Position numbers and translations under genes: made by a program
The notes under the pieces: model-generated
What the model was told of the DNA's origin: nothing
Seen by the model: only the letters and a program-made list of their open reading frames with translations
Database searches by the model: none
In this document: one piece after another, positions 1 through 64,000 of the stretch
Layout of the letters: every line of letters begins with the position of its first letter
Numbering within the stretch: the first letter of the stretch is position 1
Assembly: GCF_004803405.1 (NCBI RefSeq)
Contig: NZ_SSXI01000060.1
Coordinates: 62,001-126,000 of the forward strand
Direction: 5' to 3'
DNA: 64,000 nt
From: Nocardioides sp.
GTDB taxonomy: Bacteria > Actinomycetota > Actinomycetes > Propionibacteriales > Nocardioidaceae

Positions 1-173
1 TGAGTCCGCCGTGTCGAACCGTCCCGCGAGCCGAACCACAACTGACGAACACGCAGGTCGACGTCTGAATGCCGCTCATGGCGGCTGGTCCATGCGTTCG
101 AACGGGCCTGGGTGACGGATCGACCTGGACATGCCGCGGGTGGGTTGCAGGGACTGGGGCTTCGATCCGACGC

Positions 174-764
174 TCAAGCGGTGGTCGCGAGGAGGGAGGT
201 CAGGTGGGTAGCCGCCTCGTCGAGCGGCTCGGTCGAGCCGGAACAGCGCGCGCGAAGGAGGGCTCCCTCGACGGCACTGACGATGAAGCCGGCGAGCGAA
301 CGTGCTTGGTCGACGGGCCGACCTTCGCGCTCGAGAGCAGCAGCGAGCTCATCGGTCCACGAGGCAAATGCGGTCGCAGCTGCTTGCCGGACGCCGGCGG
401 CGTCCGGTGCGGCCGCGGCGGCTGCGGCGATCGGGCAGCCGAGGGTGTAGTCGGTCGCAGCCAGGTTCTGCGCGACCTGGCCGACGAGCGTCCGCACGAC
501 AGACGCGACGTCGCCCTGTCCCTCGAGGTCGCGCAGGGCGCGCCGGAGCCAGGCGCCAGCGGCGGCGGTCGAGGTCGCGATCAGTTCTGCCTTGCCGCCG
601 GGGAAGTGCTGGTAGATCGAGCGGCGTGCGGTTCGGCTGTGCTCGAGCAGTTCGGTAAGTCCGGTGCCGTCCACGCCGCGAGCGCGGACCAGCTCGATGG
701 CGCTGATGATGAGTCGCTCTCTGGGTCCGGGTGGCACAGGTCTCAATCCCTTCTCGTAGACCAT
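174..764 (-). CDS. TetR-family transcriptional repressor
   Basis: A 196-aa TetR regulator with an N-terminal helix-turn-helix (about residues 15-60: RERLIISAIELV, then TGLTELLEHSRTARRSIYQHF). Its C-terminal domain resembles the YxaF/LmrA-type group, with GCPIAAAAAAAPDA in the middle. The ATG at 764 lies inside a palindrome (756-773) and has no good ribosome site. A GTG at 737 with AGAAGG about 11 nt upstream is an alternative start that would shorten the protein by nine residues. The gene is divergent from the flavoprotein remnant, crotonase and molybdopterin genes, which it probably controls together with itself. The ligand is unknown. The family call is firm; the target genes are inferred from the two boxes between the divergent genes. 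Confidence 0.85.
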   Translation of the reverse strand: MVYEKGLRPVPPGPRERLIISAIELVRARGVDGTGLTELLEHSRTARRSIYQHFPGGKAELIATSTAAAGAWLRRALRDLEGQGDVASVVRTLVGQVAQNLAATDYTLGCPIAAAAAAAPDAAGVRQAAATAFASWTDELAAALEREGRPVDQARSLAGFIVSAVEGALLRARCSGSTEPLDEAATHLTSLLATTA

Positions 765-773
765 TCAGTCTAC
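756..773. promoter_or_regulatory. TetR operator 1
   Basis: GTAGACCATTCAGTCTAC has perfect 6-bp arms (GTAGAC/GTCTAC) and covers the annotated start of the TetR gene. It shares the TAGACC...TCTA pattern with a second box at 790-805, and both resemble the TAGACCnnnnGGTCTA box described for NemR-type TetR proteins. Confidence 0.6.
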
Positions 774-789
774 CCTGTGATTCCATGAG

Positions 790-805
790 TAGACCGAACG
801 ATCTA
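790..805. promoter_or_regulatory. TetR operator 2
   Basis: TAGACCGAACGATCTA lies just before the ribosome site (GGAGG, 811-815) of the rightward genes. Its centre is 33 bp from that of the first box, about three helical turns, which would put two bound dimers on one DNA face. Confidence 0.55.
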
Positions 806-816
806 TCCGCGGAGGA

Positions 817-963
817 ATGATGACCCCTACGAACGCCACCAGGGATCCCGGGCGGGCGCGCGAGCGACGGCATGCGGTCGTCGGCGGATCCGGAATGGGC
901 GGCCTGACTGCAGCCTCCTATCAGCGCCACGTGCTCAGCAGCGCGACCGGCGCGGTCGCATGA
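817..963 (+). pseudogene. Remnant of a FAD-dependent oxidoreductase (48 codons)
   Basis: A GGAGG box (811-815) is followed by ATGATG (817/820) and a 48-codon frame. It contains HAVVGGSGMGGLTAA, the FAD-binding beta-alpha-beta start of class A flavoprotein monooxygenases, about 20 residues in. The frame then runs into unrelated sequence and stops in the ATGA that starts the crotonase. The rest of the oxidoreductase is absent. This looks like an internal deletion that kept the promoter, operators and start of a monooxygenase and joined them to the crotonase. It may still serve as a translated leader for the next gene. Confidence 0.6.
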
Positions 964-1928
964 AGCCCGCCGAGCTGAACCTGGAGACGCTCCGGCTCGA
1001 GCAGGAGGGACGGGTGCTGACGGCGTACTACTCGAGTCCGCCGCTGAACTTCGTGACCACCGCCTTCCTGGGGGATCTGGATCAGCTCACCCGGGCTGTC
1101 GACCGCGACTCCAGCGTCGGCGCGGTCGTGCTGGCCAGTGACGTCGAGGGGCGGTTCCTCACCCATGCCGATGCCGGTGAGCTCGGTGCCATGGCCGACC
1201 TGCCGCTCCCTGAGCTTCCCGCCGGGGCGGTTCTGCCGTTCTGGAAGCTGGTGAACCGCGCCATCGGCCTGCCCGGCGGCGCACCCGCCGCCCAGCGCGG
1301 GGGCCCGATGGGGATCGGCCTGCTGTGGGGGCACCGCTGGAAGAAGACCATCCTGCGGATGAATCGCTCCGGAGTCGTCTACCTTGCCGCGATCAGCGGA
1401 CCCGCCCTGGGCGGCGGCCATGAGATCGCCCTGGCCTGCGACCTGCGGTACGCCGCCGACGACCCGCGGGTGGTGCTCGGCCAGATCGAGACCCTCGCCG
1501 GCATCATCCCCGGTGGCGGCGGCACCCAGCGCCTGCCCCGCCTGATCGGCACCGGTCGGGCGCTCGAGCTCATCCTCGAAGGAGCTCCGGTCGACGTCCA
1601 CCGCGCCTATGAGCTGGGCCTGGTCCACCGGGTCGTCGCCACCGACGAGCTGTTGGAGGAGACCCAGGCCACGGCGGCGCGACTCGCGAACCGCTCGCCG
1701 TCCGCGGTGGCCGCAGCCAAACGCTGCGTGTACGGGGCCACCGACCGGCCCCTGAGAAGCGGGCTCGACCGCGAGCTGGCCGCCTTCCTGTCGACCGGTT
1801 CCAGCGCGTACTCCAAGCGAGCTTTCAAGGAGTTCGCGACTGACTTCCAGGCACTCGCCGACACCCCGTTCGTGGCGGACCCTGCGCCGTGGGTCGACGG
1901 GACCCGGATCACCCAAGGAGACGACTGA
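960..1928 (+). CDS. Enoyl-CoA hydratase/isomerase (crotonase) family protein
   Basis: A 322-aa crotonase-fold protein. The oxyanion-hole glycines are visible in AAISGPALGGGHEIALACDLRYA (about residues 142-164). The second conserved block, GIIPGGGGTQRLPRLIGTGRALELILEG, follows, then the helical C-terminal trimerisation region (SPSAVAAAKRCVYGA). It probably hydrates or isomerises an acyl-CoA in the cytosol; the substrate cannot be told. It is longer than a typical crotonase (about 260 aa), with an insertion near residues 75-130 carrying GLPGGAPAAQRGGPMG. The start codon overlaps the stop of the upstream flavoprotein remnant (ATGA), so translation is probably coupled. Confidence 0.85.
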   Translation: MKPAELNLETLRLEQEGRVLTAYYSSPPLNFVTTAFLGDLDQLTRAVDRDSSVGAVVLASDVEGRFLTHADAGELGAMADLPLPELPAGAVLPFWKLVNRAIGLPGGAPAAQRGGPMGIGLLWGHRWKKTILRMNRSGVVYLAAISGPALGGGHEIALACDLRYAADDPRVVLGQIETLAGIIPGGGGTQRLPRLIGTGRALELILEGAPVDVHRAYELGLVHRVVATDELLEETQATAARLANRSPSAVAAAKRCVYGATDRPLRSGLDRELAAFLSTGSSAYSKRAFKEFATDFQALADTPFVADPAPWVDGTRITQGDD

Positions 1929-1930
1929 CC

Positions 1931-2065
1931 ATGCCCACCGCCCGCGCCGCCATCACGGCGATGACCACCGGTCAGCGGTTCACCGCGCCCGAGGCACTTG
2001 ACGCGGGCGTGGTCGACCACGCTGCCGGCGAGTCCGACCTGTTCGCACCCAGCGCGACCAGATGA
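1931..2065 (+). pseudogene. C-terminal fragment of a second crotonase
   Basis: An open frame of 44 codons, two bases after the preceding stop, reads AITAMTTGQRFTAPEALDAG then VVDHAA. This matches the block of enoyl-CoA hydratases where the reading is roughly 'l.tGr.~sA.eAl~~GlVd'. The oxyanion-hole region and the C-terminal helices are missing, so it cannot be a working enzyme. I read it as the residue of a neighbouring crotonase paralogue lost by deletion. It has an ATG but no clear ribosome site. Confidence 0.5.
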
Positions 2066-2100
2066 CCCGTTCCCAGAAGGCGAGCACGAAAGGCAAGCCC

Positions 2101-4602
2101 ATGAGCCACGAACAACCCGATCAGCTTCCGACGGACCAGGACTGGCGCAAGACCGCCTGCATCCTGTGCGAGTGCAACTGCGGACTCGAGATCAAGGTCG
2201 AAGGGCGCCGGCTCGCCAAGATCCGCGGCGACAAGCAGCATCCTGCCTCGGCCGGTTATACCTGTGAGAAGCCGTTGCGGCTCGACCACTACCAGAACGG
2301 CCGCGACCGGATCACCTCCCCGCTGCGCCGCGCCGAGGACGGCAGCTACGAGGAGGTCGACTGGGACACCGCCATCAACGAGATCGCAGTCCGGCTGCAA
2401 GCGATCAGGAACGAACACGGCGGCGAAACGATCTTCTTCTATGCCGGGGGCGGTCAGGGCAACCACGTCCCGGGCGCCTACGGACAGTCGCTTCGCGCCG
2501 CCTTGGGATCGCGCTACTACTCCAACGCGCTGGCGCAGGAGAAGACCGGTGAGATGTGGGTCGACGGGCGGCTCTACGGCGGCCACACCAAAGGCGATTT
2601 CGAGCACTCCGAGGTCGTGCTGTTCCTGGGGAAGAATCCCTGGCAGTCCCACAGCTTCCCGCGCAGCCGCCCGGTGTTGAAGGAGATCGCCGCCGACCCG
2701 AACCGCGCGATGATCGTGATCGACCCGCGCCGCACCGAGACCGCCGACCTGGCCGAGTTCCACCTTCAGGTACGTCCCGGCACCGACGCTTGGTGCCTGG
2801 CCGCGATGCTCGGCGTCCTCGTCCAAGAAGACCTCATCGACCACGAGTTCGTTACGGAACACACGGCGGGCGCCGATGAGGTCCTTCCCCTGTTGTCGCG
2901 GGTGCCCGTGCGCGAGTACGCCGATCGTTGTGGCGTCTCGGAGGACCTGATCCGCGCGGCGACCCGCCGGTTCGCGGCGGCAGCAAGTGCCACGACGTAC
3001 GAGGACCTGGGCATCCAGCAAGCTCCCAACAGCACCTTGGTGTCCTACCTGAACAAGCTGCTGTGGATTCTCACCGGCAACTTCGGGCGCCCCGGCACCA
3101 TGTATCTGCACTCGTCGCTGGTGTCGATCGCGGGCGGCGGCTCAGGATCAGGTACGCGACCGACGCCTTCGCGAGCAAGACGTGCAGCCGCCCTGGCTGG
3201 AGCCAAGCTGACCACCGTGGCCGCCCAGACAGTGGCCCACGGTGTGCCTCTTGCCGGCCGGTCACCAGTGCCCGACGGCGTCCTGAACGCTCTGGCGCGC
3301 ACCGCCGTGGACCGGATGGCGCCGATGCTGAGCGGTTCGCTGGCGACCGGTGTCGGGAGCAAGGGCGCCCGGACCACTCCGGTGACGGGCGCACCCGTCA
3401 TCGGCGGGCTCATCCCCTGCAACTCGATCGCCGATGAGATCCTCACCGACCATCCGGACCGCTTCCGGGCCATGTGGATCGACAGTTCCAACCCTGCGCA
3501 CTCGCTGCCGGACTCCGGCCGCATGGCCGAGGCCTTGCGAGCCCTGGACCTCGTGGTCGTTGTCGACGTCGCCTTTACCGAAACAGCGCGCCTGGCCGAC
3601 TACGTCCTGCCCGCTGCGACGCAGTACGAGAAGTGGGAGGCGACGTTCTTCAACTTCGAGTTCCCGCACAACGTCTTCCAGCTACGGGCACCACTGCTGG
3701 ACCCGCTGCCGGGCACCCTCCCTGAATCCGAGATCTACTCCCGCGTGCTCCGCGCGCTCGGGGCGGTCAACCCCGACGTCCTGGCGCGACTCAGGATCGC
3801 CGCAGGGACCGGCCGCGACGCCTTCGCGCTGGCGTTCTTCGCCGCGGCGGCCGCGGACCCGTCGCTGCTGGGCCAGGCGGCCTACGTGCTCCACGAGACG
3901 CTGGGCACCACGCTGCCCGACGACGCGAGGACCGCAGCATTCCTCTGGGGCGCGGCCCACATGTGCGCCCTGGCCAACCCCGACGCCGTGGCCCGCGCGG
4001 GCTACGACGGCCCAGGTCTGCGTCCGGGTGAGAAGCTCTTCGACGCCATCCTCGCCGAGCGCAGCGGCGTCACCTTCACCGTCGACACCTGGGACGATGT
4101 CTGGCAGTACGTCCGCGGCAAGGACCGCCGCTTCACGGTGGCAATCCCCTCGTTGCTCGAGAGCCTGGGCGACCTGGACGAGGCACCCTCGTCGTGGACC
4201 ACCGAGGAGTTCCCCTTCGTCCTGGCCGCCGGAGAACGACGCGCCTTCACCGCCAACACCATCATCCGCGACCCGGACTGGAGACGCCGCGACCGCAACG
4301 GCGCCCTGCGGATCAGCCCCGCCGATGCTCAGCAACTGGGCGTGGAAACCGGCGGCCGGGTGCGCATCGTCACCGAGACCGGCGCCGCAGAGACCGAAGT
4401 AGAAGTCACCGACACCCTCCAGCCCGGCCACATCACGCTTCCCAACGGCATGGGTGTCGACGACCCCACGAACGAAGCCGGGAACTCCCCGACGCGAGTC
4501 GGCGTCGCGCTCAACACTTTGACCGGCACACGGCACCGCGACCCCATCGCGGGGACACCGTGGCACAAGTACGTCCCGGCACGCCTGGAACCCCTACCGT
4601 GA
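2101..4602 (+). CDS. Molybdopterin-dependent oxidoreductase with N-terminal [4Fe-4S] site
   Basis: An 833-aa catalytic subunit of the DMSO-reductase/formate-dehydrogenase superfamily. Residues 19-26 read CILCECNC, and a fourth cysteine lies in GYTCEKP about 30 residues later. This is the usual [4Fe-4S] site ahead of the molybdopterin domain. Further marks are FLGKNPWQSH, VIDPRRTETADLAEFHLQVRPGTD, WIDSSNPAHSLPD and the C-terminal dinucleotide-binding domain (NTIIRDPDWRR through LPNGMGVDD). The ATG at 2101 is chosen because AAAGG lies 7 nt upstream; an in-frame ATG at 2062 lacks a site. There is no Tat signal, so it is cytoplasmic. No electron-transfer subunit lies nearby, and the substrate is unknown. 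Confidence 0.85.
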   Translation: MSHEQPDQLPTDQDWRKTACILCECNCGLEIKVEGRRLAKIRGDKQHPASAGYTCEKPLRLDHYQNGRDRITSPLRRAEDGSYEEVDWDTAINEIAVRLQAIRNEHGGETIFFYAGGGQGNHVPGAYGQSLRAALGSRYYSNALAQEKTGEMWVDGRLYGGHTKGDFEHSEVVLFLGKNPWQSHSFPRSRPVLKEIAADPNRAMIVIDPRRTETADLAEFHLQVRPGTDAWCLAAMLGVLVQEDLIDHEFVTEHTAGADEVLPLLSRVPVREYADRCGVSEDLIRAATRRFAAAASATTYEDLGIQQAPNSTLVSYLNKLLWILTGNFGRPGTMYLHSSLVSIAGGGSGSGTRPTPSRARRAAALAGAKLTTVAAQTVAHGVPLAGRSPVPDGVLNALARTAVDRMAPMLSGSLATGVGSKGARTTPVTGAPVIGGLIPCNSIADEILTDHPDRFRAMWIDSSNPAHSLPDSGRMAEALRALDLVVVVDVAFTETARLADYVLPAATQYEKWEATFFNFEFPHNVFQLRAPLLDPLPGTLPESEIYSRVLRALGAVNPDVLARLRIAAGTGRDAFALAFFAAAAADPSLLGQAAYVLHETLGTTLPDDARTAAFLWGAAHMCALANPDAVARAGYDGPGLRPGEKLFDAILAERSGVTFTVDTWDDVWQYVRGKDRRFTVAIPSLLESLGDLDEAPSSWTTEEFPFVLAAGERRAFTANTIIRDPDWRRRDRNGALRISPADAQQLGVETGGRVRIVTETGAAETEVEVTDTLQPGHITLPNGMGVDDPTNEAGNSPTRVGVALNTLTGTRHRDPIAGTPWHKYVPARLEPLP

Positions 4603-4873
4603 CCACCGCGACCGACGCTGCAGCGACGATGCGCGGCAGGACGGTCCTCGACGCGGCGGTCCGCACGTCGAAGACCTCCGGGCCACCGCCACAGTCGCGG
4701 ACGTCCACGACCTGTTCCAAGACGACCACGTCCACGCCGCGCTGATCGTCGACGCCAACGGACGACTCATGTCTGTCATCGAGCGCACCGACCTCGGTAC
4801 CCCTTGCCGCGCGGCAGCTCCCGCCCGGCGCCTCGGGCGTTGGGGACGGCCTGGTCGAGCTGTGCAGCCGTGA
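4599..4873 (+). pseudogene. CBS-domain protein gene, frameshifted and truncated
   Basis: A GTG overlaps the stop of the molybdopterin gene (GTGA) and opens a frame reading MRGRTVLDAAVRTSK. The CBS sequence then continues in another frame from about 4673: TVADVHDLFQDDHVHAALIV followed by DANGRLMSVIERTDLGTP. One base must have been lost or gained between about 4660 and 4673. After TDLGTP (about 4798) the frame enters sequence that is antisense to another truncated gene, so the 3' part is missing too. The gene was probably once the last of the molybdopterin operon. Confidence 0.6.
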
Positions 4874-4979
4874 GCCCGGTGCCGCCCTGCAGGTGCACCG
4901 ACAAGGTGTGCGCCTGTCGGCGCGTCAGCAGCACGGGTGAGACCGGCGCCGTCGGCTCCAGACCGTGCTTGATCCTCAT
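4776..4979 (-). pseudogene. Truncated third gene of the glyoxalase operon, unknown function
   Basis: The ATG at 4979 overlaps the stop of the membrane protein gene (ATGA), as expected for a coupled third gene. The frame runs for 67 codons, beginning MRIKHGLEPTAPVSPVLLTR. Its last 20 or so residues are read from DNA antisense to the truncated CBS gene, so only about the first 45-60 residues seem original. I do not recognise the family. It and the CBS remnant end against each other near 4798-4860, which looks like a deletion junction. Confidence 0.4.
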
Positions 4980-5436
4980 GGTCGCCTGGCGATCAGTGCG
5001 AAGCCGATCGAGGCGACGATCAGTCCCGGCGGGTACGGCGGCCACAGTGACAGCACCGCCGCGAGGCCGAGGGCGACCGCGGCCGGTCGGGAGATCGATC
5101 GTTGCCGCCAGCCGGCGATCGCGAGGCCGAGGAGCGCTGGGAAGCAGAGCAGGGACTTCACGGCCATGCCCCAGAGGACCCAGGGGGAGTTGAAGAAGAG
5201 ATCGTCGAAGTGCGCGTTCGTGGTGCCCTTCGCCGCGGCGACGACGAACGTGGAAAGGGCCCACGCCGTGGCTCCGGCGAACCAGACGCCGGCTGCGGCG
5301 GCGAGCACGGCCCAGCGGGGAAGCGTGGTGCGCCATCGCAGCAGCCCCATGCCTAGTAGCAGGCACCCGATCGTGGTGAGGGCGGCGCTGCCGATGCCGA
5401 CGGGGTGGAGCGAGCCTCGACGAAGGTGGCGGTCAT
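4976..5436 (-). CDS. Small integral membrane protein, probable N-terminal frameshift
   Basis: About 150 residues with four hydrophobic segments: SAALTTIGCLLLGMGLL, WAVLAAAAGVWFAGATAWAL, LWGMAVKSLLCFPALLGLAI and AAVALGLAAVLSLWPPYPPG. An ATG at 5436 overlaps the stop of the glyoxalase gene and has AAGGAG upstream, but it is in another frame and meets TAG within 30 codons. The membrane frame has no good start near that site; an in-frame ATG at 5488 lies inside the glyoxalase gene without a ribosome site. A one-base shift between about 5400 and 5425 would join the coupled start to the membrane frame. The function is unknown. Confidence 0.6.
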
Positions 5437-5909
5437 GTCGGTGCTCCTTCGGCCCACGGTTCAGGTGGTGCTGGAACGGGTCGTCCATAGCCGGGGCGGG
5501 CGGACTGGTCGATGCCGTGCCGTGTCTGGGTGTAGAGGTGCAGTTCGATGCCGTTCGGGTCGTCGAGAACGACGATCCAGCCGATGCTGGCCTCGATGAC
5601 GCGTGAGTGCCGGATGCCGAGCTCGTCCAGCCGCGTCGCCCACTCCTCCAACGCGGGGCGGTCGGCGACAGCGAAGTTCACCAGGTTGAAGCCGGCGACT
5701 CCCGCGGCGTGGGTGGGGCTCTCACGCAGCCCCAGCCAGGTTCCGGGCACGCCGACCAGGTGTCCAGTGATGCCGCGCACGACTCCGTCGGCATCGGGAA
5801 ACTCCAGCTCGACGGTGAAGCCGAAGACGCGCTCGTACCAGTCTCTGCTCTCGACCAGGTCGCGTACTGGCAGCTTGACGGCGTAGATGCCCTGGAGGTC
5901 GTTCGGCAT
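5433..5909 (-). CDS. Glyoxalase/bleomycin-resistance family (VOC) protein
   Basis: A 158-aa vicinal-oxygen-chelate protein with two beta-alpha-beta-beta-beta modules: YAVKLPVRDLVESRDWYERV for the first, and FNLVNFAVADRPALEEWATR through IVVLDDPNGIELHLYTQTRH for the second. The last glutamate (PNGIELHLY) is in the usual metal-ligand position, and DLVESRDWYERVFGF is the typical substrate-pocket helix. Candidate roles are lyase, dioxygenase or binding protein; nothing here decides. A GGGAG site lies 5 nt before the ATG. The gene is divergent from a TetR gene across a perfect inverted repeat and starts an operon with the membrane protein. Confidence 0.85.
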   Translation of the reverse strand: MPNDLQGIYAVKLPVRDLVESRDWYERVFGFTVELEFPDADGVVRGITGHLVGVPGTWLGLRESPTHAAGVAGFNLVNFAVADRPALEEWATRLDELGIRHSRVIEASIGWIVVLDDPNGIELHLYTQTRHGIDQSARPGYGRPVPAPPEPWAEGAPT

Positions 5910-5929
5910 GGCTTCTCCCGAAAGATTCG

Positions 5930-5946
5930 CCGCAGTGATACTGCGG
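5930..5946. promoter_or_regulatory. Operator between TetR and glyoxalase genes
   Basis: CCGCAGTGATACTGCGG is a perfect inverted repeat with 7-bp arms and a 3-nt centre. It lies midway in the 60-bp gap between the divergent glyoxalase and TetR genes, where a TetR dimer could shut both promoters. Confidence 0.65.
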
Positions 5947-5969
5947 TCATTTCTGGTAGCATGCGCTGC

Positions 5970-6602
5970 ATGGGTGACGCCGTCAAGAGGTCCTATCGGT
6001 CGCCGGCGCGAGCGGCCGCCGCGGCCGAGACGCGCGCAGCGATCCGGGCGGCCGGGGCCGAGCTCTTCCTCGAGGAGGGCTTCAGCCGCACGACCATGAA
6101 GGCGGTGGCCGCGCGGGCTGGGGTCGGCGAGCGCACGCTGTACGACGCCTTCGCCACCAAGAACCGACTCTTCGAGCACATCGTGTCCGTGGCAATCGCC
6201 GGCGACGAGGAGCCGATTGCCGTCGCCGACCGCCCCGAGTTCCTGGCGGCGCTGGCGCAGCAGGACGGGCGGCGGGCCGTCAGCCAGTACGCCACCTACT
6301 CGGCGGCGATCCTCGAGCGAGCCGCGCCGCTCATCACGGTCGCCATCGAGTCGGCCGGCGCCGATCCGGCGTTGCGGAAGTTCTCTGACGCGGGCGCGGC
6401 CGCGACGCGGGCCAACACCCTGGCGTTCGTGGAGGCGCTCGCCCGGCACAGGCACGTCGACGGAAAGCCCGCCGAGCGGGCGATGGCCGCCTACGCGCTC
6501 CTCGTACCCCTTGTCCACCAGCACCTGCGCAGGGACGTCGGCTGGTCCGCGCGCCGCTATCGCGCCTGGCTGGAGGAATCGCTGGTCAGGGTCCTGCTGT
6601 GA
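5970..6602 (+). CDS. TetR-family transcriptional regulator
   Basis: A 210-aa TetR protein. The helix-turn-helix is at about residues 15-60 (RAAIRAAGAELFLEEGFSRT, then MKAVAARAGVGERTLYDAFATK), followed by an alpha-helical ligand-binding part ending VHQHLRRDVGWSARRYRAWL. In-frame ATGs at 5961 and 5970 are both possible; neither has a strong ribosome site, and the mRNA may be nearly leaderless. It is divergent from the glyoxalase gene and shares the 5930-5946 inverted repeat with it. I infer that it represses itself and the glyoxalase/membrane operon; the inducer is unknown. Confidence 0.85.
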   Translation: MGDAVKRSYRSPARAAAAAETRAAIRAAGAELFLEEGFSRTTMKAVAARAGVGERTLYDAFATKNRLFEHIVSVAIAGDEEPIAVADRPEFLAALAQQDGRRAVSQYATYSAAILERAAPLITVAIESAGADPALRKFSDAGAAATRANTLAFVEALARHRHVDGKPAERAMAAYALLVPLVHQHLRRDVGWSARRYRAWLEESLVRVLL

Positions 6603-6610
6603 GGTCGTGA

Positions 6611-6632
6611 CGGCGCCTGGTCGAAGGCGCCG
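6611..6632. terminator. Possible terminator hairpin
   Basis: CGGCGCC, eight bases, then GGCGCCG forms a 7-bp GC stem 9 nt after the TetR stop and before a convergent ArsR gene. There is no T-run, which is common for actinobacterial terminators. Confidence 0.4.
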
Positions 6633-6805
6633 AGCGTGAGACGTGACGGCCCTCGAACTCGCCTGCGCCAATGACACCTTCGCTGAGCGGGAGGACGGAG
6701 GCTGCTCCGAGTCCCCGCCACGTAGGAGCGTCCTCCGGCGTGGCTTCGCAATAGCCGAACGGCCTGTCTAACGCGACGCGGCCGAGTCGTCGCATCGGTG
6801 ACTGG

Positions 6806-7138
6806 TCAGGTTTTCCCGAGTTCACGTCGGCCGCGCGCCAGCTCGGTGCCGAGGGCGTCGAGCCGCTGCTCCCAGAATGTGCGGAACTGCGCCAGCCAGG
6901 CGTCGACGTCGGCTAGGGGAGCGGACTCGATTGCGTAGATCCGCCGGGTGCCCTCGGCCCGCACGTTCGCAAAGCCGTTGTCCCGCAGTACCTTGAGCTG
7001 CATCGACACCGCCGGCTGGCTGATGCCGAACTCGGTGGAGATCACCTCGACGACCGCGCCGGACGTGTGCTCTCCGGTGGCCAGCAGCTCGAGGATGCGG
7101 CGGCGCACCGGGTCGCCGAGCACGTCGAATGCGTGCAC
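6806..7138 (-). CDS. ArsR-family winged-helix regulator
   Basis: A 110-aa ArsR protein: FDVLGDPVRRRILELLATGE, then ISQPAVSMQLKVLRDNGFAN and the wing VRAEGTRRIYAIE. No metal-binding cysteines are present. The GTG at 7138 is chosen because it follows the upstream stop by one base and has GAGGG just before it; longer frames run into the neighbouring gene. Stand-alone ArsR genes joined to an AHSA1/SRPBCC gene are a common actinobacterial pair, usually autoregulated. Here the regulator is the second gene, and a candidate operator lies ahead of the first (7816-7835). Confidence 0.85.
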   Translation of the reverse strand: MHAFDVLGDPVRRRILELLATGEHTSGAVVEVISTEFGISQPAVSMQLKVLRDNGFANVRAEGTRRIYAIESAPLADVDAWLAQFRTFWEQRLDALGTELARGRRELGKT

Positions 7139-7139
7139 G

Positions 7140-7778
7140 TCAGCCCTCGGGCGGAGCCGTGTACGCCGCGGTGCACCGTGCCGCGGCGGCACGGGCCTGC
7201 TCGGGGTCCTCGCCGGCGGCGATGCTCGCCTCGCCCCACGCGATGCTGCTGCCGGTCATGAATGCGATGCCGTCCGGACTGCCCATCCATGCCGCTACCG
7301 CTACCGGGTCGGCGCCATTGCCGGCGGCCAGATGGGCGGCGAGGCCCATGAGAGCCATCTCCCAGCCGATCCCGACCGCGCCCGGCCCGAACTCCGCCCA
7401 CTTCGCGGGGTCGACGGGCGCCAGGTGCACGAGCTCGAGCCGGGTCTGATCGCCTAGGGAGGTCAGGCGAACGTCCACCCAGCTGACCTCGTCGGCGTAC
7501 TCCCAGGTGATCGCGAGGTGCTGCGGGGGCTCGCACTCGAGGACCTCGCCACTGGCGTTGCCCTCGAGCCGGTAGCGGCCGCCCAGTCGCAGATCCCCGG
7601 ACACGGGCAGGAACCATCGTGGGATCCGGTCGAGGGTGGTCAGCGCGTCCCACACCTCGTCGAGGTCGGCGGAGTAGGTGCGCGTGGCCGTGAGCCGCTT
7701 AACCTCGGCGCCGTCGCGTTCGGTGGTGTCGATGAGGCGGTGCACGGCGCGGAGGTGGTCGGCGGGCGTGGTGGTCAT
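7140..7778 (-). CDS. SRPBCC (AHSA1-like) domain protein
   Basis: A 212-aa protein with one START-like SRPBCC domain at about residues 28-165. Its marks are TRTYSADLDEVWDALTTLDR, RWFLPVSGDLRLGGRYRLEG and the closing helix GWEMALMGLAAHL. A tail of about 45 residues (GIAFMTGSSIAWGEASIAAG) follows that is not part of the fold. The domain forms a hydrophobic pocket; the ligand is unknown. The start is set by GGAGGAG upstream of the ATG. It is cotranscribed with the ArsR gene that begins one base after its stop. Confidence 0.85.
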   Translation of the reverse strand: MTTTPADHLRAVHRLIDTTERDGAEVKRLTATRTYSADLDEVWDALTTLDRIPRWFLPVSGDLRLGGRYRLEGNASGEVLECEPPQHLAITWEYADEVSWVDVRLTSLGDQTRLELVHLAPVDPAKWAEFGPGAVGIGWEMALMGLAAHLAAGNGADPVAVAAWMGSPDGIAFMTGSSIAWGEASIAAGEDPEQARAAAARCTAAYTAPPEG

Positions 7779-7815
7779 GAGGGGCTCCTCCCGGGGTGTC
7801 GATGGCACATCCTGC

Positions 7816-7835
7816 ATATCAGGATCACATGATAT
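7816..7835. promoter_or_regulatory. Probable ArsR operator
   Basis: ATATCAGGATCACATGATAT has perfect 6-bp arms (ATATCA/TGATAT) around 8 bp. It lies about 40 bp upstream of the SRPBCC-ArsR operon start in an unusually AT-rich patch, where the promoter should be. Confidence 0.55.
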
Positions 7836-8388
7836 AAACAACTGATGATACGTGCGCCGGTCACCGGCCGCGCGGCGGGCTTCAGATCGAAGTGGATCTC
7901 CCACGTGGAGTGGACATCCCCACATCTGGTCTAAAGCGGTGACCACTCCCTCGCCGAGCGCGGGGTACCTCGTACGACGACCTCGGGCAGCGGAGTAACC
8001 ATCCACACCTACCGGCGCTCCGACACCGGATCCTCAGCGTTGTCGTGAAGCCACTGAACACGCATCACTCTCGACCCGTAACCCGTCGGACCTACTTTGA
8101 CGAACCCCTCAGACGAGACCGATTCCTTGACTTTGCGTTCGACAGGTTTGACGTCGCGTTACGTCAACCCGGTCTACGGGACCCCGCGGAGGGCTGCTCC
8201 GTAGACGGATCCCTGACCGGACACCCGCCGGTCGTCGGGGAACCGCTGGGAACGCACGGACACGCCGACGAGCAAACGGCTCCTTGTGATAGCTCCCACC
8301 CCACCTGGGAGGCGTGCTCCCAAGCGCTTGCCGCAGTTGCTCCACGGTGGAAGGGTGCGACAGTGGCAGCCAGTGTGGAGGTCGAGCA
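7836..8388. other. Intergenic stretch without a recognised gene
   Basis: No frame here has a convincing start, ribosome site or family motif. The only structure seen is an inverted repeat at 8148-8167 (TTGACGT, 6 nt, ACGTCAA). The composition is less GC-biased at third codon positions than in the flanking genes. Confidence 0.4.
8148..8167. repeat. Short inverted repeat
   Basis: TTGACGT and ACGTCAA flank CGCGTT. It could be a protein-binding site or a small hairpin; no gene start lies close by. Confidence 0.35.
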
Positions 8389-8616
8389 ATGTCCTATACG
8401 TACAAGTGCGCCGAGTTTCCAGGCATGGAGGGGTGTCCTGCCTCTCTAACAGTTGCCACGCAAGAAGAGCTTTGGCGGCATCTTGAACTGCATGGGAGCC
8501 TCGCCCACAGCGAGGACCCATCAGCCTGGTCCGACGACGACCGCCGACAGATCCAACTCATAATCGAGCGGAATTCGACTAGCGGGTCGCAACGTGACGA
8601 AGAAGCCCCGATGTAG
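8389..8616 (+). CDS. DUF1059 domain protein
   Basis: A 75-aa protein beginning MSYTYKCAEFPGMEGCPASL, followed by TVATQEELWRHLELHGSLAH and DDRRQIQLII. This is the short DUF1059 pattern: two cysteines (C7, C16) and two histidines spaced like a small zinc-binding or redox module. The ATG has GGAGG about 8 nt upstream. The family is widespread in actinomycetes and has no settled function. It stands alone, with several hundred bases of non-coding DNA on either side. Confidence 0.8.
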   Translation: MSYTYKCAEFPGMEGCPASLTVATQEELWRHLELHGSLAHSEDPSAWSDDDRRQIQLIIERNSTSGSQRDEEAPM

Positions 8617-8923
8617 GACGGGGGTGTCAACGCCGCGACTGTTGTTGCCGAGCCTTCACCATGAAAGCCCTCAACAAGTAGCCGCGGAGCGTGCGCGGTC
8701 TCTCGATCGAGATGGACGTCGACCCACCTCGTGGATGTCGTAAGGGGAATCAGCTGAGGGACGTCGTACGGGGTTCGAGAGCGATCCCCTTGCCCCCGCA
8801 AGGGGATCCCCATACGGCTTTGCAGGGACAGACGACGGACGAGGCACCGGCCAAAGGGCTTGCGCAAAACGACTTACGCTGATGAGCGGACGTCTTGCGC
8901 GCGAAGCAACTGGGCGCGAGCGC
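8617..8923. other. Intergenic stretch
   Basis: No coding frame with family support. It contains one strong hairpin (8783-8808) between the DUF1059 gene and the convergent hydrolase gene. Confidence 0.4.
8783..8808. terminator. Hairpin, probable bidirectional terminator
   Basis: GATCCCCTTG, CCCCCG, CAAGGGGATC form a perfect 10-bp stem between convergent genes. No T-tract follows. Confidence 0.5.
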
Positions 8924-9664
8924 CTAACAGTTGACGGACGCCAGCACCTTGGCGAGTTCCACCGATCGACTCACCATCGGCCAGTGCCACGTCGGCAGCT
9001 CGATGTACGTCCAGTCGCCGTCGACCATGTGCGCGAACATCGGCGCGTAGGGCGCCATCTGCCGCACTTGCTCAAGGCTGAAGCTGCACAGCACGCCAGT
9101 CCTCGGCAGGCGCCCCCAGGCGCCGGCGAGCACGACCGGCTGGGTGGCGGTGCGCCAAGGCTGCGGCTGCGAGCCTTCGACCAGCGCGGCCACGGCATCG
9201 TCGTCGACCTCGGGCACCGCGGCAGCGAGCACGGCCCAGGGCGGCGGCGGGAGCTTCCAGCCCTCGCCGTGTGTCATGACCAGGTCCTGGTTGGCCGCTC
9301 GCGCGTCGGGTCCCTCGAAGTCGGCCTGCGCCATGCCGTCAGGCAGCGGACCCGCGTCGATGTAGACCAGACGGGCCACCCGCTCAGGCGCTCGGTCTGC
9401 CGCACCGGTCGTCACGAGGGCGCCGTAGCTGTGGCCGACGAGCACGACGTCGTGCAGGTCGTACTGCTCGAGCAGATGCACGACGTCGTCGATGTGGGTC
9501 GTCAGGTCGGTCTCCGGCGAGGCGAGGTGCGCGCGCTCGCCCATGCCGGAGAGGTCGACGGCGTGTACGACGTGGCCATGCTCGCTCAGCGAGTCTGCGA
9601 CGGTGCGCCAGATCGAGGCGCCGAGCCAGAAGCCGGGGACGAGGACGTAGGTGGTGGTGTTCAT
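8924..9664 (-). CDS. Alpha/beta hydrolase
   Basis: A 246-aa hydrolase of the esterase/salicylate-esterase-like group. Near the N-terminus is YVLVPGFWLGASIW (oxyanion region PGFW). The nucleophile elbow is VVLVGHSYGALVT (serine in GHSYG). The C-terminal PTWHWPMVSRSVELAKVLAS contains the probable catalytic histidine (HW). In-frame ATGs at 9664 and 9670 are possible, and neither has a clear ribosome site. It is divergent from a WYL-type regulator that probably controls it. The substrate is unknown. Confidence 0.85.
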   Translation of the reverse strand: MNTTTYVLVPGFWLGASIWRTVADSLSEHGHVVHAVDLSGMGERAHLASPETDLTTHIDDVVHLLEQYDLHDVVLVGHSYGALVTTGAADRAPERVARLVYIDAGPLPDGMAQADFEGPDARAANQDLVMTHGEGWKLPPPPWAVLAAAVPEVDDDAVAALVEGSQPQPWRTATQPVVLAGAWGRLPRTGVLCSFSLEQVRQMAPYAPMFAHMVDGDWTYIELPTWHWPMVSRSVELAKVLASVNC

Positions 9665-9745
9665 GACCATGACGTTAGGGTGGTTTGTGGACAGATTCCG
9701 CCCGGTATTCAGGCGCAGTTCTTCCCGGCAGCCCCGGGCAGAGCC

Positions 9746-10741
9746 GTGACCCGCCCCACCGCACGCGTGCTGGCGATGCTGGAGCTGCTTCAGGCGGGCG
9801 GGCAGCGCACCGTCGGCGAGCTCGCGGCGCGGCTCGGGGTCGACGAGCGGACCGTCCGGCGCTACGCCGAGCATCTTGCCGACCTCGGGATCCCAGTCCA
9901 GGCGCAGCGGGGCAGGTACGGCGGCTACCGGATCTCACCGGGCTACAAGCTGCCGCCGCTGATGCTCACCGACGACGAGGCCGTCGCCGTCGTCCTGGGC
10001 CTGCGGGCCGCGGAACGCGCGGGGCTCGCCACCACCGACCATGCGGCGACGGCGAGCGCGCTGGCCAAGGTGTCGCGTGTGCTGCCGCGGGCCCTGGGCC
10101 AACGGCTCGACAGCCTGCTGTCGACCGCGCACTTCACGACCCCGGCGCGCGCCGGCGCTCCCGCCGACGCCGACACGCTGCTCGATCTCGCCTGGGCAGC
10201 GCAGGCGCGGCGCACCGTCGTGATCGCCTACACCGCCTGGGACGGACGCGAGTCGCAGCGTGAGCTCGACGTCTACGGGCTGGTCTTCCACTCCGGCCGG
10301 TGGTACGCCACCGGACACGATCACGGCCGTCATGACGTGCGGACATTCCGTTTGGACCGCATCGCCTCAATCAGGCAGGGCGACGGCTCCTACGTCGTGC
10401 CCGCTGGCTTCGACGCGACGACACAGGTCGTGTCCGGCATCGCGGCGGTTGGGTGGTCGCACGAGGTCGCCGTCGTGCTGCGGACCACCCTCGCGAAAGC
10501 GGGCGAGCGACTGCCCCCGAGCGTGGGACGGCTGACCGAGCACCCTGACGGCGTGCTCCTCGAGACGCGCGTCGAGCACCTCGACGGCATGGCCTGCATG
10601 CTGGCCGGTCTCGGCTGGGACTTCGAGGTGATCACCCCCAACGCCCTGCGCGACGAGGTCCTCGCCCTGTCCGACCGCCTCCGAGTCAGCGCGGTGCGCG
10701 GCGCCGTCGCCGGCACCGCGGCTGGTCCGCGGAGTCCATGA
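9746..10741 (+). CDS. HTH and WYL-domain transcriptional regulator (DeoR-like)
   Basis: A 331-aa regulator. The winged helix at about residues 5-60 includes MLELLQAGGQRTVGELAARL then GVDERTVRRYAEHLADLGIP, with the wing RGRYGGYRISPGYKLPPLML. The middle part is helical (DDEAVAVVLGLRAAERAG). The WYL domain lies near residues 140-225 (RELDVYGLVFHSGRWYATGH, FRLDRIASI), and a C-terminal WCX part follows. The GTG at 9746 is the last start that keeps the whole winged helix. WYL regulators of this kind usually act on a neighbouring gene; the divergent hydrolase is the likely target. Confidence 0.85.
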   Translation: MTRPTARVLAMLELLQAGGQRTVGELAARLGVDERTVRRYAEHLADLGIPVQAQRGRYGGYRISPGYKLPPLMLTDDEAVAVVLGLRAAERAGLATTDHAATASALAKVSRVLPRALGQRLDSLLSTAHFTTPARAGAPADADTLLDLAWAAQARRTVVIAYTAWDGRESQRELDVYGLVFHSGRWYATGHDHGRHDVRTFRLDRIASIRQGDGSYVVPAGFDATTQVVSGIAAVGWSHEVAVVLRTTLAKAGERLPPSVGRLTEHPDGVLLETRVEHLDGMACMLAGLGWDFEVITPNALRDEVLALSDRLRVSAVRGAVAGTAAGPRSP

Positions 10742-11121
10742 GCGACACCACCCGGCCACACCTCCAGCTCATCACTGCGACGACCCGTCCGGAGATCAAG
10801 CATGTGCGGACGTCCCGTTGCCGACACCAGTAAGACGGACCCCTCCCGGGCTCCCCGGCGGTCCCCGCGCGCCTCATCGGGCCGGCATCCGGCGAGGTCC
10901 CACGAGGGAACCACCGACGGTGACGCCGCAGGCCCGCGCTCTCGTCGGTGCTCAAGCGTCCCGGATACCCCGTCCGGAGAGATACTCACTGACGGCTCCC
11001 TATCCGGAACGCAACACACTTCCACCCGCGGCCGGCCTGCTGAACCTGAAGGCCCGCAACGGGTCACAGACGTTGCGTATGCCTAGGTTCGTCGCAGAAC
11101 CGTCAATATTCGCGGGAACTT
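10742..11121. other. Intergenic stretch, no gene recognised
   Basis: No frame shows family motifs or a ribosome site. It separates the WYL regulator from a conjugation-gene remnant and may be part of a decayed mobile segment. Confidence 0.35.
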
Positions 11122-11424
11122 CTAACGAGCTCCTGTCATCCGTCCGGTGGTGTCGAAAAGTTCGAGCTCGGCGGGATGCATCTGGTGCTGTACGACGAAT
11201 GACCGGTGCTTGATTCGCCACGGGCCCTGGCCGGTCCCGAGTGTGGGGATGAGGGACTGTTCCGTGCCGGGGAGCCCGAGCGCGGCGGAAGTCGCGCTGA
11301 GCCGGCCGGACTCCTGGCGGTGAACGACCCGGGTCTCGGCGTTCGCCAGCAGGGAGGAGGTGAGCGCACGCATCGCGAAGCCTTGGTCGCCGACGTTGTC
11401 GAGGTTGGTTGGGAAGATCGGCAT
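11122..11424 (-). pseudogene. C-terminal remnant of a VirB4/TraC-like conjugation ATPase
   Basis: A 100-residue frame with blocks LDNVGDQGFAMRALTSSLLA, ETRVVHRQESGRLSATSAAL and KHRSFVVQHQMHPAELELFD. These resemble the last part of ATP-binding proteins of actinobacterial integrative conjugative elements: a test for running out of nucleotide-bound state, then an 'x~Vqh..hP.El.lfDT' ending. The Walker motifs that should lie several hundred residues upstream are absent. The ATG at 11424 has GAGGG 7 nt before it, so a short product could still be made. The family call is from memory of the motif, not a search. Confidence 0.45.
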
Positions 11425-11586
11425 GTTGGTTCCCTCTGGGGAACCGAGCCTGCAGCATCTGAACTTGCGTCGGTCATCACAAAGTCCGTCCCGTACACGC
11501 AGAGCACTTTTCGATCCGAAAGAAGAGCCGCGCAAGACGGCCGCCTTCGCTAGGCTGCAAACGGCCTCCTTCGATGGTGGAGCGGC

Positions 11587-13017
11587 GTGGTGGAGGCGAG
11601 GGGGACGCAAGTGCCAGATGAGCAAGTGCCCCCGGATGAGTCCCATGCAATCGTGGGGGCCGCAGACGCCGCCGCGAGTGCCGCGTTAGACACGGCGGCG
11701 GTGGCGAGGCGGATCGAGGACCTCACCGTCGCGGCCCAGGAAGCCGCGTCCGGTGCCGATGGGGTCGCGTCCCAAGCCCGTTACGCGACAGCGGCGACGG
11801 TGGCTGCGGCAGCCTCGGCAGCCGCCCAGGTCGCCGCTGAGACGGCCGCCGCAGTCCAGACCAAGGCGGAGGTTCAGGCGTCGAACGTCGCAGCTGCAGC
11901 CGTGGCGGCGCTGGAGAGTATCGCTGTGGACCTGCCGCAGGACGTCGATCCGGCCTGGGCACGGCGGGCGGCGTCAACAGTGGCATTCACTGTGGCGGCA
12001 GAGGTGATCGCGCAGGCCCAGTTGGCCGATGACGCCGCGACCACGGTCTCCGACGCCGTGGCGCTGGCAGCCGAGGGTGCGGCCCTCGCAGCTCTCGCTG
12101 CCGCCTCGATCGTCGGTGGGGCCGCGCACACCGCGGGGGAGGTCGCACGCGAGGTGGCGAACTCCAGCAGGGAGGCCAGAACCGCCTCGACCGCGGCCGT
12201 TGAGTCGACCGCGCGCGTCGCGGACCTCGCCATGAGGCGGGCCACACTCCTGCACCGGGCGCCGCTGGCCATCGAACTCGGTGAAGCCCTCGAACAGGGG
12301 CAGCTGCGGCTGCATTACCAGCCTGTCTACAGCATGGAGACCGGTGCACTGGTCGCCGTAGAGGCGCTGCTGCGGTGGCAGCACCCGACGCGCGGAATGC
12401 TTCCACCGGCGGAGTTCCTCGACGTCGCCGAAGGACCCCAGCTGATCACACCCATCGGCGACTGGGTCCTGGAGACAGCCGCGGACCAGAGTGCCCGATG
12501 GCAACGGGACCTGGGCGAGCGGGCACCGCGGATGTGGGTGAACGTCTCCTGTGAACAGTTCGGACGGCACCATCTGGTTGGCCTCTTCAAGCAACTGCTC
12601 GAGGAACACCAACTTCGGCCGGGGAGTCTCGGAATCGAGGTGACCGAGCGCCAGTTGGCACGCCGCATGGACGACGTGGAGTCCGACCTCAACGACCTCC
12701 GCGACCTTCAGGTGCCCACGGCCGTCGACGACTTCGGCACCGGCTACGCATCCCTGGACTACCTGCGCCGCTTCACCTTCGACGAGATCAAGATCGACCG
12801 GTCCTTCGTCGCGGGTCTTCCAGCCCCGGTCAACACCGCCATCATCTCTTCGATCATCGCACTGGGCACCTCCCTGGGAATGAGCGTCGTGGCAGAAGGT
12901 GTGGAGACGCCTCACCAGTACGACCTCCTCAAAGCGCTGGGCTGCGGATTCAGCCAGGGCTACCTCTTCCACCGGCCCGCTCCCGCAGACGCGCTCAGCG
13001 CACTCCTCCGCGGGTAA
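11587..13017 (+). CDS. EAL-domain cyclic-di-GMP phosphodiesterase with alanine-rich N-terminus
   Basis: A 476-aa protein. Residues 225-474 form a complete EAL domain: the signature E259-A260-L261 in AVEALLRW, N319 in WVNVS, E351 in EVTE, D381-D382 in DDFGTG, K402 in IKID and E437 in AEGVET. All the usual metal and catalytic positions are kept, so it should hydrolyse c-di-GMP to pGpG. Residues 20-215 are extremely rich in alanine with almost no Pro or aromatic residues (for instance ATVAAAASAAAQVAAETAAA), suggesting a long helical or coiled-coil stalk. There is no GGDEF, PAS or transmembrane segment. The GTG start has a GGAG site close upstream. Confidence 0.85.
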   Translation: MVEARGTQVPDEQVPPDESHAIVGAADAAASAALDTAAVARRIEDLTVAAQEAASGADGVASQARYATAATVAAAASAAAQVAAETAAAVQTKAEVQASNVAAAAVAALESIAVDLPQDVDPAWARRAASTVAFTVAAEVIAQAQLADDAATTVSDAVALAAEGAALAALAAASIVGGAAHTAGEVAREVANSSREARTASTAAVESTARVADLAMRRATLLHRAPLAIELGEALEQGQLRLHYQPVYSMETGALVAVEALLRWQHPTRGMLPPAEFLDVAEGPQLITPIGDWVLETAADQSARWQRDLGERAPRMWVNVSCEQFGRHHLVGLFKQLLEEHQLRPGSLGIEVTERQLARRMDDVESDLNDLRDLQVPTAVDDFGTGYASLDYLRRFTFDEIKIDRSFVAGLPAPVNTAIISSIIALGTSLGMSVVAEGVETPHQYDLLKALGCGFSQGYLFHRPAPADALSALLRG

Positions 13018-13249
13018 CACGTAGGACCCGCACCAGAAATCCTCGCTCTGGGCGGTGAGTGCGGTGCCAGGTTCACAAGACGATGGCCAAAGGCGTCAAG
13101 ACGTTCGGCCTTGCGTCCGCAGGGTGCTGCGCTAGCACCTGACTCGAGAACGGAGGGCTCCCGCCGGCTACAGAAGCGCGAGAGCTGCCGATAATCATCG
13201 GGCGCGTGTGTTGTTGAGGCCTCGGACGACCCGGCTCCGGAGGTTGGCG

Positions 13250-13635
13250 ATGATGCTTGGATCCACCCGACGCCTGGCGGCGTTCGTTGCAGTTCTCACC
13301 GCCGGCACTGGCGCGCAGGTGCAACCGGGATCCGGCGGGGCGAGCCCAGAGCTGCCAGCGATCACCGCGACGTCGGTGCCGACGGACGAGGCCGGGAACG
13401 GCAAAGGTGATCGTGGCCTTCGGCGACGGTGTGATTCCGTCCTTCACGCTCGGCGCGCTGCGGGATCTGGGCGTCGAGCGGGCGATCGAGCTGCCGACCA
13501 TCGGAGCCGTGGCCGTGAGGGCCGACCTTTCCTGTCGTCGACTTGCTCGGGACCGTGCCGGGCGTCGTCGCGGTGGAGCCGCAGCGCCAGCTGGTGGGCC
13601 ATGTCTACGCCTCGAAGAAGCCGTCAGTTCGTGGA
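13250..13635 (+). pseudogene. Subtilisin-like protease gene fragment (signal and propeptide), frameshifted
   Basis: Three pieces in different frames join into one protein start. First is a signal-like segment from ATG 13250 (STRRLAAFVAVLTAGTGAQV, then PTDEAGNG). Next is KVIVAFGDGVIPSFTLGALR then DLGVERAIELPTIGAVAVRA (from about 13405). Last is TFPVVDLLGTVPGVVAVEPQ then RQLVGHVYASKKP (from about 13528). These are typical of the inhibitor-I9-type propeptide of secreted S8 proteases. At least two indels separate the pieces, and the catalytic domain is absent. It is a dead gene. Confidence 0.55.
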
Positions 13636-13856
13636 ACTCGCGCTGGCCGTGCCGGGGAAGGAGCGACGGGTGCCCGCAGTCCGCCCCTGAGGCAGGTTCC
13701 GGGCGTCGAGAGCGCACCCTGGAGGAGAGTGCCACCCGGCCTAGGCCGAGCCGCCGCCCCCGCGATCCTCAGCGTTCCTAGGCGCACCGGTGCCTCACGT
13801 CCTGCCGTGTCCGAATCCTGCCAGCACCGCATCTGGCCAGCGATCAGACTTGCGGC

Positions 13857-14498
13857 ATGCATCGCGTCGTACCGCTCAAAGTCCACTACTACGGAACCCC
13901 GGTCGTGCTGGTCTCTTCCACCAACCCGGACGGCACCACCAACCTCGCGCCGATGTCCTCGGCCTGGTGGCTGGGGCAGAACGCGATGCTCGGCCTGGAT
14001 GCATCGTCACGTACTACGCAGAACCTGCTGCGCACCGGCGAGGCCGTCCTCAACCTCGCCCCGGCGGACCTGGTCGGCCACGTCGACCGGCTGGCGCTGC
14101 TCACTGGCTCGCCGGACCTGTCGCGGCACAAGCGGGAGACCGGCTACCGCTACGAGCCCCGCAAGTTCAAGGTCGCCGGCCTGACCCCCGAGTCGTCGGA
14201 CCTGATCGCCCCTGACCGGGTGGCGGAGTGCCTGATCCAGCTCGAGTGCCGGGTGTCCGGCCGTTATCCGATCGAGAACGACTCGTCGAGCGCACACGCG
14301 ATTCACGTCCAAGTTTTGCGCGCCCACGTTGCCGACGCCGTACGGCTGCCGGGCACCGACCACATCGACCCGCAGGCCTGGAACCCGCTGGTCATGAAGT
14401 TCTGTGACTTCTTCGGCGACGGTCAGCCGCTGACCCCTTCACGGCTGGCGGCCGGGTGGCGGATGCCGGGCCGCCTTGAAGAGTCGACGATCGCGTGA
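13857..14498 (+). CDS. Flavin-reductase-like (FMN-binding split-barrel) protein
   Basis: A 213-aa protein. The N-terminal part, KVHYYGTPVVLVSSTNPDGT followed by TNLAPMSSAWWLGQNAMLGL, is the FMN-binding split barrel of flavin-reductase-like proteins (AP.SS..W). The middle, TGEAVLNLAPADLVGHVDRL, also fits. The C-terminus FCDFFGDGQPLTPSRLAAGW is typical of the actinobacterial group that lacks a partner oxygenase. It probably binds FMN; the electron donor and acceptor are unknown. No strong ribosome site is seen at the ATG. It ends before a long GC hairpin shared with a convergent oxidase. Confidence 0.75.
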   Translation: MHRVVPLKVHYYGTPVVLVSSTNPDGTTNLAPMSSAWWLGQNAMLGLDASSRTTQNLLRTGEAVLNLAPADLVGHVDRLALLTGSPDLSRHKRETGYRYEPRKFKVAGLTPESSDLIAPDRVAECLIQLECRVSGRYPIENDSSSAHAIHVQVLRAHVADAVRLPGTDHIDPQAWNPLVMKFCDFFGDGQPLTPSRLAAGWRMPGRLEESTIA

Positions 14499-14655
14499 GC
14501 CGGCTGTTCGCACCCTGGCCCGCGACCGCCTAGGCCAAGGAAAGGCAAGTGGTCTTCGGTCCGGCTCAAGCCCGCGGGCTGAACCGACGGGGGAGGGTCG
14601 ACGACATGAGCGCCCAACGCGACCGGAGTCGGTGGCTGTCGCATAACCCCGGACA

Positions 14656-14695
14656 CACCACCGTCCCGGATCGAGTGGGATCCGGGACGGTGGTG
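14656..14695. terminator. Bidirectional terminator hairpin
   Basis: CACCACCGTCCCGGATC and its exact complement flank a 6-nt loop (GAGTGG), giving a perfect 17-bp stem. It lies between the convergent split-barrel and FAD-oxidase genes. Confidence 0.7.
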
Positions 14696-14784
14696 CGTGG
14701 AACACCCGGTCAGTTGCGGTCCGATGTCACGGCGGAGTCAGATCGCCCAGGTGCAATCCAAATCGGGTCAAGTCGGCGCACGGC

Positions 14785-16182
14785 TCAGGCGCCCAGCACC
14801 GGCTTGTTGCTGCGGATGACGCCCTTCGGGTCGCGCTCGCGTTTGATTGCCTGCAGCCTCGCCAGCCGCTCGGCGTCGTAGCCCGTCGCGTCGTCCTGGC
14901 CCTCGCCGATGAAGTTGGGCATCCGGTGCCTGCTGGCCAGGTGGCCGAGGGTCCCGTCGACTGCGGAGAAGGCGTGCGCGATCGCCTCGGCCAGCTCCGG
15001 CACGGCGGGGACGCCGAACGCGAACACCTGGAAGGGCTCTGCCACGGGACGGACGGCGCCTCCTGCGGTGCCGTCGTCGGCGAAGGCTCCGCCCAGGCCA
15101 CGGATCTGGACGAACATCAGCGGGCACGTGCGCGGGTCAGTCACCGCATGGCAGAGGGCGTCGATGGCCTCGTCGTCGAGCCCGGTGAGAAGCATCGAGT
15201 GCTCGAGCCCCGGCATGGGTTCGGTCGGTTCCGCGGCCACCGCGTCCAGACCGCTGGGCGTGATGACCTGCATGAGATCCATCTCGACCGGCGCGGCGTC
15301 ACGCAGCGACCACAGGAGGATCTCGGCCATCTGCCGAGATCCCAGGTAGGTCGCCGCCACGTTGACGAACGAGCGACCGCGGAGTGGCTCGGGGATGTCG
15401 GGGATCGGCGGGAAGTGCAGCACGTGCGCCCACATGGTCAGCTCGCGCGGCGCCACGAGGGCCAGGTCCCGGAAGGCCTTCAGCACCACTGGCGCGTGCT
15501 CGACGGGCCACAGCAGCTGGCCGCCGTACATCTCCGGCGCGCGGAAGAGTGCCAGCTCGAGCCGTACGACGATGCCGAAGTCGCCGCCGCCTCCGCGGAG
15601 CGCCCAGAAGAGATCGGGGTCGGAGGCGCGGGTGACGTGGACGAGCTCGCCGGACGGGTCGACCACGTCCAGAGAGACCACGCTGTTGGCGGTGAAGCCG
15701 TGCGCGCGGGTGAACCAGCTGACACCGCCGCCCAGGATCAGCCCGACGACGGTGGGATCGGAGTTGCTCCCCGCGAGCGCCATCAGGCCGGTGCCGTCGA
15801 GGGCGGCGCAGAGCTCGCCCCACTTGACACCGGCGCCCACAGTGACCGTGCCGCGCACGGGGTCCACCTCGATGCCCTGCAGCGCACGCGTGCGGAGCAG
15901 CAGGGTGCCGTCGAGCGTGGTGCGCGGGGCGTGGCCGCTCGGCTGCGCGCTGACCGAGGTGCCGTGCGCCGCGGCGAAGCGGACAGCCTCGACGACGTCG
16001 CCGGCGTGGGCCACCTCGAGGACGGCGGCGGGCTGTTGGTCGACGTTGACCATCCACGGGGTGCGGACGTCCTGGAAGTCGGCGTCGGCGGGCGTCACGA
16101 GGCGGCCCGAGACGAGGTGCCGCAGGGAGTCCCAGGCGGCCGCGGACGGGCCGGAGGGGAGAGGGGTCAGGGTGCTGGACAT
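14785..16182 (-). CDS. FAD-linked oxidase, berberine-bridge (BBE) type
   Basis: A 465-aa oxidase. The FAD-binding PCMH domain spans about residues 45-215, with VSAQPSGHAPRTTLDGTLLL (the His in GHA is the usual 8-alpha FAD attachment residue), GSNSDPTVVGLILGGGVSWF and DLFWALRGGGGDFGIVVRLE. The substrate domain follows. The BBE tail at the C-terminus reads ARLQAIKRERDPKGVIRSNK. Such enzymes oxidise sugars, alcohols or amines with O2; the substrate is unknown. GAAGGA precedes the ATG. There is no signal peptide. It is transcribed in the same direction as the SARP regulator but separated from it by 68 bp. Confidence 0.85.
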   Translation of the reverse strand: MSSTLTPLPSGPSAAAWDSLRHLVSGRLVTPADADFQDVRTPWMVNVDQQPAAVLEVAHAGDVVEAVRFAAAHGTSVSAQPSGHAPRTTLDGTLLLRTRALQGIEVDPVRGTVTVGAGVKWGELCAALDGTGLMALAGSNSDPTVVGLILGGGVSWFTRAHGFTANSVVSLDVVDPSGELVHVTRASDPDLFWALRGGGGDFGIVVRLELALFRAPEMYGGQLLWPVEHAPVVLKAFRDLALVAPRELTMWAHVLHFPPIPDIPEPLRGRSFVNVAATYLGSRQMAEILLWSLRDAAPVEMDLMQVITPSGLDAVAAEPTEPMPGLEHSMLLTGLDDEAIDALCHAVTDPRTCPLMFVQIRGLGGAFADDGTAGGAVRPVAEPFQVFAFGVPAVPELAEAIAHAFSAVDGTLGHLASRHRMPNFIGEGQDDATGYDAERLARLQAIKRERDPKGVIRSNKPVLGA

Positions 16183-16250
16183 GGCGGGTCCTTCGTCGGG
16201 TTCGACCGATCCTGCTGATCGGGACGTGTTCCCAGACTCGGAGCCGCCGC

Positions 16251-19200
16251 TTACCGGGGCCTTGCCGTTCCCTTGCGATTTGTCCCTTGCGCTCGGCTCA
16301 GGCGGTCGGGGTCGAGCGCCGCAAGCCGCTGCCGGGCGATGCGCTCCCAGCGGAGGCAGCCCACGCGGGCGTTCGCGACGACCGCGCGCTCGAGCATGGC
16401 TCTGCCCTCGTCCAGCCGGCCCAGCGCCACCAGCCCGCTGCCGATGAAGCAGGCGACGCTGCCGAGCGACTGCACGCTTCCGTACGTCGCGACGGAGTCG
16501 GCGAACGGACGGAGAACCTCGACGGCTGCCGACAGACCCGGGTGCCCCGCGGCCGCCAGGACATCGACGGTGAGGCAGGCGGCGAAGAGGCCGGCGTAGT
16601 CCCCACCCACCTCTGTGGGGGTGCCGAGGATCCGGACGCCGGCGTCGACCTCGCCGGCCAGGCAGAGCGCGCTCGCCACCGCTGCGCGGAAGGCCAGGAA
16701 TGGGTGATTGATCGCCGAGGCCACGACGTCGGGCGGAACCGGCGCTCCGTGCGGAGCGCTGACGATCGTGTAGAGCCCGGTCAGCTCGGTCAGTGCCACC
16801 ACGGTGGTGCGCCGGTGCAGGGCGAGAGTCTCGCGACCGATGCGGACGGCATCAGGATCCTCCGCCTCCACCGCGCGCATCCATCGCCACCAGCCCAGCG
16901 GCACGTCCGAGCCGGTGTGCCCGAGCCGGGCAGCCAGGTCCAGCACGGGGGCCATCTCGCTGTCGGCCTCGTCGACCCGACCCTGGAAGTGCAGCGCCGT
17001 AGCGAGCCGGAACCGCGCGGTCATCAGGTACTCGTCGGTGTCGGCCACCACCACGGACTCCCGCGCACAGACCTCGCGCTCCTCCGCCTTGAAGGGGGAC
17101 CACAGGGCCAGCTCGCGCGCGACGAGGCAGTCACGCAGCACCTGCCGGTCACCGCTGGCGCGGGCCAGCTCGATCGAGCGCCGTCCGCACCGGTCCGCCT
17201 CCTCGTGGCGCGAGGCGACGGTGTGCTCCAGGCCGAGGTTCGCCAGGATGCGTGCCCGGAGGCCGGTGTCCTCGACGTGCTCGAGGCACAGCTCCAGCAC
17301 CTCGACGGCACGGGGGTCGTCACTGCCGATCTCGCGCCAGTGCCACACGCCGGAGCTGCGGAAGCTGGTGGCCGCCTCGGCCATCCGGGTGTAGTCCTCA
17401 CTCTCGCGCGCCAGCCCGATCGCCTCGTCGAGCGTCGCCAGCATGCCGTGCAGGTCGCCCAACCGTTGCCGTGCGGTCGACAACGACAGCAGGAGTGTGT
17501 GCCTCCGCGCCCGGTCGGGCTCCGGGATCTCCCGTTCGACCTCGATGGTGCGTGTCCAGAGGGCGAGAGCCTCGTCGAAGGCTCCCCGTGCCTCGGCTGC
17601 CAGGGCCGCGCGGCGGCCGAAGCCGACGGCGTCCTCGGCAAGCTCCGGGAGGTACGGCGCCGCGAGGGTGTGGTGGTGTGCAACCTCGCCGATCAGGTCG
17701 GGGTCGCGGGCCAACCGCTCCGCCAGGGCACGTCCCACCTGTGCGTGCCAGCGCGCCCGCCGCCCCAGCGGGAGGTCGCCGTACACGGTCTCTCGGGTGA
17801 GCGCGTGCACGAAGCGGAGCTGCCCGATGATGTCGGTCTCCTCCACGATCCGGGCGGCGACCGCCTCGTCGAGGTCGTCGAGGACCGCCTCCCCGAGCGC
17901 TGCTGTCAGCAGCCGCGTGTCGAACGTGCGCCCCACGACCGAGGCCAGCGACAGCGCGGTGCGGGTCGACTCGGCCAGCTGGAGGACTCGCATCCTCAGC
18001 ACGTCGGCGACGCCGTCAGGCACCTCCAGGTGCTCGGCCGCCGCAGCGGTCGCCCGCCCGCTCGCGCCCAGCAGCCGGGCCATCTCCAGCACGAAGAAGG
18101 GGTTGCCGTCGGTCCGGCGGGTGAGGACCTCGACGAGAGCGGGATCCGGGTCGACCAGCACGTCCTCGAGCAGCGCGGTGACCGCCTCGTTGCTCAGCGG
18201 AGGCACGGGCACCCGGCGCGCCTCCAGCCGGGCGAGCCCGGCGAGCGCCTGGGCGAGCACCGGGTGGCGGCGCGGGTCGACGGTGCGCACGGTGGCCACG
18301 AAGAGCACGGGACGTCCGCGCAGCTCCTCAGCGGCATATGCCAGGAGCCGCAGCGAGGTGTGGTCGGCCCAGTGCAGGTCCTCCAGCAGCACGACCAGCG
18401 GTCGGCCCTGGATGCCGAGCAGACGGGAGACCGCGGCGAAGGTCCTCAGGGTGGTGGCCGCCGCGGCGCCCGCATCGGTCGCACTCGCGCCATGGATCCC
18501 GCCCTCGAGCAGGGCCCGCACCTCGGCCGGCACGGGATCCTCCGTGTCGGCGAGGTCACGCAGCACCGGGAGCCACGGCCAGTACGGCGGCGCCAGGTCG
18601 GCCTCGTGACACCGGCCGATCGCGACCCGAGCCCCGCGGCTCCCGGCCCGATGAGCCGCCTCGACGGCGAGCATGGTCTTGCCGATACCGGCGTCCCCGG
18701 TGATCAGCAGCAGTCCGCCGCGCTCCTCGTCGACCAGGTCGGTGAGCGCGGCGTCGATGACGGCCAGCGCCTCGCTGCGCCCGACGACCCCGGACACCCG
18801 GGCGCGGGTCGCGTCCGGGTCGCGCGTGGTGGGCGGCCGCGCGTCGAGGGCGGGGTCGTGGGCCAGCATCTGCGCCTCGAGTGTGCGCACCGAGGCGGAC
18901 GGGTCGACGCCGAGCTCCTCGACCAGCGCCGTGCGCAACGTGCGCAACGTCTCGAGGGCATCGGCCTGGCGCTGGCTGCGGTAGAGGGCAAGCGCCAGCA
19001 ACGACCACAACCGCTCTCGGAACGGGTGGTCGCCGACCACGCTCGCCAACAGGCGGTGCGCCTCCGCCGATCGGCCGAGGGCCAGGAACGCTGCGGCCCG
19101 GCTCTCCACCAGGGTCAGCCGGGCCTCCTCGAGGCGGACCGTCTCGGCTGCGAGCGTGGGCGCCTCCCCGAGACCGGCGAACGGCTTACCCCGCCAGAGG

Positions 19201-19571
19201 CTGAGCACGCCGGCCGTCGCGTCGAGGATCTCCGCCGGATCCAGGTCGGCGAGTCGCTCGGTCAGCTCGGCAACGGTGACGGCGTCCACGTCCGCGCCGA
19301 GGAGGGTGTAGCCCGCGGGGTCGCGGCGCAGCTCGGCATGCTCGCCGAAGACACGGCGGAGCCGGGAGACCGCGACCTGCAGCGAGTTGGTGGCGGCGGC
19401 GGGTGGCTCGTCGCCCCAGAGCTCATCGACCAGGCGGTCGTCGCCGACATGGCGCCCTGCGGCGGTGGCGAGCAGTGCGAGCAGCAACCGCTCGCGTCGC
19501 CCCCCGACGGTGCGCTCCTCGTTTCCGATCCGGAGACGGAGCGGCCCGAGCACGTCGATCGCGACGGTCAT
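16251..19571 (-). CDS. SARP/BTAD-type regulator with AAA ATPase and TPR-like C-terminus
   Basis: A 1106-aa AfsR-like regulator. Residues 1-95 form an OmpR-type winged helix (IDVLGPLRLRIGNEERTVGG; LVDELWGDEPPAAATNSLQV). Residues 98-245 are the bacterial transcriptional activation domain (RERLWSLLALALYRSQRQAD). The NTPase follows, with Walker A GDAGIGKT at about 292-299 and Walker B LVVLLEDLHWAD near 405. The rest is helical repeats (about 650-1090). The ATG at 19571 has GGAGGAG upstream; an earlier in-frame ATG at 19613 lacks one. Such proteins often control nearby secondary-metabolism or oxidase genes, so the downstream BBE oxidase is a possible target. Confidence 0.85.
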   Translation of the reverse strand: MTVAIDVLGPLRLRIGNEERTVGGRRERLLLALLATAAGRHVGDDRLVDELWGDEPPAAATNSLQVAVSRLRRVFGEHAELRRDPAGYTLLGADVDAVTVAELTERLADLDPAEILDATAGVLSLWRGKPFAGLGEAPTLAAETVRLEEARLTLVESRAAAFLALGRSAEAHRLLASVVGDHPFRERLWSLLALALYRSQRQADALETLRTLRTALVEELGVDPSASVRTLEAQMLAHDPALDARPPTTRDPDATRARVSGVVGRSEALAVIDAALTDLVDEERGGLLLITGDAGIGKTMLAVEAAHRAGSRGARVAIGRCHEADLAPPYWPWLPVLRDLADTEDPVPAEVRALLEGGIHGASATDAGAAAATTLRTFAAVSRLLGIQGRPLVVLLEDLHWADHTSLRLLAYAAEELRGRPVLFVATVRTVDPRRHPVLAQALAGLARLEARRVPVPPLSNEAVTALLEDVLVDPDPALVEVLTRRTDGNPFFVLEMARLLGASGRATAAAAEHLEVPDGVADVLRMRVLQLAESTRTALSLASVVGRTFDTRLLTAALGEAVLDDLDEAVAARIVEETDIIGQLRFVHALTRETVYGDLPLGRRARWHAQVGRALAERLARDPDLIGEVAHHHTLAAPYLPELAEDAVGFGRRAALAAEARGAFDEALALWTRTIEVEREIPEPDRARRHTLLLSLSTARQRLGDLHGMLATLDEAIGLARESEDYTRMAEAATSFRSSGVWHWREIGSDDPRAVEVLELCLEHVEDTGLRARILANLGLEHTVASRHEEADRCGRRSIELARASGDRQVLRDCLVARELALWSPFKAEEREVCARESVVVADTDEYLMTARFRLATALHFQGRVDEADSEMAPVLDLAARLGHTGSDVPLGWWRWMRAVEAEDPDAVRIGRETLALHRRTTVVALTELTGLYTIVSAPHGAPVPPDVVASAINHPFLAFRAAVASALCLAGEVDAGVRILGTPTEVGGDYAGLFAACLTVDVLAAAGHPGLSAAVEVLRPFADSVATYGSVQSLGSVACFIGSGLVALGRLDEGRAMLERAVVANARVGCLRWERIARQRLAALDPDRLSRAQGTNRKGTARPR

Positions 19572-19836
19572 TGAGCTCTCCTCCCCGGGTGCACGCAGCA
19601 TAGAGGGCGGCACGGCCGGCCGGAGGTGAGATTCCGGCGCAATGGACGGCAGCAGGCCGCAGCAAAGCGAAACGGCCGCCGAAGAGGTGGGTCACGTCTT
19701 CGCGCCCGACTTGAAGTCGCTCGCCGAGACAACGGCGGAGCCTGAGCAGCGGCTGTTGACGTGTTCGCCCAACGGGCGGCGGCACCCCCGGTACGCACAG
19801 GCACTTGACGGAAGCAGCCGACGAAGCGCCGGCCAG

Positions 19837-20289
19837 TCACTGATCGCTGAGCCTCGACATGATCACCATGAACTGCTTCTGTTGCGCCGGGGTCAGAGGA
19901 TCGAGCAGGTCCTGCTGGACGCCGTCCACCACGCTGTCGAGCTCCGCCAGGACCGTCGATCCGGTCTTCGTGATCGACACGACCTTGCGGCGCCGATGGT
20001 CGGGGTCGACCTCGCGGTTGACCAGCTTGCGCGCTTCGAGCTCCGTGAGGGCCGCGGTGACGTCGCTGCGATCGATGCCGGTGTACCGGCCGAGGTCGGC
20101 CTGGCTCGCGGGGCCCCACTCCTCGAGTGCCGCGAGCAGTCGATAGTGGTAGCCACGGAGGCCGTCGCCGTGCGCGGCGAACCCAGACGCCAACAGCGCT
20201 GATGCTCGTGCCGCGGCTCGGCCCAACAGCCAGGTAGGGCGGTCCTTGAGTCGGCTCGGGGTGCGCTCCGGGCCAGTGTGCTCGCGCAT
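19837..20289 (-). CDS. MarR-family transcriptional regulator
   Basis: A 150-aa winged-helix protein. The first helices read YHYRLLAALEEWGPASQADL, the recognition part is YTGIDRSDVTAALTELEARK, and the wing carries the MarR signature DPDHRRRKVVSITKTG. No cysteine is present, so a small-molecule ligand is more likely than thiol oxidation. It is divergent from the gene at 20376, with an imperfect 30-bp palindrome between them. It probably represses both genes. The ATG lies close after GAGG. Confidence 0.85.
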   Translation of the reverse strand: MREHTGPERTPSRLKDRPTWLLGRAAARASALLASGFAAHGDGLRGYHYRLLAALEEWGPASQADLGRYTGIDRSDVTAALTELEARKLVNREVDPDHRRRKVVSITKTGSTVLAELDSVVDGVQQDLLDPLTPAQQKQFMVIMSRLSDQ

Positions 20290-20334
20290 GCCTCGAATGA
20301 TAGGAGACTTGTGGGTACTGCCAACAATCGCTAA

Positions 20335-20364
20335 GTTGGTTGTGCCAACATTGGCACAGCCAAC
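20335..20364. promoter_or_regulatory. MarR operator
   Basis: GTTGGTTGTGCCAA, CA, TTGGCACAGCCAAC: 14-bp arms with one mismatch, directly before the ribosome site of the rightward gene. A further CCAAC...GTTGG pair (from about 20321) overlaps its left arm. Confidence 0.65.
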
Positions 20365-20375
20365 AAGGAGCAGAG

Positions 20376-21044
20376 ATGCACCAACGGAATCACCGGGTAC
20401 TCGTCGTCGGACGCAGCGCGCCCGTGCTGGTCGACGTGGTCGCGATGCTTCGTGACCGCGGTTACGGAGCGAACGCGAGCAATCAGTTCGACAGCCTGTT
20501 GGACGACTATGACGTGCGCGAGGTCGATCTCGTCATCTTCGGTGGCATGGTGCCGCCGGAGAAGAAGGAGGATCTGAGCGCGTCGATTCTGGAGCTCAAT
20601 CCGCGGGCAGGTTTCCTTCAGGGCCTGGGTGGCATCGCTCCGTTGCTCGTGGCGCAGGTCGAGGAGTTCTTCGGGGGAGCGGCGCCCGGTGTCGAGTACG
20701 ACGCCGCGACGCGGCTGGTCCGGGTGACTCTCGCCGAAGCCGCCCCCGTCCTGATCGAAGGCCTGTGGGCGGCGTTCGTTCCCGAGCCGGTCGCGCAGTC
20801 GGTTGTCACGTTCGACGCCATGCTCGAACCCGGCGTGCACGAGATCCCGATCCCGTCCGCCGTGCCGCTGGAGGGCTCGTACCTCGCCGTGCGCGTCGGC
20901 GAAGGCGTGTCCGCGCTCCGGATCGGCGAGCCGTCGCAGTCGGTCCAGCGGATCGTTGCCGCGCGAGCACTGCCCGCTCCCGCGCCCGTCACCACGCGGT
21001 TCCCATGGGACGGTGACGTCGGTGCACGGCCCGTCGCCGGCTAG
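20376..21044 (+). CDS. Rossmann-like protein of unknown function next to MarR
   Basis: A 222-aa protein. The N-terminal 100 residues look like a flavodoxin/receiver-like alpha-beta domain (HRVLVVGRSAPVLVDVVAML; REVDLVIFGGMVPPEKKEDL). The second half is beta-rich (VTLAEAAPVLIEGLWAAFVP; LAVRVGEGVSALRIGEPSQS). I do not recognise the family. It starts at an ATG with AAGGAG 5 nt upstream, and the MarR palindrome overlaps the expected promoter, so it is probably MarR-repressed. It is soluble, with no signal or membrane segment. Confidence 0.7.
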   Translation: MHQRNHRVLVVGRSAPVLVDVVAMLRDRGYGANASNQFDSLLDDYDVREVDLVIFGGMVPPEKKEDLSASILELNPRAGFLQGLGGIAPLLVAQVEEFFGGAAPGVEYDAATRLVRVTLAEAAPVLIEGLWAAFVPEPVAQSVVTFDAMLEPGVHEIPIPSAVPLEGSYLAVRVGEGVSALRIGEPSQSVQRIVAARALPAPAPVTTRFPWDGDVGARPVAG

Positions 21045-21223
21045 TGGAATCCAGCAGGGTGGTACATGACGGCCCTGAGTCAGCGCGTGGCACAAGTGGA
21101 TCTCGGCCAGCACCGGTGATCCTCTTGGCCGCTCGAGCTCAGCACCCGCCAGCTGCGGCTGTCAGTGACCTTGCCTGTGGGAACGCAGATCAAGGGCCAC
21201 GTCGTGCAGCGAACCAGTGCTCC

Positions 21224-22150
21224 CTATGGCCCGGATTGCGACCCGTGAACCGGTGTGCCGACTGCACCCACGGAGCTCTCGGCTACTGAGCCTGAGGTGC
21301 GTTCGAGGAACAATCGGATGGTCCGCGCGAGGGCTTCAGGTTGGTCTTCAGGGATGAAGGTGCGCGAGTCCGGCATGAGTTCGAACTCGCCGTGCGGGAT
21401 CAGCCGGGCGAGCTTCTTCCCATTCCTCCGGGCGAACCAGAGGTCGTTCTCGGCCCACACGACGAGTGCCGGTCGGGTGAAGCGGCAGAGTTTGCTGGCG
21501 GCCTTCAGCGTGTGGCGGGGTCCCGTGCCGGTGAAGAACTTGACCAGATCTCGCTGGATCGCGGGGTCCGCCAGGGGGTCGAGGTAGGAACGCAGGATCG
21601 CGGGGTCCGGCTTCTTCTTGATGATGGACCAGTAGAAGATCGTGTACACGGGCTTGAGCCGCCATGCCTGCGCGAGCCGCAGGCCCAGTCGCGGTCCCGC
21701 GCCGGGTATCCGCGAGATCAGGTGGAGCGGCTTGAGGTAGCGCGGGGGGAACTGCCGGAACGTGTCGCAGGAGGTGAGAACCAGCCGATCCACGCGCTCC
21801 GGGTACTCCGTCGCGACGATCTGCGAGATCGCGCCGCCGGAGTCGTTGGCCACCAGTGTGACGCGGTCCAGCCGGAGCGCGTCGAGGAAGTCGACGACCA
21901 GGCGGGCCATGCCCGGTGCGCTGAGGTCGGCGTCTGGCTTCATCGGCACGGCATGCGAGCCCTTCGGCCAGTCCGGTGCGATGCACCGGTGGGAGTCGGC
22001 GAGGTGCGGCACGACGTTGCGCCACAGGTCGCCGTTGGCAAGTCCGCCGTGAACGAAGACCAGTGGGCTGCCGGAACCCCGTTCCCGGTAGCGCACAGGT
22101 CCCTGGGGGAGCTCGATATGCACGGGAGTGCCGAGTGGGTGCGAGGTCAT
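21224..22150 (-). CDS. Alpha/beta hydrolase with Asp-type elbow
   Basis: A 308-aa alpha/beta hydrolase: VFVHGGLANGDLWRNVVPHL (oxyanion region), and the elbow VTLVANDSGGAISQIVATEY, in which the nucleophile position is Asp (ANDSG), as in haloalkane dehalogenases and epoxide hydrolases. The acid region is ALVVWAENDLWFARRNGKKL. Where a catalytic His is expected, the sequence reads MPDSRTFIPEDQPEALARTI with no His. It may therefore use another residue or not be hydrolytic. It is divergent from the amine oxidase gene, and two TGCAAT-type boxes lie between them. AAGGAG lies upstream of the ATG. Confidence 0.8.
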   Translation of the reverse strand: MTSHPLGTPVHIELPQGPVRYRERGSGSPLVFVHGGLANGDLWRNVVPHLADSHRCIAPDWPKGSHAVPMKPDADLSAPGMARLVVDFLDALRLDRVTLVANDSGGAISQIVATEYPERVDRLVLTSCDTFRQFPPRYLKPLHLISRIPGAGPRLGLRLAQAWRLKPVYTIFYWSIIKKKPDPAILRSYLDPLADPAIQRDLVKFFTGTGPRHTLKAASKLCRFTRPALVVWAENDLWFARRNGKKLARLIPHGEFELMPDSRTFIPEDQPEALARTIRLFLERTSGSVAESSVGAVGTPVHGSQSGP

Positions 22151-22226
22151 GAGGGCTCCTTGATGCGTTCGATGGGAGTGCGTCGAACCCCTGCGGCCGA
22201 TCGACGAGGCTCGTCAACGTCTGTCT

Positions 22227-22239
22227 TGCAGTGATTGCA
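22227..22239. promoter_or_regulatory. Shared TetR box, copy 1
   Basis: TGCAGTGATTGCA, within the longer near-palindrome TTGCAGTGATTGCAA. It lies upstream of the leftward hydrolase gene and matches boxes at 22268 and 24347. Confidence 0.55.
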
Positions 22240-22267
22240 AAAGGTTGAATGACAGCCTAGCCTCTTC

Positions 22268-22280
22268 TGCAATCGCTGCA
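22268..22280. promoter_or_regulatory. Shared TetR box, copy 2
   Basis: TGCAATCGCTGCA, flanked as TCT...AGA exactly like the box at 24347. It lies 41 bp from copy 1 (about four turns) and just before the amine oxidase start. Confidence 0.55.
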
Positions 22281-22296
22281 AGAGAGGGCCGGAGAG

Positions 22297-23661
22297 ATGG
22301 CTGACGTCGTGGTGGTCGGAGCCGGACTGTCCGGCTTGGTGTGCGCGCGACGGCTCGACGAGGCAGGGCTCGACGTACTGGTCCTCGAGGCGCGGGACCG
22401 GGTCGGTGGCCGGACGCTCAACGAGCCGATCGGAGCTGGCCGCGTCGTCGAGATGGGCGGGCAGTGGGTGGGTCCGAATCATGCCGAGATCCTGCGGGTT
22501 GCGGCCGAGGTCGGGGTGGACACGTTCCCCACGCACATCGCCGGTCAGCACCTGTTTGCCCACGCCGGCAGGACCAGCAGGTACCGAGGTCACATCCCCT
22601 CGCGGATCCCGCTCGGTGTTCTCGACTTCCGGATCGCCCAGGCCCGGCTTGAGCGCATGGCGCGAGACATCGACCTGGTCGACCCGGCGAGCACGCCGCT
22701 GGCTCGCCGGCTCGACACCCTCACCGCTGAGACCTGGATGCGTCGCCACATGCACACGCAGTCAGGTCGCCGCCTGATGCGGCTGAGCATCAAGGCGGTG
22801 CTCGCCACCGAACCGAGCGAACTGTCCTTCCTGCATTGGCTGTTCTACATCGCTACCGGAGGTGGGCTCGACTCGCTGATCCGCACCGATGGCGGCTACC
22901 AACAGGATCGCTTCGTCGGCGGCTCCCAGGCCATCGCCCTGCGGCTCGCCGACGACCTCGGCGACCGGGTCCGACTGTCCTCGCCTGTACGCCGGATCGA
23001 GCACCGTTCCGATGGCGTTCGCGTCCATAGCGATGCGGCGTGTTTTGACGCCGCCGCGGTCGTCGTCGCCGTACCCCCGCACCTGCTCACGATGATCGAG
23101 TTCGAACCGGCGCTCCCGGCGGCGTGCAACCAGCTGTCGCATCGGATGCCCCCGGGCATGGTGACCAAGTTCGTCGCCGTGTACCCGGAGCCGTTCTGGC
23201 GGGCAGGAGGGCTCTCCGGACACGCCACGATGACGGACGGGCCGATCAGCATGACCTTCGACAACTCGCCCCCGGACGGCAGCCCCGGTGCGCTGGTCGC
23301 CTTCGCGCTGGGTGACGACGCCCGCGCGCTCGAGCGCCTCAGCGCGGAAGGGCGGCAGGAGGCGGTGCTCGACCGGCTCGTCGAGCTGTTCGGGCCTCGG
23401 GCCGCGGACTCGGTGCAGTTCCTCGAGCGCTGCTGGGGGCGCGAGCAGTGGACCCGTGGGTGCTACGCGGGCTTCTTCGGTCCGGGCGGCTGGACGTCGT
23501 TTGGCGGGACGCTGCGGCGACCCGACGGCCGGCTGTTCTGGGCGAGCGCGGAGACCGCCGTCCATGCGCACGGGTCGATGGACGGTGCGGTCTCCGCCGG
23601 GGAGCGTGCGGCGCAGGAGGCGTTGGCGGCCGTCGGCGTCGTTCCCCCCGTCGTCCGATGA
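22297..23661 (+). CDS. Flavin amine oxidase (monoamine-oxidase-like)
   Basis: A 454-aa flavoprotein. The FAD-binding start VVVVGAGLSGLVCARRLDEA is followed by VLVLEARDRVGGRTLNEPIG and GGQWVGPNHAEILRVAAEVG. The C-terminal FAD motif region is FWASAETAVHAHGSMDGAVS. This layout is that of plant/bacterial flavin monoamine oxidases (about 450 aa). It oxidises an amine to an imine or aldehyde with H2O2 as by-product; the substrate is unknown. It lacks a signal peptide. The ATG follows GGAGAG. It faces the alpha/beta hydrolase gene and is probably repressed by the TetR protein encoded downstream. Confidence 0.85.
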   Translation: MADVVVVGAGLSGLVCARRLDEAGLDVLVLEARDRVGGRTLNEPIGAGRVVEMGGQWVGPNHAEILRVAAEVGVDTFPTHIAGQHLFAHAGRTSRYRGHIPSRIPLGVLDFRIAQARLERMARDIDLVDPASTPLARRLDTLTAETWMRRHMHTQSGRRLMRLSIKAVLATEPSELSFLHWLFYIATGGGLDSLIRTDGGYQQDRFVGGSQAIALRLADDLGDRVRLSSPVRRIEHRSDGVRVHSDAACFDAAAVVVAVPPHLLTMIEFEPALPAACNQLSHRMPPGMVTKFVAVYPEPFWRAGGLSGHATMTDGPISMTFDNSPPDGSPGALVAFALGDDARALERLSAEGRQEAVLDRLVELFGPRAADSVQFLERCWGREQWTRGCYAGFFGPGGWTSFGGTLRRPDGRLFWASAETAVHAHGSMDGAVSAGERAAQEALAAVGVVPPVVR

Positions 23662-23669
23662 TCAGCCTG

Positions 23670-24305
23670 TCACTCGAGGAGCAGGCCGTGCGCAACCGCC
23701 TCGGTCGCGAGACGGAGCAGCCGGCGCAGGTCCTCCTCGCTGCGCTGCAGGCTGTCGGGACGCCAGCCGAGACTGATGATCCCGTTCCAGGCGGCCCACA
23801 GCACGGTGGCCGCGTCCTCGGGGTCGATCTCGCGGATCGCCCCGGCCTCGATGCCGAGCCGGATCGCCTCGACCATCCGACCGTTCTGCTCGTCCACCGA
23901 CTTGGCCAGCCGCTCGGCGAGCTCTCGCCCCGCGGCGTAGCTGCCGGGATCGACGGGGAACGCCAGCATCCGGAAGTACTCAGGGTTCTTCAGGTAGAAC
24001 GCGAGGTACTCCTCGGCGGCGGCGTACAACTGCTCGAGCGGGCTCCGGCCGTCCGTGTAAGCGAGGTCCATGAAGTGTCGGTCGGTGTCGAGCGCGCGCT
24101 CGACCAAGGCGATGTGGACCCCGGCTTTGGAGCCGAAGTGGTTGTAGACCGATCCGACCGCGACCCCCGCGGCTGCCGCGATCTCCTCCACGGTCACGTC
24201 AGTGATGGGGCGCGTGCTGAACAGCTGCTCGGCAGCACGAAGCACCGCGTCGATCGTGCGTTCCGCTCGTGGGTCCACCGGCGCGCACCCCTCTCTGAGA
24301 ACCAT
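23670..24305 (-). CDS. TetR-family regulator of the amine oxidase/HD block
   Basis: A 211-aa TetR protein. The helix-turn-helix is AVLRAAEQLFSTRPITDVTV then EEIAAAAGVAVGSVYNHFGS (residues 18-60). The C-terminal domain carries YAAAEEYLAFYLKNPEYFRM, as in the TetR_C_33-like group. The ATG at 24305 sits inside a half-site (CATTGCAAG) with no ribosome site, so the mRNA is probably leaderless. It lies between the amine oxidase (convergent) and the HD operon (divergent). The same 13-bp box occurs ahead of both, which suggests one repressor for all three transcripts. Confidence 0.85.
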   Translation of the reverse strand: MVLREGCAPVDPRAERTIDAVLRAAEQLFSTRPITDVTVEEIAAAAGVAVGSVYNHFGSKAGVHIALVERALDTDRHFMDLAYTDGRSPLEQLYAAAEEYLAFYLKNPEYFRMLAFPVDPGSYAAGRELAERLAKSVDEQNGRMVEAIRLGIEAGAIREIDPEDAATVLWAAWNGIISLGWRPDSLQRSEEDLRRLLRLATEAVAHGLLLE

Positions 24306-24346
24306 TGCAAGAAACCGTGACGGCTGTTAGCGTAGCGGAGAGTTTC

Positions 24347-24359
24347 TGTAATGATTGCA
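24347..24359. promoter_or_regulatory. Shared TetR box, copy 3
   Basis: TGTAATGATTGCA, flanked by TCT/AGA and by outer GTTTCT/AGAAAC arms. It lies between the divergent TetR and HD-protein genes and is the best-formed copy. Confidence 0.6.
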
Positions 24360-24376
24360 AGAAACGAGGTGCGTGA

Positions 24377-25135
24377 ATGGCCGCGGTGGGATCACCCACG
24401 TGGATCGTGCGGACGAACGGCTCGCTCAGCCTGCGCGACCAGCTGCGCTTCGCTCGCGCGGCGGTCGCCCGCGAGGTGGTAGCGCTGCCGGCGGCGATCC
24501 GTCGCCGCCCGGAGCCCCGTCGGGTTCTCGACGCCGACCGCAGCCCGCCCGATACCCGGCTGGCGCGCGCGATGCAGCAGGTGTCCGCATCTGCGCTTCC
24601 GGCCCCGCTGCTCGGACACAGCATCCGCACCTGGCTCTGGGGCAGCATGCTCGCTGAGATCGACGGCATCGCCTACGACGACGAGCTGCTCTACGTCGCA
24701 GCACTGCTGCACGACCTCGGTCTCGCACCCGGGCACCGGCCGAGCCCGGAGGCCGGCTGCTTCGCGGTGCACGGCGCGGTGGAGGCACGAGATCTTCTCC
24801 TCGACGCTGGTGCCGACGCGGAGTACGCACGCCGGGTCTGCGACGCGATCGCCGCGCACTTCAACGTCAACGTCCCCCTCGACTGGGGCGCCGAGGCACA
24901 TCTCCTTCACGGCGGCGCCCATGTCGACGTGGTCGGACGTCGCCTGGGCGAGATCGCAGCTTCGACCGTGACCCAGGTCTTGGAGCGAGAGCCACGGATC
25001 GGCTTCGCGGACTGCTTCACGCAGGCGATGCGGACCGAGGCTGAGTTGCGGCCGGGCTCGCGAGCCGGGCTGCTCTGGCGACTCGGCATGGAGCGGGCCA
25101 TCCGCCGTGCCCGCTTCCCGACCCCGGCGGGGTGA
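24377..25135 (+). CDS. HD-domain phosphohydrolase-like protein
   Basis: A 252-aa protein with an HD domain at about residues 75-185. It reads LGHSIRTWLWGSMLAEIDGI (first His), LLYVAALLHDLGLAPGHRPS (the HD pair), HGAVEARDLLLDAGADAEYA, and AIAAHFNVNVPLDWGAEAHL. It resembles cyanamide-hydratase-like HD proteins, in which the metal acts on small nitriles, purines or unknown compounds. The substrate is unknown. It is the first gene of a four-gene run (24377-26442) downstream of a TetR box. The ATG has ACGAGGT upstream. Confidence 0.8.
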   Translation: MAAVGSPTWIVRTNGSLSLRDQLRFARAAVAREVVALPAAIRRRPEPRRVLDADRSPPDTRLARAMQQVSASALPAPLLGHSIRTWLWGSMLAEIDGIAYDDELLYVAALLHDLGLAPGHRPSPEAGCFAVHGAVEARDLLLDAGADAEYARRVCDAIAAHFNVNVPLDWGAEAHLLHGGAHVDVVGRRLGEIAASTVTQVLEREPRIGFADCFTQAMRTEAELRPGSRAGLLWRLGMERAIRRARFPTPAG

Positions 25136-25139
25136 GCGC

Positions 25140-25508
25140 GTGAAGGCGACAGTCATCGGTTTCCTCGGTGCCGTGTTCATCGGGCTCGGGGCCTGGGCTG
25201 GGATCGACAGCGCGTCGTTCGCCGCGACGCTGGCCGACTTCGGCCCCGAGAACGACCACCTGGTCCATGACTTCGGAGCCGCGTCGGCCGCGATGGGCGC
25301 CGGGCTGCTGGTCGCCGTGCCACGAGTGGCATGGCGGACGCCCGTGCTGCTGGTCGCGATGCTCTGGAACGGCCTGCACGCCGTCTCGCACGCGGTCGAC
25401 CTCGGCGACGCCGCGTCCCGCACGGTCGGGGTCGCCGAGCTCGCGCTGCTGATCGGCACTACGGCACTGCTCGGCGTACTCGCTCTTCCGTCGAAGGAGA
25501 CCGAATGA
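25140..25508 (+). CDS. Small integral membrane protein (four helices)
   Basis: A 122-aa protein with hydrophobic segments VIGFLGAVFIGLGAWAGI, AASAAMGAGLLVAVP, TPVLLVAMLWNGLHAVSHAV and VAELALLIGTTALLGVLALP. It starts at a GTG five bases after the HD gene stop. The layout resembles DoxX/DUF4345-like small membrane proteins, but I cannot name a family with certainty. It is cotranscribed with the HD and NTF2-like genes; the stop overlaps an ATG (25505, ATGA) that is in frame with the next gene. Confidence 0.75.
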   Translation: MKATVIGFLGAVFIGLGAWAGIDSASFAATLADFGPENDHLVHDFGAASAAMGAGLLVAVPRVAWRTPVLLVAMLWNGLHAVSHAVDLGDAASRTVGVAELALLIGTTALLGVLALPSKETE

Positions 25509-25615
25509 CCGGCCCGAGCGCTTCCGCCGCAAATGGACCGCTCGGGGTCGGGCCCTTGTTCTGGCGACGCCGCCTGCTGCGCCCATCGATATCTCGACAC
25601 CACCGGAGGACAACC

Positions 25616-26083
25616 ATGACCACGCACGACCTCGTCTCGTCAGCGGCCGCCTTCGTCGCCGAGGCCGAACGGATGACCAACGAGCGCGACGTCGACGGCA
25701 TCCGCGCCGTCTTCAGTGAGGACGCCCACCAGATCGCGACCCTCGACGGCCTCCTGATCGACGCCCGCGGCATCGAGGAGATCCACCGAGCCTGGGGCCG
25801 GATGTGCGTCTTCATGGAGGCGCGCCGGATGTACGTCTCCAAGACCCTCGTGACGGCGGATCCGACCACGATCGTCAACGAATGGGTCGGTGAGGTCGCC
25901 GGGCGACGGACCGCGCGCGGCATCGAGGTCTGGAAGCTCGACGAGGCCGGCCGTGTCGTCGAGCAGCGGTTGTACGGGTTCCTCGACGCGCGCCCCGAAC
26001 CGAGCCTGGTCCAGAACCTGCGCATGCTCGTGGCGCACCCGCTCACCGCGCTCGGGTACGCCCGGGCGCGAAGGCACGCGTGA
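25616..26083 (+). CDS. SnoaL/NTF2-like fold protein
   Basis: A 155-aa protein: SSAAAFVAEAERMTNERDVD then IRAVFSEDAHQIATLDGLLI, a typical helix-then-strand start of the cone-shaped NTF2/SnoaL fold, and TTIVNEWVGEVAGRRTARGI later. The start at 25616 is set by GGAGGA 7 nt upstream. An in-frame ATG at 25505 that overlaps the previous stop would add 37 residues, but it runs through a CCCGAGCG/CGCTCGGG hairpin and looks less likely. The fold can be an isomerase, a hydrolase or a binding domain. The role is unknown. Confidence 0.75.
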   Translation: MTTHDLVSSAAAFVAEAERMTNERDVDGIRAVFSEDAHQIATLDGLLIDARGIEEIHRAWGRMCVFMEARRMYVSKTLVTADPTTIVNEWVGEVAGRRTARGIEVWKLDEAGRVVEQRLYGFLDARPEPSLVQNLRMLVAHPLTALGYARARRHA

Positions 26084-26442
26084 ATCCCGGCGTCGCCGTC
26101 GTCGCGGTCTTCTTCGCCGGCATGGGCCTCACCGCACTGGTGAAGCCTGCCGTCATCTGGGCGCCCTTCGGGGTGGCTCCGACCACGGCCGAGTCCCGCA
26201 ATGAGGTCCGTGCGGTCTACGGCGGCTTCGGCGTCGCTGTCGCCGCGCTGCTCATCGTTGCTGACGGGAGCGCCGCAGGCTTCCGCGCCGGGGTCTTGAT
26301 GGCCATCGCGATCGCGCTGCTCGGGATGGTCGCGGGCCGCGTGGTAAGCGCGCTCGTGGAACCCAAGGCCCTGATCGGCTTTCCTGGGTTCTTCATGGTG
26401 CTCGAGGCGGCGCTGGCCGGTCTGCTGCTCACGGGACGCTGA
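26080..26442 (+). CDS. DUF4345-like membrane protein
   Basis: A 120-aa protein with four predicted helices: VAVVAVFFAGMGLTALVKPA, EVRAVYGGFGVAVAALLIVA, GVLMAIAIALLGMVAGRVVS and FFMVLEAALAGLLLTGR. The pattern NEVRAVYGGFGVAVA is characteristic of DUF4345 proteins. It begins at a GTG overlapping the preceding stop (GTGA), so it is the last gene of the HD operon. The function is unknown. Confidence 0.75.
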   Translation: MNPGVAVVAVFFAGMGLTALVKPAVIWAPFGVAPTTAESRNEVRAVYGGFGVAVAALLIVADGSAAGFRAGVLMAIAIALLGMVAGRVVSALVEPKALIGFPGFFMVLEAALAGLLLTGR

Positions 26443-26538
26443 CCTCCCGGCATCATTGCGGCCTGCGACGTCGAGTCGTGTGCGTCGGCGCAGGTCAGAG
26501 CCCATAGCGCCAGGAGAGCGGGCCGCGCTGGCGCGGGC

Positions 26539-27204
26539 TCAGTCCCTGCTCTCGCTGGGGAGCTTCTCTGCAGCCCACTCCGGGAACCCGTCCTCGAGCC
26601 GGAGGGCGCTGCGCCCGGAGTCGGCGAGCAGCCGCACGGCGTCGTCGGCGTAGACGCAGAACGGCCCGCGGCAGTAGGCGACCACCTCGGTCCCGTCCGG
26701 GATGTCCTCCAGTCGTGACTTCAGCTCCGTGACCGGGATCGACAGCGCGCCGCGGATGTGGCCGGCGTCGTACTCTGCCCTGGGTCGTACGTCCAGCACG
26801 ACGACGTCGCCCTCGCGGATTCGCTTGCGGAGCTCGTCGCGGGTGATCGTCCCCAGCTGGTCGCGGTCGCCGAGGTAGGCGCGAGCCAGGTCGTCGAGCT
26901 GGCTGACGTGGGCTGCTGCCGTCTCGCGCATCGTGCGCCAGAGGGTGAAGACCACCGGGCTGGCGAGGGAGTAGTGGATCCGGGTTCCGTCGCGTCGCGA
27001 CCTGACCAACCCCGAGCGGAGCAGCCGCTGCAGGTGCTGGGAGGTGTTGGCCACGCTCTGCCCGATCTCCTCGGCCAGCTCCTCGACCGAGCGCTCGCCC
27101 TGGGCGAGCACGTCGATCAGCTCGGCGCGTCGCCCGCTGGACAGCGCCTTCGCGGCCTCCGCCAGAGAGTCGTACAGGGCAGCCTTTGCAGTGTGGTCAC
27201 CCAC
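26539..27204 (-). CDS. ArsR winged-helix regulator fused to a rhodanese domain
   Basis: A 221-aa two-domain protein. Residues 1-110 are an ArsR winged helix (AKALSSGRRAELIDVLAQGE; IGQSVANTSQHLQRLLRSGL; SRRDGTRIHYSLASP) without a single cysteine. Residues 120-221 are a rhodanese domain with VVVLDVRPRAEYDAGHIRGA and the active loop C178-R-G-P-F-C183. These two are the only cysteines in the protein, so sulfane-sulfur sensing probably uses this pair rather than the HTH. GTG 27204 is chosen because GGAGG lies 7 nt upstream. It is divergent from the membrane/MBL-rhodanese/MFS operon across two perfect operators. Confidence 0.85.
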   Translation of the reverse strand: MGDHTAKAALYDSLAEAAKALSSGRRAELIDVLAQGERSVEELAEEIGQSVANTSQHLQRLLRSGLVRSRRDGTRIHYSLASPVVFTLWRTMRETAAAHVSQLDDLARAYLGDRDQLGTITRDELRKRIREGDVVVLDVRPRAEYDAGHIRGALSIPVTELKSRLEDIPDGTEVVAYCRGPFCVYADDAVRLLADSGRSALRLEDGFPEWAAEKLPSESRD

Positions 27205-27221
27205 CGGGCACCTCCAAGCAT

Positions 27222-27237
27222 TCAAGAAATCTCTTGA
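27222..27237. promoter_or_regulatory. ArsR-rhodanese operator 1
   Basis: TCAAGAAATCTCTTGA, perfect 6-bp arms around 4 bp, next to the regulator start and overlapping a TTGACA -35 hexamer (27234-27239) for the rightward promoter. Confidence 0.7.
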
Positions 27238-27261
27238 CAACGCGGTCGGGCCGCGCGTTAA

Positions 27262-27277
27262 TCAAGTATCTACTTGA
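27262..27277. promoter_or_regulatory. ArsR-rhodanese operator 2
   Basis: TCAAGTATCTACTTGA, perfect 6-bp arms around 4 bp, 40 bp centre-to-centre from operator 1. It begins in the likely -10 region (GTTAAT, 27257-27262) and ends just before the GGAGG of the rightward operon. Confidence 0.7.
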
Positions 27278-27293
27278 ATAGGAGGCGTGGCAA

Positions 27294-27791
27294 ATGACCA
27301 CAGTGAACACCACCCCGCGGAACGCGACGGACGAGACGCGACTCCGCCTCGGCTCGGCGATCATGGCTGTGGGAGGGCTCGGCTTCCTCGGGTACGCCGT
27401 CATCTTCTTCATCCGCAACTTCACCGACTCGTTCCTCGAGCTCGGCATCGGTCCCGACCAGGTCGACGTCGGCAAGGCCGAGATCCAGGCGTTCAGCCCG
27501 CAGCTCGAGCACTACATCAGTCACCTGCACATCGCGGTGGCCGCCTTCATCGGCGCGACGGGCATCGCGGTCGCCGCCTTGGCCTGGTACGGCGTACGCC
27601 GGGGCGAGATGTGGGCCTGGGTGACGGCGGTCGTCGTCCCGGTCTTCGGGCTCGCCGTCGCGCTTCCCGCGCACTACCCGTGGGGCTTTGACACCATCGG
27701 CCACCTGGGCCTGATCTACGCCGACACGCTCCTGTTCGTCGTCGGGGCCGGGATCGCGCTCGTGCCTCTGCTGAGAAGGAACCGAGCATGA
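27294..27791 (+). CDS. Integral membrane protein of the sulfur cassette
   Basis: A 165-aa protein with four helices: GSAIMAVGGLGFLGYAVIFF, HLHIAVAAFIGATGIAVAAL, MWAWVTAVVVPVFGLAVALP and LIYADTLLFVVGAGIALVPL. A loop of about 40 residues (FTDSFLELGIGPDQVDVGKA) lies between helices one and two. I do not recognise a named family. It starts at an ATG with GGAGG 8 nt upstream, straight after the two ArsR-type operators, so it is the first induced gene. It may help transport a sulfur compound. Confidence 0.75.
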   Translation: MTTVNTTPRNATDETRLRLGSAIMAVGGLGFLGYAVIFFIRNFTDSFLELGIGPDQVDVGKAEIQAFSPQLEHYISHLHIAVAAFIGATGIAVAALAWYGVRRGEMWAWVTAVVVPVFGLAVALPAHYPWGFDTIGHLGLIYADTLLFVVGAGIALVPLLRRNRA

Positions 27792-27964
27792 CCACCGTCG
27801 ACACCTTCGAGCTCGAGGGCAAGCTCAAGCACATCTACCGCGAGGTCGCCGAGCATCCGAAGGGTGACTTCCACTTCGAGCTCGGCTCGAAGCTCGTGGT
27901 CGCGGACAAGCAGGCGGTCACGAGCATCTCGGCCTCGCTACGAAGCTGGACTGACGGGAGGTAG
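27788..27964 (+). CDS. Small 58-aa protein resembling a methyltransferase N-terminal segment
   Basis: A 58-codon gene whose ATG overlaps the preceding stop (ATGA). It reads LKHIYREVAEHPKGDFHFEL, then GSKLVVADKQAVTSISASLR. The first half is like the segment 'vk.vY..Va..P.gefHFElGr' at the start of arsenite-methyltransferase-like proteins; the catalytic part is absent. It lies between the membrane protein and the MBL-rhodanese gene with good coupling on both sides, so it is probably expressed. It could be a domain kept for binding, or a leftover of a deleted gene. Confidence 0.6.
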   Translation: MTTVDTFELEGKLKHIYREVAEHPKGDFHFELGSKLVVADKQAVTSISASLRSWTDGR

Positions 27965-27966
27965 CG

Positions 27967-29310
27967 GTGACGGATCAGGTGGTGACATCCGTGCGGGACG
28001 AGGGGCTCGCCAACTCGGCGTACCTCGTGGATCTCGGCGACGGCCGGGCGCTGGCGGTGGACGCCTGCCGGGACCTGCGGGCGCTGCGCCGTGCGGCCGG
28101 CGCAAGAGGGCTGACGATCGCCTTCGCTGCGGACACGCACCTGCACGCCGACTTCCTCTCTGGCGCGGTCCAGCTCGCGGCCGACGACGGTGCTCAGGTG
28201 GTCGCCTCGGCGAGTGGTGGACGGGAGTTCCCGCACCTGGGTCTCGAGGACGGCCAGGAGCTCGATCTCGGCGGACTGACACTGCAGGCGATGACCACAC
28301 CGGGCCACACCGACGAGCACGTCGCCTTCCTGCTCCGTGACGATGCGACCACGCTCGGCGTCTTCACCGGCGGCTCGCTGATCGCGGGCTCGGCCGCGCG
28401 GACCGACCTCGTCGATCCGGACCGCACCGAGGAGCTCGCCCGGGCGCAGTATCGCTCGCTGCGGCGGCTCGCCGAGCTCGACGAGTCGGTCGTCGTCTGG
28501 CCCACGCATGGCGGCGGGTCGTTCTGCGCCACCAGTGCGACGTCCGCGGGTGGCGCAACGACGATCGGGCTGGAGCGAACCACCAACCCGATGCTGAACG
28601 CGGCGGACGAGGAGGAGTTCGTTCGCCGGATGCTCGGCTCGCTCGGCAGCTACCCGCCGTACTTCTTGAGACTCGGCGAGGAGAACCGCCGCGGTCCGGC
28701 CGTGCTGCCCGCGGCGCTGTCCCTCGAGGCCGTGGCGTCGTACGGCGAAGCGCTGGTCGTCGACGTACGCTCGCCCGCCGCGTTCGCCGCGGGCCACCCC
28801 GCCGGCGCGCTCTCGATCCCATTGCGGCCGGCGTTCGCCTCATGGCTGGGTTGGCTGGCCCCCAACGACCGTCCGTTGCTGCTGCTGCGTGACCCCGACC
28901 AGGACCTCGAGGAGGTTCTGTGGCAGGCGGCGAAGATCGGCTACACCAACTTCGTCGGCGAGATCGCGGGTGGCCTGCAGACATGGACCGACGCCGGGCT
29001 CCCGGTCTCGTCGCACGAGATGCGCGCGGCGTTCCCTTCGCACGAGGCCGTGGTGCTCGACGTCCGGCAGGAGTCGGAGTTCCTGGCCGGCCACGTTCCT
29101 GGTGCGGCCCACGTCGAGCTGGGGTCCCTGGCGGACGAGGTTCCCGAACTGCCGGACGGAGCGGTCGTCGTGATGTGCGGTCACGGCGAGCGGGCCTCGA
29201 CCGCCGCCAGCATCCTGCGCCGGAGCGGCTTCGAGGACGTGACGGTGCTCGCCGGTGGACCGAAGGAGTGGGTGGAGGCGCAGGGCACCCACCTGGAGAC
29301 GGGCGGGTGA
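27967..29310 (+). CDS. MBL-fold protein fused to two rhodanese domains (CstB/persulfide-dioxygenase-like)
   Basis: A 447-aa protein. Residues 1-235 are a metallo-beta-lactamase domain: T57-H-L-H-A-D62 in place of THxHxDH, H114 in TPGHTDEH and H181 in WPTHGGGSFC. Residues 255-350 are a rhodanese-like domain with VVDVRSPAAFAAGHPAGALS but no active cysteine (LLLLRDPDQD). Residues 355-447 are a second rhodanese with VVLDVRQESEFLAGHVPGAA and the active C404 in VVMCGHGERA. The layout fits oxidation and transfer of persulfide sulfur. Where the metal-bridging Asp (TGD) is expected, the sequence has FTGGSL. The GTG has GGGAGG upstream. Confidence 0.8.
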   Translation: MTDQVVTSVRDEGLANSAYLVDLGDGRALAVDACRDLRALRRAAGARGLTIAFAADTHLHADFLSGAVQLAADDGAQVVASASGGREFPHLGLEDGQELDLGGLTLQAMTTPGHTDEHVAFLLRDDATTLGVFTGGSLIAGSAARTDLVDPDRTEELARAQYRSLRRLAELDESVVVWPTHGGGSFCATSATSAGGATTIGLERTTNPMLNAADEEEFVRRMLGSLGSYPPYFLRLGEENRRGPAVLPAALSLEAVASYGEALVVDVRSPAAFAAGHPAGALSIPLRPAFASWLGWLAPNDRPLLLLRDPDQDLEEVLWQAAKIGYTNFVGEIAGGLQTWTDAGLPVSSHEMRAAFPSHEAVVLDVRQESEFLAGHVPGAAHVELGSLADEVPELPDGAVVVMCGHGERASTAASILRRSGFEDVTVLAGGPKEWVEAQGTHLETGG

Positions 29311-30554
29311 ACCCGCCCGTTCATCCGAGCCTGGGGCTGCGCGCCAACGCCGCCCAGTTCACGCTGCTGGTCGCGGTCAACGCGCTCGTCGGAGGCATGC
29401 TCGGCCAGGAGCGAACTGTCGTGCCGCTGCTGGCCACCCAGGAGTTCGGCCTCGACTCCTACAGCGCAGCGCTGACCTTCATCCTCGCCTTCGGACTGGC
29501 CAAGGCGGCCACCAACTACCTGGCCGGCACTTGGTCGGAGCGGTACGGGCGCAAGCCGGTCCTGGTGGCGGGCTGGCTCATCGCGGCCCCGGTGCCGCTG
29601 CTGCTGATCTGGGCGCCCTGGTGGTGGGTCGTCATCGCGGCCAACGTGCTGCTCGGGATCAGCCAGGGGCTGACCTGGTCGACCACAGTGATCATGAAGA
29701 TCGACCTTGTCGGGCCTCACCGCCGTGGCATGGCGATGGGGCTCAACGAGTCGGCCGGCTACATAGCGGTGGCGTTCACCGCGCTGCTCACCGGCTGGAT
29801 CGCGGCCGAGGCGGGGCTGCGGCCGGAGCCGTTCCTGCTCGGCATCGCCTACGCCGCGCTCGGCCTCGGCCTGTCCGTGCTCGTGGTCCGGGAGACCCTC
29901 GGACACGCGGCCGGTGAGGCGGCGAGCAGCAGGGAGCCTGGCGACCGCTCCGACCGCGACGTCTTCCTGCACACCAGCGTCCGGGAGCCGGCGCTCTCGT
30001 CGGCGAGCCAGGCCGGACTGGTCAACAACCTCAACGACGGCCTGGCGTGGGGGCTCTTCCCGGTGCTGTTCGTCGGAGCCGGCCTCTCGGTCGCCGAGGT
30101 CGGCTGGCTGGTCGCCCTCTACCCGGCGGTGTGGGGACTCGGCCAGCTCGTCACAGGCGCCCTCTCCGACCGTTGGGGCCGCAAGCGTCTGATCACCGCC
30201 GGCATGCTGACCCAGGCGGCAGCCCTGGCGATCACCGCCGAGGCGGCGACCTTCGCGGCCTGGGCCGGCTCCGCCGTACTCCTCGGCGCCGGGACCGCGA
30301 TGGTCTACCCGACCCTGCTCGCTGCGATCGGCGACGTCGCCCACCCAGCCTGGCGGGCCCGAGCGATCGGCACCTACCGACTGTGGCGGGACAGCGGCTT
30401 CGCGGTCGGCGCCGTCCTTGCCGGCGTGCTCGCCGACGCCTTCGGCATCCGCGAGGCGATCTGGGCGATCGCAGGGCTCACCGCGGTCTCAGGGCTGGTG
30501 GTCGCGCTCAGGATGTACGAGACACTCCCGCCGACCATCCAACGGGACGCCTGA
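29307..30554 (+). CDS. MFS transporter of the sulfur cassette
   Basis: A 415-aa major-facilitator protein with about 12 helices. The loop 2-3 signature is AGTWSERYGRKPVLVAGWLI, and the equivalent loop in the second half is GALSDRWGRKRLITAGMLTQ. Other marks are GMAMGLNESAGYIAVAFTAL (motif C region) and the last pair of helices (WAIAGLTAVSGLVVALRMYE). The GTG at 29307 overlaps the MBL-rhodanese stop (GTGA). As the last gene of a sulfane-sulfur-responsive operon it may export sulfite, thiosulfate or another product, but the substrate is not shown by the sequence. Confidence 0.8.
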   Translation: MNPPVHPSLGLRANAAQFTLLVAVNALVGGMLGQERTVVPLLATQEFGLDSYSAALTFILAFGLAKAATNYLAGTWSERYGRKPVLVAGWLIAAPVPLLLIWAPWWWVVIAANVLLGISQGLTWSTTVIMKIDLVGPHRRGMAMGLNESAGYIAVAFTALLTGWIAAEAGLRPEPFLLGIAYAALGLGLSVLVVRETLGHAAGEAASSREPGDRSDRDVFLHTSVREPALSSASQAGLVNNLNDGLAWGLFPVLFVGAGLSVAEVGWLVALYPAVWGLGQLVTGALSDRWGRKRLITAGMLTQAAALAITAEAATFAAWAGSAVLLGAGTAMVYPTLLAAIGDVAHPAWRARAIGTYRLWRDSGFAVGAVLAGVLADAFGIREAIWAIAGLTAVSGLVVALRMYETLPPTIQRDA

Positions 30555-30588
30555 GGAACGTCCTGGCTATCAGCATGGAGCCGCAGGT

Positions 30589-31086
30589 TCAAGTCTCCCG
30601 CTCTGCGGCCCTGCGAATGTTCTCCAACGTCGTCCGTCCGCCGGCGACCTGCTTCGCCGGGAGCCCGAGGACCTTGTACATCGCCTTGAGCATGGCGGTG
30701 CCCTTGCGGGCCTCCAGCACCGTCATGTAGTGCTCGAGCCTGGTCCCGATCGCGGTGGGGATCAGCTCGTAGCCCCAGACGACCCGGCCGCCCTTGCCCC
30801 GGTCGTCCTCTTTCATCGGTGGGAACGAGATCCACTCCAGCCGCTTCACCTCGTCCACCACGGTGATCTCGGACGGCGCATCGAACTTCTGGAGACCGAA
30901 CTTCTCGTGTGCGATCCAGCGACTTCCGACTGCCACGGGGCCCTCGAACTCGATGACCTTGGTGATGCTCTTCGGCCCGGCGAACTCGGTATGCCTGCGG
31001 ATGTCGGTGATCAAGTCCCAGACCGCGTGCGGCGGTGCCGAGATCTCGACTGACTCGCGGAAACTGGTGACGACGTCGCCTTCCAT
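30589..31086 (-). CDS. SRPBCC-family protein (polyketide-cyclase/dehydrase-like)
   Basis: A 165-aa START-like protein: FRESVEISAPPHAVWDLITD opens the fold, ITKVIEFEGPVAVGSRWIAH and VKRLEWISFPPMKEDDRGKG follow, and a closing helix (GTAMLKAMYKVLGLPAKQVA) ends it. It binds a hydrophobic ligand of unknown identity. The ATG at 31086 has AGGAGG 4-5 nt upstream. It is the only gene of its transcript as far as seen, converging on the MFS gene (34 bp) and following the SDR-SRPBCC fusion gene in the same direction. Confidence 0.8.
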   Translation of the reverse strand: MEGDVVTSFRESVEISAPPHAVWDLITDIRRHTEFAGPKSITKVIEFEGPVAVGSRWIAHEKFGLQKFDAPSEITVVDEVKRLEWISFPPMKEDDRGKGGRVVWGYELIPTAIGTRLEHYMTVLEARKGTAMLKAMYKVLGLPAKQVAGGRTTLENIRRAAERET

Positions 31087-31172
31087 GGGTCCTCCTGATC
31101 TGCAGGCAACCACTCCCACCGTAAGGCGGTCCGGACCAGCCGGGAAGAGGTTCGTCCGAGTTCTTCGGTTCG

Positions 31173-32384
31173 TCAACGGCCGTCGTGCGGGCGCGGAGCA
31201 GACGCGAGCGCCTCGTCGCCCTCGAACGAGCTGGGTCGTCCTGTTCCTGTGGCGATCAGGTCGCGAAGGCTCCCGTTGATGTACTCGCCCCAGGCGTTGG
31301 CGCAGACGTCGTAGCACTCATGGTCGGGCCGGAGCCCTTCGTGGGTGAAGGTCACCACGGTTCCCCCCTGCCGCCCCGTGATGTCGAAGGTGATGGTCGT
31401 GCCGGTCCACTCCTCCTGATCGGCCGTGAAGCTGAGCCAGCTCTCCAGAACCTGCCATGCGATGCGTCGCGCCGGGTCGAGCTGGGCGATGCGGAACTTC
31501 GTGTAGTGGATGCCGGGAACGGTGTAGGTGAACTCCGACCCGAGCGTGTCGGTCGGCCCGTCCAGCTCGCCCGACCACCAAGCGCGGACGTCGTTGATGG
31601 CGGCGAAGGTCTGCTCAGGGGTCTGGTCGACCTCGAAGGTGTAGCTGAGGAAGTCGGCCGCCGCCGGGCGGAGCCCGGAGTTGGCCCGCTCCAGGGTCTT
31701 GAGGACCCCGCTGGCCCAATGTGGTTCCAGCGACGCGGACATCGGGTCCGGAAAGATGTCCTCCTGGTCGGACTCGAGACCGTCGAAGATGGCGCGAGCC
31801 ACGGTTCGTGGCGAGGTCTTGGGAATGTCCAGGCTGCGGGTCATGTCCGTGTCGGTCGGGCCGGTGAGCACTGCTCGGACCCGGACGCCGTGCTCTGCGA
31901 ACAGGGCTCGCTGTGCCTGGGTGAGGGAGAGCGCCGCCGCCTTCGAGATGGAGTACGCGGGCATCATGGGCAATGAGGCGAGGGAGGCCAGCGACAGGAT
32001 GTTGACGACCTCGCCGCCAGACCTGGCCAGCAAGGGCAGTACGGCCGAGGTCACGTCGTACGGGCCGTAGAGGTTCACCGCCAGGTGGTTCTCGAGGACG
32101 GCCCGGTCAGCGAGGTCTTCGTAGGTGCCGAGCCCAGCGTTGTTGATGACGACGTCGAGGGCGTCGATCTCCTTCACGGCGGTCTCGATCTGGGCCGGGT
32201 CGGTGACGTCGAGGAGTAGCGGGACGACGCGGCCGTCAGGATGGTCGACGGGACTCCGCATCCCGGCGTAGACCCGACCGGCGCCTCGCCGCAGGGCCTC
32301 CTCGACCAGCGCCAGGCCGATGCCTCTGCTGGCGCCGGTCACCAGGATCGTGCGACGTGCGGTGGTGTGCTCTGACGTGGACAT
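31173..32384 (-). CDS. Short-chain dehydrogenase fused to an AHSA1/SRPBCC domain
   Basis: A 403-aa fusion. Residues 10-235 are an SDR: TGASRGIG (16-23), NNAGLG (81-86), and the catalytic pair Y144-x3-K148 in AYSISKAAAL. Residues 245-385 are an AHSA1-type SRPBCC domain with FEVDQTPEQTFAAINDVRAW, FTYTVPGIHYTKFRIAQLDP and TTITFDITGRQGGTVVTFTH. The two parts are in one frame without an internal start site. The SDR could reduce a lipophilic ketone held by the SRPBCC part. It is divergent from an ECF sigma gene. I know these as separate families; the fusion looks uncommon. Confidence 0.8.
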   Translation of the reverse strand: MSTSEHTTARRTILVTGASRGIGLALVEEALRRGAGRVYAGMRSPVDHPDGRVVPLLLDVTDPAQIETAVKEIDALDVVINNAGLGTYEDLADRAVLENHLAVNLYGPYDVTSAVLPLLARSGGEVVNILSLASLASLPMMPAYSISKAAALSLTQAQRALFAEHGVRVRAVLTGPTDTDMTRSLDIPKTSPRTVARAIFDGLESDQEDIFPDPMSASLEPHWASGVLKTLERANSGLRPAAADFLSYTFEVDQTPEQTFAAINDVRAWWSGELDGPTDTLGSEFTYTVPGIHYTKFRIAQLDPARRIAWQVLESWLSFTADQEEWTGTTITFDITGRQGGTVVTFTHEGLRPDHECYDVCANAWGEYINGSLRDLIATGTGRPSSFEGDEALASAPRPHDGR

Positions 32385-32524
32385 GTGTTCCTCGGATCAT
32401 TGATCGACAATGGGCGGTCACCTGGATCCGACAGGGCAGCCACTGAAAATCGGGCGCATCCGGACCGCCCAGTTCCACTCATGGCGGTTGTCGGTAGAGG
32501 GGAGGCGACGAGAGCGAGGACGAC

Positions 32525-33517
32525 GTGACCACAGAGCTCCTGGGGAAGGCGCGTGCGGGAGACCGTGACGCGTTCGCCGAGCTGGTCGATCCATACCGAC
32601 GGGAGATCCAGGCGCACTGCTACCGGATGCTCGGCTCCCTGCAGGACGCTGAGGATCTGCTGCAGGAGACCCTCCTCGCGGCGTGGCTGGGCCTCGAGGG
32701 CTTCGAGGGTCGCGCATCCCTGCGCACCTGGCTGTACCGAATCGCGACGAACCGTTGCCTCAACCACCTGAAGGCGACGAAGCGTCGACCTGTGCCGGCC
32801 GCGCCGCTCCCGATCACGCCGCCGGAGCCCACCCGACGGGGAGATGTCCTCTGGCTCCAGCCCTATCCCGACGCGCTCCTGGAAGGCGTCCCCGACGAGA
32901 ACCCAGGGCCGGAGGCCCGCTTTGAGTCACGCGAGGCGATCTCCCTGGCCTTCGTCACAGCGGTTCAGCTGCTCCCTCCGAACCAGCGCGCCGTGCTGCT
33001 GCTCCGCGACGTCCTCGGCTACCGCGCAGCCGAGGCCGCCACCCTCCTGGGTCTGACCGAGGAGGCCGTGACCAGCGCTCTGAAGAGGGCGCGCGCGACG
33101 ATGGACGGATCTCGATCATCCGACCCGCCGCCGGCACCGAGCGGGCCGGGGGAGGGTGACCTGCTGGCGCGGTTCGTGACCGCGTTCACCGAGGGGGACG
33201 TCGATGAGCTCATCGCCTTGATGACTGACGACGTGTGGGTGCGGATGCCGCCGGCTCCGTTCGAGTACCACGGAGCTGCCGCGGCGCACCGGTTCTTCAC
33301 TGCCGTCGATGCCCACCGGCGAGGCACGGACCGGATGGTGCCGGTCCGGGCGAACGGCCAGCCGGCATGGGGGGAGTACCGTCGCGATCCGGTCACCGGC
33401 ATCAGCCATCTGGCGGGGATCCAGGTCATCGCCCTCGCCGGTGACCGGATCTGCGAGGTCACGCGATTCGAGACCACGGTGGCGCCGTACTTCAGTCTCC
33501 CGCGAACCCTGGGCTGA
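32525..33517 (+). CDS. ECF sigma factor with C-terminal SnoaL-like domain (SigG/ECF41-like)
   Basis: A 330-aa sigma factor. Region 2 is AELVDPYRREIQAHCYRMLG then DAEDLLQETLLAAWLGLEGF (residues 18-63), followed by SLRTWLYRIATNRCLNHLKA. Region 4 is FVTAVQLLPPNQRAVLLLRD then AEAATLLGLTEEAVTSALKR (about 140-190). The last 120 residues are a SnoaL/NTF2-like domain (FVTAFTEGDVDELIALMTDD; AAAAHRFFTAVDAHRRGTDR), which regulates activity in this ECF class. No anti-sigma gene is adjacent. The GTG start is plausible, with GAGGACGAC upstream. It is divergent from the SDR-SRPBCC fusion, a likely target. Confidence 0.85.
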   Translation: MTTELLGKARAGDRDAFAELVDPYRREIQAHCYRMLGSLQDAEDLLQETLLAAWLGLEGFEGRASLRTWLYRIATNRCLNHLKATKRRPVPAAPLPITPPEPTRRGDVLWLQPYPDALLEGVPDENPGPEARFESREAISLAFVTAVQLLPPNQRAVLLLRDVLGYRAAEAATLLGLTEEAVTSALKRARATMDGSRSSDPPPAPSGPGEGDLLARFVTAFTEGDVDELIALMTDDVWVRMPPAPFEYHGAAAAHRFFTAVDAHRRGTDRMVPVRANGQPAWGEYRRDPVTGISHLAGIQVIALAGDRICEVTRFETTVAPYFSLPRTLG

Positions 33518-33766
33518 CCGGTCCCAGCGACTTGCGCGCATGTGGACCAGGCGACCGAAGGGATCGGTTCCTTTCCGCTGATCACGTATCCATACTCAGG
33601 TTGCTGGCGGAGGGTGTCGAAGCGCCCCGACAGCGAGGTTGTCACTGTGAGCGACGTCAGGTCGACCCCCCTCGGCTCGATCGGACTCCTCTGCCACGCG
33701 TGCTGACGCTGAGGGCTCTGCAATAGCTCCGTCTTGCTCGTACCATGGGAGACCAGGCCGATCACG

Positions 33767-35134
33767 ATGATCACCAATCCTGCACCTCTCACGAGGCGTG
33801 TCCTGGGACTCGTCCTCCTGGTGGCGCTTGCCGTGTTGTCGAACGGACCGGCGCTGGCCGGCGACTCTCCCGACGGACCTCGGGTCCTCGTCACCGAGAT
33901 CTCCACACCGATCACGCCGGTCGTGGCAGAGCATCTCGGTGACGGCATGGAGCGGGCAGACGACGGAGGCTACGCCGCGTACGTCATCGAGCTCGACACC
34001 CCGGGCGGGCTCGTCGACGCCATGCGGGACATCATCAACGACATCCTGGCCAGTCCCGTACCGGTCATCGTGTACGTGAGCCCCAAGGGTGCGCGAGCAG
34101 GCTCGGCCGGGGCGCTCATCACCTTCGCCTCCCATGTGGCGGTGATGGCTCCGGGCGCGACGATCGGTGCGGCGACCCCGGTCGGTCTCGAGGGCGAGAA
34201 GGTGTCGGACAAGATCGTCAACGACGCCGCCGCCCAGGCGCAGGCGCTTGCCGAGCTGAGGAACCGCAGCGTCGAGTTTGCCGTGGACACGGTCCGGGAG
34301 GGTCGCTCTGCGGCGGTGGACGAGGCCGTCGAGCTCGGTGCTGTCGACGCGAAGGCGTCGTCCCTGCCGCAGGCGCTGGACGAGGCGGATGGGATGAAGG
34401 CAACCGTGGCCGGAGACAGGACGGTCACGGTGCGCACGGCCGACGCGTCCGTGGATCGCTACGACCTCGGTCTGCTGCGCCAGATCCTGCAGGTCCTGGC
34501 GGATCCCAACGTCGCATTCCTCCTTCTGACGCTCGGCACGCTGGGATTGATCTACGAGCTGGCCACCCCGGGGGTCGGCGTCGCCGGCGCCACGGGCATC
34601 ACCGCGCTGCTGCTGGCCCTCTTCAGCCTGTCGGTGCTGCCGGTGAACGCGGTGGGACTCCTGCTCCTGGCCGTCGCGGCGGGGCTGTTCGTCGCCGAGG
34701 TCCTGGCCCCGGGTGTCGCCGGCTTCGGCTTCGGCGGTGCAGTCGTGCTCGTGCTGGCGGCCGTCTTCCTCTTCGACGACGCGGAGGGCGTGTCCGTGGA
34801 CCTCGCTACGGCGCTGCCACTGGCCGGCGTCATGTTCGTGCTGGTCGTGATCGCAGGTCGGGTAGCAGTGACATCGCGGCGGGAACCGTCGATGACCACC
34901 GGCACCGACGTCTTCACCGGGCGCACCGTCCCCGTGCGCGAGGCGTCCGGAACCACGGGCCGCACCTTCACGCAGGGTGCCTGGTGGGCACTGCGGAGCG
35001 TCGGAGGCCCCTTGGCCGTGGGCCGTGACGTGCGCGTTGTCGGAGTGGACGGGTTGACCCTCCTCGTCGACCCGGATGCCCCGGGCCAGCCAGAGCCAGC
35101 GCCCGAGTCCGAGCGCGGAAAGGCAGCATCATGA
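33767..35134 (+). CDS. NfeD-family ClpP-like membrane serine protease
   Basis: A 455-aa protein. A signal peptide at residues 1-35 (RRVLGLVLLVALAVLSNGPA) is followed by a ClpP-like protease domain: AAYVIELDTPGGLVDAMRDI, then the Ser in SPKGARAGSAGALITFASHV and the Lys near SDKIVNDAAAQAQALAELRN. Four or more helices at about 245-380 follow (NVAFLLLTLGTLGLIYELAT; AVGLLLLAVAAGLFVAEVLA). A C-terminal OB-fold NfeD domain (GRTVPVREASGTTGRTFTQG) ends it. It cleaves membrane proteins such as stomatins. The ATG at 33767 is chosen because the signal peptide begins there. The next gene, an SPFH protein, overlaps by 4 nt. Confidence 0.85.
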   Translation: MITNPAPLTRRVLGLVLLVALAVLSNGPALAGDSPDGPRVLVTEISTPITPVVAEHLGDGMERADDGGYAAYVIELDTPGGLVDAMRDIINDILASPVPVIVYVSPKGARAGSAGALITFASHVAVMAPGATIGAATPVGLEGEKVSDKIVNDAAAQAQALAELRNRSVEFAVDTVREGRSAAVDEAVELGAVDAKASSLPQALDEADGMKATVAGDRTVTVRTADASVDRYDLGLLRQILQVLADPNVAFLLLTLGTLGLIYELATPGVGVAGATGITALLLALFSLSVLPVNAVGLLLLAVAAGLFVAEVLAPGVAGFGFGGAVVLVLAAVFLFDDAEGVSVDLATALPLAGVMFVLVVIAGRVAVTSRREPSMTTGTDVFTGRTVPVREASGTTGRTFTQGAWWALRSVGGPLAVGRDVRVVGVDGLTLLVDPDAPGQPEPAPESERGKAAS

Positions 35135-35907
35135 GCGACGCAACCCTGATCGGCCTCGCCCTCGCCCTCGTGGTGGTCGCGACCATCCTGTGGGCGGCGA
35201 TCCACATCCTTCCCGAGTACGAGCGCGGTGTGGTGCTGCGGCTGGGTCGGATCCAGCCGCTGAAGGGGCCGGGGCTGATCTTCATCATCCCGATCATCGA
35301 TCAGCTGATCCGGGTCAACCTCCGAACCCAGACCTACGACATCCCGCCCCAGGACATCATCACCAAGGACAACGTCACCGTTCATGTCAACGCGGTGGTG
35401 TACTTCAACGTCGTCGAGGCGACGAAGTCCGTGCTGTCGATCGACGACTACCGGTTCGGCACCCAGCAGGTGGCGCAGACCACCCTGCGAGGTGTCCTGG
35501 GCCAGACCACGCTCGACGATCTCCTGAGCAAGCGCGACGAGGTCAACTCGAGCCTCCAGCAGATCATCGACGGCGTGACGGACCCCTGGGGTGTCAAGGT
35601 CACCCTGGTCGAGGTCAAGGACGTGATCCTGCCTGAGAGCATGCGTCGCGCGATGGCCAGCCAGGCCGAGGCCGAGCGCGACCGCAGGGCGAAGGTCATC
35701 CACGCCCTCGGCGAGAAGGAGGCCGCGGCCAACCTCGCAGACGCCGCCGAGATCATGGAGCAGCACCCCGCCGCCCTCCAGCTGCGCACCCTCGGGACGC
35801 TGCTCGAACTGGGGGCGGAGCGCAACAGCACCATCGCCTTCCCGGTGCCGATGGAGCTGATCAGGCTGCTGGAGAGGGCGGTCGGCGACCGAGACTCCAC
35901 ACCGTGA
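35131..35907 (+). CDS. SPFH/slipin (stomatin-like) membrane protein
   Basis: A 258-aa slipin. One N-terminal helix (LALALVVVATILWAAIHILP) is followed by the prohibitin-homology domain with YERGVVLRLGRIQPLKGPGL, IFIIPIIDQLIRVNLRTQTY and DIPPQDIITKDNVTVHVNAV. The C-terminal coiled-coil includes QAEAERDRRAKVIHALGEKE. It is coupled to the NfeD protease by an ATGA overlap. NfeD1b and slipins are a known protease-substrate/scaffold pair in membrane quality control; flotillin-like assembly is expected. Confidence 0.9.
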   Translation: MSDATLIGLALALVVVATILWAAIHILPEYERGVVLRLGRIQPLKGPGLIFIIPIIDQLIRVNLRTQTYDIPPQDIITKDNVTVHVNAVVYFNVVEATKSVLSIDDYRFGTQQVAQTTLRGVLGQTTLDDLLSKRDEVNSSLQQIIDGVTDPWGVKVTLVEVKDVILPESMRRAMASQAEAERDRRAKVIHALGEKEAAANLADAAEIMEQHPAALQLRTLGTLLELGAERNSTIAFPVPMELIRLLERAVGDRDSTP

Positions 35908-35964
35908 GCGCGCACCCGCGGACTCCTCGGCCTTCGCACGCTCTGGCCGATCCGAGATCCGCTC

Positions 35965-36741
35965 CTACTGCGTCGTCATCAGGAGAGCTGTGACTCCGGA
36001 CGTCACGAGCAGCAGCATCACGATCCTCTCGTAGCGGGCCGCCGCGTACCGGTGGAACACCTGCGTCCCCACCGCCTGCCCGCCGAGCGCCGCCACCAGA
36101 AGGACGGGCCAGTAGGCGTACATGTCCCAAACCCCGGCGACGACCAACGCGGCGAACCCGAGGGGGAGTCTCGCCAGCGACAGCGTCACGAGGGTGTCTC
36201 TCATGACGAGGGGCACGAGCCGTCGATGGGTCAGGTACAGCACCGTGGGCGGGCCACCGAGCGACGTCGACGTGCTCAGCGCGCCGGAGGCGAGACCGGC
36301 CAGGCTGCCCCAGGAAGGCCGGATCGGCTTCGCGTCCGCAGTCGTGGGCGAGGACAGGCGCAGGACCACGGCCAGGATCACGGTGAGCGCCACGAAACCC
36401 TGGAGCCATCGTGCAGGCAGAGCCGACAGCAGCCATGCCCCGCACACCATGCCTGGCGCTGACCACAGGGCGAGGCGCAGGACCTCGCCGCCGGCTGGGC
36501 GCGGCAGTCGACGACGTACTCCCAGGATCGCCAAATCGCATGCCGTGCCGGTGATGAGAATCGTCGAGACCGCCATCGGGCCACCCAGCAGGGCGGTCAG
36601 TATCGGGGCGCTGAACAGGGCGTAACCGAACCCGGAGACCGACTGGACGAGTGCGCTGACGAAGATGAGGGCGAACAGCAGGACAAGGAGCTGGCTCTGG
36701 TCCACCCTGTGCCCCGATCGGTAGCTGCTGTCCAGCGCCAC
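35965..36741 (-). CDS. TauE/SafE-family sulfite exporter-like permease
   Basis: A 258-aa permease with about eight helices. FALIFVSALVQSVSGFGYAL and LLGGPMAVSTILITGTACDL are typical of TauE/SafE proteins, and GSLAGLASGALSTSTSLGGP is the second repeat. These proteins export sulfite, sulfoacetate or related anions; the actual substrate is unknown. The ATG is preceded by a weak site. It converges on the SPFH gene and is divergent from the nitrilase-family gene at 36833. Confidence 0.85.
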   Translation of the reverse strand: MALDSSYRSGHRVDQSQLLVLLFALIFVSALVQSVSGFGYALFSAPILTALLGGPMAVSTILITGTACDLAILGVRRRLPRPAGGEVLRLALWSAPGMVCGAWLLSALPARWLQGFVALTVILAVVLRLSSPTTADAKPIRPSWGSLAGLASGALSTSTSLGGPPTVLYLTHRRLVPLVMRDTLVTLSLARLPLGFAALVVAGVWDMYAYWPVLLVAALGGQAVGTQVFHRYAAARYERIVMLLLVTSGVTALLMTTQ

Positions 36742-36832
36742 CGTAGCCCGCGGGACCGGCGGGCCCCAAGGTTCGGGAACCTGACCTGGGGTGCGTCACG
36801 AGGAGGACGTCAGCCCCGTATCCTCAGCGCAC

Positions 36833-37567
36833 GTGACAGTGCCGCCGCCGCTCACCGTAGCCGTCGCCCAGACGACTCCCGTTCCAGCGGACGTTGAAGC
36901 CAACGTCAGGGACCATGCCCGGACCGTCCAGCGCGCGGGAGCCAGCGGGGCACGTCTCTGCGTCTTTCCGGAGCTGTCGCTGACCGGCTACGAGTTGGCG
37001 GCGATAGCGAAGGCGCCGGGATTGATGGCCGTGACGAGTGACGACGGACGCCTCGATCCGATCCGCGACGCCTGCTCCGCGACGGGCGTGACCGCCCTGG
37101 TGGGAGCGCCGCTGCGGACTCCGAAAGGGCTCCAGCTGGCGACCCTGGTGATCGGCCCGACCGGAGACCACGGCGATTCCTACGGGAAGATGCACCTGCA
37201 CGGTGCGGAGCGGGACATCTTCGTCCCCGGGCGCGAGCACCGGATCCTGGAGCTGGACGGCTGGCGGCTCGGCCTCGCCGTCTGTTACGACGCCGCGGTC
37301 CCCGAGCACGCCGACGAGGTCCATGCTGCTGGCGCTGATGCGTACGTCGTGAGCGCTCTGTACTGCGCCGGCGAGGAGCACCGCCTGGCTGAGCAGACCT
37401 CCCGCGCAGCCGCCCTCGGCATGTGGGTCGTCCTCGCTCAGTTCGTCGGCACTACCGGCCCGTTCCAGGCCATCGGGCGCAGCGGCGTCTGGCAGCCCGG
37501 CGGTGCGACGGCGAGTCAGCTCACCGACTCTCTGCCCGGACTGGCAATCGTCCGGCTGGCGCGCTGA
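36833..37567 (+). CDS. Carbon-nitrogen hydrolase (nitrilase superfamily)
   Basis: A 244-aa amidohydrolase with the Glu-Lys-Cys triad in place: E in LCVFPELSLTGYELAAIAKA, K in DHGDSYGKMHLHGAERDIFV, and C in LGLAVCYDAAVPEHADEVHA. It hydrolyses an amide or nitrile in the cytosol, with ammonia or an amine as product; the group (omega-amidase-like or carbamoylputrescine-amidase-like) cannot be set. A GTG at 36833 is taken as start; a GTG at 36791 is in frame, but AGGAGG at 36801-36806 does not fit either. It is a single gene converging on an FAD oxidase. Confidence 0.8.
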   Translation: MTVPPPLTVAVAQTTPVPADVEANVRDHARTVQRAGASGARLCVFPELSLTGYELAAIAKAPGLMAVTSDDGRLDPIRDACSATGVTALVGAPLRTPKGLQLATLVIGPTGDHGDSYGKMHLHGAERDIFVPGREHRILELDGWRLGLAVCYDAAVPEHADEVHAAGADAYVVSALYCAGEEHRLAEQTSRAAALGMWVVLAQFVGTTGPFQAIGRSGVWQPGGATASQLTDSLPGLAIVRLAR

Positions 37568-37642
37568 GGTCGCACGCTTCGGGGACCGCGCCATCCGGCG
37601 CCCGCCATCGGCGGTGAGCGTCTCGGTCGGACGAGGTCGGCT

Positions 37643-38923
37643 TCACGCCGCACTGGGTGACAAGACACTCACGTCGAAGTTCTGGCCGAAGACCCGGTCG
37701 GGATCCCAGTGCGACTTGACCGCACGCAGTCGTTCGAGGATCGGCGGAGGGAACGCCGAGGCCAGGTCGCTGTCGGAGTGCTCGGACTGGAAGCTCAGGT
37801 ACATCCCGTCGGCCAGGTGGGCCAGCGGTTCCCAACCGGCGTCGAGGTCGACGGCGGAGGGCCCGGCGACGGCCGTGACGTGGAAGTTCTGGTGGCGGTG
37901 GCCGAACGCCGTCGCTTCCGGCGCGACGTCGTTGATCGCGCCGCCGAGGCTTCTGACCTGGATCATGCCGAACGGGCCCGACTGGAGACCGTGAGCGATC
38001 AGGCTGCTGGTGGGGCTGTCGAGATGCTCGAAGAGGCCGTTCCTGGTCGCGACCTGCTGCTGTCCGGTGTGCCGGGCGCCGGAGACGGGGACGACCGACA
38101 TGTACGGCGCCAGTACGGCGCGGTGGCTGACCAGGCTCGGTAGCGCGGTGAAGGTCTCGAGAGACCTGTTCGCGCCGCGCTCGTCGGCACTCGCATGAAC
38201 CACCGTGGCCTGAGCAAAGGGTCGTGCTCCGCCGAACACGTACAAGAATCCGCTGACCTCTCGTGGCGCACTTTCGAGCAGCGCCCCCCACGCCTCCAGG
38301 AACTCGGCCAGGTCAGAAGGTGCGTACGCGAAGCTTGCGTGGGCGACGAGGTCGAGCGGAGCTGCCCGGAACTCCAGCGACGTCGCGATGCCGACGTTCG
38401 CGCCGGCGCCCCGAACCGCCCAGAACAGGTCGGCGTTCTCGGTCTCCGACGCGCGCCTCAACTCGCCGTCGGCGGTGACGACCTGCGCGGCGGTCATGTG
38501 GTCGATGGTCAGCCCGAACCGCCGCCCGAGGAGACCGATCCCGCCGGCGGTGGCGAGTCCGCCGACGCCGACATCACCGGAGTCGCCGGAGGAGATCGCC
38601 AGCGACCATGGGTGGAGCCGCCGTGCCACCTGTCCCCAGCGCGCGCCGGCGCCGACGCGGACCCGCCGGTCGTCGAGTCGCTCCACCTCGTCGAGTCGGC
38701 CGAGGTCGATCACGATCCCGCCGTCGTTGGTGGCCCTGCTGCTGATTCCGTGTCCGCCGCTGCGGATCGCGAGCGGAAGGCCGGTGTCACGCGCGTACCG
38801 AAGCGCATCGCCCACGTCCGCGTCGGCCGCCGGGCGAAGGATCTCGGCGGGGGAACCGGTGGCGGTGTAGACGTGACGGAGTGACTCGTAGCCGGGCTGG
38901 TTCGGCAGGACGATCTCGTACAT
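37643..38923 (-). CDS. FAD-linked oxidase, BBE type
   Basis: A 426-aa oxidase. The FAD domain includes PLAIRSGGHGISSRATNDGG (with the FAD-linking His in GGH), DSGDVGVGGLATAGGIGLLG and NADLFWAVRGAGANVGIATS. The BBE tail is ERLRAVKSHWDPDRVFGQNF, with the usual D.xx.F.xN ending. The substrate is unknown. The start has GGGAGG 4 nt upstream. It is the last gene of a run permease-SDR-oxidase, all leftward with gaps of 10-70 bp. A second BBE oxidase (14785-16182) lies elsewhere in the window. Confidence 0.85.
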   Translation of the reverse strand: MYEIVLPNQPGYESLRHVYTATGSPAEILRPAADADVGDALRYARDTGLPLAIRSGGHGISSRATNDGGIVIDLGRLDEVERLDDRRVRVGAGARWGQVARRLHPWSLAISSGDSGDVGVGGLATAGGIGLLGRRFGLTIDHMTAAQVVTADGELRRASETENADLFWAVRGAGANVGIATSLEFRAAPLDLVAHASFAYAPSDLAEFLEAWGALLESAPREVSGFLYVFGGARPFAQATVVHASADERGANRSLETFTALPSLVSHRAVLAPYMSVVPVSGARHTGQQQVATRNGLFEHLDSPTSSLIAHGLQSGPFGMIQVRSLGGAINDVAPEATAFGHRHQNFHVTAVAGPSAVDLDAGWEPLAHLADGMYLSFQSEHSDSDLASAFPPPILERLRAVKSHWDPDRVFGQNFDVSVLSPSAA

Positions 38924-38933
38924 GATCCCTCCC

Positions 38934-39695
38934 TCAGCTTGTCGGGCTCGTCGGTTGCGGGCCCGCGTCGACGTTCACGAAGTACTGCAGGACCGCTGAC
39001 GTGAGCGGACTGGTTCCGGCCAGCAGTTCGGCGATGTGCACCCCGACGGCCTCTGCGGGTATCCAGCCCGGGTCGTCGATTCCGGCCAGCTGGCGCGCCC
39101 GGGTCCTGATCACGCCCAGGACGACCTCGTAGACGCGCGGCCCGCTGAGGGCGAGCTCTGCGGCGAGGGTGCGTGTCATGGACTTGGTGGCCGCGGCGGT
39201 CAGTGCCACCCCCGCCGAGCCCGGGAACGGGATGTCGGCGCTCATCCCGTTGAGTTGGAGCAGCAGGCCGTCCCGCTTCAGCACTGGCACCAGGGCCCGA
39301 TATGCCCGGAAGACGGCGGTCTGGTTCGCCGCGGTCAGGGCGGCCCACTCCGTGTCGGTCAGGCTGAGCAACGGCTTACGTCCTTGACCGCCCCACGAGG
39401 CGACGCTCACGATCGCCCCGTCGAGCGGACCGTGCTGCGCCCGGAGGCGCTGGACAACGGCGTCCAGCTCACTGTCCAGCGCGTCCAGGACGACCGGGAC
39501 GAAGCCCGGCAGGCGATCGGCGAGATCGGCGAGACGCTCAGCCGAGCGGGACGTTGCCAGCACGGTCGCGCCGGCCTCGAGCAGCGTCCGCGTCACCCCC
39601 TCCCCGACCCCTCCGGTGGCGCCGAGGACCAGCACGGTCCTTCCCGACAAGTCCACCGGTCCGTGGCTCCATGCTGTGTGCTCGAACGCGTTCAA
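38934..39695 (-). CDS. Short-chain dehydrogenase/reductase (atypical)
   Basis: A 253-aa SDR-like protein: GRTVLVLGATGGVGEGVTRT at the N-terminus (GATGGVG cofactor motif), then LDALDSELDAVVQRLRAQHG. The usual NNAG is replaced by IVSVASWG. The active-site region reads LNGMSADIPFPGSAGVALTA with no Y-x3-K visible, so catalysis is doubtful. A TTG at 39695 is preferred because AAGGAG lies 6 nt upstream; an ATG at 39713 adds six residues but lacks a site. It is cotranscribed with the permease upstream and the BBE oxidase downstream. Confidence 0.75.
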   Translation of the reverse strand: MNAFEHTAWSHGPVDLSGRTVLVLGATGGVGEGVTRTLLEAGATVLATSRSAERLADLADRLPGFVPVVLDALDSELDAVVQRLRAQHGPLDGAIVSVASWGGQGRKPLLSLTDTEWAALTAANQTAVFRAYRALVPVLKRDGLLLQLNGMSADIPFPGSAGVALTAAATKSMTRTLAAELALSGPRVYEVVLGVIRTRARQLAGIDDPGWIPAEAVGVHIAELLAGTSPLTSAVLQYFVNVDAGPQPTSPTS

Positions 39696-39763
39696 CTTCT
39701 TGCTCCTTCTCATGGTGGTGAGCGCGAGGCGATCACTCGGTCGGTCGCCCTGCGCTTCCAGGC

Positions 39764-40813
39764 TCAGGGGGACGAGTGCCGGCTCGCGGCGACGCGCTGC
39801 GGCGACGCCGTGGTCGGCGCTGCCGGGCTCGAGGCGCGGTTCATCGCGTCCGGCTGGTCGGCCGGCGGTGATGCGGTGGCGCCGGTGCGTGAGCGCCAGG
39901 CAGCCCATAGGAGTAGGGCGATACCGGCGATCGCCCAGGCTGACAGGATCAGCAGCGGTCGCGCCAACCCTGCCCCCGAGGCGTAAGCACTGGCCCGCGT
40001 TGCGTCGATCAGCTGCGCGAAGGGCAGTACGTCGTTGAGCCATCCGATGGACGCGGGGAGCATGTCGCCGCTGACCGTCCCGCCCGAGGACGGGATCCCG
40101 AGGATGAGGACGAAGGTCATCGCCGCTGGCATGAAGAACTGCTTCAGGCTCAGCGCGGCGGCGGTCGTGAGCCACCCGATCGTCTGGGTCAGCAGGAACC
40201 CGTACAGGGGCAGGCGCGGGTCCGACGGGACAGCGTCCAGGCCGGTGGCGACGAGGTAGGTGACGATGGAGGCGAACGCGCCGGTGGCGGCGATCGCTGC
40301 GAGCTTGTTGCGCACCGGCCACATGCCGAGCTGCACCAGCACGATCGACGTGATGAGGCCGACGAGCAGCAAGGGCAGTCCGTAGAAGAAGATGCTGACG
40401 CCGCTCACGTCTCCTGAGGACGTCGGTCGTACGTCCACGACGGATGCCTCCGGGCCCAGGGCGTGTGGCACCACCGCGGTCAGGAACCTCGCTCGGAGAG
40501 GGCTGGCCGCTGAGGACAGATAGACCTGTTGTCCGTCGATCGCCGCGGCGACCTGAGCCTTCTCGACCAGCTCCCGCGCGGCAGCGGTGCTGGCCACGGT
40601 CTCGACGACGAATCCGTCGTCCTCGACCCTCGCAAGGCCGCTGGTCACGGACCGGACGTCGGTCGCCGGGGTCACGACGACGCGCATGTCGTGTGGGGCC
40701 GGCTGATGGAAGGTGTAGAGGCCGATGAGGCCGAAGGCGGCGGCGAAGAAGAACGGGAACCAGAGGAGCGACGCGACGCGTCGCGCTGTCGGCTGAGGGG
40801 CGGGTGTGTGCAT
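39764..40813 (-). CDS. ABC-2/DUF3533-like membrane protein
   Basis: A 349-aa membrane protein. One N-terminal helix (LLWFPFFFAAAFGLIGLYTF) is followed by an outer domain of about 130 residues (HDMRVVVTPATDVRSVTSGL). Five helices then follow (SIFFYGLPLLLVGLITSIVL; AAIAATGAFASIVTYLVATG; FFMPAAMTFVLILGIPSSGG; SAWAIAGIALLLWAAWRSRT). This layout is that of YhgE/Pip-like ABC-2 permeases. No ATPase is nearby. It is probably an export or envelope function. It starts the leftward operon with the SDR and BBE oxidase genes. Confidence 0.75.
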   Translation of the reverse strand: MHTPAPQPTARRVASLLWFPFFFAAAFGLIGLYTFHQPAPHDMRVVVTPATDVRSVTSGLARVEDDGFVVETVASTAAARELVEKAQVAAAIDGQQVYLSSAASPLRARFLTAVVPHALGPEASVVDVRPTSSGDVSGVSIFFYGLPLLLVGLITSIVLVQLGMWPVRNKLAAIAATGAFASIVTYLVATGLDAVPSDPRLPLYGFLLTQTIGWLTTAAALSLKQFFMPAAMTFVLILGIPSSGGTVSGDMLPASIGWLNDVLPFAQLIDATRASAYASGAGLARPLLILSAWAIAGIALLLWAAWRSRTGATASPPADQPDAMNRASSPAAPTTASPQRVAASRHSSP

Positions 40814-40932
40814 GGTGTGACCTGTCGCTGCGGATCGGTGGCGGTGTCGTGCGAGGCAGGCTTGGGGCGCGGTCCCGGCGGTGCCGGTCGACCGCGCCCC
40901 AGCTCAGTCGCCAGGCTGTGCGGCGGTGGCGA

Positions 40933-41574
40933 TCACGCGGCGCCGGACGAGGCGACGGCGGTGGTCGCCAGCCAGGACTGCACGCCCTTCGCCATCGACG
41001 GCACGTGCTCGCGCATCAGCTGTTGGAAGTGCGCCGCGGTCGGCGCTCGGTGGTCGTACTCGAACTCCCCGGCCAGGGAGAACCAGGTGACCGGCGTCGC
41101 GCCCGCGGCGATCATCCGCTGCACCGCGACGTTGTGCGTCTCCGCGGTCACGCTGGCGGACGCGTCCACGACCAGGTAGACCTCATAGCCGTCGCGCAGC
41201 GCACCCAGGACGCTCTGCAGCACGCAACCCTCGGTCGAGACGCCGGCGATGGCGAGCTTCTTGCGGCCGGTCGCCCGAACGGCCTCGGCGAACGCCTCGT
41301 CCGCGAAGGCGTTCGTGGCACCCGGACGCTCGACGACCTTCTGGTCGCCGAGCACGTCCAACAGCTCGGGGTACAGCGGTCCGGACGGTTTGCCGGGCAG
41401 GCCATTGGTGACCACCAGCCCGCTCCCGAACAGCGTGGCCGTCTTGGCGAGGCCGACGACGTTGTTGACATGGGTGGCGACGTCCGTGGAGCCGAGGACG
41501 TTGGCGAAGCCGACAGCGTGGTCGATGAGGACGATGGTCGTGTTCTCGGGAGTGAGTCGCTCCGGGACGGACAT
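40933..41574 (-). CDS. Isochorismatase-family cysteine hydrolase (YcaC-like)
   Basis: A 213-aa hydrolase of the isochorismatase/nicotinamidase fold. The catalytic Asp is in TTIVLIDHAVGFANVLGSTD and the catalytic Cys in LAIAGVSTEGCVLQSVLGAL (STEGC). A lysine near GLPGKPSGPLYPELL may complete the triad. It resembles YcaC-like hydrolases of unknown substrate; no siderophore genes are near. It is divergent from a MarR gene with 104 bp between them, which probably regulates it. The ATG has AAAGGAACG about 5 nt upstream. Confidence 0.85.
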   Translation of the reverse strand: MSVPERLTPENTTIVLIDHAVGFANVLGSTDVATHVNNVVGLAKTATLFGSGLVVTNGLPGKPSGPLYPELLDVLGDQKVVERPGATNAFADEAFAEAVRATGRKKLAIAGVSTEGCVLQSVLGALRDGYEVYLVVDASASVTAETHNVAVQRMIAAGATPVTWFSLAGEFEYDHRAPTAAHFQQLMREHVPSMAKGVQSWLATTAVASSGAA

Positions 41575-41606
41575 CTGCGTTCCTTTCGGGTCGTGATCTC
41601 GGTTGA

Positions 41607-41628
41607 GATCATCTGAACACAGACGATC
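41607..41628. promoter_or_regulatory. Possible MarR operator
   Basis: GATCATC, 8 bp, GACGATC: near-palindrome with one mismatch in the gap between the divergent isochorismatase and MarR genes. Weak, but in the right place. Confidence 0.35.
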
Positions 41629-41678
41629 TTATTCACGACTATGCTGTCCGTGCAAGTCCGAACAGAAGGAGCTCAGAG

Positions 41679-42143
41679 ATGTCCGAGACGACGGCCACGA
41701 CGCTCGCCGACGATGTGCACTGGTTGCTGGCCCGGCTCGCCCGAAGCTTCGGCGCGGTGGAGCAGGAGGCAATCGCGGAGCTGGGCATCACATTGCGGGA
41801 GTACGTCGTGATGACAGAGGTTCACGCCGGCCCCGGACGCAGCCAGCTCGCGGTCGCTCGAGCCGCCGCAGTCGACAAGAGCATGATGGTGACCGCGGTG
41901 GACCGGCTCGAGGCCCGGGGGCTGCTCCTCCGTGAGCCCCAGCCGACAGATCGGCGCATCCGCGCGCTGTCCCTGACGGACGAGGGACAGCGTGTCCTCG
42001 CCGCAGCGGCGCAGGCGGTCCGCTCGGCAGAGATGCAGCTCCTGGCCGTCCTGCCACAGTCGCACCGCACTGCCCTGCTCGAGAGCCTTCAGGCGCTCGC
42101 CGCCGAGGCGGTGGACACCGGCTACGACGCCGCCTGCATCTGA
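41679..42143 (+). CDS. MarR-family transcriptional regulator
   Basis: A 154-aa MarR protein. The recognition part is [20 protein letters not shown] then [20 protein letters not shown], and the signature [20 protein letters not shown] is at the wing. There is one cysteine near the C-terminus (DAACI), which is not a known sensing position. It is divergent from the isochorismatase-family gene and probably regulates it. The ATG has AAGGAG 9 nt upstream (GAAGGAGCTCAGAG). Confidence 0.85.
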
Positions 42144-42259
42144 CGGGACCGCTTCTCGGCTCCGTGGTCACCTGCGGGCCACAGTCCGCAACGGGGCTCG
42201 TCGCCATACCGATCCGCCCGATCCCGGAGCGATGTGGCGGAAGGTGCTTGAATCCATCA

Positions 42260-43909
42260 ATGAGCTCGAGCGCGGACCGGGCGGGCACACCAGCACGCCC
42301 CGATGACCTGATCGACGTCGCCAAGCTGGTGACCGCCTACTACGAGGAGCACCCCGATCCCGGAGTGGTCGGTCAGCGGGTGAGCTTCGGTACGTCGGGG
42401 CACCGCGGCTCGGCGTTCGACGTGGCCTTCAACGAGGACCACATCCTCGCCACCAGCCAGGCCATCTGCGAGTACCGCGCCAGGAACGGGATCGGCGGCC
42501 CGCTCTTCCTCGGCGCCGACACGCACGCGCTCTCTGAGCCAGCGACCATCTCGGCGCTGGAGGTCTTCGTGGCCAACGACGTCGACGTCCTCGTGGACTC
42601 GCGCGGCGGCTATACACCGACACCGGCCGTGTCTCGCGCGATCCTGGTGCACAACGCGCGTCACGGGTTCACAGGCGCCGCCAGGGGCGACGGCGTGGTG
42701 GTCACCCCGTCGCACAACCCGCCTGCCGACGGCGGCTTCAAGTACAACCCGCCCGACGGTGGGCCTGCCGGAACCGAGATCACCGGCTGGATCCAGGACC
42801 GCGCGAACGAGCTGCTCGCCGAGGGGCTGACGGGCGTCAAGCGGGTGCCGCTCGCCGGCGCGTCCGGCCCGGTGGGCACGTTCGACTTCCTGGACGCCTA
42901 CGTCTCCGCGCTGCCTCAGGTGCTCGACCTCGACGCGATCAGGACCGCTGGGGTGCGGATCGGTGCCGACCCGCTCGGCGGTGCGAGCGTCGGCTACTGG
43001 GGCGAGATCGCGGATCGGTTCGGCCTCGACCTGACCGTGGTGAATCCCGACGTGGACAAGACGTTCGGCTTCATGACCCTCGACTGGGACGGCAAGATCC
43101 GGATGGACTGCTCCTCGCCGTCCGCGATGGCCTCCCTGCTCCGGCGCCAGCACGACTTCGACGTCGCCACGGGCAACGACACCGACGCCGACCGGCACGG
43201 CATCATCACGCCCGACGGGGGACTGATGAACCCCAACCACTACCTCGCCGTCGCTATCCAGTACCTCTACTCGCATCGGCCGTCGTGGTCGCAGGACGCC
43301 GCGATCGGCAAGACGCTGGTGAGCTCGTCGATGATCGACCGGGTTGCCGCCGACCTCGGTCGCCGGCTGGTCGAGGTGCCGGTCGGCTTCAAGTGGTTCG
43401 TACCCGGGTTGCTCGACGGGTCGGTCGCCTTCGGGGGCGAGGAGAGCGCCGGGGCGTCCTTCCTCCAGCGCGACGGCTCGGTGTGGACCACCGACAAGGA
43501 CGGCGTGCTGCTGTGCCTGCTGGCCGCGGAGATCATCGCGGTCACCGGCCAATCACCGTCGCGGCTCTATGCCGGGCTGACCGAGACGCACGGCGACCCG
43601 GCGTACGCCCGCATCGACTCGCCGGCCAGCCGTGACCAGAAGGCGCTACTGGCCAGGCTGTCGCCCGAGCAGGTGACTGCGTCGTCGCTGGCCGGTGACC
43701 CGATCACCGCGAAGCTGACGACTGCTCCTGGCAACGGCGCCGGGATCGGTGGGCTCAAGGTCACCACGGACAGCGGGTGGTTCGCCGCGCGGCCATCGGG
43801 CACCGAGGACGTCTACAAGCTGTACGCCGAGTCGTTCAAGGGCCCGGACCACCTGGCCTCGATCCAGGAGGAGGCGCAGGCGATCGTCGCCGCCGCACTG
43901 AATCCCTAG
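42260..43909 (+). CDS. pgm: Phosphoglucomutase (alpha-D-glucose phosphate-specific)
   Basis: A 549-aa alpha-D-phosphohexomutase converting glucose-1-phosphate and glucose-6-phosphate. [20 protein letters not shown] is near the N-terminus. The catalytic serine loop is [20 protein letters not shown], the metal loop is [20 protein letters not shown], the sugar-binding part is [20 protein letters not shown], and the phosphate-binding part is [20 protein letters not shown]. Length and motifs fit the bacterial Pgm family. The last 4 nt overlap the end of the convergent glgA gene, so the two meet tail to tail. Confidence 0.92.
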
Positions 43910-45060
43910 AGCAGGCTCGAGTACAGCTCGACCGTGCGCGTCGCCACGGCGTCCCAGCCGAACTCCTCCACCGCGCGCGCCCGCCCGGCCGACCCCATGG
44001 CGCGGGTGCGGTCGCGGTCGGCCGCCAGTGAGTCCACGGCCTCGGCGAACCGTCGCTCGAACCCGCCGGGATCCTCCGGGGTGTAGTCGACGAGCAGCCC
44101 CGTCCGTCCGTCGTCGACGACCTCCGGGATCCCGCCGACCCGGCTGGCGACCACGGCGGTCTCGCAGGCCATCGCCTCGAGGTTGACGATGCCCAGCGGT
44201 TCGTACACCGAGGGGCAACAGAACGCGAGCGCGTGCGTGAGCACCTGGCGTACGTCGGCCCGCGGCAGCATCTCGCTGACCACGAAGACCCCGTCGCGAG
44301 CGGCCTTGAGCTCGTCGATCAGCTGGTCGGTCTCGGCCTTGAGCTCCGGGGTGTCCGCGGCTCCGGCAAGCAGGAGGAGCTGGATCTCCGGGTCCATCAG
44401 CAGGCCGGCACGGAGCAGGTGCGGCACGCCCTTCTGCCGGGTGATCCGCCCGACGAACGCGACGTAGGGCCGGCCGAGGTCGACGCCCAGCCGCTCGAGC
44501 ACGTCGGTCGCCGGGTCGGGCCGGTAGAACTCCGCGTCGATGCCGTTGTGGATCACGTGGACGCGGCTGGGGTCGAGTGCCGGGTAGGACGTCAGCACGT
44601 CGTCGCGCATGCCTCGGCTGACCGCGACGACCGCGTCGGCGGCCTCGTAGGCCGTCCGCTCCGCCCAGGAGCTGAGCCGGTAGCCCCCACCGAGCTGCTC
44701 GGCCTTCCACGGGCGCTGCGGCTCCAGCGAGTGCGCGGTCACGACGTGCGGCACGTCGTAGAGGAGCTTGCTCCAGTGGCCGGCCATGTTGGCGTACCAG
44801 GTGTGGCTGTGCACCAGCTCGGCCGCCGAGACGGCACCGGTGATGGCCAGGTCGGCCGACAGGATCCGCAGCGCGGCGTTGGCGCCGGCGAGGCGCGGGT
44901 CGTCCTCGGAGTGAGCTGTCGCCCCGTCGCGGGGAGCGCCCATGCAGTGCACGTCCACGTCGACGAGCCGGCGCAGCTCCCTGACGAGGAAGTCGACGTG
45001 GACGCCGGCGCCGCCGTACACGTCCGGTGGGTACTCCCGGGTCAGGATCGCGAGCCTCAT
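43906..45060 (-). CDS. glgA: Glycogen synthase, actinobacterial GT4 type
   Basis: A 384-aa GT-B glycosyltransferase. [20 protein letters not shown] is the N-terminal domain (G-G-A-G loop), [20 protein letters not shown] holds the conserved His, and [20 protein letters not shown] holds the E-x7-E pair at the donor site. It is of the GT4 type (about 385 aa) found in Actinobacteria as GlgA or GlgM; the latter makes maltose-1-phosphate from ADP-glucose and glucose-1-phosphate. Both readings fit. It lies divergent from glgC with 97 bp between, the standard actinobacterial arrangement. Confidence 0.88.
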
Positions 45061-45157
45061 GCCCGCGAATCTAGTGCGCCGGGGCGATCGGTGTGCCGAC
45101 TGCTCGCGTGGCGGTTCGGCGGTGTCGACGCCACCCGGATGTCGCTAGTGTCTGACC

Positions 45158-46375
45158 ATGACGCGCGTGCTCGGCATCGTCCTGGCCGGAGGGGAAGGCA
45201 AGCGGCTGATGCCGCTCACGGAGGACCGTGCGAAACCGGCGGTGCCGTTCGGCGGCTCCTATCGCTTGATCGACTTCGCGCTGTCCAACCTGGCCAACGC
45301 GGGCTACCTCAACATCGCCGTGCTCACCCAGTACAAGTCGCACTCGCTCGACCGGCACATCTCCCAGACCTGGCGGTTGTCGTCCCTGCTCGGCAACTAC
45401 GTCGCGCCGGTGCCGGCACAGCAGCGGCGTGGCCCCAACTGGTACCTCGGCAGCGCCGACGCGATCTACCAGTCGATGAACCTGATCAACGACGAGCGGC
45501 CGGACTACATCGTGGTCTTCGGTGCCGACCACGTCTACCGGATGGACGCCTCGCAGATGGTCGACGCGCACATCGAGACGGGGGCAGGTGTGACCGTGGC
45601 CGGGATCCGGGTCCCGCGCAAGGACGCGTGGCAGTTCGGGGTCATCAAGACCGCCGCCGACGGGGTCACGATCGAGGACTTCCTGGAGAAGCCGGCCGAG
45701 CCGCCGGGACTGGTCGACTCCTTGGAGGAGTCGTTCGCGTCGATGGGCAACTACGTCTTCACCACCGACGTCCTGGTCGACGCGCTCGAGCGCGACGCGG
45801 CCAACCCGAGGTCGCGCAAGGACATGGGCGGCGACATCATCCCGATGCTGGTCGAGGAGCAGAGGGCCTGCGTCTACGACTTCAAGCGGAACCACGTGCC
45901 GGGCTCGACCGACCGTGACCGGGACTACTGGCGCGACGTCGGGACGCTGGACAGCTATCACGAGGCGCACCTCGACCTGGTCTCGACGTTGCCGATCTTC
46001 AACCTCTACAACACCGAGTGGCCGATCTTCACCTCGCATCCGCAGCTGCCCGGTGCGAAGTTCGTCTCCGGTGCGAGCGTGCGCGACTCGATCGTCTGCG
46101 CCGGGTCGATCGTCTCGGGCGCCAGCGTCGACAGCTCGGTGATCGGCACCCACGCCATGGTCTGCGACGGCGCCGCCGTGCAACGCAGCGTGCTGCTCGA
46201 CAACGTGACCATCGGACGCGGCGCGGTGATCCGCAACGCGATCATCGACAAGAACGTGGTGGTGCCCGACGGCGCCCTGATCGGCGTCGACCACGCCGAG
46301 GACCGTCGCCGCGGGTTCACCGTCAGCGACGGTGGCGTCACCGTGCTCGGCAAGGGTCAGCCCGTTCTGCCCTGA
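45158..46375 (+). CDS. glgC: Glucose-1-phosphate adenylyltransferase
   Basis: A 405-aa nucleotidyltransferase making ADP-glucose for glycogen. The N-terminal nucleotide loop is [20 protein letters not shown] then [20 protein letters not shown]. The sugar-phosphate region is [20 protein letters not shown] and [21 protein letters not shown] left-handed beta-helix forms the C-terminus ([20 protein letters not shown]). It is expected to be a homotetramer controlled by sugar phosphates. The ATG at 45158 follows GTCTGACC without a strong site. It ends just before a short GC palindrome. Confidence 0.93.
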
Positions 46376-46386
46376 GGGGGCCCTCA
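46373..46386 (+). terminator. Short hairpin over the glgC stop
   Basis: TGAGGG, GG, CCCTCA: a short GC stem whose left arm contains the glgC stop codon. Weak terminator candidate. Confidence 0.3.
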
Positions 46387-46686
46387 CCACGGACCGCTGG
46401 CCCTGGGGTGCGCGGGAGGCCCCGGCTCAGAGCACCGCGAGGAGATCGCCGTCGTCGACCGCTGAGCAGCCACCGCCCGGTGCTGCCGGAATCCGTGGCG
46501 GATGACCTCGCGTCGTGCGGCGGAGCAGCCGGGGGAGCTGTCCTCGTCGGTCAGCCAGCCGAGCGCCGTGCGGGTGGCCCGACCACGGCCCGCGTGGCGG
46601 CGCCGGCGACGAGCCAGGAACAGGGGTCGCACGCCGCTGTCGTCGCGGCGAAGTTCGGCGCTTCCGAACTTTCCTTGCCGGCCCTC
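46387..46686. other. Intergenic stretch between glgC and the one-carbon operon
   Basis: No convincing gene on either strand; the frames that exist are arginine-rich and low in complexity, with no ribosome sites. The promoter of the next operon begins at about 46687. Confidence 0.4.
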
Positions 46687-46751
46687 TTGACGTCATCTGC
46701 GTCACACATGCATTGTTGCTCGTAACGCAATGTGGTGCAAGATACGCAACA
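46687..46751 (+). promoter_or_regulatory. Promoter and operator of the betaine/sarcosine operon
   Basis: TTGACG (46687-46692), 18 nt, CATTGT (46711-46716) is a plausible sigma-70-type promoter. From 46716 to 46749 a 34-bp element begins TTGC and ends GCAA. Its right end read in reverse is TTGCGTATC, the same end found upstream of purU and folD. Within it, TTGCTCGTAACGCAA (46716-46730) is an inverted repeat. The position from +1 to the ribosome site suits a repressor. Confidence 0.6.
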
Positions 46752-46765
46752 GGAGGCCGGGGCAC

Positions 46766-49213
46766 ATGGTCGGACGTCGGACCGTCATCATCGGAGCCGG
46801 AGTCGTCGGCGCAGCGCTCGCCGACGAGCTCTCGGCGCTCGGCTGGACGGACATCGTCGTCCTGGACCAGGGCGACCTGCCGGCGACCGGTGGGTCCACC
46901 TCCCACGCGCCCGGCCTGGTCTTCCAGGCCAGCGGCAGCAAGGTGCTCACCGAGCTCGCGACGTACACCGTCGAGAAGTTCGTCGACCTCCAGCACGAGG
47001 GGCAGTCCTGCTTCCTCCAGGTCGGCGGCCTCGAGGTCGCGACCACCCCCGAGCGCCTCGCCGAGCTGCACCGCCGGCACGGCTGGCTCACCTCCTGGGG
47101 CGTCGAGGCCGAGGTCGTCGACGCGGACCGCTGCGTCGAACTGCACTCCCTCGTCGACCGCGACAAGATCCTCGGCGGCCTGTGGTGCCCGACCGACGGC
47201 CTCGCCAAGGCGCTGTGGGCGGTCGAGGCGCAGATCGAGCGCGCCAAGGCCCGGGGTGTGAGGTTCCTCGCCCGCCACGAGGTCACCGACATCGTGGTCG
47301 AGGACGGTCAGGTCACCGCGATCGTCACCAACCACGGCGAGTTCCCCGCCGACATCGTCGTCTCCTGCGCGGGCATCTGGGGCCCGAAGGTCGCCTCGCT
47401 CGTCGGCCTCGACCTGCCGCTGACCCCGCTCGCCCACCAGCTCGCCTGGACCGGCGACATCCCCGAGCTGAAGGGTCAGACGCAGGAGGCGGTCCGCCCG
47501 ATCCTCCGCCACCAGGAGTCGGGCCTCTACTACCGCGACCACTACGAGGGCCTCGGCATCGGCTACTACCACCACGAGCCGATGCCGATCGAGGCGACCG
47601 ACATCCGCTCGATGGAGGAGGCGGACGAGACCGGCGACATGCCGTCCGTTCTCGCCTTCACTCCCGTGGACTTCGAGCCGGCCTGGGAGGAGACCCAGCG
47701 CCTGCTCCCCGCCACCAACGACACCAAGGTCGAGGAAGGCATCAACGGCCTCTTCTCCTTCACCACCGACGGCATGCCGCTGCTCGGCGAGTCCCGCGAG
47801 GTCAGGGGCTTCTGGGTCGCCGAGGCGGTGTGGGTCACCCACTCCGCCGGGGTCGGCCGCGCGGTCGCGGAGTGGATCGCCAACGGCCACTGCGAGTCCT
47901 TCGACATCCACGAGTGCGACGTGAACCGCTTCGAGGACTACCAGGTCGCCCCGGCGTACGTCCTGGAGCGGGACTGCCAGAACTTCCGCGAGGTCTACGA
48001 CATCCTGCACCCGTTGCAGCCGATGGACTCGCCGCGCAACGTCCGCCTCTCGCCGTTCTTCGGTCGCGAGGAGGAGCTCGACGCCTTCTTCCTGCCGGCC
48101 AACGGCTGGGAGCGCCCACACTGGTACGGGGCGAACGCCGGCCTGCTCGAGCGCTACGACATCCCGACACCCAACGCCTGGGCCGCCAAGTACTGGGACC
48201 CGATCGTGGGCGCCGAGGCGAAGGCGACCCGCGAGGGCGTCGCGATGTACGACATGACGGCGCTCAAGCGGATCACGGTGACCGGCCCCGGTGCCACGGC
48301 GTTCCTCCAGCGCCTGTGCACCGGTGACGTCGACAAGTCGGTGGGGGCCGTGGTCTACACCCTGCTCCTCGACGTCGACGGCGGCATCCGCAGCGACATC
48401 ACCGTCGCCCGCCTGGGCCAGCACCACTACCAGGTCGGAGCCAACGGCGCCCTGGACGTCGACTGGTTCGAGCGCCACCTCCCCGAGGACGGCACCGTCC
48501 AGATCACCGACATCACGCCGGGCACCTGCTGCATCGGGCTGTGGGGACCGAAGGCCCGCGAGGTGCTGGCCGGCATCACCGACGCCGACATGACCAATGA
48601 CGGCCTGAAGTACTTCCGCGCCAAGAAGCTCACCATCGGCAACGTCCCGGTCACCGCCTGGCGCCTGTCGTACGTCGGCGAGCTCGGCTGGGAGATCTAC
48701 ACGACCGCCGACCTCGGCCAGCGCCTCTGGGACACCCTCTGGGAGGCCGGCCAGGAGCACGGCATCATCGCCGCCGGTCGCGGCGCGTTCAACAGCCTCC
48801 GCCTGGAGAAGGGCTACCGCTCCTTCGGTGGCGACATGACCAACGAGCACGACCCCTACGAGGCCGGCCTCGGCTTCGCGGTCAAGCTCGACAAGGGCGA
48901 CTTCCTCGGCCGCGACGCGCTGATCCAGCGCAAGGAGAACCAGACCAAGACCCTCGCCTGTCTCACCATCGACAGCACCATCGACGTGGTCCTGGGCAAG
49001 GAGCCGGTCTTCGCCGACGGCAAAACGGTCGGCTACGTCACCTCCGCGGCCTACGGCTACACGATCGAGAAGGGCATCGCCTACGCCTGGCTGCCACTCG
49101 AGGTCGCCGAGGTCGGCACCGAGGTCGAGATCGGGTACTTCGACAAGCGGATTCCCGCCGTCGTCACCGCCGAGCCGTTGTTCGACCCGAAGATGACCCG
49201 CCTCCGCGGCTGA
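46766..49213 (+). CDS. Dimethylglycine oxidase-like FAD/GcvT-family protein
   Basis: An 815-aa two-part flavoenzyme. Residues 1-420 are a DAO-type FAD domain: VIIGAGVVGAALADELSALG, and H47 in GGSTSHAPGLVFQ, where dimethylglycine oxidase has its histidyl-FAD. Residues 430-815 form a GcvT-like THF-binding part with ALKRITVTGPGATAFLQRLC, RLSYVGELGWEIYTTADLGQ and RLEKGYRSFGGDMTNEHDPY. The layout matches Arthrobacter dimethylglycine oxidase, which demethylates dimethylglycine to sarcosine and passes the methyl unit to THF; sarcosine dehydrogenase is the alternative. It is the first gene of the operon, with AGGAGG 9 nt before the ATG. Confidence 0.8.
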   Translation: MVGRRTVIIGAGVVGAALADELSALGWTDIVVLDQGDLPATGGSTSHAPGLVFQASGSKVLTELATYTVEKFVDLQHEGQSCFLQVGGLEVATTPERLAELHRRHGWLTSWGVEAEVVDADRCVELHSLVDRDKILGGLWCPTDGLAKALWAVEAQIERAKARGVRFLARHEVTDIVVEDGQVTAIVTNHGEFPADIVVSCAGIWGPKVASLVGLDLPLTPLAHQLAWTGDIPELKGQTQEAVRPILRHQESGLYYRDHYEGLGIGYYHHEPMPIEATDIRSMEEADETGDMPSVLAFTPVDFEPAWEETQRLLPATNDTKVEEGINGLFSFTTDGMPLLGESREVRGFWVAEAVWVTHSAGVGRAVAEWIANGHCESFDIHECDVNRFEDYQVAPAYVLERDCQNFREVYDILHPLQPMDSPRNVRLSPFFGREEELDAFFLPANGWERPHWYGANAGLLERYDIPTPNAWAAKYWDPIVGAEAKATREGVAMYDMTALKRITVTGPGATAFLQRLCTGDVDKSVGAVVYTLLLDVDGGIRSDITVARLGQHHYQVGANGALDVDWFERHLPEDGTVQITDITPGTCCIGLWGPKAREVLAGITDADMTNDGLKYFRAKKLTIGNVPVTAWRLSYVGELGWEIYTTADLGQRLWDTLWEAGQEHGIIAAGRGAFNSLRLEKGYRSFGGDMTNEHDPYEAGLGFAVKLDKGDFLGRDALIQRKENQTKTLACLTIDSTIDVVLGKEPVFADGKTVGYVTSAAYGYTIEKGIAYAWLPLEVAEVGTEVEIGYFDKRIPAVVTAEPLFDPKMTRLRG

Positions 49214-49267
49214 CTTTCGTCCCCTTCCTTCCCAACCCCTCTCATCCGTCATTCCTCGGAGGTTCCT

Positions 49268-50587
49268 GTGAGTTTCAAGACCGGTTCTGTGGCCGACATC
49301 GCCGCGATCGCTGCCATGGTCGAGCGCCGCGAGGTCGGCTACAGCCTGGAGGCCCCCTTCTACACGAGCCAGGAGGTCTACGACCTGGACATGAAGGCGA
49401 TCTTCGGCCAGTACTGGCTCTTCGTCGCCACCGAGGCCGAGATCCCGGAGGCGGGTGACTTCGTCACGGTCGAGATCGGCACCCAGTCGCTGATCATCGT
49501 CCGCGACGACGAGGAGGAGGTCCGCGCGCTGCGCAACGTGTGCCGGCACCGCGGCTCGCGTCTCCTCGAGGAGCCGTGTGGTGCGATCGGCAACCTGGTC
49601 TGCCCCTACCACCAGTGGACCTACCGCGCGGACGGCGAGCTGATGTACGCCGAGAGTCAGTCGCCGTCCTTCGACAAGAGCAAGTTCGGCCTGAAGCAGG
49701 TCCACGTGCGCACCGTCGGCGGCCTGATCTTCATCTGCCTCGCCGACGAGCCGCCGGCCGACTTCGACGAGGTCGCCTCGGTCATCGAGCCCTACCTGCG
49801 CTCCTACCGCATCGCGGAGGCGAAGGTCGCCCACCAGACCGACCTCGTCGAGGCGGGCAACTGGAAGCTCGTCATGGAGAACAACCGCGAGTGTCACCAC
49901 TGCGACGCTTCTCACCCGGAGCTGATCACGTCGTACTTCCCCTTCCTCCGGTACGACGAATCCGACATCACGCCGCGCCTCCAGCCGCTCTACGAGCGCT
50001 ACCTGAAGGCGACCGAGGACCTCGACAACGTCTGCAAGACCAACGGCGTCCCGCGGGAGCTGGTCCACGAGCTCGACACCCGCGAGACCGGCTTCATGAT
50101 CATGCGCCTTCCGCTGGACGGTGACGGGGCGTCCTTCGGCATCGACGGCGCCCAGGTCTGCAAGAAGCTGATCGGTGACTCGCCCACCCCGCAGTTCGGT
50201 GACCTCTCCCTGCACATGCAGCCGAACTCGTGGTTCCACTTCCTCAGCGACCACGTCATCGTCTTCAGCGTCCTGCCGCTCGGCCCGGACAAGTCGATGG
50301 TCCGCACGACCTGGCTGGTCCACCCCGACGCCGTCGAGGGTGAGGACTACACGGTCGAGGGCCTGACCAGCGTCTGGAAGGCCACCAACGACCAGGACCG
50401 CGTCCTCGTCGAGAAGACCCAGCGCGGAGTCACGGACCCGAGCTACGTGCCCGGTCCCTACGCGCTGGTCGAGGACGACGTCGAGGCCTTCCTCAACTGG
50501 TATGTCGGCCGGCTCCGCGACTACCTCGAGCCGCACCGCGAGAGCGCCGAGCGGCTCGGTCACCTCAACGCGGTCGCGAACCAGTAG
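49268..50587 (+). CDS. gbcA: Rieske oxygenase subunit, glycine betaine monooxygenase-like
   Basis: A 439-aa Rieske non-heme iron oxygenase. The [2Fe-2S] ligands are C92-x-H94 and C112-x2-H115 (RNVCRHRGSRL; VCPYHQWTYR). The catalytic iron region is LVMENNRECHHCDASHPEL with H211 and H216. It should cleave one N-methyl from glycine betaine, giving dimethylglycine and formaldehyde; closely related enzymes act on stachydrine, and only the neighbours (dimethylglycine and sarcosine oxidases) favour betaine. The GTG has GGAGG 9 nt upstream. The gap before it (54 bp) is pyrimidine-rich without a second promoter. Confidence 0.82.
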   Translation: MSFKTGSVADIAAIAAMVERREVGYSLEAPFYTSQEVYDLDMKAIFGQYWLFVATEAEIPEAGDFVTVEIGTQSLIIVRDDEEEVRALRNVCRHRGSRLLEEPCGAIGNLVCPYHQWTYRADGELMYAESQSPSFDKSKFGLKQVHVRTVGGLIFICLADEPPADFDEVASVIEPYLRSYRIAEAKVAHQTDLVEAGNWKLVMENNRECHHCDASHPELITSYFPFLRYDESDITPRLQPLYERYLKATEDLDNVCKTNGVPRELVHELDTRETGFMIMRLPLDGDGASFGIDGAQVCKKLIGDSPTPQFGDLSLHMQPNSWFHFLSDHVIVFSVLPLGPDKSMVRTTWLVHPDAVEGEDYTVEGLTSVWKATNDQDRVLVEKTQRGVTDPSYVPGPYALVEDDVEAFLNWYVGRLRDYLEPHRESAERLGHLNAVANQ

Positions 50588-50615
50588 TCACCACCTGATC
50601 ACCGGGAGTAGAGAA

Positions 50616-51758
50616 ATGTCGTCCACCCAGGCACTCGAGAGCCTCGTGCCGTCCCTGCAGTCTCCGGTCTGCTGGACGGAGGAGGACCAGACCGTGCTGG
50701 TGTGCACCGCGGTCAGCGACGTCACCCACGACGTCAAGAACTTCGTGTTCGAGCCCGAGGGCGACCAGCTCTTCGAGTTCGACGCAGGCCAGTTCCTGAC
50801 CCTGATGCTCGACATCGACGGCAACCCGGTGAACCGGTGCTACACGATCTCGTCGCCGCCGACCCGTCCGAACCGCATCGCCATCACGGTGAAGCGGGTC
50901 GTGGGCGGCAAGGTCTCCAACTGGATCCACGACAACATCGTGCCCGGTAGCAAGGTCACCGCGATGGCACCCCTGGGTGCCTTCACGCTCGCCCGCCGGC
51001 CGGCGGAGAAGCTCCTCTTCCTGTCCGCCGGGAGCGGGATCACCCCGCTGATGTCGATGCTGCGGACGCTCTACGACCTCGGGTCGGACGCTGACGTGGT
51101 CTTCCTCCACAGCGCGCGCACACCGAGTGACATCGTCTTCCGCAGCGAGCTCGCCGCCATCGAGACGCTCATGCCCAACCTCCGGGTGGTGCACGTCTGT
51201 GAGGCCGACTATCCCTCCGAGCGGTGGGGCGGCATGCGGGGACGCCTCTCGCCGACCATGCTCCACACGATCGTCCCCGACCTCCTCGAGCGGACCGTCT
51301 TCAACTGCGGCCCGGTGCCCTACATGGATGCCGTGCGCCGCATCCTCGGCGAGCTCGACTACGACCTCGGCAACTACTACGAGGAGAGCTTCACCTTCGA
51401 CGACCCGGCCATGCCGGGTGCGACGCCGCCTCCCGAGGGAGTCGCGTACGAGGACATCGCGATCGCGGAGCCGCCCGCCGGTGACGACGGGGTGGCGACG
51501 TACTCGGTCGAGTTCGCCAAAAGCGGCCGCACCGTCACCTGTCGGGCCGACGAGAACGTGCTGGACGCGGCGCTCGCCGCGGGCGTGCGCGTCCCGTCGT
51601 CGTGCAGCCAGGGCATGTGCGGCACCTGCAAGCTCCCCAAGCTGTCCGGCGAGGTCGAGATGAACCACAACGGCGGCATCCGCCCTCGCGAGATCACCGC
51701 CGGCAAGATCCTGGCCTGCTGTTCCAAGCCGCTCAGCGACCTCTCACTCGACGCCTAA
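50616..51758 (+). CDS. gbcB: Reductase component of the betaine monooxygenase
   Basis: A 380-aa hybrid reductase. The FAD domain is PVNRCYTISSPPTRPNRIAI (R-x-Y-S/T), and the NAD-binding part is KLLFLSAGSGITPLMSMLRT followed by TVFNCGPVPYMDAVRRILGE. The C-terminal plant-type [2Fe-2S] ferredoxin domain carries SSCSQGMCGTCKL, and the fourth Cys is in KILACC. It passes electrons from NAD(P)H to the Rieske component encoded upstream. The ATG has GGGAGTAGAGAA upstream. It starts 29 bp after the oxygenase stop. Confidence 0.88.
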   Translation: MSSTQALESLVPSLQSPVCWTEEDQTVLVCTAVSDVTHDVKNFVFEPEGDQLFEFDAGQFLTLMLDIDGNPVNRCYTISSPPTRPNRIAITVKRVVGGKVSNWIHDNIVPGSKVTAMAPLGAFTLARRPAEKLLFLSAGSGITPLMSMLRTLYDLGSDADVVFLHSARTPSDIVFRSELAAIETLMPNLRVVHVCEADYPSERWGGMRGRLSPTMLHTIVPDLLERTVFNCGPVPYMDAVRRILGELDYDLGNYYEESFTFDDPAMPGATPPPEGVAYEDIAIAEPPAGDDGVATYSVEFAKSGRTVTCRADENVLDAALAAGVRVPSSCSQGMCGTCKLPKLSGEVEMNHNGGIRPREITAGKILACCSKPLSDLSLDA

Positions 51759-51805
51759 TCGCGCCAGCAACTCACCCATCACCCGAAGCAGAACGGAGTC
51801 ACCCC

Positions 51806-53020
51806 ATGGCTGACAACAGAGTCGTCGTCTACGCAGGACCTGGACAGGTCGCGATCGAGAACATCGAGTTTCCCAAGCTGGAGATCCCGCTTGAGGTGGC
51901 CCAGGGTCTCGGCATCAAGCAGGCCGCCCCGCACGCCGTGATTCTCAAGCTGGTCACGACCAACATCTGCGGCAGTGACCAGCACATGGTCCGCGGCCGT
52001 ACGACCGCACCCGTGGGTCAGTCCCTCGGCCACGAGATCACCGGCGAGATCGTCGAGATCGGCGACGACGTCCTCTTCCACAAGGTCGGCGACATCTGCT
52101 CGGTGCCGTTCAACATCGCCTGTGGTCGCTGCCGGATGTGCAACGAGGGCAAGACCGGCATCTGCCTCAACGTGAACCCGGCCCGCGCCGGCGCCGCCTA
52201 CGGCTACGTCGACATGGGTGGCTGGGTCGGCGGCCAGGCAGAGTACGTGATGATCCCGTTCGCCGACTTCAACCTGCTGAAGTTCCCGGACCGTGACGCG
52301 GCGCTCGAGAAGATCCTCGACCTCACGATGCTGTCGGACATCTTCCCGACCGGCTACCACGGCGCCTACACCGCCGGCGTCACCACCGGCTCCACGGTGT
52401 ACGTCGCCGGTGCCGGCCCGGTGGGCCTCGCCGCGGCGTACTCGGCGCAGCTGCTGGGTGCCTCGACCGTCATCGTCGGCGACATGAACGCCGACCGTCT
52501 GGCCCAGGCCGCCAGCTTCGGCTGCGAGGTCGCGGACCTGTCGAAGGGTGACTCGCTGGTCGACATCGTCGCCGACATCCTCGGCGAGCCCGAGGTCGAC
52601 GCTGCCGTCGACGCCGTCGGCTTCGAGGCGCGCGGCCACGGCAAGGACGCCGCCGAGGCGCCGGCCACGGTGCTCAACGACATCATGAACGTGTCGCGTG
52701 CCGGTGCCTCGCTCGGCATCCCCGGCCTCTACGTGACCGGCGACCCAGGTGCGGTGGACGACGCCGCGAAGGTGGGCCAGATCGGTGTGCGGCTGGGCCT
52801 CGGCTGGGCCAAGTCCCACACCTTCGTCACCGGCCAGTGCCCGGTGAAGCAGTACAACCGCCAGCTGATGAACCTGATCCTGGCCGACAAGGCGCACATC
52901 GCGAAGGCCGTCAACGCCACCACGATCAGCCTCGACGACGCCGCGCAGGGTTACGCCGCGTTCGACAAGGGCGCCGCCCAGAAGTTCGTCATCGACCCGC
53001 ACGGCATGGTCCGGGCCTGA
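51806..53020 (+). CDS. fdhA: Zn-dependent formaldehyde dehydrogenase (glutathione-independent type)
   Basis: A 404-aa medium-chain dehydrogenase of the PFDH (Pseudomonas putida type) group, with tightly bound NAD. The catalytic zinc site is TTNICGSDQHMVRGRTTAPV and LGHEITGEIVEIGDDVLFHK, the structural zinc loop is IACGRCRMCNEGKTGIC, and the Rossmann motif is VYVAGAGPVGLAAAYSAQLL. It should oxidise formaldehyde released by demethylation to formate, without glutathione. The ATG follows ACGGAGTCACCCC. It lies 47 bp after the reductase gene, inside the operon. Confidence 0.85.
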   Translation: MADNRVVVYAGPGQVAIENIEFPKLEIPLEVAQGLGIKQAAPHAVILKLVTTNICGSDQHMVRGRTTAPVGQSLGHEITGEIVEIGDDVLFHKVGDICSVPFNIACGRCRMCNEGKTGICLNVNPARAGAAYGYVDMGGWVGGQAEYVMIPFADFNLLKFPDRDAALEKILDLTMLSDIFPTGYHGAYTAGVTTGSTVYVAGAGPVGLAAAYSAQLLGASTVIVGDMNADRLAQAASFGCEVADLSKGDSLVDIVADILGEPEVDAAVDAVGFEARGHGKDAAEAPATVLNDIMNVSRAGASLGIPGLYVTGDPGAVDDAAKVGQIGVRLGLGWAKSHTFVTGQCPVKQYNRQLMNLILADKAHIAKAVNATTISLDDAAQGYAAFDKGAAQKFVIDPHGMVRA

Positions 53021-53035
53021 CCCATGGGAGATCTC

Positions 53036-54355
53036 ATGTCTTCGGACTCCGTCCTCGACCGCACCCTCGCCGACTTCGATCCCGAGGTCGCCGAGCAGAT
53101 CGAGCGTGAGCTGGTCCGTCAGCAGAGCACCCTGGAGATGATCGCGTCGGAGAACTTCGCTCCGACCGCGGTGATGCAGGCCCAGGGCTCGGTGCTCACC
53201 AACAAGTACGCCGAGGGCTACCCGGGTCGGCGCTACTACGGTGGCTGCGAGCACGTCGACGTCATCGAGCAGCTCGCAATCGACCGGATCAAGGCGCTCT
53301 TCGGTGCCGAGGCCGCCAACGTGCAGCCGCACTCCGGTGCCCAGGCCAACGCCGCGGCGATGTTCGCCCTGCTCGACCCGGGCGACACGATCCTCGGCCT
53401 GGACCTGGCCCACGGTGGCCACCTGACCCACGGCATGCGGATCAACTTCTCCGGCAAGCTCTACAACGTCGTGGCGTACCAGGTCTCGCCGGACGACTTC
53501 CGGATCGACATGGCCGAGGTCGAGCGCCTCGCCGTCGAGCACAAGCCGAAGCTGATCGTGGCCGGCTGGTCGGCCTACCCGCGCCAGTTGGACTTCGCCG
53601 AGTTCCGCCGGATCGCGGACAAGGTCGGCGCGTACCTGATGGTCGACATGGCCCACTTCGCTGGGCTGGTCGCGACCGGGCTGCACCCGAGCCCCGTGCC
53701 GTACGCCGACGTGGTCACCACCACGACCCACAAGACGCTCGGCGGTCCCCGTGGCGGCGTGATCCTGAGCAAGGAGTCGCTGGCGAAGAAGATCAACTCC
53801 GCCGTCTTCCCGGGACAGCAGGGCGGCCCGCTGGAGCACGTGATCGCGGCCAAGGCCGTGGCCTTCAAAATGGCGGCCGAGCCGGCGTTCAAGGAGCGGC
53901 AGGAGCGGACCCTCGAGGGCGCGCAGATCATCGCGGGCCGGCTGACACAGCACGACGTCACCGCGGCCAGGATCACCGTCCTCTCCGGGGGCACCGACGT
54001 GCACCTGGTCCTGGTGGACCTGCGTGACGCCGAGATCAACGGCCAGGAGGCCGAGGACCGGCTGCACGCCGTCGGCATCACGGTCAACCGCAACGCGGTG
54101 CCGTTCGACCCGCGCCCGCCGATGGTATCCTCCGGTGTCCGCATCGGCACGCCCGCGCTGGCCACCCGGGGCTTCGACGCCGAGGCCTTCTCCGAGGTCG
54201 CCGACGTGATCGCCGAGACCCTCGCCGGCTCCGCCGAGGAGGGGCAGCTCCAGAAGCTCCGTGCCCGGGTCGAGGCCCTGGCGGAGCGGTTCCCGCTGTA
54301 CCCCGACGCCAACACGGCCCCCGGCATCGGTGCTGCTTCGGGGACGGTGGCCTGA
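53036..54355 (+). CDS. glyA: Serine hydroxymethyltransferase
   Basis: A 439-aa PLP enzyme that joins glycine and 5,10-methylene-THF to form serine. ETLxxIASENF appears as [20 protein letters not shown], then [20 protein letters not shown], and the PLP lysine is in [20 protein letters not shown]. The ATG at 53036 is preferred because GGGAG lies just upstream; an ATG at 53024 adds four residues. In this operon it uses the glycine and methylene-THF made by sarcosine oxidase, which marks it as a catabolic paralogue and not necessarily the housekeeping copy. Confidence 0.9.
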
Positions 54356-54356
54356 G

Positions 54357-55577
54357 ATGGGCAACCCGTTCCCGGGTGAGCACCCCGAGTGGCTCTGGCG
54401 CGATCCCGACCCGAAGTCGTCGTACGACGCGATCGTGATCGGCGGTGGCGGCCACGGCCTGGCCACGGCGTACTACCTCGCCAAGAACCACGGCATGACC
54501 AACATCGCCATCCTGGAGAAGGGGTGGCTGGCCGGCGGCAACATGGCCCGCAACACCACGATCATCCGGTCGAACTACCTCTGGGACGAGTCGGCGGCGA
54601 TCTACGAGCACGCGCTGAAACTGTGGGAGGAGCTCCCGGAGGAGCTCGACTACGACTTCCTCTTCAGCCAGCGCGGCGTGCTCAACCTCGCGCACTCGCT
54701 GCAGGACGTCCGTGACTCCGTACGCCGGGTCGAGGCCAACCGCCTCAACGGGGTGGACGCCGAGTTCCTGACGCCCGAGGAGGTGCAGAAGGTCTGCCCG
54801 ATCGTCAACATCTCCGAGGACGTGCGCTACCCGGTCCTGGGTGCGACCTTCCAGCCGCGCGCCGGCATCGCCAAGCACGACCACGTGGCGTGGGCGTTCG
54901 CCCGGGCCTGCGACGCGATGGGTGTCGACATCATCCAGAACTGCGAGGTCACCGGCTTCGTCAGGGACGGCAACCGGGTCACCGGCGTCGAGACCACCCG
55001 CGGCCGGATCCTCTCCGACACCGTCGGCATGGTCGCGGCGGGCCACTCCAGCGTGCTGGCCGAGAAGGCCGGCTTCCGGCTCCCGGTGCAGTCGCACCCG
55101 CTGCAGGCGCTGGTCTCCGAGCTCTACGAGCCGGTCCACCCGACCGTCGTGATGTCCAACTACGTCCATGTCTACGTCTCGCAGGCGCACAAGGGCGAGC
55201 TGGTCATGGGCGCCGGTGTCGACCAGTACAACGGCTACGGCCAGCGCGGCTCGTTCCACGTGATCGAGCACCAGATGGCCGCGGCGCTGGAGCTCTTCCC
55301 GATCTTCGGCCGGGCACACCTGCTGCGCACCTGGGGCGGCATCGTCGACGTCTGCCCGGACGCGTCGCCGATCATCGGCGCGACTCCGGTCGACGGCCTC
55401 TATGTCAACGCCGGCTGGGGCACGGGTGGCTTCAAGGCCACCCCCGCCGCCGGCTGGGCGATGGCCCACACCATGGCCACCGGTGAGCCGCACGAGCTCA
55501 ACCAGCCGTTCGGCCTGGAGCGCTTCACCACCGGCCACCTCATCGACGAGCACGGCGCCGCCGGCGTCGCCCACTGA
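54357..55577 (+). CDS. soxB: Sarcosine oxidase beta subunit
   Basis: A 406-aa FAD subunit. The Rossmann start is [20 protein letters not shown], followed by [35 protein letters not shown]-type substrate strands, and the closing FAD motif region [20 protein letters not shown]. In the heterotetramer this subunit binds noncovalent FAD and covalent FMN (shared with alpha) and oxidises sarcosine to glycine. The ATG begins one base after the glyA stop (TGAGATG). It is followed by the delta, alpha and gamma genes in the usual order. Confidence 0.92.
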
Positions 55578-55606
55578 TCCCCAGACCTAGCGAAAGAGCA
55601 CCTGTC

Positions 55607-55921
55607 ATGCTGCAGATCGAGTGCCCGTGGTGCGGACTGCGGGACGAGACCGAGTACAAGTACGGCGGTCAGGCGCACGTGGCCTACCCCGAGGACCCGA
55701 GCGCGCTGAGCGACGAGGAGTGGGCCGAGTACCTCTTCTTCCGCGACAACCCGAAGGGCCCCTTCGCCGAGCGGTGGGTGCACACCGGCGGCTGCCGCAA
55801 GTGGTTCAACGCCGTCCGCGACACCCGGACGTACGAGTTCCTCGCGGTCTACGCGAACAACGAGCCCCGGCCCGACATCAGCAGCCTGACCGGCGCCGAC
55901 ACCGCAGGAGCAACGGCATGA
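55607..55921 (+). CDS. soxD: Sarcosine oxidase delta subunit
   Basis: A 104-aa subunit: [20 protein letters not shown] supplies a Cys pair, and [20 protein letters not shown] supplies the His and third Cys of the zinc site known in Sox[21 protein letters not shown] is the conserved core. It caps the heterotetramer without catalysis. An AAAGAGC site lies upstream. Its stop overlaps the soxA start (ATGA). Confidence 0.93.
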
Positions 55922-58806
55922 GCACCCAGTCCCACCGCCTGCCCACGGGCGGCCGCATCGACCGTGACACGGTGCTGACCTTCACCGTCGACGGCGAGCA
56001 GCTCACCGGCCACCCGGGCGACACCATCGCCTCGGCCCTGATCGCCAACGGCCGGGTCCGGGTCGGCGACTCGATCTACCTCGACCGCCCTCGCGGCATC
56101 CTCGCGGCCGGCGGCGAGGAGCCGAACGCGCTGGTCCAGATCCTCGGCGAGCACTCCGAGCCGTCGGTCACCGCGACCGTCCGCTCGCTCACCGACGGGC
56201 TCCGGGCGCGGACCCTCTCCGGCCTCGGCGTCCTCGACCCCGAGCCCGACACCGCGACGTACGACAAGGTCTTCGTCCACACCGACGTCCTGGTGATCGG
56301 CGCCGGCCCCTCGGGACTCGCTGCCGCCGTCGCCGCGGCGCGCTCCGGCGCCCGCGTGATCCTCATGGACGAGCAGGCCGAGCTCGGCGGCTCACTGCTG
56401 TCGGCGCGCGCCGAGACGATCGATGGCAAGCCGGCGATCGAGTGGGTCGCCGACGCCGCCGCGACGCTCGCCGCCGCGGAGGAGGTCACCGTCCTCACCC
56501 GCACGGCCGCCTTCGGGTCGTACGACGACAACTACGTGCTCGCCGTCGAGGACCGGGCCGGCGGCTCGGCCGCTCCGCAGCCCAACGGCGTCTCCCGCCA
56601 GCGGGTCTGGCACGTCCGTGCCGGCCAGGTCGTCCTCGCCAACGGCGCCTACGAGCGCCCGCTGGTCTTCGCCGGCAACGACGTCCCCGGCGTCATGCTC
56701 GCCGGTGCCGTCCGCACCTACCTCAACCGGTACGCCGTGACCCCGGGCCGCCGGTACGTCGTCGCCACCACCAACGACAGCGCCTACGACGCGGTCGAGG
56801 ACATCCTCGCCGCGGGCCTCGAGGTCGCCGCCGTGCTCGACGCCCGGAGCAACCTGTCGGCCCGGGCGACCGAGGCCGCCGCGGCCGGAGTTCGGGTGCT
56901 CTCCGGCACCACCGTCGAGCGGGCCGAGGGCGACGCCGCCACGGCCCGTCTCGTGCGGGTCCACGCCGCGACGGTCGGCGACGGTGACACGGTCACGCCG
57001 CTCGAGACCATCGAGGCGGACGTGCTGGCGGTCTCCGGTGGCTGGAGCCCGCTGGTGCACCTGCACACGCAGCGCCAGGGCACCACGACGTACGACGCGT
57101 CGCTGGCCGCCTTCGTGCCGGACAGCAGGGTCAAGAACCAGACGGTCGTCGGTGCCAACAACGGGACCTTCCTCCTCGGCGAGGCCCTCGCTGAGGGCAC
57201 GGCGGCCGGTGCTGCCGCGGCGACCACAGCCGGTTTCCCGGTCGAGGCCACCCCGCCTGCTGCCGCGGGCACGGCCACCGAGGTCGGCGATGTCCGCGCA
57301 CTATGGCTGGTGCCCGCGTCGGCCGGTGAGCCGGGCGACTGGGACGAGCACTTCGTCGACCTGCACCGTGACCAGACCGTGGCCGACGTGTGGCGGGCAA
57401 CCGGCGCGGGCATGCGGAGCGTCGAGCACGTGAAGCGCTACACCTCGATCGGCACCGGCCAGGACCAGGGCAAGACCTCGGGCGTGAACGCCGGTGGCGT
57501 CATCGCCGCGGCGCTCGGCCTCGAGGTCGCCGAGGTCGGTTTCAGCAACCACCGCGCGCCGTACACGCCGGTGCTCTTCTCGGCCCTGGCCGGACGTGAG
57601 CGCGGCGAGCTCTTCGACCCCAAGCGGATCACGCCGATCCACGGCTGGCACATCGAGCACGGCGCCGAGTTCGAGATCGTCGGGCAGTGGCTGCGTCCGT
57701 GGTTCTTCCCGGTCGACGGTGAGGACATCGACGCCGCCGTGGAGCGTGAGTGCCGGGCGGTGCGCACCAGCGTCGGGATGATGGACGCCTCGACGCTCGG
57801 CAAGATCGAGATCAAGGGCGCCGACGCCGGTGAGTTCCTCAACCGGATCTACACCAACGCCTACAAGAAGCTGCCGATCGGCTCGGCCCGCTACGGCGTC
57901 ATGTGCAAGCCCGACGGGATGATGTTCGACGACGGCGTGACGCTGCGCCTGTCCGAGGACACCTACTACATGCACACCACGACCGGTGGCGCCGCCGGCG
58001 TCCTCGACTGGCTGGAGGAGTGGCTCCAGACCGAGTGGCCCGAGCTCGACGTGCTCTGCACCTCGGTGACCGAGCAGTGGTCCACCGTGGCCGTCGTCGG
58101 CCCGAAGTCGCGTGAGGTCGTCGCCCGGGTCGCACCGGATCTCGACGTCTCCAACGAGGCGTTCGGCTTCATGACCTTCCGGGAGACGACCCTGGCGTCG
58201 GGCATCCCGGCGCGGGTCTGCCGGATCTCGTTCTCCGGCGAGCTTGCCTTCGAGATCAACGTGGCCGGCTGGTACGGCCGCCAGGTCTGGGAGGACGTGT
58301 ACGCCGCGGGCGCCGACTTCGACATCACGCCGTACGGCACGGAGACGATGCACGTGCTCCGCGCCGAGAAGGGCTACCCGATCGTCGGGCAGGACACCGA
58401 CGGCACGGTGACCCCGCAGGACGCGGGCATGGAGTGGATCGTCTCCAAGACGAAGGACTTCGTCGGCAAGCGCTCCTACACCCGCGAGGACAACGTCCGC
58501 GCGGACCGCAAGCACATGGTGGGCCTGCTGCCCGTCGACCGCACCACCCGGCTGCCCGAGGGCAGCCAGGTGATCGAGGCGGGCACCGACCTGGCGACCG
58601 CGCCCCGACCGGTGCCGATGCTGGGCCACGTGACCTCGAGCTACGACTCGGTGGCGCTGGAGCGGCCCTTCGCGCTCGCCCTCATCAAGGGCGGCCGCGA
58701 GCGCATCGGCGACGTGCTCCTGGCGCCCGTCGGCGACCGCCTGATCGAGGTCGAGGTGACCTCGCCCGTTCTCTACGACCCCGAAGGGACCAAGCGAGAT
58801 GGCTGA
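55918..58806 (+). CDS. soxA: Sarcosine oxidase alpha subunit
   Basis: A 962-aa subunit. An N-terminal ferredoxin-like part ([20 protein letters not shown]) is followed by an NAD-binding domain with [20 protein letters not shown]. The C-terminal THF-binding GcvT domain begins near residue 570 ([40 protein letters not shown]). NAD is bound but not turned over in known enzymes. The methyl group leaves as 5,10-methylene-THF at the GcvT part. It overlaps soxG at its 3' end by 8 bp. Confidence 0.93.
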
Positions 58807-59424
58807 CCTCAGCACCCTGCAGGAGCTGCGCCGCAGCCCGCTGCACGACATGGCCACCGAGATCCGCGACGGAGGCGTCACGGGAGACCGGGCGGTCCAG
58901 CTGGTCGAGCAGCCCTTCGTCACCATGGTGAGCGTCCGGATCGACCCGGACTCCACCGGTTCCCGTGGCATCGACGAGGCCCTCGGGGCGCCCCTGCCCC
59001 GGCGGGTCGGCGAGACCAGCCAGGCCGGCGGGCACACCGCGCTCTGGCTGGGCCCGGACGAGTGGCTCGTCGTCTCGGAGTCCGACGCGGAGTCCCTGGT
59101 GGAGCAGCTGCGCACGGCCGCCGGTGACACGCCGGCGCAGGTCGTCGACCTCTCGGCCAACCGCACGGTCATCGAGCTCACCGGTCCCGGCGCGCGCGGC
59201 GTGCTCGAGAAGGGCTGCCCGGCCGACCTGCACCCCCGGTCGTTCCCGGACGGCACGGCGATCATGACCAGCCTGGCGCGAGTCCCCGTGCTGCTGTGGA
59301 AGGTCGACGCCGACCACTTCCGGGTCCTGCCCCGTGCCTCCCTCGCCCAGTACGTCGCGGCGTGGCTGCTCGACGCCGTACGGGAGTTCGCCCCGGCGAG
59401 CCCGTCGGCGCAGGCAGGAGCCTG

Positions 59425-59425
<1 letters not shown>
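58799..59425 (+). CDS. soxG: Sarcosine oxidase gamma subunit
   Basis: A 208-aa subunit. It starts [20 protein letters not shown] and carries the GcvT-like strands [20 protein letters not shown] and [20 protein letters not shown], then [20 protein letters not shown]. It completes the heterotetramer next to the alpha subunit. AAGGGACC lies upstream, inside the soxA gene. The stop overlaps the next start by one base (TGATG). Confidence 0.9.
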
Positions 59426-60798
<1,373 letters not shown>

Positions 60799-60816
60799 GC
60801 TGACCGCGATCCCGGA

Positions 60817-60844
60817 CCCGACTGAGCGGCGCCGCTCAGTCGGG
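60817..60844 (+). terminator. Terminator of the one-carbon operon
   Basis: A perfect 28-bp palindrome, CCCGACTGAGCGGC followed by its complement, 18 bp after the sdaA stop. TACTTT follows it. It is the only strong hairpin seen in the 14 kb since 46700. Confidence 0.75.
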
Positions 60845-61030
60845 TACTTTCGCGGGTCCAGACGCGTCGTGGCAGGTGCAGCACTTCCTCCGCCGAAGGC
60901 CCGACCTGGCGACGGGCGAGATCAGGGTCCGCTAGGGAGGGACCCGCTCCCGATCCTCTGCGACATCCCGCAGGGGAGGGCAGCGCAGATCAGGGAGGGC
61001 GGGCCGTCGCGGGAGCCGCGGCGACCAGTG

Positions 61031-61660
61031 TCAGTGGCCGCGAGCGATCCAGGCCTGGAGGTCGCCGCGCTCGGCGCCGATCGAGGTGTCGTCGCCGTGG
61101 CCGGTGTGGACGACCGTCTCGGCGGGGAGGCTCAGGAGCTTCGCGCTGATCGAGTCGATGATCGTCGGGAAGTCGCTGAAGGATCGGCCGGTGGCGCCAG
61201 GGCCGCCGTGGAAGAGGGTGTCGCCGGTGAAGACGACGCCCAGCTCGGCGCTGTGGAAGCAGCAGGCGCCCGGGGCGTGGCCCGGGGTGTGCAGCGTGCG
61301 CAGGATGACGTCGCCGACCCGGAACTCGTCACCGCCGGCGAGCTCGCGGTCGGGGCCCTCGGCGTACACCTGGTCCCAGAGGTCGCGGTCGTCCGGGTGG
61401 AGGTACGCCGCGGCGCCGGTCGCCGCGCGCAGGGCGTCGACGGCGCTGATGTGGTCGTCGTGGGCGTGGGTGAGAAGGATCGCCTTCACCGTGCGGCCCG
61501 CGATGGCCTCGACGATCGGGGCGGCGTCGTGCGCGGCGTCGATCACGACGCACTCGGCGTCGTCGCCGACCACCCAGACGTTGTTGTCGACCTCCCAGGT
61601 GCCGCCGTCGAGGCTGAACGTGCCCGACGTGACCACCCGGTCGACGCGCACGGTGCTCAC
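61031..61660 (-). CDS. MBL-fold hydrolase, candidate S-formylmycothiol hydrolase
   Basis: A 209-aa glyoxalase-II-like metallo-hydrolase. The metal ligands are [20 protein letters not shown] (THAHDDH), [40 protein letters not shown] and [11 protein letters not shown]. It starts at a GTG that overlaps the mscR stop (GTGA). Genes in this place next to S-(hydroxymethyl)mycothiol dehydrogenase are thought to hydrolyse the S-formylmycothiol product to formate and mycothiol; this is supported by position only. A GGCGGG-type site is not clear. Confidence 0.8.
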
Positions 61661-62742
61661 AGCTCGACCACCGAGCGCAGGACCTCGCCGCGGTGCATCT
61701 TCTCGAAGGACTTCTCGACGTCGTCCAGCGAGATCGTCTCGGTGATGAAGTCGTTGAGCGGGAAGCGGCCCTGCTGCGCCAGGTCGACCAGCATCGGGAA
61801 GTCTCGGGACGGCAGGCAGTCGCCGTACCAGGACGACTTCAGGGCGCCGCCGCGACCGAAGACCTCGATGAGCGGGAGCGTGATCTCCTTGTCGGGCGTC
61901 GGTACGCCGACCAGGACGACCGTGCCCGCGAGGTCGCGGGCGTAGAAGGCCTGCTCATAGGTCTCGGGGCGGCCGACCGCGTCGACGACGACGTCGGCGC
62001 CGTTGCCGCCGGTGAGCTCGCGGATCGCCTCGACGGCGTCGGTCTCCTTCGAGTTCACGACGTGGGTGGCGCCGAAGCCCTTGGCCCACTCGAGCTTCCG
62101 GGCGTCCACGTCGACAGCGATGATCGTGGACGCGCCGGCGAGGGCGGCACCGGCGATCGCCGCGTTGCCGACGCCGCCGCAGCCGATGACCGCGATCGAG
62201 TCGCCGCGGCTGACGCCACCGGTGTTCACCGCGGCGCCGAAGCCAGCCATGACGCCGCAGCCGAGGAGGCCGGCGGCTGCGGCCGGTGCCTGCGGGTCGA
62301 CCTTCGTGCACTGGCCGGCGGCGACGAGCGTCTTCTCGATGAAGGCACCGATGCCGAGCGCAGGGGAGAGCTCCGTGCCGTCGGTCAGCGTCATCTTCTG
62401 CTTCGCGTTGTGCGTGTTGAAGCAGTACTGCGGCTTGCCCTTGGCGCAGGAGCGGCACTGGCCACAGACCGCACGCCAGTTGAGGACGACGAAGTCGCCG
62501 GGGGCCACCTCGGTGACGCCCTCGCCCACGGCCTCGACGACACCAGCCGCCTCGTGCCCGAGCAGGAACGGGAACTCGTCGTTGATGCCACCCTCGCGGT
62601 AGTGCAGATCGGTGTGGCAGACGCCGCAGGCCTGGATCTTCACCACGGCCTCGCCGGGGCCCGGGTCGGGGACGACGATCTCCACGACCTCGACCGGGGC
62701 GCCCTTGCTGCGGGCGATGACCCCCTTGACGGTGCTGGACAT
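61657..62742 (-). CDS. mscR: S-(hydroxymethyl)mycothiol dehydrogenase
   Basis: A 361-aa zinc alcohol dehydrogenase of class III. The catalytic zinc site is [20 protein letters not shown] and [20 protein letters not shown], the structural zinc cysteines are [20 protein letters not shown], and the Rossmann motif is [20 protein letters not shown]. It oxidises the mycothiol adduct of formaldehyde with NAD. The ATG has AGGAGAGCC upstream. It follows purU by 8 bp. Its presence implies a mycothiol-making actinomycete. Confidence 0.9.
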
Positions 62743-62750
62743 GGCTCTCC

Positions 62751-63620
62751 TCAGCGGAAGACGACGGTGCGGTTGCCGGTGCCGAGGAGCACCCGGTGCT
62801 CGCTGTGCCAGCGGATGGCGCGGGCGAGGACCTGGGCCTCGACGTCCCGGCCGGCGGCGGTCATGTCGGCCGGGTCGAGCGAATGGTCGACGCGCGCGAC
62901 GTCCTGCTCGATGATCGGGCCCTCGTCGAGGTCGGACGTGACGTAGTGCGCGGTCGCGCCGATCAGCTTCACGCCACGCGCGTGAGCCTGGTGGTAGGGC
63001 TTGGCGCCCTTGAAGCTGGGCAGGAACGAGTGGTGGATGTTGATCGCGCGACCCTCGAGCTTGCCGCAGAGCTCGTTGGAGAGCACCTGCATGTAGCGGG
63101 CGAGGACGACCAGGTCGACGTCGTACTCGTCGACGAGCCCGAGAAGGCGGGCCTCAGCCTCGGGCTTGGTCTCCGGGGTGACCGGAACGTGCACGAACGG
63201 GATGCCGTGCGACTCGGCCACGCCCTCGAAGTCGCGGTGGTTGGAGACGATCAGCGGGACCTCGATGTTGAGCGCGCCCGTGGTCGTGCGGAAGAGCAGG
63301 TCGTTCAGGCAGTGGCCGAACTTCGACACCATCAGCAGCGTGCGGGTCGGGGTGGCCATGTCGTGCAACTGCCACGCCATCGTGAACTGCGCCGCGACCG
63401 ACGTGAAGTCCTGGCGAAGCGCCTCGACCGTGGCGTCGTCCGCGCGGAACTGCACGCGCATGAAGAAGGTGTCGGTGAGCCGGTCGTCGAACTGCTGGCT
63501 GGCGCTGATGTTGCCGCCGTGCTCCATGACGAAGCGGCTGACCGCGAAGACGATGCCGGGCGTCTCCGGACATGTCAGCGTGAGGACGAACTCCTGCCCT
63601 GCTTCCGGACGAGGTGCCAT
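62751..63620 (-). CDS. purU: Formyltetrahydrofolate deformylase
   Basis: A 289-aa enzyme with an N-terminal ACT domain ([20 protein letters not shown], residues 8-85) and a formyltransferase-fold domain. The catalytic N-H-D triad lies in [20 protein letters not shown] and in [20 protein letters not shown]. It releases formate from 10-formyl-THF and returns free THF, as needed when demethylation loads folate with C1 units. The ATG at 63620 has AAAGGAG 8 nt upstream. It leads the leftward operon with mscR and the MBL gene and has the shared TTGCGTATC element in its promoter. Confidence 0.93.
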
Positions 63621-63632
63621 CGAGCGTCTCCT

Positions 63633-63697
63633 TTGCGTAATGCACAACAGTTTGAGCGATACGCAACAGCCTGCCTTCCGACGTGGCGTCAGGTCAA
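63633..63697 (-). promoter_or_regulatory. Promoter and operator of purU
   Basis: On the minus strand TTGACC (63697-63692) is a possible -35. Downstream, from 63666 to 63633, a 34-bp element begins TTGCGTATC and ends ACGCAA, containing TTGTGCATTACGCAA at its right end. It matches the elements at 46716-46749 and 63820-63851. Confidence 0.6.
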
Positions 63698-63789
63698 GGG
63701 ATGGCGGCGGATTTTCATGACCCAGATCACCTTGTCATGTGTGCGGTGAGCGCCACCGCAAGGCCGACCGGGTGAATCGCGGCGGCCTC

Positions 63790-63851
63790 TTGACATGACC
63801 TGCGTCACCTCTCAAGATGTTGCGTATTGCGAGTTCAGTTGCGTCATGCAA
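63790..63851 (+). promoter_or_regulatory. Promoter and operator of folD
   Basis: TTGACA (63790-63795), 17 nt, CAAGAT (63813-63818). From 63820 to 63851 the element TTGCGTATT...TTGCGTCATGCAA follows. The stretch CTCTTGAC..nnCTGCGTCAC is nearly the same as in the promoter at 46687. Confidence 0.6.
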
Positions 63852-63922
63852 ACCACGACCCCGGTTCGACGACGCACTGTCCCGCCTCCTGACCCGCTCA
63901 GCCCTCCGGAAAGGCCACACCG

Positions 63923-64000
63923 GTGACCACCGCTACACGGATCGACGGACGCAAGGTCGCCGCCGGCATCAAGCACCAGCTGGCCGGGCGCGTCGCCGCG
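63923..64000 (+). CDS. folD: Bifunctional methylene-THF dehydrogenase/cyclohydrolase, N-terminal part
   Basis: The first 26 codons, cut by the window end. They read TATRIDGRKVAAGIKHQLAG, the usual start of FolD (IDGK.vA..Ik.~l). A GTG start with GGAAAGG 9 nt upstream. FolD would oxidise the methylene-THF made by the demethylases to formyl-THF, the substrate of PurU. The call rests on a short stretch plus the shared promoter element and neighbours. Confidence 0.6.
   Translation, partial: MTTATRIDGRKVAAGIKHQLAGRVAA

Follow-up and report, generated by a model that had tools for sequence, protein, structure and literature searches.

What signal sets the divergent gene cassette of Nocardioides sp. 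considered here in motion, and what might its products do with it? The cassette occupies positions 26539-30554 of the 64,000-nt stretch of DNA that was analysed (the window; NZ_SSXI01000060.1 of GCF_004803405.1, contig positions 62,001-126,000). A regulator on the minus strand (26539..27204) faces a plus-strand unit encoding a membrane protein (27294..27791), a 58-aa open reading frame (27788..27964), an MBL-fold protein with two rhodanese-type domains (27967..29310) and a 415-aa MFS carrier (29307..30554), with 4-nt overlaps at the first and last junctions and a 2-nt gap between the 58-aa frame and the MBL gene. A first-pass annotation had proposed a divergent fusion regulator and a four-gene operon joined by 4-nt overlaps or short gaps, two perfect operators 40 bp apart on the divergent promoter, and a regulator with only two cysteines, neither of them in its HTH; coordinates and Pfam matches agree with the genes and junctions, and the operators and cysteines proved to be as described. 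Rfam gave no match at gathering scores. We put at roughly 60% the probability that the cassette is a sulfane-sulfur stress unit under a local autorepressor that senses its presumed inducer with a rhodanese loop. The cassette seems to be a variant, so far little studied, of the sulfide-detoxification systems known in bacteria, and the regulator probably switches on the facing gene unit as reactive sulfur builds up.

The regulator (221 aa) joins an ArsR HTH to a rhodanese domain (Pfam HTH_5 and Rhodanese). Its HTH exceeds the curated cut-offs of PF01022 (40.3 against 22) and NF033788 (72 against 55), and the protein scores 37.1 bits with the curated BigR profile NF040642, for which the cut-off is 155. 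The start codon is GTG, with GGAGGT ahead of it; a TTG at 27240, just outside an operator, is an alternative start that would give a longer frame. Counted from the GTG, the protein has just two cysteines, C178 and C183, both in the rhodanese loop CRGPFC, and this CX4C arrangement is kept in all 19 aligned regulators and in all 29 homologues fetched from the phylum (the best-scoring with DNA returned, from 47 matches with the window's own not counted). Regulators of this type occur in 46 of 296 sampled phylum genomes, the cassette's own genome counted (E up to 1e-30).

Among solved structures the HTH is closest to 2kko/3gw2, which we take to be the mycobacterial Rv0324 counterpart. Rv0324 is an ArsR protein with a C-terminal rhodanese and probably belongs to the same regulator family. 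It has been discussed for bedaquiline tolerance, and the accessible part of that report states no sulfur role or operator for it (PMC9480834). The persulfide sensors SqrR, BigR, YgaV and HlyU share the ArsR winged helix and sense through a dithiol, as we propose for the regulator here; according to the accessible part of PMC10509353, they are reported near sulfurtransferase or rhodanese genes and carry their cysteine pair on helices α2 and α5 of the HTH domain, whereas here the pair lies in the loop of the fused rhodanese and the HTH has no cysteine. For HlyU, a mass gain of 62 Da corresponding to a tetrasulfide is reported (PMC10509353). It is plausible from this placement that sensing has moved from the HTH into the rhodanese part.

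Two sites of the form TCAAG-N6-CTTGA, O1 (TCAAGAAATCTCTTGA, 27222..27237) and O2 (TCAAGTATCTACTTGA, 27262..27277), lie between the divergent genes, 40 bp apart from start to start. The 4.67-Mb genome has no other exact match, the reversed control pattern occurs in it in one place, and the window holds five matches at no more than one mismatch against 0.47 expected, a number reached in 0 of 100 shuffles. Across species the arms are conserved and the N6 is variable. In 19 of 23 loci, the window included, paired sites 39-47 bp apart stand upstream of the regulator: in all 19 whose regulators are at least 62% identical and in none of the four at 49-53%. The survey of these 23 regions used shuffles of single bases and left out L032-L034 as repeats of genomes already included; in L021 and L022 the regulator frame is broken or truncated, and the start in L022 was placed manually. 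Ten of 29 further regulator homologues have no site at one mismatch or fewer. The SqrR/BigR-type operator is ATTC-N8-GAAT (accessible part of PMC9774250), whereas the sites here read ATTCAAG-N6-CTTGA, which amounts to ATTC-N12-GAAT where fully symmetric. A local circuit of regulator and twin operators is supported at the sequence level.

The cassette had also been called self-contained, which holds in its own genome, where the exact operators are confined to it, but not among relatives, where similar sites precede other genes too. Operator pairs precede a second methyltransferase gene in L003 and L011, single sites precede a second methyltransferase gene in L006 and a DsrE gene in L008, and in L007 and L012, too, a gene follows paired sites. 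These loci are among the matches listed, so that absence of a locus there carries little weight, and their gene maps, drawn with a simple codon-score gene finder, include false ORFs, one of which hides the true methyltransferase in L003.

Both operators coincide with candidate promoter elements. The right arm of O1 overlaps the -35-like TTGACA of a candidate operon promoter (TTGACA, 17 nt, GTTAAT; 27234..27262, plus strand), which was picked out by eye with 10 of 12 consensus bases and missed by a scan that accepts only A as the second base of the second hexamer; 17 of 18 upstream regions have TTGACA at the proximal operator, the exception being L015 with TTGACG. The candidate regulator promoter (TTGCCA, 17 nt, GATACT; 27265..27293, minus strand) was found by consensus scan, and its GATACT lies inside O2. 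We propose that dimers of the ArsR-rhodanese protein on both operators would cover the regulator's own -10 as well as the -35/start region ahead of the rightward operon and so shut both promoters. As persulfide or polysulfide rises, the loop C178-RGPF-C183 would take up sulfane sulfur, the two thiols would become joined through sulfur, and the altered rhodanese domain would make the winged helix let go of DNA. With the operon on, the CstB-like protein would take up and convert sulfane sulfur with C404 of its rhodanese as acceptor, the MFS carrier would move substrate or product across the membrane, and the small membrane protein may be an accessory.

The MBL protein (Pfam Lactamase_B and two Rhodanese stretches) resembles CstB, the persulfide dioxygenase-sulfurtransferase of Staphylococcus aureus, in joining an MBL fold, a rhodanese-homology domain without loop cysteine and a rhodanese with C404 in one chain. 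The middle-domain loop segment lacks cysteine in 16 of 16 sequences, and C404 is present in 16 of 16. The structure model aligns with 3tp9 over its length (TM 0.86) and with 3r2u, presumably CstB, over about 345 columns (TM 0.67). The cst operon has a CsoR-type regulator, whereas the one here is ArsR-rhodanese.

A further difference from CstB concerns the iron site. With His79, His135 and Asp154 of ETHE1 as reference, the first two ligands are kept as H58 and H114 but the third, Asp in CstB, is replaced by G136. This column is Gly in 36 of 41 distinct MBL sequences (those spanning residues 50-190, the window's own and its paralogue included), always together with Phe or Tyr for the last His of HxHxDH. 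Five of the 41 retain His and Asp at both columns that differ in the window protein, and their contigs, some of them cut by contig ends, all carry a carrier and a homologue of the regulator. With Gly in place of the third iron ligand, the MBL protein cannot be presumed to act as a persulfide dioxygenase, and persulfide removal by it is, judging from these residues, not assured. The Asp-to-Gly clade raises the question of whether persulfide dioxygenase function might be possible without the canonical facial triad.

The neighbouring genes in relatives point to sulfane sulfur. The regulator, MBL protein and MFS carrier occur together repeatedly in phylum loci, the carrier adjoining the regulator in many of them, and sulfur genes stand beside related loci: DsrE in L008 and L009, a stand-alone rhodanese in L003, and a type III sulfide:quinone reductase (SQR) above its curated cut-off in L144, with two SQR matches below cut-off in L149. 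A search with the L144 SQR in the cassette's own genome gave no match, and an empty answer of such a search is not proof of absence.

The carrier itself (Pfam MFS_1) has weak matches to solved proteins, the best being the drug exporter NorA. Carriers of the MFS superfamily often export drugs, which would suit an alternative that we consider unlikely, namely that thiol-reactive electrophiles, oxidants or metalloids are what the cassette responds to. The CX4C, which could be a plain redox dithiol, would then form a disulfide or bind a soft metal(loid), and the carrier and an ancestral ArsM-like methyltransferase would clear the compound. In many relatives an ArsM-like methyltransferase gene adjoins the regulator divergently and could point to metalloids; that of L006 has its nearest matches among arsenite methyltransferases (PRK11873, 217 bits; ArsM structures), sharing a related domain and the cysteine of C-(I/L)-GGA (SCIGGA versus ECLGGA). 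In some genomes, moreover, the membrane-protein family is found next to OsmC and ECF-sigma-like genes. However, the L006 score falls below the curated cut-off of 263, and the enzyme reads VISNG where the solved arsenic methyltransferase has VISNCVCN, with Gly for the first substrate cysteine. The enzyme that the regulator has retained is CstB-like with rhodanese domains, and no arsenic gene appeared among the neighbours in a scan not aimed at arsenic genes. The HTH of the regulator has no arsenic-sensor cysteine motif, there being zero cysteines before residue 178.

Decidedly improbable, in our view, is that the regulator's rhodanese acts as a sulfurtransferase or serves in protein interaction and that another part recognises the inducer, such as the groove of the ArsR dimer by binding a ligand. 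Many rhodanese domains are enzymes and the first loop cysteine of the regulator stands at the catalytic position, but the fifth residue after it, Arg in the operon's own rhodanese (C404-GHGE-R409), is Cys in the regulators (19/19; 29/29), and the protein has no cysteines besides this pair.

If the rhodanese loop does sense sulfane sulfur, as we favour, a wider generalisation may be ventured, although we hold it at somewhat less than even odds: ArsR-rhodanese proteins with CX4C for CX4R as the switch may be a separate class of sulfane-sulfur repressors common in Actinobacteriota, coupled to a CstB-like clade with HxHxDF/Y and Gly whose altered metal site, perhaps of three His, would treat persulfides. 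Given the spread of the regulator in the phylum and a defined operator among its closer members, such a widespread sulfur circuit would be directly testable. Literature searches, which covered few subscription papers, returned no description of such a regulator type or cassette. A large published ArsR network omitted sequences of more than 150 residues, as stated in the accessible part of that report (PMC10509353), a limit by which fusions of about 220 residues would be excluded.

Two products of the operon, the 58-aa protein and the first membrane protein, had been annotated as having no known role. The former is, by its sequence, a gene remnant instead: the relic of a class I SAM methyltransferase that is intact in relatives. 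Its first about 36 codons (27788-27895) correspond to the methyltransferase N-terminus (40-64% identity to relatives), and in most comparisons the match ends at about residue 36, while the relatives run on to about 253-256 aa in seven of nine loci (L015 stops early at 195 aa and L004 is cut by a contig end). From 27917 the DNA corresponds to the methyltransferase 3' end, in frame for VTSIS and then shifted, and the old stop near 27952-27954 is missed. In frameshift-tolerant DNA comparisons of this 3' part, the score was reached by 0-18 of 500 shuffles (blocks of two bases) per comparison; at the protein level the tail did not match methyltransferase C-termini significantly (80-752 of 1000 shuffles in seven comparisons). 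That the frame encodes a working small protein is very improbable: it is open, tightly coupled on both sides and still similar to relatives at its N-terminus, but the early end of the match and the frame slip both argue against such a role.

For the membrane protein, fold and family searches gave no assignment, in keeping with the earlier description. It belongs to a conserved, real but sparsely distributed family with four long predicted helices, of which 97 other genomes of the genus returned no match. Its model (pLDDT 71) was built from only two sequences, and Foldseek found no match to it in the PDB at E ≤0.001. VIA-align rows of up to Z 12.2 were helical bundles of unrelated kinds and were rejected as a fold identity, as were Phage_holin_9, IspA and septation protein A, for which Pfam/NCBIfam matches were under cut-off. 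Of the 14 homologues apart from L010, 12 were compared (all but L065 and L066), and in none of these does the gene have an operator pair or a site with fewer than two mismatches. Operators that would place it in the regulon are therefore seen in just the window and L010, an Arthrobacter locus with sites 79 and 37 nt upstream of the membrane-protein ATG.

The cassette is probably a variant form of an established defence against sulfide and persulfide under ArsR control. It is built of known parts, and what is new relative to that defence is a fused dithiol rhodanese as the probable sensor, a (predicted) operator of its own and an enzyme clade lacking the canonical iron triad. In the host genome (4.67 Mb, 334 contigs), a minus-strand regulator matching ArsR HTH and rhodanese domains (26539-27204) faces a rightward plus-strand operon encoding a membrane protein (27294-27791), a 58-aa ORF (27788-27964), an MBL-rhodanese-rhodanese enzyme (27967-29310) and an MFS carrier (29307-30554). 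The first-pass annotation had this order right, including its chaining by overlaps or short gaps, as neighbouring genes overlap by 4 nt at the first and last junctions and are 2 nt apart at the middle one. The regulator, MBL protein and carrier recur together across the phylum, even with regulators at 45-50% identity. Because DsrE genes (L008 and L009, and L138 by eye; L-numbers denote related loci), a stand-alone rhodanese (L003) and a type III SQR (L144; 561 against a cut-off of 525) lie close by, the gene company appears to point to sulfane sulfur rather than metals. The L144 SQR used as query found no match in the window's genome.

Both cysteines of the regulator, C178 and C183, are in the rhodanese part and none is in the HTH, as had been claimed from the sequence. 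The pair is invariant across 19 aligned regulators, and all 29 further homologues (the best-scoring with available DNA among 47 phylum matches) have the CX4C loop. The second cysteine replaces the Arg of a CX4R loop, whereas the operon's own enzyme keeps the CX4R form (C404-GHGE-R409). The known persulfide-sensing ArsR proteins described in PMC10509353 have their cysteine pair in helices alpha2 and alpha5, where it links as a polysulfide bridge; by analogy, we infer that such a bridge might form within the CX4C loop. Homologues of the regulator (E up to 1e-30) were found in 23 of 147 sampled genomes of the genus, counting its own; identity is 71-77% in five of the others and 43-49% in the remainder. 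At one locus (L021, Nocardioides sp. B-3), the matches to the regulator (6001-6661), MBL (4045-5339) and MFS (2811-3993) genes are each split in two pieces, reflecting either sequencing error or decay.

The pattern TCAAG-N6-CTTGA has exactly two matches in the whole genome, both in the intergenic region between regulator and operon, which agrees with the proposed twin perfect operators at the divergent promoter; the reversed pattern, used as a control, matches at one place. Of 23 regions upstream of a regulator gene, counting the window's, 19 carry a site pair (up to two mismatches per site, 39-47 bp apart). These 19 are all the regions whose regulator is at least 62% identical, and the four without a pair have regulators at 49-53%. 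Single-base shuffling produced a pair in no more than 1 of 200 trials for any region. Across these upstream regions the arms persist while the six central bases vary, and TTGACA, a putative -35 hexamer for the outward gene, is at the proximal site in 17 of 18 aligned regions. Phylogenetic footprinting supports the predicted operators. In the 29 further homologues from the phylum, one or more sites (at most one mismatch) were found in 19, a pair in two and none in ten. Operator-type sites stand before more than one kind of gene: pairs precede a further methyltransferase gene in L003 and L011, and single sites precede a further methyltransferase gene in L006 and a DsrE-family gene in L008. Beside the cassette, a SnoaL-like gene lies between two DUF4345 genes (25107-26442; the first DUF4345 below the Pfam cut-off), and these genes are seemingly outside the cassette since no exact operator was found there. 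In a second ArsR-rhodanese group (43-48% identical), 9 of 19 upstream regions, counted by eye, have the motif TCCAA-N6-TTGGA, in many cases as TCCAAAGATCTTTGGA, immediately ahead of the start codon and extending into the GGAGG ribosome site; the nine (L039, L041, L043, L046 and L049-L053) are from other genomes of the genus. These share the 5-6-5 geometry of the window's operators but differ in their arms, which suggests a diverged DNA specificity.

The model of the MBL-rhodanese enzyme (pLDDT 87) aligns with 3tp9 along its length (TM 0.86) and with 3r2u over about 345 columns. The iron ligands of ETHE1 reported in PMC4383860 (His79, His135 and Asp154) map onto H58, H114 and G136, so that both His ligands are kept but the Asp is replaced by Gly. 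Gly occupies the third-ligand column in 36 of 41 distinct MBL sequences (window included), and in all 36 Phe or Tyr replaces the last His of HxHxDH; the remaining five (L056, L057, L067, L130 and L132) have the Asp and that His. Each of the five lies on a contig that also holds a carrier and a homologue of the regulator, with some of these loci cut by contig ends, so both forms may work in a single pathway. Each of H60, D62, H118, H181 and C187 is found in at least 40 of the 41 sequences, and we speculate that these residues could form another metal site. The same genome encodes a second MBL-rhodanese (contig C333, 61058-62733; L095, L096), 34-36% identical, with THIHNDY and FSGG and likewise Gly at the third-ligand column; a short rhodanese-like frame adjoins it, and no exact TCAAG-N6-CTTGA was found at this locus.

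The 58-aa ORF had been taken for a protein without known role, a view that its matches replace. Over its first ~36 residues it matches the N-terminal part of a methyltransferase of class I, and in relatives an intact gene of this kind is the divergent neighbour of the regulator (about 253-256 aa in seven of nine loci; a shorter frame of 195 aa in L015; cut by the contig in L004). The 3' DNA of the ORF resembles the 3' end of these genes (in seven comparisons, between 0 and 18 of 500 block shuffles scored at least as high), and its tail gave no significant match at the protein level. The VTSIS residues are in the old methyltransferase frame; beyond them a frame slip takes the ORF past the former stop codon. 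Together, the N-terminal match, the 3' DNA match and the frame slip indicate, at the sequence level, that the ORF is a methyltransferase relic from a large internal deletion plus frameshift. The relic's end still provides the ribosome site of the MBL-rhodanese-rhodanese gene. A search of the rest of the genome gave only partial matches, with identities of 39% or less, and no close copy that is intact. The relatives' methyltransferase is similar to ArsM, but it lacks one substrate cysteine and scores under the family cut-off.

The membrane protein belongs to a true family: a sample of 395 other genomes of the phylum has it in 13, L010 (Arthrobacter sp. ISL-72) is a further member, and 97 other genomes sampled in the genus gave none. 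Four long helices are predicted, and the middle of the protein is highly conserved: FLELGI, LPAHYP and GHLGL are invariant among 15 aligned sequences. In L010 the gene is downstream of the regulator on the same strand, with an exact operator pair 79 and 37 nt upstream of it. Because the window's leader aligns with this operator-bearing leader and sites are absent before the 12 other homologues tested, the gene appears to have entered the regulon together with an L010-like leader or next to one. Neighbours in other genomes include the same methyltransferase family, ECF-sigma-like and OsmC genes and sometimes MBL and MFS genes. In L078, L079, L081, L083 and L085 family members have a methyltransferase and an ECF-sigma-like gene close by, joined by a small Cys-rich gene in L083 and L085 and by an OsmC-like gene in L078 and L079 (the Pfam assignments come from L079); this may be a second form of the theme, driven by a sigma factor.
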